Virus record (IMG/VR): IMGVR_UViG_3300042691_012902
Span: 1-39,146 of that record
Strand: one strand, 5' to 3'
DNA from: a virus
Length of the DNA stretch: 39,146 bases
Of this stretch, positions 1 to 39,146 are shown piece by piece (positions within the stretch are counted from its first letter, which is position 1; each line of letters opens with the position of its first letter). The translations under genes and the position numbers were made by a program. The notes below the pieces were generated by a model, which was not told the origin of the DNA, searched no databases, and worked only from the letters and a program-made list of their open reading frames with translations.

Positions 1-965
1 AGCTTGGACAATTCCATCCTGTGTCAGGGAGGTTTTCAGGTGATGCTCAACAATTTCCAAGAGGTGCTCTCTATCATCACGAAACGGGTGAGGAACTATT
101 TTTTCCTCGGAAAGTGTTTACCCCAACAGGCAATGGCTATAGCTCAATCTATTACTTGGATTTCTCACAAGTTGAACTGCGAGTGCAAAGTCACTATACG
201 CTCTACTTCGGTGGAGATACAAACTTGTGCCGAGCATATATGCCATTTAACTGCGTACACGCTAGAACAGGGGAAACCTACAATTACAGTGATATGGAAG
301 AACGTAAAAGATGGAAAGAGCAGTATGACGGCAACTCTGCGTGGCTAACAGAATCAGGTACACCATGGACACCGACAGACGTTCACACACAGACTACGTT
401 GCGAGCTTTAGAAAAATTGGGCATTGACAAAAGCACGTTGGATGAGAAACAATTTAAAGCATGGAGAAATGTTGGTAAGATGTTTAACTTCATGCGAAAT
501 TATGGTGGTGGATATCAGAAAGCATCAGACGCTCTAGAAATTTCTTTAGACGAAGCGAAAGCTCTAGCTGATGGATACACCGATTCATTCCCGATTGTAG
601 TTGAGTACCAGAACAAAGTATCTGAAGCGATGCATAGGAAAGGCTTCGTAGAAAACGTTTATGGTAGAAGGTATTACCTATCAGACAATAAAAGGTTCTA
701 CAAGTGCGGTAATTACCTGATTCAAGGTACGTGTGCAGACGATTTAAAGCTAAAATTGATTGAGATTGACCGATTTTTAGAAACAAACTCGCTTAAAAGC
801 AAACTACTATTGTACGTTCACGATGAGCTACAGTTCGAAGTCTACGATGGGGAAGACTGGATTATCCCAGAGATTCAAAAGATTATGGAGTATACACCAA
901 AGATTCAAGTTCCAATCATCGCTGAGATTGAAAAGACAACTACTAATTGGGCAGAGAAAGGATGA
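1..965 (+). CDS. polA: DNA polymerase I family (family A), C-terminal part, cut by window edge
   Basis: Replicative phage DNA polymerase of family A. The frame is open to the left edge, reading through HPVSGRFSGDAQQFPR just before the palm, so the ATG at 21 is internal and the start lies outside the window. Visible are motif A (LDFSQVELR, bases 156-182, catalytic Asp), motif B on the O-helix (KMFNFMRNYGGGY, about 477-515) and motif C (YVHDELQFEV, HDE at 819-827). These are the three polymerase signatures, so the missing part should be the rest of the polymerase and any 3'-5' exonuclease. The next gene starts 5 bases after the stop. Its position opposite the nuclease and ATPase at the other edge suggests the genome is circularly permuted across the window ends. 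Confidence 0.95.
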   Translation, partial: LGQFHPVSGRFSGDAQQFPRGALYHHETGEELFFPRKVFTPTGNGYSSIYYLDFSQVELRVQSHYTLYFGGDTNLCRAYMPFNCVHARTGETYNYSDMEERKRWKEQYDGNSAWLTESGTPWTPTDVHTQTTLRALEKLGIDKSTLDEKQFKAWRNVGKMFNFMRNYGGGYQKASDALEISLDEAKALADGYTDSFPIVVEYQNKVSEAMHRKGFVENVYGRRYYLSDNKRFYKCGNYLIQGTCADDLKLKLIEIDRFLETNSLKSKLLLYVHDELQFEVYDGEDWIIPEIQKIMEYTPKIQVPIIAEIEKTTTNWAEKG

Positions 966-970
966 CGATT

Positions 971-1189
971 ATGTGTGCAATAGCTAATTGCAATCGTAAA
1001 TCTGAGATTAACTTTTCATTGATTCGAGTATGCAAGCCACACTTCGCAGAGTTGTACGAAGAATCTTTAAAGTATTATAACGGTGACATTTTTCATCGCT
1101 CGATGTGGGAAAGTATTAGACACTACAAGATGCCTACGGAAGCAGAAGTGTACGGAATGGACTGCCGCGGCGGAAAGTGTGACGTATGA
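971..1189 (+). CDS. small zinc-finger-like phage protein
   Basis: 72-residue protein of unknown function. The N terminus has a Cys2/Cys7/Cys21/His24 arrangement (MCAIANC, then VCKPH), and the C terminus has DCRGGKC, so a metal-binding fold is likely. The start at 971 has AAAGG at 957-961 with 9 bases spacing; the in-frame ATG at 962, which overlaps the polymerase stop, has no room for a ribosome site. Its stop overlaps the ATG of the RuvC-like gene (ATGA), so the two are translationally coupled in the replication operon. No family recognised. Confidence 0.75.
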   Translation: MCAIANCNRKSEINFSLIRVCKPHFAELYEESLKYYNGDIFHRSMWESIRHYKMPTEAEVYGMDCRGGKCDV

Positions 1190-1683
1190 AGATACTTGCA
1201 TTTGACCCATCAGGAAACTTCCACGAAGGTAAAGGTATCACAGGATGGGCACTATTCATTGACGGGAAACTAAAAGATTTTGGCGATATCCGATCGGAAG
1301 ATTTTGAAACTCAAATACTTTATTGGAGTAGGATTTTAAGCAAAGTTCGTGAGAATCATTCATGGGATGAAGATGACCTAGAAATTGTCTGCGAATCTTA
1401 CAAACTACAGGCTAGTAAAGCTATGGCACAGTCTTGGTCAACACTAGAAACACCACAACTCATTGGGGTCATTCGTTACTATTGTGGAGATTTTGGTATC
1501 CCGATTCACTTCCAAGACCCAAGCTGTAAGATTCGATTCTCAGACGAAATTTTAGTCAAACAAGGTATCATTGAAAAGCGAAATAAGCTATACTATTGTC
1601 AAGACAAAAAGACGAATGACCACATGCGTGATGCCATTCGCCACGGTTTATATTATACCAAGTACAAGGGGGAGTCAAAATGA
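1186..1683 (+). CDS. RuvC-like Holliday junction resolvase (RNase H fold)
   Basis: 165 residues, the usual size for phage RuvC-like resolvases, which cut branched DNA before packaging. The RNase H-type core is visible: a first strand with Asp7 (LAFDPSG) followed by TGWALF, a second acidic residue at Glu70 (VCESYKLQ), the segment ETPQLIGVIRYY around 88-99, and a C-terminal HxxD (NDHMRDAIRHG, His146/Asp149). The start overlaps the previous stop (ATGA), and its own stop overlaps the next ATG. It sits directly downstream of the DNA polymerase, as expected for a replication/recombination gene. The family is assigned by motifs only. Confidence 0.85.
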   Translation: MKILAFDPSGNFHEGKGITGWALFIDGKLKDFGDIRSEDFETQILYWSRILSKVRENHSWDEDDLEIVCESYKLQASKAMAQSWSTLETPQLIGVIRYYCGDFGIPIHFQDPSCKIRFSDEILVKQGIIEKRNKLYYCQDKKTNDHMRDAIRHGLYYTKYKGESK

Positions 1684-1841
1684 AAGAACCAATTATACTT
1701 TTAATCAACAAAGATGAACTATACGATTATGTTCACAATGGTCTTGTTGAACAGGATATGATTGTTCGTCAATTTGTACTTGAGTATATCATTGATGAAG
1801 TCTTAGATTATATTTCTATGAGTTCGCCTGTAGCTGATTAA
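1680..1841 (+). CDS. small hypothetical protein (53 aa), last gene of the rightward operon
   Basis: 53-residue acidic ORF (MKEPIILLIN start, SSPVAD end). Its ATG overlaps the stop of the resolvase gene (ATGA), and AAGGGGGAG lies just upstream, a good ribosome site, so I regard it as real. It is rich in Asp, Glu, Ile, Val and Tyr, with no recognisable motif. It ends 2 bases before the stop codon of the convergent 2298-residue virion gene, so opposing transcripts must overlap here unless termination occurs inside a gene. Confidence 0.65.
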   Translation: MKEPIILLINKDELYDYVHNGLVEQDMIVRQFVLEYIIDEVLDYISMSSPVAD

Positions 1842-1843
1842 AT

Positions 1844-4800
1844 TTATTTCTCAAGTTCTCGTGGAAGTGGAACAATTAAATTTCCAATATTTTGAATAAG
1901 TTTGGCACCTGTGTTTGTATCTTCAGATGGTTTTGGAAAGAACAATTCGGCTGGTACTTTACCGATTCCACCAAAACTTTGTAAAACATACCTTCCATAA
2001 TCTCCTACTTCACTGCCCGGATATGCTATACGATTGTTGCTATAGAACTGCTTGTTTAGCGGCAGTTCTATTGCCATTTTTAATGCTGGATTTAACATAG
2101 CCCCGATATCTCTCATAGTTCCTGCTGGAGACTGCAGTGTTTTGTACAAGTCGTTGATTGGTAAGTTAGTCGGATACATTACGCCATTTCTTACAAGTCC
2201 TGCTTCGTTTGCCCAAGCTGGGTAATCATCTGGAGTAACATCCCCACCTTGCATTTCTCGCTTAAGTTTGAAATAAGTTAATGCAAATCTTGGTTCTCGA
2301 AGTATTTTATCAATTTGTAATGGTACGTTATTTCTTACCCACATCCAAAACGGAAACACAGAACCACGAAGGAACTTGTCAAGCTGTGTTGTTTCACGAT
2401 AGTTGAACAAATATTTCTTTACAGAGTCTGCCGCCATTTCTACAGAATTTGTTTTACCTTTTGCATCGATATAATGAGCTAGACGAGCGAAATCATCTGA
2501 TATATCTCCGATTCGTTCAAGACCACGTTTATAACCACCTGCGACTTTGTTTGCTGTTCCTTTTGTGAATTTTTCATCCCACTTAATAACGGTATCTTTT
2601 ATTTTTTGTCCTACATCTTTCTTTGGTTTAAAGTCCATCGCATCTCTGAAATCGGCTTGCCAACCCTGATATAAAACTCCGTTATCAATCGCTTCACGAA
2701 TTAATTGTTTTTGTGCAGGTGTAGCAGTACCTTTGGAATAAGCTCGCATAGCTTTTCCAGCTTCTTTGTAAGAACTAATGCTTACTCCTGCCATACTGTT
2801 GTTGAATACGTTTCCGATAAAGTTAGTTATATAGTATTTTGGAACAATTGTTGTTACTGCTTGCTTCCAAATGTTTTGAACAGAGTCTACCTGATTAATA
2901 AAGTTATTTATACCTGTATCAGTAAACATTCCTTCAATTTTCTTTAAACCATTAAATACATCTCGGTTAATATAATCGCCGCTCTTTAACCCTAACAATC
3001 CAGCGTTCTGTGCATCCAGTTGTATCATAGCTTTTCCTGCTTTTTTACCTGCTTCTTTCGATGCAATCAAGCCATATTGTTTTAAGCCATTGATAAGCTC
3101 TCGATTTGTAGTAGATACAATAGCTTTATAATAACGTCTGGATAACGCTTTTACAGGATTCCGTTCAATTACATCCGATAAATCAGTATACTTTTGTTTC
3201 AATTTTTCTAATTTCGTAGCTTCAGCATCAGTTAAATTTGGTTTAGCTTCTAAGTCTGTAATTTTCTTTTGCATGTCTGCTAAATAATCATCGAACTCCG
3301 CTAATGTCTGGAAAGATTTTCTTGTGTTTGAGAATCCATCTTTCTGCGAACGACCTAGTAACTGTTTAACAATAGGGTCATCTTCGTAACGAAGCAGTAA
3401 CATTTCGCTTTGTTCATCGCTTAACTTATACACGTGTGGAAAATAATTTCTTCGAAGCATACCTAGTAATTGGGCTTGCTGTTGTTCATCGCCTATTTTC
3501 TTAAAGATTTTACCCATGCTAATGCTTACATCTTTAATTCTTTCGATACCATCAGCGTCTATACCTAATTTTGTAAAATATTGGCTTGCATTCATTTTCC
3601 CGGGATAACTTTTTTGCATAAAGTAAATGATTGAATCAATCTCATCCTGAGTCATTTCTTTGACTGCTTTGTCAATCTTAGCGACTTCTTTCATCATTTC
3701 GTATTTTTTGCCGTACAATTTAATATCTGTTTTCTTAATGTCTTTTCCAAATGAATCTAGATAGTCATTACCTGTACCTAAAGTTCTAGGATTCATATAT
3801 TTATTTTTTGATAAGAAACCCCACAGTTTACTTTTACCTACTGCATCACCTTGGAACGAACGGAAACTACTGTTGATAATTTTAGCCGCGTCAGTCCTAG
3901 GTATAAATTCGACTTCTCTTTGTAATATAGGCGGTGCTTTCTCGGCTTCATCTAGTACTTTTTGCATACGAGTTACTTTTCGTACTGGTTTTACGGCACC
4001 TGATTTTCTCTTACCTGTTTTAACAACGCCAGCAGGCAACCTTACAAGATTCTTTGTTTTGGTAGTCCCTGTTACAACTTCGTCTAACTTATCCATAATA
4101 TTATTTAATACTTGACCGCCAAGCTCAGCCGTAGCTGGATTGTTTAAATCAACATTATCAAGTTTCGGCAGTTCACCAGTTGTAGGTGCAGTGCGTTGAG
4201 TTTTTGGTTTAAATCTAGCAGTTATCGGTGTCGAGACGATTTGTTCAACTGCATTACTGATATTTTCGACAGGTATAGTTTGATCTAATTTAGAGAAGTA
4301 AGCTATGTTAGCATCAAAATCATTCAATGTTTTTTCAGCTTTTAATACTTCATCACTATACTTAAGAACATTCTGTCTTGCTTCATTTAAATCTTGATTA
4401 TATTTTTGAATAGCAGGGTCGGCTGTTTTTGTTACTTTTGGAACTTCTGGTAATCCTGCTTTGTTTAAAACATTTTGTGCATTTAGAAAATCGTCATTTA
4501 ATTTTCGACCTTGTTCAACTAATCGAGCCATTGTATTTTGATATTCAGTTAATTGCTGACGCATAGCTACAGCATTATCAATCTTATCAGAAAGTTCACC
4601 AAAAACTCTAACTCTACCTATTAACTCAGCTTCGTCTTTGATTTTAGTTAAGAAATCTTCTCTTGCTTTTCCTGTCAACTTGCTTAATTCTCGAAGTTGA
4701 CTTGGAGTATAACGAACTTTTGTCATACCTTTTTCTTTGTAATATTTAGCAAGTTGTTTAGTAACATACTCTGTTTCTAATTCGTTAAAATATATAGTTC

Positions 4801-7800
4801 TCTGTCTGTCTTTCTTTGCTAAATTTAGCTCTTCTGGCAAGCTATTAAATTTAGCCATTTGTTTTTCAGTCATTTTAAATGGTGGTAAATTGTCTATTAC
4901 TTGTAGTCTCTCAAGGTAATCAGCTTTATCTGCATCTGTTTTAAGAGCGTCATACTTTTTCTGTTGGCTTGCTGTTAACTTAAGTGGTTTTGTTTCTGCA
5001 ATTGGTTGATTTTTTATTTTTTCAGCCATCGTTCTTAAGGCTTTTGATGTTTCGTTTTCAAGTTTAACCAATTCTTCTTCAGTAATATCAGGCTTCGTAA
5101 TTTTTTTATCAGTATAAACAATTTCGCCTTGTTTATTTCGTGTTTTGACTTTTACAGTATACTCTCCTTGCAAAAACTTTTTGTACTCTTCACGAGCTTG
5201 TTTTAATAATTTTTCTTTTTCTGCAACATCATCTATTAATTTTTGATTAATACTTTTTGGTGTTTCATCTACAGCGGCTACAGGAAGTTTTGGAGTAGGT
5301 GCTGTTACAGGAGCTTTGTCATATCTTTTTCTTAAACTGTTAATTTGTTTAATCAAAGATTCAGCATATTCTTTTTGTTTCTGACTCATATTTATTGCAG
5401 TATTTACAACATTTTTTCCATCTTGTTTAACAATAAGTTTATTATTTATCAGTCCCTGAATTTGGTTTTCAACTTTATCAATTTCTTTTTGAAGCATCGC
5501 TTTAGTTTTAACAACCGCTGGTCTTCTTCCAGTGCCAGTAGCTTTTGTTAATAAAGCAATTTCTTGAGCATACTTTGCTCTAGGAGTAATTTGAAACGCA
5601 AGAAATTCTTCAAAAGTTTTAATAAATTTGTTTGACGGTCGTCCTTGATAAGGTTTAAAAATAATTTTAATTGTATTACCTGTTTCTTTTGCAAAATGCT
5701 CCTCCACAGCTTTTGTTTCAGTTGGATTATATGGAATACGTGGTGCTTGAGTCGGTGCTGTGACTGGCGGTGTCTCCGCTTGTACTTTTGGCGGATTAGC
5801 TCGAAGCTGAGCTTCTTTTGCTTGCCAAGACTTTAACAAGTTTTGAGCTTTAGTCAAGCCTTCCTCAACTTTTGGTCTAGCATCTGGTGATTGCCGCTTT
5901 CCATATACTTTGTCGTAAGTAACTTTTTGTGGTTGCGGTTGCGACTTAGCTTCAGGTTTAGCTTTAAATTCAGGTTTAGCTACACGGAAAGTTCTTTTTG
6001 GTTTTTGAACAGGTGTTGGAGCAGGTTGTATCATTTGACGAATTTGTTCAGGAATCGATTCTGCTTTTCTTGCTTCTTCTAATTTATTTAGCTCATCGAT
6101 TTTGCTAGTAAGAGCATCATCGGCTTGCTTTAATGCTTCTTCAGCCGCTTTAATCGCATCGTTACTTTTTTCCAAATTTACAGAAGCTGGGTCAAACCCT
6201 TTCCATGCCTTCTTAGCTTCGTCAAACTTAGCTTGCAAAGTGGGCAACTCTACTCGATAACCTGTTAAATTTGCTTTAGCTTTTGATAAATATGTACGAG
6301 TTGTTTTTATCGTTCTATTTAATTTATTGATTGTTTCATCTGAAGCATTAAGGGCTTTCATTTCATCTGTATATTTTTTAATAAGTTGTTTCCGCAGAGT
6401 TTCCCGTTCGTCAAGCTTTCCTTGTCTTGCTAAATCTGCTAATTTACTATCCTCGATATCAGTGAATCTAGTTATAACTCCACCGTTTAAACTTTTATCC
6501 GATACAATAGCTACTCGAAAACCTTGAGCAAACAGCTTTTCAGCCGCAAGTTCTTCTAAATAATTAGTTCTTTGTTTTGGAGTCAATAACTTTTTATATT
6601 TTTCTAATTGATATGGCAATAAACTTTCAACTTCCACAGGTTTAACTACTGGCGTAATAACTTCTTTTGTATCCGCGACTTCTCGGGCTTTTGCTAACTG
6701 TGCACTTGCGTCAGTTATTTTTTTATCATATTCTTCAATTTTTTTACTTGCTTCTGTTATTTTTTTATTTATATCATCGACTTTTGCTTTAGCTTCATCT
6801 TTTATTTGACGAAGACTATCTTTGGTTTCTCTAATTGCATTTGTATTTTGATCTTTAAGATTTTTTCTTGCAGTGCTTAAAGCATTAGACGCTTCTTTCT
6901 TTGCAGTTTGTAATGCCTTGATATCATCTGTAGCTTTATTTATCATGAAAGCTACACTAGAACGATTTTTCATAGACTCCGCTGAAACTCTAGAAACACT
7001 AGACTGAACTTTTTGTACAGTTTGACCTGTGTACTTAGTAACACGCCTTCTAGCTTCATCAATTTGCTTTTGAGTTAATTGTGCACCATTTTCCACCGCA
7101 TTAATAAAGTTAGCAATAACACTTCTATCATTTTTAACATCAGGAATACTTCCTTCAGTAACTAATCGCTTAGCAATGTTGTAAAGATTTTCATTGCTTT
7201 CACCAATGTATCTATCAACATCGGCTTTTGTGACCAAATCTGATATATTTGCACCTTTATTAACATCAAAAACAATACCAGCTTGTTTGCTTGGTACAAG
7301 AACACCATCATTCTTTAACTGGTTGATAATACTGCGAGCAGTTTCTCTTGGTACTTTAAACTGAGACTGGATTAACCGTGTAAGGTTCTCTGCATCGCCT
7401 TTTGCTACTTGTGTTAGTTCAGACTTAACATAATCAGCAACTTCTCGGTATGTCTTTGCTTGTTGCTCAGCAGGTTGTCCACCACGTGCAACAGTGATCA
7501 TTTCTTCTATTGTAGCAGGTGCCGCGGCTTTAACTGGTTTTTTAACGCCTTTAACACCAGCGGCTTCTTGAAATTTATCAATGGCTTTTTGTACATCTTT
7601 TGTAACTTCTGGAAACTGTTTCATAACTTTTTCTGTTACTTTAGCGTTAGGAAGATTAGCAATACGGATTCGGTCAAGTTCTTTTAAAAAGTAGTCTGAT
7701 TCAGCACGAGTTAATGTAGCAGGGTCAGCTTTGCCAAACTTCTTTTGAAAAAATGCTTTAATTTCTTCTGTATTTGTCATGCCTTTTTGAACTAACTTGC

Positions 7801-8740
7801 TAACAAGTTGTTGAGCACCATCTTTACCAATTTCGCCAGCTTTACGCTTGAGCCATTCTGGTCGTTTAATAAGACCTTTCGTTCTCTCAGTAAATGGAAC
7901 ATCAAGGAATCCAATAAACTTTTCAGCATCAGAACGGCTAGCTTTTAAAACATCACCAAGTTCAGTAACAGCTTTTTCAGCGTCTTTAGTAGCTAAACGA
8001 GTTGCAAGTTGTTCTGACGCACCCTTACTCATGTAATCAGCAGTCTTTTGATTAATAACTGCTTTTTCAGCATTACTAATAACAGCTTCGGCATTTTTAC
8101 CAACAGCCTTATAGTTTTTGATTCCATATTTAGCTAAAACTGTTGGTGTGGCTAGTCTAACTCCTCTAGCACCTGCTTTAACAACGCTACCAAATCCAAG
8201 TGTTAAATAAGTTAATGGGTCTAATGCAACATCTGCTCCAAACCCAATAACATCTGCCCAATCTAATTTGCCTTTTCTATCTTCAAGACCTAAATTAGTT
8301 ACGATGTCTTTACCTTTTTTGCCTTTTTCTGTGATACCAGCGGCAAAACCAAAAGTTGGAATATCTTTTAAACCAATCTCTCCATCTTTCCATGCTTCTT
8401 TCATTCCTTGCCAACCTTGTGTAAAGGATTCAGCTAAAGGAATATCTTTCCAATCGCTTTTACCATCTGTCCAGTTTGCTACTTGGTTTGTTACTGCTGT
8501 TCCAGCCGCAAAAAGAGCATCTAAAGCTGTCCAAATGTTTGTTCCAAGACCAGACATCTTTGGAGCTTTTTTACCAGATGAAACTTCTTTTGGCAAAGCG
8601 GAAGTTGTAACTGTAGGTACATCTAAAGTGTAATCGTAGGAAGACCTTGCCAAAGCCAACGGGTCGTATGGCAACGTTGGCTGTTGGGTATTTTGAATAT
8701 AAGGTATTTTGTTTTGTGTATTAGGTGGGTTTATTGCCAT
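1844..8740 (-). CDS. giant virion-associated (internal/ejected type) polyvalent protein, 2298 aa
   Basis: Largest gene of the window, with a strong ribosome site (AAGGAGGTAATTAT then ATG). The N-terminal part (about 55-200) has the hydrophobic segment FGADVALDPLTYLTLGFG, typical of the large polyvalent-protein class in phages. About 445-485 looks like a winged helix of the FtsK-gamma type (LIQSQFKVPRETARSIINQL). About 590-900 and parts of 1100-1500 are long Lys/Glu/Ala coiled coil, broken by Pro-rich linkers. The last 600 residues are more globular, with FPFWMWVRNNVPLQIDKI near 2150. It is the last gene of the leftward virion block. In phages lacking a tape measure such proteins are usually packaged and ejected; that role is inferred. 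No transglycosylase or protease motif was recognised. Confidence 0.8.
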   Translation of the reverse strand: MAINPPNTQNKIPYIQNTQQPTLPYDPLALARSSYDYTLDVPTVTTSALPKEVSSGKKAPKMSGLGTNIWTALDALFAAGTAVTNQVANWTDGKSDWKDIPLAESFTQGWQGMKEAWKDGEIGLKDIPTFGFAAGITEKGKKGKDIVTNLGLEDRKGKLDWADVIGFGADVALDPLTYLTLGFGSVVKAGARGVRLATPTVLAKYGIKNYKAVGKNAEAVISNAEKAVINQKTADYMSKGASEQLATRLATKDAEKAVTELGDVLKASRSDAEKFIGFLDVPFTERTKGLIKRPEWLKRKAGEIGKDGAQQLVSKLVQKGMTNTEEIKAFFQKKFGKADPATLTRAESDYFLKELDRIRIANLPNAKVTEKVMKQFPEVTKDVQKAIDKFQEAAGVKGVKKPVKAAAPATIEEMITVARGGQPAEQQAKTYREVADYVKSELTQVAKGDAENLTRLIQSQFKVPRETARSIINQLKNDGVLVPSKQAGIVFDVNKGANISDLVTKADVDRYIGESNENLYNIAKRLVTEGSIPDVKNDRSVIANFINAVENGAQLTQKQIDEARRRVTKYTGQTVQKVQSSVSRVSAESMKNRSSVAFMINKATDDIKALQTAKKEASNALSTARKNLKDQNTNAIRETKDSLRQIKDEAKAKVDDINKKITEASKKIEEYDKKITDASAQLAKAREVADTKEVITPVVKPVEVESLLPYQLEKYKKLLTPKQRTNYLEELAAEKLFAQGFRVAIVSDKSLNGGVITRFTDIEDSKLADLARQGKLDERETLRKQLIKKYTDEMKALNASDETINKLNRTIKTTRTYLSKAKANLTGYRVELPTLQAKFDEAKKAWKGFDPASVNLEKSNDAIKAAEEALKQADDALTSKIDELNKLEEARKAESIPEQIRQMIQPAPTPVQKPKRTFRVAKPEFKAKPEAKSQPQPQKVTYDKVYGKRQSPDARPKVEEGLTKAQNLLKSWQAKEAQLRANPPKVQAETPPVTAPTQAPRIPYNPTETKAVEEHFAKETGNTIKIIFKPYQGRPSNKFIKTFEEFLAFQITPRAKYAQEIALLTKATGTGRRPAVVKTKAMLQKEIDKVENQIQGLINNKLIVKQDGKNVVNTAINMSQKQKEYAESLIKQINSLRKRYDKAPVTAPTPKLPVAAVDETPKSINQKLIDDVAEKEKLLKQAREEYKKFLQGEYTVKVKTRNKQGEIVYTDKKITKPDITEEELVKLENETSKALRTMAEKIKNQPIAETKPLKLTASQQKKYDALKTDADKADYLERLQVIDNLPPFKMTEKQMAKFNSLPEELNLAKKDRQRTIYFNELETEYVTKQLAKYYKEKGMTKVRYTPSQLRELSKLTGKAREDFLTKIKDEAELIGRVRVFGELSDKIDNAVAMRQQLTEYQNTMARLVEQGRKLNDDFLNAQNVLNKAGLPEVPKVTKTADPAIQKYNQDLNEARQNVLKYSDEVLKAEKTLNDFDANIAYFSKLDQTIPVENISNAVEQIVSTPITARFKPKTQRTAPTTGELPKLDNVDLNNPATAELGGQVLNNIMDKLDEVVTGTTKTKNLVRLPAGVVKTGKRKSGAVKPVRKVTRMQKVLDEAEKAPPILQREVEFIPRTDAAKIINSSFRSFQGDAVGKSKLWGFLSKNKYMNPRTLGTGNDYLDSFGKDIKKTDIKLYGKKYEMMKEVAKIDKAVKEMTQDEIDSIIYFMQKSYPGKMNASQYFTKLGIDADGIERIKDVSISMGKIFKKIGDEQQQAQLLGMLRRNYFPHVYKLSDEQSEMLLLRYEDDPIVKQLLGRSQKDGFSNTRKSFQTLAEFDDYLADMQKKITDLEAKPNLTDAEATKLEKLKQKYTDLSDVIERNPVKALSRRYYKAIVSTTNRELINGLKQYGLIASKEAGKKAGKAMIQLDAQNAGLLGLKSGDYINRDVFNGLKKIEGMFTDTGINNFINQVDSVQNIWKQAVTTIVPKYYITNFIGNVFNNSMAGVSISSYKEAGKAMRAYSKGTATPAQKQLIREAIDNGVLYQGWQADFRDAMDFKPKKDVGQKIKDTVIKWDEKFTKGTANKVAGGYKRGLERIGDISDDFARLAHYIDAKGKTNSVEMAADSVKKYLFNYRETTQLDKFLRGSVFPFWMWVRNNVPLQIDKILREPRFALTYFKLKREMQGGDVTPDDYPAWANEAGLVRNGVMYPTNLPINDLYKTLQSPAGTMRDIGAMLNPALKMAIELPLNKQFYSNNRIAYPGSEVGDYGRYVLQSFGGIGKVPAELFFPKPSEDTNTGAKLIQNIGNLIVPLPRELEK

Positions 8741-8757
8741 ATAATTACCTCCTTACT

Positions 8758-10749
8758 TTACATGTATTGTGACCAATCAGTTAAGAAATCTCCGATATTC
8801 TTTTTGTTAGCTGACGGTGCCATTCCTGTTGAAGAAGCTTTCTTATTCGAGACATTATCAACGTAGTTTAATGGGTCTTTGTTAAACTGTGCATATTGAG
8901 CACCTGTTGAAATCCATTGGTCAAATGCACCTTGCATTGTATCGTAGGCTTCTACAGCTTCATCAGATTTTTTATCTGGTATATCTGAGTACGCTTTATA
9001 CGCCGCATCATACACAGACTTAGTGTAATCCATCAAGTTTGTTAAGCCACCTTCAATGTTTTGAACTTTATTATTAAAGGCTTCTGCTTGAGCTTTTTGA
9101 CCTGCCATCAACATCTGTTGATTAAACTCGTATATTCTGTCATTTCTATTTCGAATATCGGTTGCTTGTTTATCTAAAAACTTTTGTCTTTCTAAAGTCG
9201 GAACATAAATAGTATTACCATTTGCGTCTGTAGATGGCATATAACCTGTTACATCAGCAACACTTAATCCGTATTCTTTTAATTTTAAATCCATGCTTGC
9301 TTCAAATTCTTTTGCCGCTTGCGTAGCTATTCCTGTTTCTGGGTCTACTCCAAATACTTTTGCCCAATCTAATCTTGCTTGTTGCTCTGCTCTAGTTGTT
9401 TCACTTTGTGCTTTAGCAATTTCAGCTTGTGTTTGAGCTTGTTTTAATTGTTGTTCAGTCATACCGCTAGCAATTTGTCGCTGTAAATCATTGTAAGAGT
9501 TTTGCAAATCAAGGATTTGTTGTTCTTTCTCTTGCTTCGTCAAATCAGCGTTTTGATTAATCTCGTTGATTTGAGTGCTTAAACCTGTAAACAGATTAGC
9601 TAATTGTTGTTGTTGAGCCATAGCTAGTCGAGTATTTGCATCTTCTGCAATACCTGACCCAGTGAGTCCACGATTCGTCATGGCTTGTCTTACGCCTAAC
9701 CAATCTTGAAACATTTGGTTCTGCATGCCTTGCCTTGCCATTTCAGCTTGTCTTTCAGCACCAGTAATCGCTTGATTGCGGTTTGCTTCAAGTCGGGTCA
9801 CAAAGTTTTCAGTATTTTTAACTTGTTGATTAATCTGGTCACCAGCTTGTAGAGCGGCTAAAAACTGATTAAGTGCATCGCCCTCTAATTTTGTCCCACC
9901 AGTTTCTCCTCTTTGGAAATAACGGTCATTTCCCTTTGAATCTTTTGCATTAACTACAGCATTAATAGGAGCTCGTTGTTCCACATTGTTTGCATCTTTA
10001 TAATAAGTTACTCCACCACGAACGTAACCTTGTTGTCTAGTATACCCACCTGTCGGGTTCGGCAAATAAATTTCAGCAGGAGTTTCTGTAGCCGCCGCAG
10101 GTGCCTTTGCTTCTTCTTTAACAGCACCACCTGTAGGTGCACCTGCTCCAGTACCGCCTGTTGTGCCTGCACTAGCTACAACAGCACCTCCAGCAGAAGG
10201 AGTTTTGGCTCCTTTGACATTGAAGGTTGTGTTACCTTTTACAACTGATACAGCACCTGTATCAAACGTTACACGAGTGCCATCGTCATAATAAGTAAGG
10301 TTATCTTTTGGGTCAATGTAGCCTGTTTTGGTTGTTCCATCCACTTGTCGAATAGTAACAGTTGTTTTTGCAGGTGCTGATACCGCCGCAGATACTGGTT
10401 TTGAATAGTTAGTTGTTGTTGGCTTTGCTACTGCTACTTTATTTGTCGAAGCTGGTTTTGTTGTTGATGTGCTTGTTTTCTTGACATTTGGAAAAGTTAT
10501 TTTTGGTGGTGCAGAACTAGTTGTTGATTGACTCATAATATTTTGAACTGCAGGAGGCATACCCGACATACTTAATGGAGCTGGTTTATTTGGTAAAGTA
10601 ACCATTGAACCGCCTTTTGACAAGTGGTTAAAAAGTTCTGGATATTGAACTGTTCTCATATAATTGTTAAACATTGGATTATTCACAATGTCTTGAGGTT
10701 TAGAACTAGCATTGTATAACATTTCAAGCTGACTAGGTTGTTTAGCCAT
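8758..10749 (-). CDS. virion structural / internal protein with tandem beta modules and coiled coil
   Basis: 663 residues from ATG 10749, which has GGAG 8 bases upstream; an ATG 9 bases further upstream is too close to that site. Residues 85-130 are a Thr/Ala/Pro linker. About 130-172 (GYIDPKDNLTYYDDGTRV) and about 235-270 (GYVRGGVTYYKDANN) are two related short modules. Residues 300-460 are Gln/Ala-rich coiled coil, including NRGLTGSGIAEDANTRLAMA, a pattern common in phage internal or tail-associated proteins. The gene lies between a terminator and the giant virion gene. The first module recurs in the neighbouring 253-residue protein. The exact virion position is unknown. Confidence 0.75.
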   Translation of the reverse strand: MAKQPSQLEMLYNASSKPQDIVNNPMFNNYMRTVQYPELFNHLSKGGSMVTLPNKPAPLSMSGMPPAVQNIMSQSTTSSAPPKITFPNVKKTSTSTTKPASTNKVAVAKPTTTNYSKPVSAAVSAPAKTTVTIRQVDGTTKTGYIDPKDNLTYYDDGTRVTFDTGAVSVVKGNTTFNVKGAKTPSAGGAVVASAGTTGGTGAGAPTGGAVKEEAKAPAAATETPAEIYLPNPTGGYTRQQGYVRGGVTYYKDANNVEQRAPINAVVNAKDSKGNDRYFQRGETGGTKLEGDALNQFLAALQAGDQINQQVKNTENFVTRLEANRNQAITGAERQAEMARQGMQNQMFQDWLGVRQAMTNRGLTGSGIAEDANTRLAMAQQQQLANLFTGLSTQINEINQNADLTKQEKEQQILDLQNSYNDLQRQIASGMTEQQLKQAQTQAEIAKAQSETTRAEQQARLDWAKVFGVDPETGIATQAAKEFEASMDLKLKEYGLSVADVTGYMPSTDANGNTIYVPTLERQKFLDKQATDIRNRNDRIYEFNQQMLMAGQKAQAEAFNNKVQNIEGGLTNLMDYTKSVYDAAYKAYSDIPDKKSDEAVEAYDTMQGAFDQWISTGAQYAQFNKDPLNYVDNVSNKKASSTGMAPSANKKNIGDFLTDWSQYM

Positions 10750-10766
10750 TACATACACTCCTTTCT

Positions 10767-10796
10767 AAGAAAAGCCAATGACCTAAATCATTGGCT
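10767..10796 (-). terminator. rho-independent terminator on the minus strand
   Basis: Perfect 9-bp stem AGCCAATGA / TCATTGGCT (10773-10781 with 10788-10796), 6-base loop, followed on the minus strand by TTTCTT. It lies between the 253-residue gene and the ribosome site of the 663-residue gene, so it would stop or reduce transcription of the last two large virion genes. Confidence 0.75.
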
Positions 10797-10803
10797 ACTC
10801 AAT

Positions 10804-11565
10804 TTAACTAAGTTCTTCAAATTTCTTATATCGAGTAAAGTCATCCCGTTTATCACCTGTAATTTTAGTAACTTTAGCACCTTGTGTTTTTAAAGGTTTT
10901 GTAAAATCTTTATCATAATAAGTTCTATTGTCTTTAGGATTAATATACGCTGTTGTTTTTACTCCGTTTGGTAATGTAACAGTTACTTTTGATTGTGGTT
11001 TTACCGTTTGTTTTGGTGCTGTTTGTGTATTTGTATTTGTATTTGTATTTGTATTTGTATTTGTATTTGTATTTGTATTTGTATTTGTATTTGTATTTGT
11101 ATTATTATTTACTTTTGGTGTTGCTACTGTTGAATTTGTTTGAATTTTTGCTGGCTGTGATTTTAAATTACCAGATACAGCCGTTTCATTATTTGGATTA
11201 TTTGGGTTTGCTGGTGCACTAGTTTTTTTAACTGAAGGAAACTGAAATTGTTTAACTGAAGGAAACTGTGTATTAGTTGGTGTATTATTACTTTTGTTTG
11301 AAGTAAACGGTTGTTTAGGGCTAGCTTTTATACCTTTTTGTAAATTACTTATAGTTTGCATGTTAAATCCAGTCTTACGATTCTGTCTCCTTTGCTTCTG
11401 TTCATAATTCTCATATCCAGTTGGCTGAATAGCGTTAGGAGCTTTATTTTTATTATTAGGATACAACTCTTGAAACGTATCCCAAGGTATTAATTGCATT
11501 TTACCATTATGTTCTGTAAATGCCATGTTACCCCTACGAATATACTCTTTTGGTTTTTCTGCCAT
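10804..11565 (-). CDS. low-complexity virion-associated protein with Asn-Thr repeat
   Basis: 253 residues of unknown function. The N terminus (MAEKPKEYIRRGNMAF) is followed by an Asn/Lys/Pro-rich stretch with the element FPSVK occurring twice, an uninterrupted Asn-Thr dipeptide run (about 153-182) and a C-terminal module (about 193-238) with AYINPKDNRTYYD. That module closely matches the one in the downstream 663-residue protein. The start has AAAGGGTGA upstream and overlaps the end region of the endolysin gene. Position after the lysis genes and before a terminator suggests a late structural or ejected protein. Confidence 0.7.
   Translation of the reverse strand: MAEKPKEYIRRGNMAFTEHNGKMQLIPWDTFQELYPNNKNKAPNAIQPTGYENYEQKQRRQNRKTGFNMQTISNLQKGIKASPKQPFTSNKSNNTPTNTQFPSVKQFQFPSVKKTSAPANPNNPNNETAVSGNLKSQPAKIQTNSTVATPKVNNNTNTNTNTNTNTNTNTNTNTNTNTNTQTAPKQTVKPQSKVTVTLPNGVKTTAYINPKDNRTYYDKDFTKPLKTQGAKVTKITGDKRDDFTRYKKFEELS
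11027..11103. repeat. hexanucleotide tandem repeat (TTTGTA / AATACA on the coding strand)
   Basis: About 13 near-perfect copies of a 6-base unit inside the 253-residue gene, coding Asn-Thr repeats. Six is a multiple of three, so slippage would lengthen or shorten the linker without breaking the frame. Confidence 0.95.
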
Positions 11566-11571
11566 TCAAAA

Positions 11572-12135
11572 TCACCCTTTCGCTCGATAAATTAGTGTAA
11601 TTATTTGCTCTTTTGTTAGCGTTTCCTTCAAACCATCCGTGTCAGTAATTTTATTTTTAACTGCCCATTCTACGGCTTCTTTCGCCCATGAGCTAACTTT
11701 TAATTCTTCTTCATAGAATTTAGTTAAGTATTCTGTAGGGTCTGTATGAGTACCAAACCCAAAACTTGGGCTATCTTTAAGACGTACTTCGTAATGCAAA
11801 TGTGAACCTGCCGATTGTCCTGTATTACCCTCAGTTCCAATAGGGTCGCCACGTTTCACTATATTGCCAACATTCACTCCTATTGTATCAAGATGTGCGT
11901 AACAATGCAATGCACCGTTCTTATCTCGAACAGCGACAACGTTTCCATAATTACCAAATCCTGAACCTTCCTTACCTTCTTTAGCAAACACTACTTCACC
12001 ATCAGTAAAAGAATTGATAGGCTTTTTATTGCCAATAACTAAGTCGATTCCTCGATGAAATATTTTTGTCTTTTTTATTGGATGTATACGATCGCCATAC
12101 GGACTTGTAATACGATACCCACTATAAATTGTCAT
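11572..12135 (-). CDS. endolysin: M23 family metallopeptidase
   Basis: 187-residue lysis protein cutting peptidoglycan cross-bridges. Residues 10-120 are an M23 (LytM/lysostaphin-type) domain: His27 and Asp31 (FHRGIDL), His81 (CYAHLD) and HLH at 112-114 (GSHLHYEV) supply the zinc ligands and catalytic His. The last 40 residues (SWAKEAVEWAVKNKITD, then LTKEQIITLIYR) resemble an SLH-type wall-binding repeat. There is no signal peptide, consistent with export through the adjacent holin. The start overlaps the holin stop region, with GAGGG upstream. An M23 endolysin with an SLH-like tail suggests a Gram-positive host. Confidence 0.9.
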   Translation of the reverse strand: MTIYSGYRITSPYGDRIHPIKKTKIFHRGIDLVIGNKKPINSFTDGEVVFAKEGKEGSGFGNYGNVVAVRDKNGALHCYAHLDTIGVNVGNIVKRGDPIGTEGNTGQSAGSHLHYEVRLKDSPSFGFGTHTDPTEYLTKFYEEELKVSSWAKEAVEWAVKNKITDTDGLKETLTKEQIITLIYRAKG

Positions 12136-12517
12136 TCTTATCCCTCAATATTTTTATGACGTTTTTAAGCTGTGGCGGTAATGGTAATCCGATACGACCA
12201 TAGTTTTCAGTAATACTTACAAGTTCATTAGCTACGAAGAAGAAAATTGCACCTGTCATAATAACATTTGTACCTGTAAATTTATCTAGTTGATATGCCA
12301 TCGCAACCACAATAACCATACCAAACTTCTTAACAAGTCCTTTATAGCCTACAGAAGAACTAAGATTCTTTTCGGTTATCGCCGCTAGTACGCCCGTGAT
12401 GTAGTCTACAATAACTACGAAAAAGAACAACGCCAACAATTCGCTCCACCCCCCAAATAAATACCCAACGATGGAGCCAACAAATGCTACACCACTATTC
12501 GCCGCTAGTTGTTTCAT
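12122..12517 (-). CDS. holin (phage holin 4 / TcdE-Bhl-like family)
   Basis: 131-residue membrane protein that should permeabilise the inner membrane for the endolysin next door. Several hydrophobic segments are visible (about 8-22, 25-46, 65-78 and 83-100), with the signature-like stretch VVIVDYITGVLAA and a charged C terminus (LKNVIKILRDKNDNL). This fits the family of Cph1/TcdE/Bhl-type holins by length and arrangement. It overlaps the upstream gene by 23 bases and the endolysin by 14 bases, a compact lysis cassette. Confidence 0.88.
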   Translation of the reverse strand: MKQLAANSGVAFVGSIVGYLFGGWSELLALFFFVVIVDYITGVLAAITEKNLSSSVGYKGLVKKFGMVIVVAMAYQLDKFTGTNVIMTGAIFFFVANELVSITENYGRIGLPLPPQLKNVIKILRDKNDNL

Positions 12518-12818
12518 TTAGGACTTCCTCCCAAAGACAAGTTTCTTCGTTTAATATATAGTTACCTTCAAGTTGAGGTGGGATAAATGCATCCCGAACT
12601 GCATCATAGGTGTAGCCTATGCCAGCATAGTTTTTACGAAATGGTGTACCACCTAACTGATGAACACCGCCTTGAGTATTATAGCTCGTTCTCTTACAGA
12701 CTTGTTTACGAAACTGACCGTAATAGTTTTCCCAATCAATTCCGTCTTCGCCTTCATCTTTGCCAACGATAACTTCGGTTACTATGTTATTTTCATCAAG
12801 AAAGGCGTAATGTGCCAT
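12495..12818 (-). CDS. conserved phage protein of MAHYAxLDENNIV type (fibre-associated, unknown role)
   Basis: 107 residues. The N terminus MAHYAFLDENNIVTEVIV and the core NYAGIGYTYDAVRDAFIPP are hallmarks of a small protein widespread next to fibre genes, especially in marine phages. Its biochemical role is not known to me. It has a good ribosome site (GAGGTGATACC then ATG) and sits between the glycine-rich adhesin gene and the holin, overlapping the latter. Placement suggests a part of, or helper for, the tail tip. Confidence 0.75.
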   Translation of the reverse strand: MAHYAFLDENNIVTEVIVGKDEGEDGIDWENYYGQFRKQVCKRTSYNTQGGVHQLGGTPFRKNYAGIGYTYDAVRDAFIPPQLEGNYILNEETCLWEEVLNETTSGE

Positions 12819-12827
12819 GGTATCACC

Positions 12828-13679
12828 TCAGAATATAATAATATCTGTTCCTGCTGTAAATGTGTAGATTTTAAATCCATCAACTACAGTCCTTGTAAAT
12901 GTTAATCCTGTAGCAATAAACCGAATATCTTTTCGATTCGCAGGGTAACGTACTACAACAATACCACTTCCACCAGCACCGCCAACACTATTGTACCCAC
13001 CACCGCCACCACCACCTGTATTGGCAGTTCCTGTGCCGCCACGTGCGTTTGCACCGCCACCTGTGCCACCTGTTCCGTTGGTAATGTTACCACCACCACC
13101 GCCACCGCCTGCATAAGTTGTGAGTATGCTTGTGATAGAAGATGATAGACCGTTGCCACCATTACCACCTGTATCCGCACTACCGTTACCACCAACAGCA
13201 CCAGCTCCACCACCGCCACCAAAACCAGTTCCGCCTGTTGCTACAGCAGTTCCCCCGTTATTACCTTGTCCTGCTGTGCCTGTTCCTGCGGTTCCTGTAG
13301 CAAATGGAGATGTACTAGATGAACCTGCACCTCCTCCAGAACCCCCAGCACGACCGTTTTGAGTAGTGGTACTAAAACCTCCACCACCTCCACCTTTACT
13401 AGCAGTAGCAATGTTATTAATAAGAGAATCGTTGCCATCGTTTCCTCTACTGTTACCCGTGGAGCCACCAGAACCGCCAGCTCCAATTGTTACTGTGTAA
13501 GAAGTAGTTAAGCTAATTGAAGCGGTGCCAGTTAAATAACCACCAGCACCACCACCACCTGCTCCGCCACCACCTGCTCCACCAGCGACAACCAAATACT
13601 CTATTGAGTCTATATCTAGTTCTGCTCTGCGTTTAGCGTCTTTTACAGGTTTGAAAAATCCATCAAAACTACGTGGCAT
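12828..13679 (-). CDS. glycine-rich tail fibre / adhesin protein
   Basis: 283 residues. The start MPRSFDGFFKPV is followed by IEYLVVAGGAGGGGAGG and about 190 residues dominated by Gly runs broken by Thr/Ser/Asn loops, closing with GIVVVRYP near 245 and a short beta-rich tail. This matches the glycine-rich domain found in many phage fibre tips and resembles, in composition, polyglycine-sandwich adhesins. The start overlaps the upstream stop by one base (TAATG). Probable receptor-contact protein; the receptor is unknown. Confidence 0.75.
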   Translation of the reverse strand: MPRSFDGFFKPVKDAKRRAELDIDSIEYLVVAGGAGGGGAGGGGAGGYLTGTASISLTTSYTVTIGAGGSGGSTGNSRGNDGNDSLINNIATASKGGGGGGFSTTTQNGRAGGSGGGAGSSSTSPFATGTAGTGTAGQGNNGGTAVATGGTGFGGGGGAGAVGGNGSADTGGNGGNGLSSSITSILTTYAGGGGGGGNITNGTGGTGGGANARGGTGTANTGGGGGGGYNSVGGAGGSGIVVVRYPANRKDIRFIATGLTFTRTVVDGFKIYTFTAGTDIIIF

Positions 13680-14116
13680 TAGTAATCACCACCGTGAACA
13701 GTGACTGCCAAACCTGCCGCAACCGTGGTTCCAATCGTAACGTTGATTTTGTAACCTGCTTGTAAATATGGAATTGGTGGGACAGTTTCGGTTGTGTTAA
13801 TGTTAATGGTGATGTTGTTGTCCGCTAGAGCCGCGGTTTCGGACAAAGTTGTAGCCGCAATAGTCACTTCATGAATTAATGTGTTGTTTGCCGCTGTAGC
13901 GTTGGTCGAGCCGTTATTGACAAAAAATCGCATAACAGTTGCCACGTTGGTTCCCAAGGCTCTAACTTTGATCTGGTCAATTCTTGAGCCATCTGCTCCT
14001 GCCGTAAAGACAGTGACCACCGTCCCTGTGCCATCCTTTGCGGTATTGGCGGTTGTAACGGTTCCCCATGATACCTTGGGAGTTAAAGGAAAAATAGGTA
14101 ATGTATTTGCTGGCAT
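13679..14116 (-). CDS. putative virion beta-structural protein (fibre region)
   Basis: 145 residues, rich in Thr, Ala, Val and Asn, alternating as expected for beta strands (for example TAGADGSRIDQIKVRALG and NVATVMRFFVNNG). No named family recognised, but proteins of this look are common beside phage fibre genes. It overlaps both neighbours by one base (TAATG at each end), with GGAGGTGC just upstream, so it belongs to the same translational unit as the tail fibre and glycine-rich proteins. Confidence 0.65.
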   Translation of the reverse strand: MPANTLPIFPLTPKVSWGTVTTANTAKDGTGTVVTVFTAGADGSRIDQIKVRALGTNVATVMRFFVNNGSTNATAANNTLIHEVTIAATTLSETAALADNNITININTTETVPPIPYLQAGYKINVTIGTTVAAGLAVTVHGGDY

Positions 14117-15180
14117 TACAATGCACCTCCAAAGTTTCTATAAGCATATACTTCTGAACCTACTGAAGCACGATCTACATACAATTTAGTTGCCGCATCG
14201 TTGTTGCTTGACGGGGCACCACTAAGAACAAGTGTACCTGTCATAGTTCCACCAGCAGTCGATAAAGCACTAGTTGGCAAACCATCTAATTTTGCTTTAT
14301 CAGCACCGCTCATCAAACCGCTATTACCGCTTGCTACCGCATTCGCAATTACGTCTGTTCCACCAGTCACGTGAGTAGAAGCATGAGCCGCAGGTGCGGC
14401 AGAACCTGTTGCAGTAATTGTAACTGTGTCTGTTGTAGCGTTTGTCGTGATTGTGATACCTGTGCCACCTGCAAGATTTAATGTGTCTGTTTTAGTGTCA
14501 GCATCGACATCAGATTGTCCTGCAACAGCAATTTTAGAAAAAGCATTTTGATTTACTTCTGCTCCAGCGGCAATGCCATCTAACTTAGTTTTATCTGAAG
14601 CAGACATAAATCCTGCCGTACCTGTTGTGGCATCAGCGTGTTGGTTGCCGCCTGAGCCAATGTGACTAGATGGTGTAGCATCTGTGATGCCATATCCTGC
14701 TAGTGTAGTAGGATTTGTACCTGCACTAACTCGACCTTTAGTATCGACTGTAACCGAACGATATGTACCAGCAGAAACACCTGTTGTTGAAAGTTTTGCA
14801 TCAGTAATTGCCAAATCAGCAATCTTTCCTGTAGTTACATTTAAATCCGCAATTTTAATTGTAGTTACAGCACCGTCTGCAATCGCAGTCGTTCCAACAG
14901 CACCGTTAGCTACGGTAAATGTTAACGTGGATGTAGTGTTGTCCAAAGAAATTTGAATCGCACTAGTATCCCTAAACTGAAGGTAGTTGATTGCCGTTCC
15001 AAGATTTTGAGTCGTTTTAGTTGAACCGTCTGAGTTTAATACTCGGTACAACTTAATGAGTCGGGCATAGTTGTCATTGATTGCAGTATACAATATCTCA
15101 CGTTCTTGTTTGTACGCTTCTGCTGTAATCGTTTGACCGTTTTGCCAGTTCGTTAACGACCCGGGGTTGACTTCTGCCAT
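14116..15180 (-). CDS. tail fibre protein
   Basis: 354 residues. The N-terminal about 60 residues probably attach it to the tail (VNPGSLTNWQNGQTITAEAY). Then come fibre-type repeats: GAVGTTAIADGAVTTIKIAD, the common fibre motif VTVDTKGRVSAGTNP, two copies of a SGLMSxxDKxKLDGL unit and a C-terminal segment with NNDAATKLYVD. The ribosome site AAAGGAG precedes ATG 15180. It lies directly after the nozzle gene and before the presumed tip proteins, the normal order for a short-tailed phage. Confidence 0.85.
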   Translation of the reverse strand: MAEVNPGSLTNWQNGQTITAEAYKQEREILYTAINDNYARLIKLYRVLNSDGSTKTTQNLGTAINYLQFRDTSAIQISLDNTTSTLTFTVANGAVGTTAIADGAVTTIKIADLNVTTGKIADLAITDAKLSTTGVSAGTYRSVTVDTKGRVSAGTNPTTLAGYGITDATPSSHIGSGGNQHADATTGTAGFMSASDKTKLDGIAAGAEVNQNAFSKIAVAGQSDVDADTKTDTLNLAGGTGITITTNATTDTVTITATGSAAPAAHASTHVTGGTDVIANAVASGNSGLMSGADKAKLDGLPTSALSTAGGTMTGTLVLSGAPSSNNDAATKLYVDRASVGSEVYAYRNFGGAL

Positions 15181-15194
15181 ACTACCACTCCTTT

Positions 15195-17729
15195 CTAAAC
15201 TCTCTTAATCTTAAACTCTAGACCGAAACCGTAGAGTTCAAATGGTGCATCGAGTTTGTGTAAGAAACTAACTTTCACACGTCTTGATTTCCCTCTGACA
15301 TCTGCTCGTTGCACTGACAATTGTACATCTCCCCATGCTGACTGTCCTATTAACCATGAGCCAAAGTCCGTACCTGTGTAGAAGTACATATTTGGTTGTG
15401 TTGTCGTGTTCCAAATGACAGTATTTGTTACAGGGTCTACACTAGCAAATCCTGAGTCTGGTGTGAGAACTAATGCTGAGTCGGCGTACACTCTTACTTC
15501 CATATTGTTGTTTACACCGTTAAAATGCCTTCCAAGCACGTACATTCTACGAATCTTTTTATAGTTAAACTGTGCGGCTAAATCAAGGAATTTTGTATTT
15601 ACAATCATTTCGTATGGACTTGTACTATTAATATCATAATATACTGAAGTATCGTGTTTCCACAAGTTCCCTTTTTCTGTAAAATTGTAAATATCTTCCG
15701 CATATTGTTCAAATTCTATAATATTTAGATAGTTTGATTTATCCCTTGTCCATGAACCAATATCGTAGTAATAACGATAGATTAATGATTGGCTAGGAAA
15801 GCAAATCCAGTATTGATTGTCATACACCATTGCACTTGATTTTTCGTCATACGGAATTGCAGAACGAATCTGTGTGTCAACTCTAGTTAATCGTAAATTC
15901 TCGAAAGCTAGAGGAGTCGGGTATAGTCGGTACAAGCCTTGGTCAGACAAGAAAAATATGTCATCTCGAATTACTTTAGCCGACAATGGTGCGATACAAC
16001 CAATGTTGTCGTGTATAATTCGCCTAGTGTAATCTTCGGGACTTTTACCGTACAAGCCTTGCACTGTTGATTTAGTAAATATAATCAAGTCGCTTTTATA
16101 ACGAACGATGGAAACAATTGCTTCTTTCTTTCCAATGTCGAAGTTAATTGTGTTTGTTACAGGAAAATAGTTTGGTGCACTCAAGTCTGAAATATAAACT
16201 TGGTATGGGTCTGTACTATCGCCTGAAAGAATCAGTCTGTCCCAATGCAACCTAATTTTTGTACATGTATCAATTCCAGAAACACGAGGAACTCCATCGC
16301 CAGAAGGATTATATAAGTTTACATTGTATTCATCTAAGTAAAATACGACTAGATTAGATGTATTGTTTTTATCTCGAATTGATACACGGATGTCGTACTT
16401 AGTTCCGCTAGGAAATACAAAATCATGCGTTTTACCTGTTGGAAAATCAGTAAATGCTTTAACTGTTGCCCATGTTGTTTCATCCGAACGTTTATACTCC
16501 CATTGACCTTGAACAGTTGTAATCCCTGACGTTTTTGTATAATAAACTGTAAATGTAATAGGTTGGTTAACAACGGGAGTAAAAGTCGATGGTGTAACTG
16601 TTTTTATTGTTAATGCCGCCGCAGTTAACTCGTCTGTTGTATTTTGTATCCAAGTATCAGGATTAGACGCTAAACCATTTGTACCAATGTTAAGAACTTC
16701 AAGAATGCTAGGTTTATAGGGGTCAACAACTTTTGCGAATGTTTTTTCCGATACAACACCAATATATGAAAACGTTGCAGTTCCGTTTGTAGCTTCACCT
16801 GAAGTGTGCGATGGTGCAGTTGTTCCTGACGTACCTGCAATGGTACAAACATACAATCGACCTGTTGATGTTACAATAACTCGATCGCCGATTTTGTATG
16901 CTGTAGATGCCACCCATGCAGGGTCATCACTATACCCAATCATACAAAATTCTGTGCCTGTCGCAATATACAAATCATCGCCAAACTGCACAGCTTCAAT
17001 GGCTTTTGCTGTTTGAAAAGTGTTGCTGGTTAAATTTTCAACAGTAAACAATTTAAGTTGATATTTATATTTAATACTGACACTTGTCGTAGGTGCGGTA
17101 GTAAATGTAATTACGCCTGTTCTAAAATTCAACGTAAATGCACTTGTTATCGTACCGTCTACAGTAGCTACAAACTCAAAGATTTCTGCTGTTCTTTTAA
17201 TTGTATCAAAAGACTTAACATAACCCATGATTGTGCCAGTTGATACATACTTTTCAATTTTATTTTGACCATTTAAAATAACTAAATCGTTAGCAACAAG
17301 TGTTTGATTGTCTGCAACAGGATATGTAATGGCTTTTTGAATAAATCCGTTAGCTAAATTAAACGTTTTATTTGTACCATCAATTGTACCTGTTGGAGTT
17401 TCACTATTTATCGACCATGGTGTTGGTGGCATACGGTATAATTTACCGTTGATAGCTAAGATTCTGTCAGGTGTTGTTTGGTCTGCTCGATAAAAAAAGA
17501 ACATACCTTGACCAATGTCATTGCTACCAAACTCAAAACCTAACGTATTGACACGCCCTGTTCTACGTCTAGCTGAGCCACGAGTAGACAAGTCTAAGTT
17601 ATCAAATACAGTAAACTCATTCTCTCTAAGTGTTTCATTAGATGTTTCTATGTTTAATCCACCTATAAAGTTCATATAGGCTTCAAAGCGTTGTACAGAT
17701 GGGTCTGGTGCAAAATTAGCTCTTACCAC
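15195..17729 (-). CDS. tail nozzle / tail tubular protein B-like structural protein
   Basis: 844 residues, GTG start at 17729 after GAGGAG. The N terminus FIGGLNIETSNETLRENEF, then ENLDLS-type sequence DNLDLSTRGSARRRTGR, is characteristic of large nozzle or stabilisation proteins of podovirus-like phages. A later stretch (SDLIIFTKSTVQGLYG, FFLSDQGLYRL, about 540-620) looks like the beta-propeller region of tubular protein B/gp10-type proteins. It directly follows the adaptor gene and precedes the fibre. It should form the tube through which DNA leaves; the assignment rests on pattern and position. Confidence 0.78.
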   Translation of the reverse strand: MVRANFAPDPSVQRFEAYMNFIGGLNIETSNETLRENEFTVFDNLDLSTRGSARRRTGRVNTLGFEFGSNDIGQGMFFFYRADQTTPDRILAINGKLYRMPPTPWSINSETPTGTIDGTNKTFNLANGFIQKAITYPVADNQTLVANDLVILNGQNKIEKYVSTGTIMGYVKSFDTIKRTAEIFEFVATVDGTITSAFTLNFRTGVITFTTAPTTSVSIKYKYQLKLFTVENLTSNTFQTAKAIEAVQFGDDLYIATGTEFCMIGYSDDPAWVASTAYKIGDRVIVTSTGRLYVCTIAGTSGTTAPSHTSGEATNGTATFSYIGVVSEKTFAKVVDPYKPSILEVLNIGTNGLASNPDTWIQNTTDELTAAALTIKTVTPSTFTPVVNQPITFTVYYTKTSGITTVQGQWEYKRSDETTWATVKAFTDFPTGKTHDFVFPSGTKYDIRVSIRDKNNTSNLVVFYLDEYNVNLYNPSGDGVPRVSGIDTCTKIRLHWDRLILSGDSTDPYQVYISDLSAPNYFPVTNTINFDIGKKEAIVSIVRYKSDLIIFTKSTVQGLYGKSPEDYTRRIIHDNIGCIAPLSAKVIRDDIFFLSDQGLYRLYPTPLAFENLRLTRVDTQIRSAIPYDEKSSAMVYDNQYWICFPSQSLIYRYYYDIGSWTRDKSNYLNIIEFEQYAEDIYNFTEKGNLWKHDTSVYYDINSTSPYEMIVNTKFLDLAAQFNYKKIRRMYVLGRHFNGVNNNMEVRVYADSALVLTPDSGFASVDPVTNTVIWNTTTQPNMYFYTGTDFGSWLIGQSAWGDVQLSVQRADVRGKSRRVKVSFLHKLDAPFELYGFGLEFKIKRV

Positions 17730-17732
17730 AGT

Positions 17733-18326
17733 TTACCAACTCCTCATCCAATGATAAGGTGGCTCTATAAAATTAGCGTTTTGTTCAAATATGAGCGTAA
17801 CTTTAGCTCCATTGGCTAAAGGAGTAGTCCCCACATACTTAAACAAATCCTTGCTTTGAACTACAAAATAATCATTTGGAATACTATTAACGTAGAATCG
17901 TACATCACCATAGAATGGAGTAAACATATCATTTGCAATAGTAAAATCAGTCTGTCCTGCGGTTGCAGTATACTGAATGATATTATGTTCGTCACGATAC
18001 TGCATTGGAGGGTTGTAATTTTCCGAAAAATTACGCACTCCAAGTTCAAATTGTTGCATAAAACTTCCTTTTTCATTCAATGAAGATTCCTGACCACGAT
18101 ACATAGCCGCGGCATATAAACAAGGAACTTCATGATATTTAGCAGGAAATACAAATGTAGCAGTCAATGTTTGGTCTTGTGCAACCGTAGGCAAGTCTGG
18201 AAACGTTGATTTTACTTCAATCGCCATACGATCTTTGCCCATATTTAACCAACGAATAACCTCATCGTTAGGTGCTACGTCATCTATATAGGAATTTGTA
18301 AGAGTAATCATCTCAGAGAGTATCAC
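17733..18326 (-). CDS. head-tail adaptor (tail tubular protein A-like)
   Basis: 197 residues, GTG start at 18326 with GGGAGG 7 bases upstream. The N-terminal helical part (MITLTNSYIDDVAPNDEVIRW) and YHEVPCLYAAAMYRG near 87-101 fit connector proteins that bridge portal and nozzle. The C-terminal part (FTIANDMFTPFYGDVRFYVN) is beta-rich. It overlaps the small upstream gene by 14 bases and is followed after 3 bases by the nozzle gene. Function by position and general sequence character. Confidence 0.65.
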   Translation of the reverse strand: MILSEMITLTNSYIDDVAPNDEVIRWLNMGKDRMAIEVKSTFPDLPTVAQDQTLTATFVFPAKYHEVPCLYAAAMYRGQESSLNEKGSFMQQFELGVRNFSENYNPPMQYRDEHNIIQYTATAGQTDFTIANDMFTPFYGDVRFYVNSIPNDYFVVQSKDLFKYVGTTPLANGAKVTLIFEQNANFIEPPYHWMRSW

Positions 18327-18486
18327 GTTTTTTCCTCCCTTTTACAACTACAGGTTGTTCTTCAACAACGGGTTCTAATTGTACTTCTTGTTTAGGCTCA
18401 AACAACTTTCGAAACTCTTGAAGCTCGGCAATTAATCTATTGACTTGAAACTCTAAAAATGAGTCTTCTCTTGTAATTGGTCGCAC
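18313..18486 (-). CDS. small protein with acidic-to-basic tail, between capsid and adaptor genes
   Basis: 57 residues from GTG 18486 (VRPITREDSFLEFQVNRLIA), ending in a basic tail GRKKRDTL. The GTG is chosen because AAGGGGG lies 8 bases upstream. The longer in-frame reading from ATG 18546 (77 residues) has no ribosome site, and its extra codons coincide with the alternative hairpins described separately. The middle is helical (ELQEFRKLFEPK), then Val/Glu/Pro-rich. Function unknown; a head-completion or linker protein is possible. Confidence 0.65.
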   Translation of the reverse strand: MRPITREDSFLEFQVNRLIAELQEFRKLFEPKQEVQLEPVVEEQPVVVKGRKKRDTL

Positions 18487-18538
18487 AATTTTCACCCCCT
18501 TATAGTAATTAAGGGGGAGGCTCGAAAGCACATCCCCC
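18487..18538 (-). promoter_or_regulatory. alternative hairpins around the ribosome site of the 57-aa gene
   Basis: On the minus strand three segments can pair in two exclusive ways: GGGGGA (18538-18533) with TCCCCC (18518-18513), enclosing GCT-TTCG-AGC; or CCCCCTTA (18517-18510) with TAAGGGGG (18502-18495). The second pairing hides the AAGGGGG ribosome site for the GTG at 18486; the first frees it. There is no T-run after either stem, so this looks like translational control rather than a terminator. Confidence 0.5.
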
Positions 18539-18557
18539 AAGGTCATTTAATTATAGA

Positions 18558-19460
18558 TTAAGGATTAGCTGGGTTCGAACCAATAATACCTCTCCAGTCA
18601 GTCCAACCATAACTGAAACGCATACGAGCTTTGTACTTCGCTACGTCTGTGTCAAAGTCGTTTTCGGACTTGAAGGACATCTTCTCACGCCAGAAGAAGT
18701 TCAAAGGCATCATAGCAGTGTCAGCCAAGAACCATGCGTTAACGTCAGTCAAGTAATCTAAAACGATAACTTGGAAACGACCACGCAATGGGTTGATATC
18801 ATTTTCTTGCGAACCGGGCAACTGAACGGATTTTGCAATCTTTTCAGCAGTAAACTCAAGTCCCGGAGGAACAATTAGCAAGTTTGGATTCATTTGAATT
18901 TTCAATCCACGCTCATCAACTTGTTCACGAGCAAGTTTAAATGCAAGTTCAAGGTTTGGTTCGGAAAGAGCAACTGTTCCAAGGCTGTTGGAAGAAGTTC
19001 CGCCACCAAGCAATGCGTGAGTAGCAGAAATCAATGCTTCACCATTCCAGTTAGTAGTGGAAGTAGTAAACGCATTGTTTAGTACCGAAGCCGCTTTAAC
19101 TTCAACTGTGGAACGAGCCGCACGAGCCAACGCTTGAGCCGCCTTTTTAATTTGACCGTACTGCTCATCATCAACAAGCTCCTTTTCAACAAGGAATCCC
19201 TTGGAGTAAGTAACGTGCTTATACTGAACAGTATCGAGTTTTGTCATGTCTTCGTACTCAGTAGTATCAAGCGTAGCTTTCTCGTTGAACATCGAGAAAC
19301 CGCCCATACGAGCATCTGTTTCAATGGCTTTCTGCGAAGAAATTACATTGAACACACGGCTGTACTGCTCTGGCTTTTCATTGTAAGTTTCGAAAATAAT
19401 CTTACGTAAGCCCGGCTCGAGTAATTTACCATAGTTTACTTGTGCTGTTGAAACTGTCAT
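18558..19460 (-). CDS. major capsid protein (HK97 fold)
   Basis: 300 residues. Sequence features match phage major head proteins: the N-terminal arm (NYGKLLEPGLRKIIFETYNE), a beta-rich E-loop-like region around 50-95 (ARMGGFSMFNEK, QYKHVTYSKGFLVEKEL), a spine-helix region EQYGQIKKAAQALARAARS, and A-domain-like PNLLIVPPGLEFTAEKIAKS and WFLADTAMMPLNFF. The ribosome site AAGGGGGG lies upstream. It follows scaffold and decoration genes. No delta-domain or protease is visible, so assembly probably uses the separate scaffold. Confidence 0.88.
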   Translation of the reverse strand: MTVSTAQVNYGKLLEPGLRKIIFETYNEKPEQYSRVFNVISSQKAIETDARMGGFSMFNEKATLDTTEYEDMTKLDTVQYKHVTYSKGFLVEKELVDDEQYGQIKKAAQALARAARSTVEVKAASVLNNAFTTSTTNWNGEALISATHALLGGGTSSNSLGTVALSEPNLELAFKLAREQVDERGLKIQMNPNLLIVPPGLEFTAEKIAKSVQLPGSQENDINPLRGRFQVIVLDYLTDVNAWFLADTAMMPLNFFWREKMSFKSENDFDTDVAKYKARMRFSYGWTDWRGIIGSNPANP

Positions 19461-19473
19461 CTACGTTCCCCCC

Positions 19474-19866
19474 TTATAACATTTGTCTGCTGATGATGAC
19501 TACGTAAGGCTTGCCATCAACAACTTCTATGATTCTTGCAATTGTAACGGATGTGTCAGCAGTATCAAGGTTACCAGAACCATCAATACCATATGCAGTA
19601 CCGACAGTCAATGCACCTGCACCAACAAAATCAGCTTGATAAACTGCATCACCTGTAATACGTACTTTTGCTTTACCGTTAACAAAATCTGTTCCTTCTG
19701 CAACTCCAAGGACTGTAGTGCTTCCTGTAGCCGCTTTTACAATTGCACCGTTGCTATCCAAACGGACAATGTCACCGGGAACAATTGTAGTTCCGCTGGC
19801 AATGGGGTAATCTTTTACAGGCTGTACAGCATCACCCACGACTGGTCTACGATAGTAGAATCCCAT
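19474..19866 (-). CDS. capsid decoration / head stabilisation protein
   Basis: 130 residues, beta-rich, small and between scaffold and capsid genes. The pattern ASGTTIVPGDIVRLDSNGAI, then TTVLGVAEGTDFV and GTAYGIDGSGNLDTAD, resembles the DUF2190-type decoration proteins that trimerise on the shell. The ribosome site GAGGAGG precedes ATG 19866. Role inferred from fold-like pattern and position. Confidence 0.68.
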   Translation of the reverse strand: MGFYYRRPVVGDAVQPVKDYPIASGTTIVPGDIVRLDSNGAIVKAATGSTTVLGVAEGTDFVNGKAKVRITGDAVYQADFVGAGALTVGTAYGIDGSGNLDTADTSVTIARIIEVVDGKPYVVIISRQML

Positions 19867-19881
19867 GTGTAAAACCTCCTC

Positions 19882-20715
19882 TTAATCTTTGAATTTAAGG
19901 TAATCATCTATAGATACACCTAAAGCTTTAGCCGCTAATGCCTCATCTTGCGTGAGAGATTGGGCGGTGCTTGCTTTCCTAGTTTGTGGGGGTAACGCTC
20001 CCTTTTTGCGACCCGACACTTCAGCGAGGACTTCATTACGAACATTACTTCTGTAAGCATTCGTAATTTTAGCACCGTGTAATGCAAATACAGCTTGTTC
20101 CAATGGCATGTTTGGATTGCGAATAGTTTGAAGCAAATATACTTTTGAATCATGCAAATCATCGTCTGTTAGCATAGGAAATTGTTTTTTAATTTCGTTG
20201 GCTTGAGCATCGACTTGTGATGACCATGATTGAAATTCTAATTGTTGAAGTTTCTGTTGGTATGTACCCAACTCATTTTTATATTGTTCAAGACTTCTCG
20301 CAACTTCAAGTGGTATGCCTTGTTCTTCAGCTTGTCTTGCTACACGACCCTCTTCAATTTTTTGATAAAGTTGTTCGGGTGTAACACCATACATTTCAGA
20401 TAAAATCTGAGCAGTTCTATATTCTACAGAATTTGTTAATTCTTCTTTTACACGTTGGTCTATGATACTTTGCCTACGCATTTCAGCGAATCTTGCGTTT
20501 TCTTCTGGAGTTTGTTGCTTTTTGCTAGATGGTTCTTCGTACTCTTCTTCTACTTCTTCTTCTTCTTCGTAATCCTCATAATCTTCTTCGTACTCTTCGG
20601 AATCATCTTCTTCGTAATCCGAATCGTCTTCTTCGACTTCTACTTCTTCTTCGTCAAAATCTTCTTCATCTTCAAATGAAAAGATTTCTTCGTCTAAAAC
20701 TGTGTTTTCTGCCAT
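19882..20715 (-). CDS. capsid scaffolding protein
   Basis: 277 residues from ATG 20715, with AAGGGGAC upstream; an upstream in-frame GTG at 20784 lacks a ribosome site. Residues 9-62 are almost entirely Asp/Glu, the middle (about 70-210) is Gln/Glu/Lys helical coiled coil, and the C terminus (SIDDYLKFKD) is short and charged, presumably contacting the capsid protein. Acidic N terminus, helical body and position directly before the decoration and capsid genes are typical of phage scaffolds. First gene after the internal promoter at 20813-20841. Confidence 0.82.
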   Translation of the reverse strand: MAENTVLDEEIFSFEDEEDFDEEEVEVEEDDSDYEEDDSEEYEEDYEDYEEEEEVEEEYEEPSSKKQQTPEENARFAEMRRQSIIDQRVKEELTNSVEYRTAQILSEMYGVTPEQLYQKIEEGRVARQAEEQGIPLEVARSLEQYKNELGTYQQKLQQLEFQSWSSQVDAQANEIKKQFPMLTDDDLHDSKVYLLQTIRNPNMPLEQAVFALHGAKITNAYRSNVRNEVLAEVSGRKKGALPPQTRKASTAQSLTQDEALAAKALGVSIDDYLKFKD

Positions 20716-20812
20716 AATTGTCCCCTTCCCCTTTTTACGCTTGGGTAGCGAAAGTGTGTGGGCTAGGAGTGTATACGCCACCAAACGAAATTTGACCTAG
20801 TATCCCAAATAC

Positions 20813-20841
20813 ATGATAACAAATATTTATCACATTTGCAA
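20813..20841 (-). promoter_or_regulatory. promoter for the capsid assembly operon
   Basis: Minus strand: -35 TTGCAA (20841-20836), 17-base spacer, -10 TATCAT (20818-20813; 5 of 6 to consensus). It lies just downstream of the terminator at 20848-20874 and about 90 bases before the scaffold ATG, a sensible terminator-then-promoter arrangement. Confidence 0.6.
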
Positions 20842-20850
20842 TAGTGATAA
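20827..20850. repeat. operator-like inverted repeat over the capsid promoter
   Basis: Perfect 7-base arms TTATCAC (20827-20833) and GTGATAA (20844-20850) flank the -35 box TTGCAA, itself a palindrome. A further TGATAA (20814-20819) overlaps the -10 box. Three TGATAA/TTATCA elements therefore cover the promoter, as expected for a regulator binding site. No regulator is identified. Confidence 0.45.
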
Positions 20851-20874
20851 AAAAATCCACTCAGTGAGTGGATT
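20848..20874 (-). terminator. rho-independent terminator on the minus strand
   Basis: Stem AATCCACT / AGTGGATT (20854-20861 with 20867-20874), 5-base loop, followed on the minus strand by a run of T (20855-20849). It overlaps the stop codon of the 325-residue gene and ends the packaging/portal transcript. Confidence 0.85.
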
Positions 20875-21850
20875 AATCAGGATTATCTAAATCTAAAAAT
20901 TTACGTAGATCTTCTTGTTCTTTTTTAGTAGGTTTATATGTTCCGGGTTTGTTAGCGTACTTTGGTCTATTTCCTTTTAATTTTTTTACAGCTTTTTTGT
21001 TTATAATTTTTTTAGAAGTTTTAAATGGTTCTGGCACTTCATACACCCCACTTGGTTCTCTAAATAATGGTTTATCAGTTTTTAAATTATCTATCGTATA
21101 AGTACGGTTTGGTCTTTTTCCTTTAAGTGCTTGTGCCATTGATTCATATTTTCTTTGTTCCCGTTCGATATTACTTAAAAAATTACGAGCTTTATTTAAA
21201 CGTGCTAATTCTTCCATTTCTTTTTGATATTGACCGGGGTTTGCTTCTGTCACTCCGCCGCCCTTAGGTATATTTGGATTTCCTTTAGGAAATTCTGCAA
21301 CCACTCTACCATTCCCACTCCATGCCCCATCCTCATTAAAGCTATTTGGCTTTTTATATTTCATTGTAAATGTTTTCTTTTTACCAGCAGGTTTTTTTGC
21401 AATTTCTTCTGTTACTTGTTTTGCCGCTTTACCAGTTGCTTTTACCGCACCCTTTGCACCGCCAGTTGGTGATATTAAACTAGCGTAATCTGCAACAAAA
21501 TCTAACGATGAGCCAAGTTTGTCATTTTTAAATTTTCTTTTACTAGCATATTTTGGAGTTTTACCTGTTTGCTTTTTGTCAACATAACTTTTAAAACCTA
21601 ACGTAGATGAGTCTACAACACGATCTGTGGCTCTATCTATTTCTTCTCCAACTCTGCCCATACGGCGAGTAGCTAAAGGAGCTAGCCCTAGTACCCCCAT
21701 TTCAGGTTTTACACGAAAATCAGCTATATCTCCTTTTGGAGCATTTAATTTTTTAATTGCTTTTTTTAATTTTTTAGGTATATCCCTTGCTTTACCATAG
21801 TAGTTTTCCATTTGTTTTTTAAATGGCTCAAACGGGTCTTGCATAGCCAT
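20873..21850 (-). CDS. basic phage protein of unknown function (325 aa), possibly internal
   Basis: Strongly basic (Lys/Arg-rich throughout) with a helical start (PFKKQMENYYGKARDIPKKL). A hydrophobic patch near 118-138 (LDFVADYASLISPTGGAKGA) resembles the FGADVALDPLTY segment of the giant virion protein, which hints at an ejected or DNA-associated protein. The second half has Pro/Lys-rich linkers and a helical 210-245 region. The start has GAGGTGA upstream. The stop is inside a terminator hairpin, so it ends the transcript. No family recognised. Confidence 0.65.
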   Translation of the reverse strand: MAMQDPFEPFKKQMENYYGKARDIPKKLKKAIKKLNAPKGDIADFRVKPEMGVLGLAPLATRRMGRVGEEIDRATDRVVDSSTLGFKSYVDKKQTGKTPKYASKRKFKNDKLGSSLDFVADYASLISPTGGAKGAVKATGKAAKQVTEEIAKKPAGKKKTFTMKYKKPNSFNEDGAWSGNGRVVAEFPKGNPNIPKGGGVTEANPGQYQKEMEELARLNKARNFLSNIEREQRKYESMAQALKGKRPNRTYTIDNLKTDKPLFREPSGVYEVPEPFKTSKKIINKKAVKKLKGNRPKYANKPGTYKPTKKEQEDLRKFLDLDNPD

Positions 21851-21862
21851 AAAATCACCTCA

Positions 21863-21991
21863 TTATTTCTTCGAGCCGTAACCGCAAGGATTGATTACCT
21901 TACCGCCGCCCTTATTAGATACCATTTTTTCCATGTTTGCATTTTGAATGTAGTTATCCGAATACTTACCACCTGTTGGCATCGATACCAT
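21863..21991 (-). CDS. small protein (42 aa) in the portal-head operon
   Basis: 42-residue ORF from ATG 21991 with a perfect AAAAGGAGGAAAT ribosome site: starts MVSMPTGGKYSDNY and ends PCGYGSKK. It is followed after 12 bases by the 325-residue gene. It resembles other tiny basic peptides in this stretch but shows no motif. The excellent ribosome site and tight packing argue that it is translated. Confidence 0.65.
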   Translation of the reverse strand: MVSMPTGGKYSDNYIQNANMEKMVSNKGGGKVINPCGYGSKK

Positions 21992-22005
21992 ATTATTTCC
22001 TCCTT

Positions 22006-22278
22006 TTAGCAATCCCATTTTCTCAAAGACTTATTAATACGAGAATTTGGGTCATTGGCTGTTTTAGATGATGTATTTTTTGCCTTCATGCCTGACATTC
22101 TAGCACAGAAGGACTTGCGTCTAGCGGCACTTTTAGGAGAGCGTTGAGCTTCTTCACGGGAAACAGGGGGCTTTAAATTTCCCCCTGTAGCCTTATTATA
22201 ACTCGCCCTGCCCTTCGCATTCAAGCCACCTTTAGGATTTTTACCCTCGGAGCGTTGCCATGCTGGTGATTTTGCCAT
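22006..22278 (-). CDS. DUF6321-like phage protein
   Basis: 90-residue basic protein. The N-terminal signature AWQRSEGKNPKGGLNAKGRA followed by SYNKATGGNLKPPV, then ARRKSFCARMSGM, is the pattern of a widespread small phage family annotated DUF6321, function unknown. It is rich in Lys, Arg, Ser and Gly, consistent with nucleic acid or virion association. The ribosome site is modest (AAAGG). It lies between two tiny genes in the head operon. Confidence 0.8.
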   Translation of the reverse strand: MAKSPAWQRSEGKNPKGGLNAKGRASYNKATGGNLKPPVSREEAQRSPKSAARRKSFCARMSGMKAKNTSSKTANDPNSRINKSLRKWDC

Positions 22279-22279
22279 T

Positions 22280-22378
22280 TTAATAACCTTTTTTCATCAT
22301 TGATTTTTTCTTCATACCCATTTTTGGTTTTGCTTTCATAGGCATCTTTGTCATTGGTTTTTTGTACATTCCCGGCAT
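22280..22378 (-). CDS. Met/Lys-rich micro-peptide (32 aa) after the portal gene
   Basis: Starts MPGMYKKPMTKM and ends SMMKKGY; 9 of 32 residues are Met and 11 are Lys. The ribosome site GAGGGGGAT is formed by the last codons of the portal gene, and the ATG lies 2 bases after the portal stop, so translation is probably coupled. The function is unknown; similar short basic peptides appear near portal genes in other phages to my recollection, but I cannot verify this here. Confidence 0.6.
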   Translation of the reverse strand: MPGMYKKPMTKMPMKAKPKMGMKKKSMMKKGY

Positions 22379-22380
22379 AA

Positions 22381-24294
22381 TTAAATCCCCCTCGCCATAT
22401 TTTGCATTGCTAAGGCACCTGTCGTACCTTGTGGAGCCTGTGGTGCTTGTGCGGCATCTCTAGGTCGGCTACCATTACGCATTTCTTCAGTCTGGCGTTG
22501 TTGAACGATTTCTTGAGCGGATTGTTGAATCATGGCTTGAACTTCTTCTGCTGGCATACCTTGAGCCATACCTTGGGTTGCTTGCTGAACTAGTTGTGAC
22601 ACAATTCCAGCCAAGTCTTGAGCTTCGTTTTGTTGCATCGTAATACGGTCTTGCTCCATACGATACAAAATATCTTCTCGAATTTCAAATTCTTGGAATT
22701 GAATCCATTCTTCAGGTGTAATAAGTGGTGGGTTATAATTAAATTGACCTTGCATCTGGATGAGAGCATCGGCTTGTTGTCGTTTAGATGCTTGGGTAAT
22801 TGGTGCCCGAGCATATACATCTGACTTCACTATCCATTCTAAGTTAGATGCAGTGATTTCGTCAACAGGTTGGTACATATCGAAACTAGGCTCTCCATTT
22901 GGTGCTGTTGTTGTGATTGGTCGCATATCTTTCCACTTATAAAGTATATTCAATACAATCAAATGACTGATTCTTTCAACAAAAGCGTCTATCTGAATCA
23001 TTTTATCTTTATCTCGAATGGTAGCTCGTTCAATCAAACTGTTTACACCTGTAGACGTGGTGAGTGAGCCTACAGACTGACCTGTATACGCTTCGTTGAT
23101 ACCTGCAATATCACGAATATCTTGTACCATTCGTTCTTTTAATTGCATTGCACCCATCGGAATCTCAGGCGGTTGTACATTAAAGATAGAACCTGATACA
23201 TCTGCATTAGTTGTCCATACTTTCCCGGGCAATGTGCCTGTCCTAGCAAGTTCTTGAGCGTTAATACCTGATTCTCTGGACACAATCTTTTGCGGATTCT
23301 GATGCAAGGTACCAATAATCGACACAATCTGGTCTAATTTGTTAATAACTTTCTGATTTTCAAGGATTTGTTGCGTCATAGACGTTCCGTGGAAGTCGTT
23401 TTCTTCTTTTTCGTCATACAAGATAGCAAATGGGTACTCATTAGGTTGCATATCTTCAATTTTTAAGAGGAAAAAGTCGGTATTTCGCAGGTAATAGGTA
23501 ACATCTAACTGCATACGACCGTCATCGTTCATAAATCGCTCCCAATGAATGTGCACAGTTGCCATTTCATCGCCTACGATGTTCTGTGTAGACGTATCAG
23601 GTGGCGAATCACGGTCAAAAATGGTTCCATTAGCACTTGAATCGAACTCTAACTCGGTACTTACGAGCATATCTAGTTTGTTTTTGCCATACGTTTCGAT
23701 GACATAGTCCTTAAATACCTTATTTGTCTTAATTTTAGCTAAAGGCATGAGTTCTGTGCACTCAATCCACTTACACTCGTCTAGCTCGTAGGCATCAGGG
23801 TCTGGAAAGAAGTTAACTAAAGGATACCGCTTGACACAAATCTTGCCTTGGTACAAGCGATTGCGTGGGTCACTCTCCCCAAAATACTGTCCACCATAGA
23901 AATAGTCGTCATTGTAAATGTACGCAATAGCGGTTCCTTGTAGCAACGCTCTGTCGATGCACTCTCGCACATCTCGAGCTACTTTCTGTGTTTCCCATAC
24001 ATGGTCGTGAGCTTTCTGTAGTTTAGAGATTTGCTCTTTAAACTCTGGAACTAAAGCTGTGAACGTAGGACGTGGGATAGCAGACGCTAGATTCGCTCTT
24101 TTTAATGTACGAACGTATCTAATGTAGTTTGTAATCGGTTTTGGAATCCAAGGTGGAATGGATTCGTTCTTCCATTGTTCCCCTCGGTCAAACATATCCA
24201 TCTCTGCCCACAACATCTGTTTATTCTGTACCGCTGTTTGAGCTTTACGGAAACGTTGGTAGAGCTTTTGGACAATCTGTTGATCGTTTCTCAA
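22381..24294 (-). CDS. portal protein
   Basis: 637 residues, forming the dodecameric DNA entry ring. Features: helical N terminus (VQKLYQRFRKAQTAVQNKQ), PWIPKPITNYIRYVRTLK, the stretch DRALLQGTAIAYIYND, then PLVNFFPDP, typical of P22/podovirus-type portals, and a long Gln/Met-rich C-terminal tail (about 540-620) likely forming the barrel. The start is TTG at 24294, overlapping the upstream stop (TTGA), with GAGGAG 10 bases upstream. It is downstream of TerL, the standard order. Confidence 0.9.
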   Translation of the reverse strand: MRNDQQIVQKLYQRFRKAQTAVQNKQMLWAEMDMFDRGEQWKNESIPPWIPKPITNYIRYVRTLKRANLASAIPRPTFTALVPEFKEQISKLQKAHDHVWETQKVARDVRECIDRALLQGTAIAYIYNDDYFYGGQYFGESDPRNRLYQGKICVKRYPLVNFFPDPDAYELDECKWIECTELMPLAKIKTNKVFKDYVIETYGKNKLDMLVSTELEFDSSANGTIFDRDSPPDTSTQNIVGDEMATVHIHWERFMNDDGRMQLDVTYYLRNTDFFLLKIEDMQPNEYPFAILYDEKEENDFHGTSMTQQILENQKVINKLDQIVSIIGTLHQNPQKIVSRESGINAQELARTGTLPGKVWTTNADVSGSIFNVQPPEIPMGAMQLKERMVQDIRDIAGINEAYTGQSVGSLTTSTGVNSLIERATIRDKDKMIQIDAFVERISHLIVLNILYKWKDMRPITTTAPNGEPSFDMYQPVDEITASNLEWIVKSDVYARAPITQASKRQQADALIQMQGQFNYNPPLITPEEWIQFQEFEIREDILYRMEQDRITMQQNEAQDLAGIVSQLVQQATQGMAQGMPAEEVQAMIQQSAQEIVQQRQTEEMRNGSRPRDAAQAPQAPQGTTGALAMQNMARGI

Positions 24295-24572
24295 TATCTT
24301 TCCACTCCTCGCAATTGATTCAAGTACGACCGAACGCTAAAAGACAACTCTGGGTCTACGTCTTCTGCTTCTGTCGGTTCTTCTTCCTTTTCCTTTTGTT
24401 TAATAATGGCACGAACTTCTTTAAATGTAAGGAACCCCACGCTTAGTTCTAAAAATCCTTTATCTTCGGTCTGTAAATGCTTAACAATAGATTTTACATC
24501 AGACGCGTTAAAATCGTAAATCATGTAACTTCCATCTGTGTAATAGACTGCATGTGGGTAAAGTTTTGACAT
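24291..24572 (-). CDS. small protein between TerL and portal
   Basis: 93 residues with AAAAGGAGAAAATT just before ATG 24572. The N-terminal part (YPHAVYYTDGSYMIYDF) looks beta-rich; the last 40 residues are acidic helical (KQKEKEEEPTEAEDVD). It ends by overlapping the portal TTG start. No family recognised. Small genes here are common in short-tailed phages and may aid packaging, but there is no direct evidence. Confidence 0.7.
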   Translation of the reverse strand: MSKLYPHAVYYTDGSYMIYDFNASDVKSIVKHLQTEDKGFLELSVGFLTFKEVRAIIKQKEKEEEPTEAEDVDPELSFSVRSYLNQLRGVERY

Positions 24573-24591
24573 AATTTTCTCCTTTTGCTAT

Positions 24592-24621
24592 ACTATAAGC
24601 ATTCCCCACCACACCTCTCAA
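24592..24621 (-). promoter_or_regulatory. possible promoter before the portal operon
   Basis: Minus strand: TTGAGA (24621-24616), 18-base spacer, TATAGT (24597-24592), each 5 of 6 to consensus. The predicted transcript start is only about 15 bases before ATG 24572, which leaves a very short leader, so this is a tentative call. Confidence 0.4.
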
Positions 24622-24640
24622 CGATGTGTCCCAAGGTGGG
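24605..24640 (-). other. hairpin between TerL and the next gene
   Basis: CCCACC / GGTGGG stem with an inner ACAC / GTGT stem and a small bulge. No T-run follows on either strand, so it is not a classic terminator. It overlaps the possible promoter and might affect mRNA stability between terL and portal. Confidence 0.4.
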
Positions 24641-24647
24641 CTTTAAT

Positions 24648-26123
24648 TTATACAAAAGATAAAAATCCACGACCTGAGAAGTCCTCGTATTCGTATTCTG
24701 GCTCGTCTTGTGTGACACGCTTAGGTGGATTGTACGAATCGTTTGCTAACATATCAGGGTCTTCTGGTAATCGCATCATCCCGTACCTAAGGGAATCGCA
24801 AGCGTGGTCGTTTGCTTTAACAGGCTTCTCGTCAAGGTTCTTGTTGTAGTTATCCGTTTTTAGTTCTGGAAACTTGTAGTTGATAATCTCTTTACGCAAG
24901 TTTATACAATTATTGAATATCTTCAATCTTCCACGTTCGATGTAACTGTTTACTCGTAATATCCCTGCTTCGATGTTGTTGTTCCCCTCTGTAAAGAAAA
25001 GTCCGTATTCCTGATACAATGCCTGTACCGACTTTCCGTTAATCGGGTCTGTCTTGTTTCGAATCGAAGGGTCGCCTACCATAAACCGTAGTCTACCGTG
25101 GGGTATCTTTTCTATTTTAGGTTTAAGTTCCTTGGCATGCTCTGGAACTAGGGTATTGGCTTTGTAATACTCGTCATAGATATAGACGATACCTTTATCC
25201 TTGTCTATCGCTCCGAACAATACTGCTGTTGGATTCCTTAGACCATGGTCAAGCGTAACAAACTTTTCCCAATGGCTTGGTATATTGAACGGGTCTACGA
25301 ACGTCTTTGAGATGTTAGGATAAACCATCCCATCTGAATGTTCGAAGCTACCTTTCAGGTATCTTTGTATCCACCAGTCTGGTTTACCGCGGCTATTCAC
25401 CTCGATAAAGTCTGGCGGAAGGTGTTTGTTGAGTGCTGTTTCCCAGACTAAAGCATTTATGTACGGATTATACAGATTGTGCTCTGGATGATTCGGGTCT
25501 TTTCGTTTTTCGTTATCCACGAACACATCTTTAATCCATCCCATATCTGGGTTAGAACACACAGCAAACATCTTGTTCTTCACATTGAAGTCCCTCATAC
25601 GATTCAGTAACTGTTCGTAGATGGACAACTTAATACCGCTCGCTTCTTCCATATGAATGATACCTGCGTTGATAGAGCGTAGCTTTTCTTCGTCATCTGA
25701 AGGAATCGTATAGAACACAAACCCATTCTTCAGTTCAATTTCTCCATCTGATTTGTTATACCGTTGAATTAAAGGCGGTGGACAGACTTCATTAAAGAAC
25801 GTTTTGAGGGTCGTCCGTTTCAACTGTTGAAGTGTGGGTGCGGTGAGAAGTCCTGTTCCTCTTGGATTCTCTAACGCTCGCATGAACACTTCTTGGAGAG
25901 ATGCCTTAGATTTTCCTGAGCCGAATCCTCCGAAAAAACCTACAATCTGAATTTTCAAAGAGCCGTCTTTGTTCTTTTGATATGGAATGTTATGAGCCGA
26001 CTTTTGGTAGTCTTGTGGTATATAGATAAGCTCGATTGCTCCGCAGTTCAAACATTCTACATAAGCTGGATGCTGATTTTCTGGTACGGTCATCTCTGCG
26101 GTATAACAGTGTAGGCAAATCAT
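24648..26123 (-). CDS. terL: large terminase subunit TerL with N-terminal zinc ribbon
   Basis: 491 residues: packaging ATPase plus nuclease. Walker A GGFGSGKS at 65-72, Walker B GIIHMEEAS at 154-162, a Q-rich PTLQQLKRTT element after strand 2, nuclease Asp in VTLDHGLRNPTAVLFG and the C-terminal NDHACDSLRYGM. An extra N-terminal CxxC...CxxC (Cys3/6/24/27) forms a putative zinc ribbon ahead of the ATPase. The start overlaps the previous stop (ATGA). Downstream is a hairpin, then the portal operon. Confidence 0.95.
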   Translation of the reverse strand: MICLHCYTAEMTVPENQHPAYVECLNCGAIELIYIPQDYQKSAHNIPYQKNKDGSLKIQIVGFFGGFGSGKSKASLQEVFMRALENPRGTGLLTAPTLQQLKRTTLKTFFNEVCPPPLIQRYNKSDGEIELKNGFVFYTIPSDDEEKLRSINAGIIHMEEASGIKLSIYEQLLNRMRDFNVKNKMFAVCSNPDMGWIKDVFVDNEKRKDPNHPEHNLYNPYINALVWETALNKHLPPDFIEVNSRGKPDWWIQRYLKGSFEHSDGMVYPNISKTFVDPFNIPSHWEKFVTLDHGLRNPTAVLFGAIDKDKGIVYIYDEYYKANTLVPEHAKELKPKIEKIPHGRLRFMVGDPSIRNKTDPINGKSVQALYQEYGLFFTEGNNNIEAGILRVNSYIERGRLKIFNNCINLRKEIINYKFPELKTDNYNKNLDEKPVKANDHACDSLRYGMMRLPEDPDMLANDSYNPPKRVTQDEPEYEYEDFSGRGFLSFV

Positions 26124-26443
26124 GCTTCAAATCTCTGTAAATCATTTGTCGTCTGTGGTGCTGTGTCTGTTCTTGTCTGACCCATTTGTCCAAGCTGTTG
26201 CATCATCTCTGGTCGAGTCTTGACCAACATATTCATGTTACGTTCTAGTAAGTTCGGTCTATCTAATATATCTGAAAACGTTTTGATAGCTTGTGATATG
26301 CCTTGGATAGCCTGAACCTGAACTGGTAGATTTAAGTTCGTGCGTTGAACCACGTCATCTAATAGAGCCAACATTAAGAAAACACTATTTCTAACATTAG
26401 GTAGTGGCGTTTGCGTTTGCTGTTCTGGGGGCATTATTGCCAT
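26120..26443 (-). CDS. small protein between TerS-like and TerL genes
   Basis: 107 residues from ATG 26443, with AAAGGAG 8 bases upstream; upstream in-frame ATG codons lack ribosome sites. It overlaps the end of the TerS-like gene by 47 bases in another frame and its stop overlaps the TerL start. Predicted helical (SVFLMLALLDDVVQRT, LLERNMNMLVKTRPEMMQQL), with Gln/Pro/Thr-rich ends. No family recognised. Confidence 0.7.
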   Translation of the reverse strand: MAIMPPEQQTQTPLPNVRNSVFLMLALLDDVVQRTNLNLPVQVQAIQGISQAIKTFSDILDRPNLLERNMNMLVKTRPEMMQQLGQMGQTRTDTAPQTTNDLQRFEA

Positions 26444-26831
26444 AGAAATTGCTCCTTTCGATTTGGTGTAGGACAATAATACGGTTCTGATCGGCGTTAG
26501 CTAAGATACCCGATAGTTCGTTGATTTGCCGTGCCGCTTGTACGTCTCCTCCTATGGCTTCTCGCTCGAGAGAATGGAAAGCCTTACGTTGAGCTATCTG
26601 AGCATGGAAACCCATCTGAGCCTTAATATATGAGCGTACAGGCTCGAGATTTAGGAAGTCTTGCCATTGGTCTAGGTTTCCTATACCTAGCTGAGCTCGA
26701 AGTTCAACTGGAGAATAGTACAGAGCAGTTGGATTTTCTTCGAATTTTTGGGCTAATACCATGGTAATTTCCTGTTTTTCTCTAGTAAAATCGTTGAATT
26801 TTTCGTAATTTTGTATCATTTTTCTCAACAT
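26397..26831 (-). CDS. small terminase-like protein
   Basis: 144 residues, first gene of the leftward block. It is all helical, with an HTH-like stretch YYSPVELRAQLGIGNLDQW and a later KAFHSLEREAIGGDVQAARQ followed by INELSGIL, a pattern typical of small terminase subunits that count repeats of gained helices and recognise the packaging site. Order (this gene, small gene, TerL, portal) supports the call. GAGGTGA lies about 10 bases before ATG 26831; the promoter at 26854-26882 gives a very short leader. Confidence 0.68.
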   Translation of the reverse strand: MLRKMIQNYEKFNDFTREKQEITMVLAQKFEENPTALYYSPVELRAQLGIGNLDQWQDFLNLEPVRSYIKAQMGFHAQIAQRKAFHSLEREAIGGDVQAARQINELSGILANADQNRIIVLHQIERSNFYGNNAPRTANANATT

Positions 26832-26853
26832 TTGGTCATTTCACCTCAAATCT

Positions 26854-26882
26854 AATATAGCACAAATATGAATGACAGTAAA
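26854..26882 (-). promoter_or_regulatory. promoter of the packaging operon (extended -10)
   Basis: Minus strand: -35 TTTACT (26882-26877), 17-base spacer ending in TGC, -10 TATATT (26859-26854). The TGC before the -10 box makes an extended -10. The start would be some 10 to 20 bases before the ribosome site of the TerS-like gene. Confidence 0.65.
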
Positions 26883-27058
26883 TACAGAAAGCTGGAGAAA
26901 TGAGAAGAGGTTTGCAGGTATAGATTTTTTGGTGGCGGAAGATCTTGGGCGGCGGCGGCGGAGTTTTGACCCTGACCCCATCCAAATAAAAAACGAGCGG
27001 GCGGATATACGACTCCAAACCGAACAAAAAAACGCCAAACATTTGTTCCTGTCCAGCG

Positions 27059-27084
27059 AAAAAACCCAGCAAGAATGCGGGTTT
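27059..27084 (-). terminator. terminator-like hairpin on the minus strand
   Basis: Minus strand AAACCC-GC-ATTCTT-GC-T-GGGTTT followed by TTT; one bulged base. It faces leftward transcription coming from the early region and may insulate the packaging promoter from antisense reading. Not seen to end any gene. Confidence 0.4.
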
Positions 27085-27105
27085 GAGCCCTGCCAAAAAA
27101 AAATT

Positions 27106-27135
27106 TTGACTTGTCGGACAAATCCGTGTTATGAT
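27106..27135 (+). promoter_or_regulatory. strong early promoter with palindrome in the spacer
   Basis: -35 TTGACT (27106-27111), 18-base spacer, extended -10 TGT-TATGAT (27127-27135; 5 of 6). The palindrome TTGTC-G-GACAA (27111-27121) sits in the spacer touching the -35 box, a good operator position. First gene begins at 27187. Confidence 0.75.
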
Positions 27136-27186
27136 TGCATCACCAAATCAGAAATGGTTTGAGTTTAGTTTAGGAGAGTGTAGGAT

Positions 27187-27492
27187 ATGAGTAAGAAAGT
27201 ATTAGATTTAAAAGCTTTAGAAACTGAGGTTATTGTAAGTGAGTTAGTAAGTCGTGGTTATGTAGTAAATGCACCTAAAGTTCCTTACAAATCAGTAAAG
27301 TTGGAGTACAAAGCAAGTTCAGTACCAGCAGTAAAAGAGCACTTAAATGCTGGTAAGAAAGTGAGAATTAATTTTGGCAAGTTCAAAAATACGTGGGTTC
27401 AAGAGACTTTCTCTACAGTAGCAGAATTAGACGCTTGGGTAGAGAATAACCCACAACGAAAGAAGTATGGAAAGAGCTTCTCCCTTCTATAG
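27187..27492 (+). CDS. first early gene, unknown protein (101 aa)
   Basis: Basic 101-residue protein, AGGAG 10 bases before the ATG. Predicted alpha/beta: LDLKALETEVIVSELVSRGY, then a Lys-rich middle (KVRINFGKFKNTWVQETF) and a helical end. It is the promoter-proximal gene of the rightward block, a place often used for host take-over proteins, but there is no recognisable motif. Its stop codon is in the loop side of a hairpin (27479-27497) that precedes the first hammerhead ribozyme. Confidence 0.75.
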   Translation: MSKKVLDLKALETEVIVSELVSRGYVVNAPKVPYKSVKLEYKASSVPAVKEHLNAGKKVRINFGKFKNTWVQETFSTVAELDAWVENNPQRKKYGKSFSLL

Positions 27493-27497
27493 GGAGA
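27479..27497 (+). other. hairpin spanning the stop codon of the first early gene
   Basis: Stem TCTCCCT / AGGGAGA (7 bp), 5-base loop; the TAG stop lies at the loop/right-arm border. It is 9 bases before hammerhead 1. No T-run follows. Confidence 0.55.
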
Positions 27498-27505
27498 GGT
27501 TCTTA

Positions 27506-27565
27506 GAGCGAAACAGTGGTGTATTAGTGCCACTGTCCAGTGATAAAGTCACTGCTGATGAGCTC
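27506..27565 (+). ncRNA. type II hammerhead ribozyme, copy 1
   Basis: Open stem II GAGC (27506-27509) / GCTC (27562-27565); core GAAA (27510-27513); stem III CAGTGG (27514-27519) / CCACTG (27530-27535); cleavage triplet G-T-C ending at 27537; stem I CAGTGA / TCACTG with TAAAG loop (27538-27554); core CTGATGA (27555-27561). All invariant core positions are present, including the G-C pair next to the core in stem II. Predicted cut is between 27537 and 27538. It lies between a stop codon and the ribosome site of the next gene. Confidence 0.92.
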
Positions 27566-27594
27566 ATTCGTCAGAACTAAGGAGGTTAACTGGA

Positions 27595-27810
27595 ATGGAT
27601 GGATTATTAATGCACTGGCATGAGAAAGAAACTATCTTGGAATACCCCAATACCAAGGCAGTAGTAGTGCAGGGAGATGTGTTCCATGAATTTACATCCC
27701 TTCGTGCCGCTGAAGATATTGCTACTGTATTTGGTGGTGATCTCTACTTAACTACACCAGTAGAAGATAATGATGGAGTCTACTGGTACAAATTGGAGAG
27801 CTACTGGTGA
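27595..27810 (+). CDS. small early protein (71 aa), unknown
   Basis: 71-residue acidic protein with a perfect AAGGAGG 9 bases before the ATG, 29 bases after hammerhead 1. Predicted beta/alpha with many aromatics (MHWHEKET, YWYKLESYW). No family recognised. If hammerhead 1 cuts, this mRNA begins with a 5'-OH hairpin (stem I). Its stop lies in a hairpin loop followed by hammerhead 2, so the gene sits between two ribozymes. Confidence 0.72.
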   Translation: MDGLLMHWHEKETILEYPNTKAVVVQGDVFHEFTSLRAAEDIATVFGGDLYLTTPVEDNDGVYWYKLESYW

Positions 27811-27819
27811 TTCCAGTAG
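27801..27819 (+). other. hairpin spanning the stop codon before hammerhead 2
   Basis: Stem CTACTGG (27801-27807) / CCAGTAG (27813-27819), 7 bp, with the TGA stop in the 5-base loop region. Same arrangement as before hammerhead 1. Followed by TTCTTC, too weak to call a terminator. Confidence 0.5.
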
Positions 27820-27825
27820 TTCTTC

Positions 27826-27885
27826 AGGTCGAAACAGCACTGATATTGGTGCTGTCTAGTGATTAAGTCACTACTGATGAGACCT
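27826..27885 (+). ncRNA. type II hammerhead ribozyme, copy 2
   Basis: Open stem II AGGTC (27826-27830) / GACCT (27881-27885); GAAA (27831-27834); stem III CAGCAC (27835-27840) / GTGCTG (27849-27854); cleavage triplet G-T-C ending at 27856; stem I TAGTGA / TCACTA with TTAAG loop (27857-27873); CTGATGA (27874-27880). Stems II and III differ in sequence from copy 1 with paired changes. Predicted cut is between 27856 and 27857. No gene follows for about 530 bases. Confidence 0.93.
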
Positions 27886-28070
27886 TGTTCATCTGGCTCT
27901 TTGATAACTAAATACGATGTGTCTGACAAGCACAGTGCAGTTTCAAGCTACTGCATTAACCTGATAACAACAAGCTAGGTAGATAATGCTACCCATACAA
28001 GTACATAGGATGTGTACAATTACTTACCACATGCAATATGGTATATTCCAATAACCCTGTAAACACCATT

Positions 28071-28105
28071 TTGTATACAAAAAGTACGTATACAAGTTTT
28101 TTTTT
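28071..28105 (+). terminator. rho-independent terminator ending the first early transcript
   Basis: Stem TTGTATAC (28071-28078) / GTATACAA (28088-28095), 9-base loop, then G and nine T (28097-28105). The stem is AT-rich, but the long T-run is convincing. A promoter follows at 28218. Confidence 0.65.
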
Positions 28106-28171
28106 AGGTGTTAAAAGTTTTAGAGGGAAATTAAAAAATGGATTTTACCGTATACAAATATATATAATATT

Positions 28172-28269
28172 ATAAGAACGCTGTATACATGCATTCTTAT
28201 CACCAAAACAGTACTTTTTGAGTTTTTTTTTCAGAGGGTATATAAGAGTGGCTATACAGCGTCTCTTAT
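28172..28269. repeat. pair of similar inverted repeats, 70 bases apart
   Basis: Unit 1 (28172-28200): ATAAGAACGC - TGTATACAT - GCATTCTTAT, one mismatch. Unit 2 (28242-28269): ATAAGAG-TG-GC - TATACA - GC-GT-CTCTTAT. Both have ATAAGA/TCTTAT outer arms, a GC/GC inner pair and a TATACA loop. Unit 2 overlaps the -10 box at 28241-28246. Start-to-start distance 70 bases is about seven helical turns. Confidence 0.6.
28218..28246 (+). promoter_or_regulatory. second early promoter
   Basis: -35 TTGAGT (28218-28223), 17-base spacer beginning with a T-run, -10 TATAAG (28241-28246; 5 of 6). It follows a terminator and precedes a leader of about 160 bases before the gene at 28415. Confidence 0.55.
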
Positions 28270-28277
28270 TACAAGTT

Positions 28278-28361
28278 TTGTATGACAAGTTCTGTCGTAC
28301 AAGTCAGCAAATAATCGTAAAATTTGTTAATTTGTACGACAGCATTTGTATAACATGCTGT
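28278..28361 (+). promoter_or_regulatory. leader with mutually exclusive hairpins
   Basis: Segment 1 TTGTATGACA (28278-28287) pairs with segment 2 TGTCGTACAA (28293-28302; one G-U). Segment 2 extended by one base (28292-28302) is also a perfect 11-base complement of segment 3 TTGTACGACAG (28332-28342). The end of segment 3 with following bases, ACAGCAT (28339-28345), pairs with ATGCTGT (28355-28361). So 1:2 and 3:4 compete with 2:3. The same repeats could be protein sites in DNA. Confidence 0.5.
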
Positions 28362-28414
28362 TAACTTGTAAGACGTTACTCATAAGAGAACGCATAGTTG
28401 AAAGGAGTTTTTGG

Positions 28415-28636
28415 ATGAAAACATTAGTAGAATACAAAGTTAGGGAGTATTACCCTAACGGCGAGTTGTATACCACAATTCGCACCGCTCGTTTTACATC
28501 CTTGCACAAAGCTGAGAAGTTTGCGGCTGACTTGCAAGAACCTGTTGTTGGTGAGTCAACTATCAGCAATGTCCGTGTTATTGCACCAAATACTGACATC
28601 GTTTGGTGTCACACTTGCCAACAGTTTCACGCTTAA
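28415..28636 (+). CDS. small early protein with C-terminal Cys/His motif (73 aa)
   Basis: 73 residues from ATG 28415, chosen because AAAGGAG lies 8 bases upstream; an earlier ATG in frame at 28346 lies in the structured leader without a ribosome site. Predicted beta-alpha (VEYKVREYYPNGELYTT, then SLHKAEKFAADLQ) and a C-terminal WCHTCQQFHA, which could bind a metal with C, C and H. No family recognised. Confidence 0.7.
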   Translation: MKTLVEYKVREYYPNGELYTTIRTARFTSLHKAEKFAADLQEPVVGESTISNVRVIAPNTDIVWCHTCQQFHA

Positions 28637-28649
28637 TATTACAAGCCGA

Positions 28650-28669
28650 GGGTGGCGGCTATACCACCC
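28650..28669 (+). other. intercistronic hairpin
   Basis: GGGTGG / CCACCC stem with an 8-base loop; an alternative GCCG / CGGC stem (28645-28648 with 28656-28659) competes. There is no T-run and no hammerhead core. It lies between the genes at 28415 and 28700. Confidence 0.45.
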
Positions 28670-28699
28670 AACAAACTTACTTAATGGGAGGAATTTTGT

Positions 28700-29110
28700 A
28701 TGACAAATTTAGTAACAACATTTATTAACGGTGATTTCTTGAATCTCTTGGATTACAACGAGGTTAAAATTATTACTGGTGACAAGGCAGACGGTAAAGC
28801 ATTATTCCCACGTCAGTATGTAGAACTGTTCCAACGTATCGGAGACACTAATAACTACGGTAGTAGCATGTGGGTTGATACTTTGTATCTGAATGCACAG
28901 GGTTATGAGCTTGGTGAGTCACAAGACTTACAGTATAACAATGAGTATTACAACACGATTCAACATGCTAAAGAACTAAGAGACATCATAGACAACAGCA
29001 ACAAAGAAATTGGCTGGAAAGGTACCTACTGGACTTACTATGACGGTAAGAGTATTAGTATAGACCTTACAATGCCAGTCGAATTAATGGATTCAACAAC
29101 ACTCGACTAA
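28700..29110 (+). CDS. early protein of unknown function (136 aa)
   Basis: 136 residues, acidic, rich in Asn and Tyr, with GGGAGG 8 bases before the ATG. Patches such as GDFLNLLDYNEVKIITGD and YYNTIQHAKELRDIIDNS suggest an alpha/beta fold. No family recognised. It is followed after 3 bases by hammerhead 3. Confidence 0.75.
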   Translation: MTNLVTTFINGDFLNLLDYNEVKIITGDKADGKALFPRQYVELFQRIGDTNNYGSSMWVDTLYLNAQGYELGESQDLQYNNEYYNTIQHAKELRDIIDNSNKEIGWKGTYWTYYDGKSISIDLTMPVELMDSTTLD

Positions 29111-29113
29111 CAA

Positions 29114-29170
29114 GGTCGAAACGGTGGCTAATAACCGCCGTTCTAGTGTAAAGCACTAGCTGATGAGACC
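29114..29170 (+). ncRNA. type II hammerhead ribozyme, copy 3
   Basis: Open stem II GGTC (29114-29117) / GACC (29167-29170); GAAA (29118-29121); stem III CGGTGG (29122-29127) / CCGCCG (29135-29140), one G-U pair; cleavage triplet G-T-T ending at 29142; stem I CTAGTG / CACTAG with TAAAG loop (29143-29159); CTGATGA (29160-29166). Here the cleavage-site base is T instead of C, still allowed by the NUH rule. Predicted cut is between 29142 and 29143. GAGGAGG for the next gene begins 16 bases later. Confidence 0.92.
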
Positions 29171-29200
29171 ACTCACAGAACATTCGAGGAGGAATTTGGT

Positions 29201-29422
29201 ATGAAAACAGTTCAAGGCAAGGGTTGGGATTTAGAGTACAAGACAGGGTATGCGTATGGTTATACACTATATGCAACCAAGTCGGCAGGTCAGTTGATGG
29301 TTGAACGTGATATTATCATGTTCGAGCTTATCAACAACACTAACGGTGACACTTGGTATATAGGTGCACTTGACGGTGTAGAGTATGCGTTGACATTAAA
29401 GCTACTCAAGGAGGTGAATTAA
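29201..29422 (+). CDS. early protein of unknown function (73 aa)
   Basis: 73 residues with a perfect GAGGAGG 8 bases before the ATG, directly after hammerhead 3. Beta-rich and aromatic (WDLEYKTGYAYGYTLYATK, DTWYIGALDGVEYALTLKLL). If the ribozyme cuts, its mRNA starts with the stem I hairpin about 60 bases before the ATG. It is the first of a tight run of coupled genes. No family recognised. Confidence 0.72.
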   Translation: MKTVQGKGWDLEYKTGYAYGYTLYATKSAGQLMVERDIIMFELINNTNGDTWYIGALDGVEYALTLKLLKEVN

Positions 29423-29423
29423 T

Positions 29424-29609
29424 TTGCAAAAACACGCTTCTCCAGCTTTGTACAACATCGAGGTTAAACTTAAAGACGGCTCTCTTAGGAGGGCTGTCAA
29501 GTTAACCAAGTGGTCTATCCACAGGTTATCAGCGTATTACCGTAACAAGTATTACCATGATTGGGACAGCATTAGTATAGACCTTATCAAAGGAGGAACT
29601 GGTAAATGA
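29424..29609 (+). CDS. early protein (61 aa), TTG start
   Basis: 61-residue basic protein starting at TTG 29424 with GGAGGTGA upstream; it follows the previous stop by one base. Contains EVKLKDGSLRRAVKLTKWS and a Tyr/Arg-rich HRLSAYYRNKYYHDW. Its stop overlaps the next ATG. No family recognised. Confidence 0.65.
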   Translation: MQKHASPALYNIEVKLKDGSLRRAVKLTKWSIHRLSAYYRNKYYHDWDSISIDLIKGGTGK

Positions 29610-29872
29610 TTAACGGGACAGCTTGGTTATTGCAATACACTGAGTGGGTTAGGGTAATATTCCCTGACAACGAGGTAGTACAGTTTTCAAGGGTTGATGA
29701 TAATGGTAACTGGCAAGTTATATATGACCACGTTGCTGATATCAACCAAGACAGGGTTATTGAGTTTATTGATGGCTACATGGAACAGGATGAGCTAGCT
29801 ATAAACTTTCTTAACAAGCATCACGAGGTAATATGGCAAGTAAAACCCTATAGAGGAGCTGAATTGGTATGA
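29606..29872 (+). CDS. early protein (88 aa)
   Basis: 88-residue acidic protein with AAAGGAGG upstream, overlapping the previous stop by 4 bases (ATGA) and the next ATG likewise. Beta strands rich in Trp (WLLQYTEWVRVIF, GNWQVIYDHVADI) are followed by a helical IEFIDGYMEQDEL. No family recognised; part of a translationally coupled run with its neighbours. Confidence 0.7.
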   Translation: MINGTAWLLQYTEWVRVIFPDNEVVQFSRVDDNGNWQVIYDHVADINQDRVIEFIDGYMEQDELAINFLNKHHEVIWQVKPYRGAELV

Positions 29873-30309
29873 ACTTTATCAACGATGACAGACTTAACCA
29901 CATGAGAGTGCTACGCAACGAAGCTAGAGTTAATAAGGATGAATTGCTAGCTAAAGGTGATAACATGGAAACTGAGGATTATCAACAAGCTCAGTACGAG
30001 GAAGGTTTTACAGACGCAATGAGCTATGCATTACGTATGGTTGATACTAAGCCCATTCAGTTTTATGTACATGTTAAACATCCTCGTGGCAATGATGTTA
30101 ATGGCAATCCTCGTAGGTTCTACTTTGTCTACGAGGTCAACGAGGGTTCCGTAGACTTTATTGATATCCTTTGGGAGGGTTATCAAGGCAGGTCTGTAGT
30201 TACTAACAAGTATCCCAATGCATTTGACTTTGCAACAGACATGACATTATCGGCAAAGGATTATAAGTACTATTACAAAATGTGGCAGGAGATGAGCAAA
30301 CGTGATTAA
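29869..30309 (+). CDS. early protein (146 aa)
   Basis: 146 residues, ATG overlapping the previous stop, GAGGAG upstream. Helical N terminus (NHMRVLRNEARVNKDELL, EGFTDAMSYALRMVD), then a beta region (IQFYVHVKHPRG, RRFYFVYEVNEGSVDFIDI) and an aromatic C terminus (KDYKYYYKMWQEMS). No family recognised. It overlaps the next gene by 8 bases. Confidence 0.72.
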   Translation: MNFINDDRLNHMRVLRNEARVNKDELLAKGDNMETEDYQQAQYEEGFTDAMSYALRMVDTKPIQFYVHVKHPRGNDVNGNPRRFYFVYEVNEGSVDFIDILWEGYQGRSVVTNKYPNAFDFATDMTLSAKDYKYYYKMWQEMSKRD

Positions 30310-30748
30310 ACTAACTATCAGCGAAGACTTTTTGAGAGATTGTATCTTGAATACGGTTGAGTTGTCCCTTAACAATTGGGACAACCACAATCGTGGTTCA
30401 GTACGTTGCTATGTTAATACAATCGAGAAAGGTGTTATTACAGACGTTTATACACTAGCATTTGGTGAGACTAATGACATTATGATTTACGAATCAAAGA
30501 ATCAAGATGTTATGGTTCACGAGGATTATAGAGACTGGTTCAATCCTATGGAACATGAATACAACACATGGGAAGAAATGGAAGAATCAGACCCCGATGA
30601 GTTTTACCAGTTAGTACATGACTGGCGGCTTGACCAAATCGATTATAAACTTCGTGAGGTTAGGTACGAGCAAATGTTTGACATAATAGATGACATACAA
30701 AGGAGGTTTGAACGAGAGTATAGTATTGAATTGATTGTAACACTATAA
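30302..30748 (+). CDS. acidic early protein (148 aa), GTG start
   Basis: 148 residues from GTG 30302 with AGGAG upstream inside the previous gene. Strongly acidic in the middle (HEYNTWEEMEESDPDEF), with a helical C terminus (VRYEQMFDIIDDIQRRFERE). Such acidic early proteins can mimic DNA or bind host factors, but nothing in the sequence proves it. Confidence 0.7.
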   Translation: MIKLTISEDFLRDCILNTVELSLNNWDNHNRGSVRCYVNTIEKGVITDVYTLAFGETNDIMIYESKNQDVMVHEDYRDWFNPMEHEYNTWEEMEESDPDEFYQLVHDWRLDQIDYKLREVRYEQMFDIIDDIQRRFEREYSIELIVTL

Positions 30749-30768
30749 AACTATTAGGAGGAATAATT

Positions 30769-31050
30769 ATGCACATTTTCAACATCTTGTTACAGACCAA
30801 CAAGAACACTTACAAGGATTGTCATGTAGCTTATCCAGTTTACCACATTGACGAGTATGACCTTTACAAGCGAGCTATACTGGTTGACGTATTCAGTTGT
30901 ATTGATGGTACTGGCAACAAAGCACTAGACGAATTGTATGACAAGTATCCTGATGTCATCCATGTTGCAACACACACTATTACAGACTACGGTATGCAAT
31001 CTATGTTAGAAAAGCAGGAGGAATTTAATGATAAACATAATCTCTCTTAG
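30769..31050 (+). CDS. early protein (93 aa)
   Basis: 93 residues, ribosome site AGGAGG 8 bases before the ATG. Sequence has TNKNTYKDCHVAYPVYHID and a helical, charged end (MQSMLEKQEEFNDKHN). No family recognised. The last codons overlap the start of the RadC-like gene, whose ribosome site GGAGG is coded within this gene. Confidence 0.68.
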   Translation: MHIFNILLQTNKNTYKDCHVAYPVYHIDEYDLYKRAILVDVFSCIDGTGNKALDELYDKYPDVIHVATHTITDYGMQSMLEKQEEFNDKHNLS

Positions 31051-31474
31051 ACAAGTAAGAGAAAAGTCGGTACCTTATATGCAAAAAGCTATACACATAC
31101 CTGAAGACATCGTTGAGTTACTAGAGCGAGCACTAGACCTAAGCAATAGGTCTGAAGAATTAATGGGTATGCTTAGCTTAGATATTAAGAATAAGGTATC
31201 AGGGCTTCACATTATTGCAACGGGCACAGTGGATAAAACACTGTGCTCTCCTCGTGAAGTATTCAAGCATGCTTTATTGAATAATGCACGGTCAGTTATC
31301 TTGTTTCATAATCATCCAAGCGGTGAGTTAACACCATCAAAGGATGATATCTATCTTACAGAACGTATGATAGAGTGCGGTAGAATATTATGTATAGAAG
31401 TGTTAGACCACATTGTAGTTAGTGACAATGATTTTCTATCCATGAAGGGAGAGGGTTTGTGTGAGTTTGATTAG
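31028..31474 (+). CDS. radC: RadC-like JAB/MPN domain protein
   Basis: 148 residues, about the length of a single RadC-type JAB domain. The metal-binding signature is complete: HNHPSG at 94-99 and the following SKDD (Ser104, Asp107), with a Glu near 44 (SEEL). The conserved strand SVILFHNHP and the closing IEVLDHIVVSDNDFLS are also typical. RadC family members occur widely on mobile elements; their precise reaction is uncertain. In the early block it may act in DNA transactions or against host defence; that is an inference. It starts inside the previous gene with AGGAGG. Confidence 0.87.
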   Translation: MINIISLRQVREKSVPYMQKAIHIPEDIVELLERALDLSNRSEELMGMLSLDIKNKVSGLHIIATGTVDKTLCSPREVFKHALLNNARSVILFHNHPSGELTPSKDDIYLTERMIECGRILCIEVLDHIVVSDNDFLSMKGEGLCEFD

Positions 31475-32144
31475 TAAAGCTAATGCAAAGACGGTCAAGG
31501 GTGAAAAGTATGATTATCTTACTGGTATCTTGTATATGATGCCTGATGTTCGTACTTGTTCATTCGCTCTCAAGGCAGGATGTTTGAAGTCTTGCCTTGT
31601 CTTTAGTGGCTATGCTCAGATTTATTCAAGCATTAACAAAGGTAGAACTAGAAAACGTGAATTGTTCTTTAACAACAACGAAGAATTTTTCAATATCCTT
31701 ATCAAAGATATTGAACAGTACAAGCGGCGAGCAAAACGCAATAACATGCAACTTGCAATACGACTCAATGGTACGTCTGACATTGAGTATGAGAACATCC
31801 CAGTACGTGGCTATAATAATATATTCGAAATGTTCCCTGATATTCAGTTCTATGACTACACTAAGATTGTAGAGCGTTTCAATCGTGTATTGCCAAGCAA
31901 TTATGACCTTACATTCAGTTATTCGGGTACAGAAGAATACAGACCAAGTGTGGAGGAGGCGATGAGGTTAAAAGTACGTACGGCTTTTGTATATCAAGAT
32001 ACAATGCCAACAGAGTTCATGGGTATGCCAGTTATCAATGGTGATGAGCACGACTTAAGATTTACAGAACCAAAGCATGTAGCAATTGCACTAAGAGCTA
32101 AGGGTAAGAAAGCAAAGAGTAGCAATTCAAAATTCTTTGTGTGA
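31461..32144 (+). CDS. Gp88-like phage protein
   Basis: 227 residues, GTG start at 31461 with GGGAGAGGG upstream, overlapping the RadC-like gene by 14 bases. The N terminus NAKTVKGEKYDYLTGILYMM, followed by RTCSFALKAGCLKSCL, is the pattern of the Gp88-type family of mycobacteriophages and others, with conserved Cys that could bind a metal. The C-terminal part (YDYTKIVERFNRVL, DLTFSYSGTEE) is also typical. Function unknown; the family is widespread in phages. Confidence 0.72.
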   Translation: MSLISKANAKTVKGEKYDYLTGILYMMPDVRTCSFALKAGCLKSCLVFSGYAQIYSSINKGRTRKRELFFNNNEEFFNILIKDIEQYKRRAKRNNMQLAIRLNGTSDIEYENIPVRGYNNIFEMFPDIQFYDYTKIVERFNRVLPSNYDLTFSYSGTEEYRPSVEEAMRLKVRTAFVYQDTMPTEFMGMPVINGDEHDLRFTEPKHVAIALRAKGKKAKSSNSKFFV

Positions 32145-32197
32145 GGAACTTGAATTACAAATTACAAAAATATATAATGATGAAAGGAGGTGAAAAT

Positions 32198-32431
32198 ATG
32201 AGCAGGATTGAAGGGTTGATAGAATATTACTATGACCTATGCGGCTACTATTCAATCGATAAAATCGCTGATGAAATGTATGAAGATGGCGAGATTGATG
32301 AGGAGCAATGTGAGCAATTGAAGGAGGATGATGACGCAATATTCTTCTTGAAGATGTTGCAATCACACAGACCATCAGAGTATGACGAAGAATGGGCATT
32401 AGAAATGTATCACTTAAACAAACACTATTAA
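32198..32431 (+). CDS. acidic early protein (77 aa)
   Basis: 77 residues from ATG 32198, with a near-perfect AAAGGAGGTGA upstream; an ATG in frame at 32141 lacks one. Strongly acidic (MYEDGEIDEEQCEQLKEDDD) and helical, with YYYDLCGYYSIDKIADE near the start. No family recognised. Possible host-factor antagonist or DNA mimic by composition only. Confidence 0.72.
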   Translation: MSRIEGLIEYYYDLCGYYSIDKIADEMYEDGEIDEEQCEQLKEDDDAIFFLKMLQSHRPSEYDEEWALEMYHLNKHY

Positions 32432-32446
32432 AATGGAGGAATAACA

Positions 32447-32689
32447 ATGCCACAGTATATTTCAAACGCTATATTACCAAATCGGTCGGACAAAATTAAA
32501 GTGAAACTCGAGTTTTCTGAAGAAAATATACCATCTTTAGCTATTGAAATCCTACATTACACAGAGAGAGGTACCTTCACTGGTACCACACGCACTACTT
32601 ACCAGTTTGACACGTCTGAGCAACTTAATAATCTTGTAGACCAAATCGAAATGCAAGTTACCGCGGCTAGACAAAACAATGAGATTTAA
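32447..32689 (+). CDS. early protein (80 aa)
   Basis: 80 residues with GGAGG 8 bases before the ATG. Predicted beta-sheet then helix: KIKVKLEFSEENIPSLAIEI, GTFTGTTRTTYQFDTSEQ, LVDQIEMQVTAARQ. No family recognised. Followed by a small hairpin and the next gene. Confidence 0.68.
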   Translation: MPQYISNAILPNRSDKIKVKLEFSEENIPSLAIEILHYTERGTFTGTTRTTYQFDTSEQLNNLVDQIEMQVTAARQNNEI

Positions 32690-32699
32690 GTATCAAGGT

Positions 32700-32723
32700 T
32701 TGCGGTCATCCTTAAAACCGCAA
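32700..32723 (+). other. intercistronic hairpin
   Basis: Stem TTGCGGT / ACCGCAA (7 bp), loop of 10 bases. No T-run follows, so a processing or stability role is more likely than termination. Confidence 0.5.
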
Positions 32724-32746
32724 CTATTACAAAGGAGATGATTTAG

Positions 32747-32884
32747 TTGTTAAGAAGGTATGACCAATTACGAGAAGACTTACAGGAAATTGCAAGAAAA
32801 CTACACCCACTAGACTACAAGGACTGGATGTACAAGCCACAAGGTGTTGAAATTGCCTTTAGTACAAAGGGAGGACAACAATGA
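32747..32884 (+). CDS. small protein (45 aa), TTG start
   Basis: 45 residues from TTG 32747, with AAAGGAG upstream and 9 bases spacing; no ATG is available in frame before the first conserved-looking residues. Helical and basic (LRRYDQLREDLQEIARKL, then DWMYKPQGVEIAF). Its stop overlaps the next ATG, and its last codons supply that gene's ribosome site. No family recognised. Confidence 0.6.
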   Translation: MLRRYDQLREDLQEIARKLHPLDYKDWMYKPQGVEIAFSTKGGQQ

Positions 32885-33087
32885 AAAAAGATGGTATTCG
32901 GTTCGCAGGTATTTACGGAGCATGGTACGTAATTGATAGTAAAGTTGTAAACGGTCAGCAATTATATCTCGTAGAGTCAGAAACATTTGGAGATGAAGCC
33001 CCTTGTATTATCATTGACGAGAACTACAACATCATACAAGATGACGTGTACAACGGCTTTGACGAGATACAAGAAGTACAAGATTAG
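32881..33087 (+). CDS. early protein (68 aa)
   Basis: 68 acidic residues, ATG overlapping the previous stop, GGGAGG 7 bases upstream. Beta-rich (GIYGAWYVIDSKVVNGQQLY, CIIIDENYNIIQDDVYNG), possibly a small SH3- or barrel-like fold. No family recognised. Confidence 0.68.
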   Translation: MKKDGIRFAGIYGAWYVIDSKVVNGQQLYLVESETFGDEAPCIIIDENYNIIQDDVYNGFDEIQEVQD

Positions 33088-33109
33088 AGAATGGGTTGAG
33101 GATGTGGTC

Positions 33110-33379
33110 GTGCCACGATTAGAGAAACTTGTAATTGATGGCACGGTCATATCTTATAGTAAATCTAAAGTATCGGAGAGCTCGTACATTAGTATAACCA
33201 ACGACTTATTAGACGTGTTTTACGAAGTACGAGTCTCTAATCACAGGAACCGTAACGTCATGGGGCACGATTATACGGTTTACATGTCAGATAATGATGT
33301 AATGAAAACTAAACGTGTGCTTTACAAGGAAATACTTGAGTATATACAATATCTATCACCACAAATATTTAAGGAGTGA
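33110..33379 (+). CDS. early protein (about 89 aa), start uncertain
   Basis: The conserved-looking part begins REWVEDVVVPRLEKLVIDGT and ends SPQIFKE. The open frame extends back to an ATG at 33041 and another at 32987, both inside the previous gene and without ribosome sites. GTG 33110 has GAGG 8 bases upstream and is preferred, but the helix seems to begin earlier, so an unusual ATT at 33083 cannot be excluded. No family recognised. Confidence 0.6.
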   Translation: MPRLEKLVIDGTVISYSKSKVSESSYISITNDLLDVFYEVRVSNHRNRNVMGHDYTVYMSDNDVMKTKRVLYKEILEYIQYLSPQIFKE

Positions 33380-33384
33380 GCTAT

Positions 33385-33825
33385 TTGAAGATTGTAACAG
33401 ACAACCAGTGCCAAGCATGTGGCACAAGACGTAAGAAGAAACTTTTGGTGTTCAGCGATAACTTTGTCCCGTACTGTAACAGTTACTGGATATGCAATGA
33501 AAGCCACCCTAACCACCCAAGCCAGAAGGATATGAAGAAGCTATATCAATTCGCTGAAGTACAAGCTATGATGGCAAACAAAGTACCTGACGAAGCACAC
33601 GCTATTAGGCAATTAATGAACAAGCCATTGTCAGTACGTATTAGTGACTATAAGACCATCAGGTTCTTATTGGACATCAAGAAGCAAGAAGAACTAGCAA
33701 CAATATCAGATGCGGTTCGACATTGTATTGATTACACTATCAAAGACCACAGACCATCAACAGTAGCACCAGTTAAACCACTAGAACCAAGTACAAAACT
33801 AGACGAGGAGGATTTATCATTCTAA
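33385..33825 (+). CDS. zinc-finger and RHH-like DNA-binding protein (146 aa)
   Basis: 146 residues from TTG 33385 with AAGGAG 9 bases upstream (the overlapping GTG 33376 falls within that site). The N terminus has CQACGTRRKKKLLVF and YCNSYWICNESHP, a probable zinc-binding cluster; residues about 88-125 (PLSVRISDYKTIRFLLDIK, ISDAVRHCIDYTI) look like a ribbon-helix-helix region. A DNA- or RNA-binding early regulator is plausible. Its stop overlaps the next ATG (TAATG). Confidence 0.68.
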   Translation: MKIVTDNQCQACGTRRKKKLLVFSDNFVPYCNSYWICNESHPNHPSQKDMKKLYQFAEVQAMMANKVPDEAHAIRQLMNKPLSVRISDYKTIRFLLDIKKQEELATISDAVRHCIDYTIKDHRPSTVAPVKPLEPSTKLDEEDLSF

Positions 33826-34034
33826 TGGACAAAATTAACCCAGACCACTACAAAACAGGCGGTATCGAAACTATCGAATACATCAAAGCTAAACTTACCA
33901 CAGAAGCCTTTGAGGGATACCTTGTTGGCAACATCTTGAAGTACGTTTCTCGTTACAAGAGCAAGAACGGATTGGAAGACCTACACAAAGCAGAATGGTA
34001 CCTATGCCGACTAATAAAGGAGATACAAAAATGA
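33825..34034 (+). CDS. DUF3310 (SaV-like) protein
   Basis: 69 residues matching a common small phage family: NPDHYKTGGIETIEYIKAKL, then FEGYLVGNILKYVSRYKSKN and DLHKAEWYLCRLI. The family is widespread in Gram-positive and other phages, often near replication or nucleotide genes; its function is unknown. It begins one base into the previous stop and overlaps the next ATG. Confidence 0.85.
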   Translation: MDKINPDHYKTGGIETIEYIKAKLTTEAFEGYLVGNILKYVSRYKSKNGLEDLHKAEWYLCRLIKEIQK

Positions 34035-34282
34035 ACCATTTCGACATTTTAGAACTAGAAGAAGATGCCCAAAAAATATTCAAAGATATTTTAAAACTGA
34101 AAGCTAAATTCTATCGAATGACAAAAAAGCCAAGAACAGGCGACATTTACGACACATCAGAATTAAACGATTTACAGGAAGACTTAGACAGTGTTGTTAT
34201 CGATTGGGAAGAAAATGTTTTATATAAATTAGAAACTTGCAGAAAAGAAAACTGGAGGGCTATACATGGAAATAAAAATTAA
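34031..34282 (+). CDS. early protein (83 aa)
   Basis: 83 residues from ATG 34031, with AAAGGAG upstream; overlaps the DUF3310 stop by 4 bases. Helical and acidic (HFDILELEEDAQKIFKDIL, LNDLQEDLDSVVIDWEENV), ending in basic WRAIHGNKN. No family recognised. It overlaps the next gene by 17 bases. Confidence 0.68.
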   Translation: MNHFDILELEEDAQKIFKDILKLKAKFYRMTKKPRTGDIYDTSELNDLQEDLDSVVIDWEENVLYKLETCRKENWRAIHGNKN

Positions 34283-34985
34283 TCTCGATGACAAACCAAA
34301 CTTAAAAGCGGCATTCCTGTCAGATAAAGCCAAAGCAAAAGAGATTGTGTCAGTTTTTGTCGAATGCATGGAAGAATCATTTAAGGAAGATAAAGGTATT
34401 AAATGGTCAGAGCTTCCAAATCAATTGAATCCTAACTTAACGTTTCGTGATTTGATTATGGGCATCTTAAAAGGTGCCCTCGATGTGAGAGATATCAACC
34501 CTGATGTGTTCGAAGCGTTACTAATTGAGGTACACCCACTATCCATGCTAGCCCCACGCAAGGACTTCATCACAGGCGAAATGTACCAACGCAACTGGCG
34601 AGGGCACTTCCGATTGGAAGACGACTCCAAAGCAGACGAGCTAGCCATTTCTAACATCCTACGCACACTTCTTAGATACAGCAAATACGTTAGTATCAAG
34701 CAACTTGCAGAAGCGATTGACACCAAGCAGGAGATGACGTTCCGCGGTATTGGCTCTCGTGTGATGGAACTGCTACCTATGAGACCTGCAATCGAATACC
34801 AACGCACCCACATGGGTGAACTGTTTGTAGGCACATTCGACTTGGAAACAGGCGGCTTAGATTGTGGTGAGCATGAGGAGACAGACTTCTGTCCTGCATG
34901 TAAAAAGAAAGATATTGCACAGATTGAATCAAATATGATATGCTTCACATGTAATGCTTCATATAGAATAAAGGAGGTGAAATGA
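34266..34985 (+). CDS. protein with C-terminal zinc ribbon (239 aa)
   Basis: 239 residues, GGAGGG upstream of the ATG. The N-terminal and middle parts are helical (KAKEIVSVFVECMEESFKE, LIMGILKGALDVRDINPDVF); the C terminus has CPACKKKD and ICFTCNASYR, a four-Cys zinc ribbon, preceded by an acidic CGEHEETD. Directly upstream of the SNF2 helicase gene, so a role in replication or transcription is plausible. No family recognised. Confidence 0.72.
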   Translation: MEIKINLDDKPNLKAAFLSDKAKAKEIVSVFVECMEESFKEDKGIKWSELPNQLNPNLTFRDLIMGILKGALDVRDINPDVFEALLIEVHPLSMLAPRKDFITGEMYQRNWRGHFRLEDDSKADELAISNILRTLLRYSKYVSIKQLAEAIDTKQEMTFRGIGSRVMELLPMRPAIEYQRTHMGELFVGTFDLETGGLDCGEHEETDFCPACKKKDIAQIESNMICFTCNASYRIKEVK

Positions 34986-35149
34986 TGCTACCGAAACTAC
35001 ATCCACTACAGAAAACGTACATTGATACCAAACGTTCAAAGGAGCGTGTGGACTTGTTCAGACAAGACAGAAATAGCGAACAATTAGCGGAAATTAGCGG
35101 CAAATTAGCGGAACTTCTAGTTTTACTAGACAACTATAAGGAGGTTTAA
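34982..35149 (+). CDS. small helical protein (55 aa) before the helicase gene
   Basis: 55 residues from ATG 34982 (or 34985), overlapping the previous stop (ATGA) and preceded by AAAGGAGG. Helical and amphipathic: TYIDTKRSKERVDLFRQ, EQLAEISGKLAELLVLLDN. It ends with the codons that form the helicase ribosome site (AAGGAGG). Coding DNA contains three direct copies of AATTAGCGG (listed separately). Confidence 0.65.
   Translation: MMLPKLHPLQKTYIDTKRSKERVDLFRQDRNSEQLAEISGKLAELLVLLDNYKEV
35082..35111 (+). repeat. three direct copies of AATTAGCGG
   Basis: Perfect copies at 35082-35090, 35092-35100 and 35103-35111, with a degenerate AATAGCGAA just before (35072-35080). Spacing of 10 and 11 bases places them on one face of the helix, as iterons for a replication initiator would be; they also simply encode LAEISGKLAE. 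Confidence 0.6.
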
Positions 35150-35150
35150 G

Positions 35151-36758
35151 ATGTTTACGGAAGACCAAGACTTTGTGTATATAATGGGAAAAACTAAAAA
35201 TGAAAATGAGATACTAAGAGATTTAGACGGAGTCTGGGTTAAGAATAAAGGTCATAAATTTCCAAAGAACTTTTGGTGTATGAACGAACTTGAGAAGTAC
35301 TTTCCACAACTTAAAACAAACGTTGGGTTTCAGAACACCAAAGACAAGTTAGAGTTATCGTTTGCCACGCTTATTACCTTAAAGACAAAGGAAATTGTTT
35401 CTAATCCGAAGCTGAGACCGTATCAAAATCAAGATGTGTTCTATCTATTTAATATGCCAGCGGCTGGAGTGTTCAATGAGCCACGTACAGGTAAAACACC
35501 AACTACTATTGAGTTAATACGTACTCTTGGAGCACAGAGAAACATTATCATCTGTCCAGCTTCCTTAATATGGAACTGGAAGAAAGAGTTTGAGCAGTGG
35601 TACCCCGAACACTACACTGTTGTTGTGAATGGAAGCAAGAAAGATAGAGCAGATACTTACGAATGGTTTTCTTTGTCTACTTCAAAAGCAACCCTGATTA
35701 TAAGCAAAGACACTTTCAAACAAGATAGACCAAGCATGGAGTTTGAAGTTGCTGTGGTTGACGAAGCACACTTCCTTCGCAATCACAACTCTGCTCAATC
35801 AAAAGCTATTTGTGGGATACGTGCCAAACGTAAGTATGCTCTTACAGGAACACCGACAGTTAAGCATGCCGCTGATATTTACGGCATAATGAAGTTCCTA
35901 TACCCAAGCAAGTTCTCTAGCTATTGGGCATTTGTCGGTCGATACTTCCATACTTACAACAACGGATTCGGTCAGAAACTTGCTGATGTTAAACGCCATC
36001 GCAAAACAGAACTGCAAGAAATGATAGGGCTAATGTCTGTGCAACGCAAACGTAAAGATGTTATGCAATGGCTTCCTGATAAGCAATGGATAACTATTCC
36101 TATCATCATGGGCAAGAAGCAATGCGGTCTCTATGACCAGATGTCATCTGATTTCTTTGCGATGGATGATGAGCAGGAGCACTCTATCGATGCTATGACT
36201 GCTCTTACAAAGTTGTTACGATTGCGTCAGCTTAGCTTAGACCCAAGGCTTGTAGGATTTGATGTAGCAGGAGCAAAGACAGATGCCATTCTAGAGTATC
36301 TAGAAGATAACAAAGAACCAGTTGTCATCATGTCAATGTTCACGAGCTACTTGAAGTTGATTGCAAGTTTGCTTCCTGCTAAAGTAGACTATGGCATGAT
36401 AACTGGAGAAACTTCAACACTTGTAAGACAAAAAAGTGTAGAAGCGTTCCAGAAAGGCAAACTCAACGTGATTTTCTGTAACATCATAGCGGCTGGTGTT
36501 GGTCTGACCTTAGACCGAGCTGAGACTATCATCTTTACAGATAAGGCATGGAATCCTGCTGACAACGAACAAGCAGAAGACCGTATTACACCTGTATCTA
36601 AGGAACGAAACCACAAGCACAGTATCATCACGTTCGAATCTATGGCTTCTGTGGATGCACATATGAACAAGCTATTGTATGAGAAGAAATCGCTTACTAA
36701 TCTTGTTAACGAAGGCGGTATACAAGCCGTCAAAAAACTTATACGAGGTGTATTATGA
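35151..36758 (+). CDS. SNF2-family helicase / DNA translocase
   Basis: 535 residues, two RecA-like lobes. Motif I NEPRTGKT at 109-116, Ia CPASLIWNW near 135-143, DEAH box VVDEAHFLRN at 202-211, motif III LTGTPTVK at 231-238, motif V ITGETSTLVRQKSV near 417-430 and motif VI EQAEDRI at 473-479. This fits the phage SNF2/superfamily II helicases involved in replication, recombination or repair. AAGGAGG lies 8 bases before the ATG. The stop overlaps the ATG of a membrane micro-peptide. Confidence 0.92.
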   Translation: MFTEDQDFVYIMGKTKNENEILRDLDGVWVKNKGHKFPKNFWCMNELEKYFPQLKTNVGFQNTKDKLELSFATLITLKTKEIVSNPKLRPYQNQDVFYLFNMPAAGVFNEPRTGKTPTTIELIRTLGAQRNIIICPASLIWNWKKEFEQWYPEHYTVVVNGSKKDRADTYEWFSLSTSKATLIISKDTFKQDRPSMEFEVAVVDEAHFLRNHNSAQSKAICGIRAKRKYALTGTPTVKHAADIYGIMKFLYPSKFSSYWAFVGRYFHTYNNGFGQKLADVKRHRKTELQEMIGLMSVQRKRKDVMQWLPDKQWITIPIIMGKKQCGLYDQMSSDFFAMDDEQEHSIDAMTALTKLLRLRQLSLDPRLVGFDVAGAKTDAILEYLEDNKEPVVIMSMFTSYLKLIASLLPAKVDYGMITGETSTLVRQKSVEAFQKGKLNVIFCNIIAAGVGLTLDRAETIIFTDKAWNPADNEQAEDRITPVSKERNHKHSIITFESMASVDAHMNKLLYEKKSLTNLVNEGGIQAVKKLIRGVL

Positions 36759-36859
36759 TACTAGACGCATTGATGTTCACAGCATGGTTGCTACTCATAG
36801 TTATTATGGCAATCATCGTAGCTATCGCACTATTGGTATTCAAAGGGATGAGCAAATGA
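36755..36859 (+). CDS. membrane micro-peptide (34 aa)
   Basis: 34 residues with a single long hydrophobic segment at about 5-28 (ALMFTAWLLLIVIMAIIVAI) and a basic tail FKGMSK. The ATG overlaps the helicase stop (ATGA), and its own stop overlaps the next ATG, a coupling pattern that argues for translation. Function unknown; small membrane peptides in phages include holins, antiholins and superinfection-exclusion proteins. Confidence 0.65.
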   Translation: MILDALMFTAWLLLIVIMAIIVAIALLVFKGMSK

Positions 36860-37263
36860 TTGGAGAAAAATTACTCAGACTGCTAGACTCAATCAGAAAG
36901 TATCAGACAGGAAAAGAAATTCGAGAAGATATGGGGCTACCATATGACAAATTCAATTCATCTATACAAGAACTTACTCGTAGGAAACTAATCAAGCGAA
37001 TTGCTAAAGCCACCTATGTGGTGGATGAAGAAGTGGTAAAAAAGAATATGATTCCGGGCAGACTTTACGAAGAAAAACGAGAAGACCCAATACCACCATT
37101 CAATTACGACTTGAACAAAGTACCCAAGCCTGTTCAGGATTGGATATGGAAAAACAGAAAACTCCCATGTAGTACAATCAAAAAAGAAACTGGCGTGTCC
37201 AGATTCTATATAAGACAAATCATTTATGAGAGGTTGAGTAACTATGAAAAAGGCAGGAATTGA
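36856..37263 (+). CDS. double HTH protein (135 aa), paralogue of the gene at 37580
   Basis: 135 residues. The N-terminal half looks like a winged helix (KLLRLLDSIRKYQTGKEIRE, SIQELTRRKLIKRIAKATYVV); the C-terminal region has a second HTH (STIKKETGVSRFYIRQIIYERL). The protein at 37580 has the same two-domain order and a similar length. The pair flanks the MazG-like gene. AAAGGGATG lies upstream of ATG 36856. A regulatory or DNA-binding role is likely; target unknown. Confidence 0.75.
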   Translation: MIGEKLLRLLDSIRKYQTGKEIREDMGLPYDKFNSSIQELTRRKLIKRIAKATYVVDEEVVKKNMIPGRLYEEKREDPIPPFNYDLNKVPKPVQDWIWKNRKLPCSTIKKETGVSRFYIRQIIYERLSNYEKGRN

Positions 37264-37576
37264 AACGTTTGTGGAGTACCAGCACGAAGTAATACGTACA
37301 ATGAATCACACATCAGGACTAGCTAATTACGCACTAGGACTTGCAGGAGAAGCTGGAGAAACGGCAGACTATCTGAAGAAGGTATTGTTTCATGGGCACG
37401 AACTAGAGCACGAGAAGTTGATGAAAGAACTTGGTGATGTGCTATGGTACATTGCGGCAATCGCAGAGTTTAATAATTACGATTTAGAACAAATCGCACA
37501 GATGAACATCACGAAGCTAAGGCAACGATACCCAAATGGTTACGACCCCAACAAAAGCATAAATCGAAAGGAATAG
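37244..37576 (+). CDS. MazG-like nucleotide pyrophosphohydrolase
   Basis: 110 residues, all helical. The metal-binding pattern is present: GLAGEAGE (Glu36, Glu39) and KELGDVLWYI (Glu62, Asp65), as in MazG/dUTPase-like phage proteins that hydrolyse NTPs or (p)ppGpp. The C terminus RQRYPNGYDP is shared by phage members. The start overlaps the previous gene by 20 bases, with AGAGG upstream. Confidence 0.88.
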   Translation: MKKAGIETFVEYQHEVIRTMNHTSGLANYALGLAGEAGETADYLKKVLFHGHELEHEKLMKELGDVLWYIAAIAEFNNYDLEQIAQMNITKLRQRYPNGYDPNKSINRKE

Positions 37577-37579
37577 GAC

Positions 37580-38011
37580 ATGGAACCAGTCAAACTTACG
37601 TTCCAACAAATCGAAGTATTGGAAGCATTCAAGTATGACGGATGTAAAAGTATAAAAGAAGCAATTGAAAATGTACCGCATGGTTCTACATTTGTGACAA
37701 ATATTGTTAAAGAACTCATCGAGCATAAACTTCTTTATCGGCAAGGACACTACGTTTATATAATCGCAGAAACTCCATACATTCTCACAGAGGAAGAAAG
37801 AGCAGAAACAATTCAGGACAGGCTCGTTGTTGATACAACGACTGTCCCTGAAGACAAACGAAAAATAGTACAAGACATGATGTTTGAGAAACGTTCTGAC
37901 ATTGTAAAAGCTACAGGGCTATCTCGATTGATGGTTGGACTCATACTCGATGAATACATTACTAAGAACTTCAGACGTAACGATCACTTTTATAAAAAAT
38001 TTAAACGATGA
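37580..38011 (+). CDS. double HTH protein (143 aa), paralogue of the gene at 36856
   Basis: 143 residues: N-terminal winged helix-like region (IEVLEAFKYDGCKSIKEAI, VTNIVKELIEHKLLYRQG followed by HYVYI), a linker with acidic and Thr residues, and a C-terminal HTH (KRSDIVKATGLSRLMVGLIL). Same two-domain layout as the 135-residue protein two genes upstream, so they probably arose by duplication. AAAGGA lies upstream of the ATG. Confidence 0.75.
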   Translation: MEPVKLTFQQIEVLEAFKYDGCKSIKEAIENVPHGSTFVTNIVKELIEHKLLYRQGHYVYIIAETPYILTEEERAETIQDRLVVDTTTVPEDKRKIVQDMMFEKRSDIVKATGLSRLMVGLILDEYITKNFRRNDHFYKKFKR

Positions 38012-38022
38012 GGAGTAAACAC

Positions 38023-39000
38023 ATGAATATCCGAGGTTCAGAAATCCAAGACTTTCTTAGGTGTCGAAAACGTTGGGATTACCGATGGCAAGAAAGACTT
38101 ATCTCAAAGAAGAAGAACGACAAGCTATTCTTCGGAGAACTATTTCATCTATACCTAGAGAAGTATTACAAGACGAAAAACCACGACACTGCACAACAGT
38201 ATATGCTTCAAACACTCGATATGTATATGGATGAAGACTGGGAAGAACTACAGGACAAACTAATGGAAATTACAAATCATTACTATGAAACATATAAAAC
38301 CGATCTGTTTACAGTCCTAGGTGTCGAAGTACAGTTTAGCATCCCACTCACAGCTACAAAGAACTTCACAGGAACAATTGATTTAATCTATAGAGATACG
38401 GAAGGTCGGCTGTGGTTCGCTGACCACAAGACCACAACAAGCATTGAGAAGTATGAGAAGAACGCAATCCTAGACAGACAAATCAATCGTTATTGGTGGG
38501 CGATACAGCAGTTAGCAAAAGGTAATGGCATAATCATGGGTGATAAAAATATTTTATTAGACAGTCCATATGGTTTTATGTACAATATTATATACAAGGA
38601 TTATCCAGTACCGCCAAAGATTCTCAAGAGTGGTGGATTATCCAAGGACAAGTCACAGAAGACAACGTACCAAATGTACAAAAAAGCCATTACAGACTTG
38701 CAACTAAACGAAGCTGACTACGCAGATATACTTGAGCATCTTTCCAGCTACCCGTTTAAATTCTTTAGTCGTGTTGAAGTGTTCCGCAATCAGCAAGAAA
38801 TAGACTGTACAATGGAAGAAATAGGTGCTATTGTACAGGACATGGATAATTGCAGAACATACCGAAACATAACTACAGACTGCCAATGGGACTGTCAATA
38901 TAAAGACTTGTGTTTGGCTGAAATCGATGGGTCAGATGCACAGTGGCTAAGAGATGAACTATATGAAAAAGGAGAAAAAGAAGATGACACTGACGATTAA
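38023..39000 (+). CDS. RecB/Cas4-like PD-(D/E)XK nuclease with Fe-S cluster
   Basis: 325 residues from ATG 38023 (GAGGAG 7 bases upstream; the ATG at 38008 overlaps the previous stop but precedes this site). Nuclease core: GELFHLYLE near 38-46, Asp120 (GTIDLIY), and DHK at 134-136 (FADHKTTTS). Four Cys fit an iron-sulphur cluster: Cys14 (LRCRKRW) and Cys287/291/297 (DCQWDCQYKDLC), as in Cas4 and AddB. It forms a likely recombination pair with the following ATPase. Confidence 0.9.
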   Translation: MNIRGSEIQDFLRCRKRWDYRWQERLISKKKNDKLFFGELFHLYLEKYYKTKNHDTAQQYMLQTLDMYMDEDWEELQDKLMEITNHYYETYKTDLFTVLGVEVQFSIPLTATKNFTGTIDLIYRDTEGRLWFADHKTTTSIEKYEKNAILDRQINRYWWAIQQLAKGNGIIMGDKNILLDSPYGFMYNIIYKDYPVPPKILKSGGLSKDKSQKTTYQMYKKAITDLQLNEADYADILEHLSSYPFKFFSRVEVFRNQQEIDCTMEEIGAIVQDMDNCRTYRNITTDCQWDCQYKDLCLAEIDGSDAQWLRDELYEKGEKEDDTDD

Positions 39001-39146
39001 GAAGCCGAGCAGTAAAGCAGAAGGATTCCATGGGATTCTTTACGGAGAACCCGGGACAGGCAAGACGTCTACAGCAGACGACCCAGAGCTTAAGACTTTG
39101 TTACTAGATTTAGAGGGGGGTTCTTCCGTACTTTCGGAAGCAACCA
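38984..39146 (+). CDS. Sak4/RecA-like ATPase, N-terminal part, cut by window edge
   Basis: Starts at ATG 38984 with AAAGGAG upstream, overlapping the nuclease gene by 17 bases. The visible 54 residues contain Walker A YGEPGTGKTS followed by LLLDLEGG, the pattern of AAA/RecA-type phage ATPases that act with RecB-like nucleases and single-strand annealing or SSB proteins. The rest lies beyond the window; the polymerase at the left edge is probably a few kilobases further on. Confidence 0.85.
   Translation, partial: MTLTIKKPSSKAEGFHGILYGEPGTGKTSTADDPELKTLLLDLEGGSSVLSEAT

Follow-up and report, generated by a model that had tools for sequence, protein, structure and literature searches.

Hammerhead ribozymes leave a 2',3'-cyclic phosphate and a 5'-OH on their cleavage products, and type II is the only one of the three permutations in which the upstream product ends in hairpin III and the downstream product opens with hairpin I. 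In phage T7, the early polycistronic mRNA is cut at gene boundaries by host RNase III, which gives separate messages with structured ends.

Clustered hammerheads, including type II, were described around small genes in prophages and were proposed to divide long phage transcripts into mRNAs of gene length; cleavage was shown in vitro for three tandem arrays and in E. coli for one (Perreault et al. 2011, PMC3088659). The type II consensus of that work carries a pseudoknot between loop I and the 3' tail, which is found in the majority but is not universal, and the many hammerheads lacking it may use other contacts (PMC3088659). A 2017 review left the role of prokaryotic hammerheads open and described type II contacts as usually Watson-Crick (PMC6155905). 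Natural self-cleavage within a bacterial mRNA is also found in the glmS riboswitch, which, unlike the phage hammerheads analysed here, is single, ligand-dependent, destabilising, located in a 5' leader and of a different fold; its 5'-OH cleavage product in B. subtilis is decayed by RNase J1 (PMC3328962).

Clustered prophage hammerheads, a proposed processing role and demonstrated cleavage have therefore been known since 2011 (PMC3088659), and the role itself has been open since then. As far as the open-access literature shows, a pseudoknot-less variant and its near-invisibility to Rfam are new, as are a stop-codon rule, the array sizes, a cassette-joint behaviour and cultured carriers; no later paper on phage hammerhead arrays was found in that literature, outside which most subscription journals lie. 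Here, we analysed a 39,146-nt stretch of virus DNA (IMG/VR record IMGVR_UViG_3300042691_012902, positions 1 to 39,146; hereafter the window), for which an earlier note had reported three type II hammerheads in a phage early region, and we define both the variant and a precise rule for its placement.

Results

Three type II hammerheads in the window

When a type II descriptor written for this analysis was run over the whole window, exactly three hammerheads were found (Table 1), and none were found in 100 first-order Markov resamplings of the whole window. A looser core pattern, in which pairing was not required, matched exactly the same three against 0.03 expected. The covariance model R1, trained on 30 hammerheads from other loci with no window sequence among them, gave the three copies 54.8-58.7 bits, and the next-best match in the window had 13.3 bits, with no further degenerate type II copy above that score. 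Type I and type III hammerheads were not found in the window by the descriptor.

In all three copies, stems I and III are closed by loops and stem II is open, as in type II architecture, and the core (CUGANGA / GAAA / UH at the three-way junction) is complete. The coordinates, loop I, 6-bp stem I, stem III pairs and cut positions given in the earlier note all agreed with direct reading and with the descriptor, and with every architectural feature of the class present, the three copies are confirmed, at the level of sequence and pairing, as real type II hammerheads. The predicted cleavage-site nucleotide is C in copies 1 and 2 and U in copy 3; GUU is permitted at a hammerhead cleavage site, although less usual. 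Each copy does follow a same-strand stop codon, as had been claimed, with 13, 16 (15 with the fifth pair) and 3 nt between the stop and stem II of copies 1, 2 and 3.

Table 1 Hammerheads and neighbouring features of the window
Feature	Position	Strand	Description
Gene 1	27187..27492	+	101 aa; stop 13 nt before hammerhead 1; no PHROG at E<=0.01
H-A dinucleotides just 5' of 4-bp stem II	27504..27505; 27825-27826; 29112-29113	+	candidate tertiary-contact residue with loop I
Hammerhead 1, type II	27506..27565	+	GAGC-GAAA-CAGTGG...CCACTG-TC^CAGTGA(TAAAG)TCACTG-CTGATGA-GCTC; predicted cut after 27537 (GUC); descriptor; R1 57.1 bits, E 2e-13
Gene 2	27595..27810	+	71 aa; cassette between hammerheads 1 and 2; AGGAGG at 27580-27585
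Hammerhead 2, type II	27826..27885	+	AGGTC-GAAA-CAGCAC...GTGCTG-TC^TAGTGA(TTAAG)TCACTA-CTGATGA-GACCT; predicted cut after 27856 (GUC); descriptor; R1 58.7 bits, E 8e-14
Gene 4	28700..29110	+	136 aa; stop 3 nt before hammerhead 3
Hammerhead 3, type II	29114..29170	+	GGTC-GAAA-CGGTGG...CCGCCG-TT^CTAGTG(TAAAG)CACTAG-CTGATGA-GACC; predicted cut after 29142 (GUU); descriptor; R1 54.8 bits, E 1e-12
Gene 5	29201..29422	+	73 aa; first after hammerhead 3; GAGGAGG ribosome-binding site upstream; 98.6% identical in L035

The Rfam type II search proposed in the earlier note gave a different picture. No match was obtained in the window at the gathering thresholds; with RF02276 (Hammerhead_II), copy 1 reached 22.5 bits against a gathering score of 37, copies 2 and 3 were not listed at E<=5, and a partial RAGATH-1 match overlapped copy 2 in the E-value scan. 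By the letter of that note, such low scores speak against its identification, but we attribute them to the model, because RF02276, which has the same permutation and catalytic core, does not fit the pseudoknot-less variant. In ten loci with about 44 hammerheads by the descriptor, RF02276 recovered only one.

Relatives and the shared variant

A scan with a pattern of the core and loop I, in which pairing was not demanded, matched 60 virus contigs, and 59 of these 60 matches form all three helices by the descriptor (L029 weakly), with the remaining one at 61 bits by R1. The same pattern matched 16 contigs in the whole GTDB genome collection, with a true match in 8 genomes. A second, independent scan gave at least 120 matches, and the family is larger than those listed. 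Among the matches listed, the relatives amount to at least 262 distinct hammerheads in at least about 160 loci, nearly all of which are phage contigs.

The helices vary in the manner of paired RNA. Among 30 ungapped relatives, both sides were changed in 13 of the 16 pairs, the covariation score was 0.878 compared with 0.189 when shuffled and at most 0.094 when slid, and 153 double-change cells were compensating compared with 40 in shuffles. The 30 rows were chosen by pairing, and the unbiased pairing test is the 59 of 60 pattern matches above. The core was intact in 37 of 39 array copies found by the model without a strict core requirement and broken in the other two. Together, the covarying stems and the kept core point to selection on both the RNA fold and catalysis.

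The variant differs from the Rfam type II model, and from the type II consensus of Perreault et al. (2011): loop I has 5 nt, stem II has 4 bp and is preceded by a nearly invariant A, and a pseudoknot is not detectable. First, loop I has the consensus U-N-A-N-G in the second-scan copies among the matches listed, for which the scan pattern fixed the first U and last G and left the middle A free. Second, among 108 distinct relatives, stem II mostly ends at 4 bp through an opposing A (79), an A stands at -1 before stem II in 105, a position outside the scan pattern, and G is avoided at the base preceding this A. Third, the pseudoknot was rejected, as loop I and the 3' tail show no covariation and their mean best complementarity over the 108 relatives was 2.157 compared with 2.145 when shuffled. 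We infer that loop I instead touches stem II at its A-flanked end. The median pair probability of the 4-bp stem II is 0.07 in native context, where folding that ignores tertiary contacts seldom predicts it. Type I and type III hammerheads also occur beside type II copies, in L025, L036, L043, L045, L048, L059 and L014.

Placement after stop codons and arrays

For placement, same-strand ORFs of at least 40 aa were taken, and a same-strand stop was found within -6 to +12 nt of stem II in 222 of the 262 listed relatives compared with about 21 expected. The first set contributed 93 of 108, compared with 8.2 at random positions (at most 19 in 500 trials) and 12 on the opposite strand, and the independent set 129 of 154 among the matches listed, compared with 13.3 at random positions. 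In a frequent arrangement, stem II opens with the G of a TAG stop. A Shine-Dalgarno (SD)/ribosome-binding site and start codon follow within 250 nt in 108 of 118, at a median of 26 nt. A hammerhead lying 0-6 nt past a stop leaves no space for its own promoter and must therefore be transcribed from upstream.

The window has three copies in 1.7 kb, each after a same-strand stop. This had been called unusual in the earlier note, which does not hold, as arrays of 4-12 copies are common at related loci; its view that the placement points to transcript processing is supported. The Perreault clusters likewise have several copies near small genes in the same arrangement and with the same proposed processing role, while the arrays here reach 11-12 copies and the stop-codon placement is quantified. 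Often there is one copy per gene boundary. For example, L101 carries 11 hammerheads over 5.3 kb, at most gene boundaries, with a twelfth match whose core is broken, and its array stops before a helicase that shares its PHROG family with the helicase of the window. In L103, each of nine consecutive gene boundaries holds a hammerhead, one per gene; G058 has 12 matches, and G007 and G060 have 8 each.

Cultured phages

Through the helicase match of the array locus L135, we reached the isolated Streptomyces phage Dryad. By R1, Dryad and Yara have 7 copies each and phiRKBJ001, also an isolated Streptomyces phage, has 6; Dryad grows on S. viridochromogenes and Yara on S. toxytricini. In the Dryad stretch, none of the copies is annotated and none was found by Rfam, and at least one, at record positions 55447-55514, has a broken core (CCGAAGA). 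Cuts in Dryad are predicted within the gaps at 53608-53665, 54033-54111, 57768-57827 and 58603-58676 of the record. No hammerhead was found in Paenibacillus phage API480, the nearest isolate by helicase, or in helicase relatives from Gordonia, Nocardia and Rhodococcus. With 6-7 unannotated copies each, the three carriers make the processing hypothesis testable in infected cells. In Dryad (L219, 5021-5099), gene 81 is annotated to start at 5084, within a predicted hammerhead; more probably it starts downstream, at the ATG that follows GGAGGA.

Discussion

Proposed role in cutting early transcripts

The hammerheads probably act as intercistronic self-cleaving ribozymes that punctuate an early polycistronic transcript into gene-length messages. 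Several small early genes would be transcribed as one RNA by RNA polymerase, and each hammerhead, folding downstream of a stop codon and ahead of the next ribosome-binding site, would cut after its NUH. As stems I and III would be closed hairpins and only the 4-bp stem II would join the halves, the upstream product would end about 30-50 nt past the stop in hairpin III plus one unpaired nucleotide with a 2',3'-cyclic phosphate, and the downstream product would start hairpin I from its very first nucleotide, which carries the 5'-OH, with the ribosome-binding site after it. Each gene would thus have its own message, whose newly formed end is blocked by structure. Exonucleases should be slowed by this, and adjoining genes would no longer be tied to one another in stability and translation. 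Hammerhead 2, with no gene directly after it, would instead shorten the gene 1-gene 2 message at its 3' end. By analogy, messages would be separated and protected as in T7, where the cutter is a host protein (RNase III), whereas here the RNA itself is expected to cut. If this is true, some phages use ribozymes instead of protein-based mRNA processing at many early gene boundaries.

Several results favour this processing role: the intact copies in the window, the stop-codon placement, the arrays, the kept cores and the identity of the ribozymes in the close relative L035 described below, together with the cleavage reported for earlier arrays (PMC3088659). The predicted folds also contribute, as both products of window copies 1 and 3 carry the terminal hairpins that type II cutting should leave. 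Counting against it are the low pair probability of stem II, the predicted 5' product of copy 2, which refolds so that hairpin I is absent from the minimum-energy structure of the fragment folded, the sporadic occurrence among terminase relatives described below, and the decay of the glmS 5'-OH product considered next.

The main rival to processing is that cutting serves to destabilise or regulate, the 5'-OH or exposed end sending a product to rapid decay and thereby lowering or timing early expression in a glmS-like manner. The glmS 5'-OH is a target of RNase J1 and not a shield (PMC3328962), so cutting could destabilise the downstream message. We consider this unlikely, since the same element stands between many unrelated genes of one operon and type II cutting leaves a hairpin on each newly made end, which a plain 5'-OH end lacks; cleavage of the window copies would probably stabilise the messages rather than hasten their decay, and would probably be of value to the fitness of the phage. 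A switch could be added to such regulation, as in each window copy the tail (27566-27585, 27886-27900 and 29171-29180) can form 6-7 bp with the CUGAUGA strand of the core, and the tails of a subset of relatives can do so as well, making it possible that the tail refolds onto the core strand after cleavage. The complementarity is weak and partial, however, with TCAG in the tails of 17 of 115 relatives compared with 5.2 expected.

Cassette boundaries

Comparison with L035 shows a further side of these elements. The late genes of L035 are 94% identical to those of the window and all three ribozymes are letter-identical (175/175 bases), while gene 2, which encodes a diverged homologue, is 47% identical, the 16 nt preceding hammerhead 2 are 37% identical, and gene 3, diverged or replaced, is 40% identical. 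Identity is lost in gene 2 and regained exactly at hammerhead 2. Near-identical hammerheads also occur with differing flanks, sharing only the upstream side (L002/L027) or only the downstream side (L020/L027 and L025/L036), and pairs 92-98% alike within one genome have largely unrelated flanks. From the resumption of identity at hammerhead 2 and the unrelated flanks of near-identical copies, the elements also mark cassette boundaries, and the hammerheads behave as junctions for gene exchange.

It could be argued from the same observations that the elements are recombination joints, conserved at boundaries mainly for cassette exchange, with RNA cleavage secondary or absent. Recombination needs identical sequence, however, and the stems diverge with compensating changes while the core is kept, which makes this reading very unlikely. 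Least likely of all is that the hammerheads are decayed or neutral passengers copied around phage genomes with no current role, as their sporadic occurrence among terminase relatives and the broken cores in Dryad and in two array copies might suggest, given the strict stop-codon placement, the mostly intact cores and the full identity of the ribozymes with those of L035 beside strongly diverged sequence.

Returning to transcript processing, we also put forward a broader proposal, plausible if somewhat short of probable: that the UNANG-loop variant with an A-flanked 4-bp stem II constitutes a widespread phage system, which would act at many early-operon boundaries to give hairpin-capped single-gene messages without host RNases and would serve as a cassette-exchange joint as well. 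When ten terminase relatives of the window were searched as whole records, several of them fragments, a hammerhead was detected in only one, so the element is not essential to the lineage.

Other features of the window

L061 and L062 are about 90% identical to the window in the late genes up to about 26864 and have no nucleotide similarity beyond it, and this position is, judged by these comparisons, a mosaic breakpoint at the late/early border. No phage DNA relatives of the early half of the window were found by megablast, and the small early genes gave no convincing family match in PHROG. The ends of the window lie inside a RecA/Sak4-like ATPase ORF (38954-39146) and a DNA polymerase ORF (1-965). 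Circular joining of the ends is in frame but was rejected, since the joined ORF would apparently be chimeric, starting as a RecA-like ATPase and ending as a DNA polymerase; part of the replication module is probably missing from the record.

A strong long hairpin (28281-28352; fold of 28240-28420, -56.3 kcal/mol, z -5.4) lies in non-coding sequence before the gene at 28415. Weak microRNA-like Rfam matches in the window fall on it and were rejected. The non-coding region around the hairpin is 97% conserved with L035, and the hairpin is possibly an RNase III site, a terminator or a replication element.
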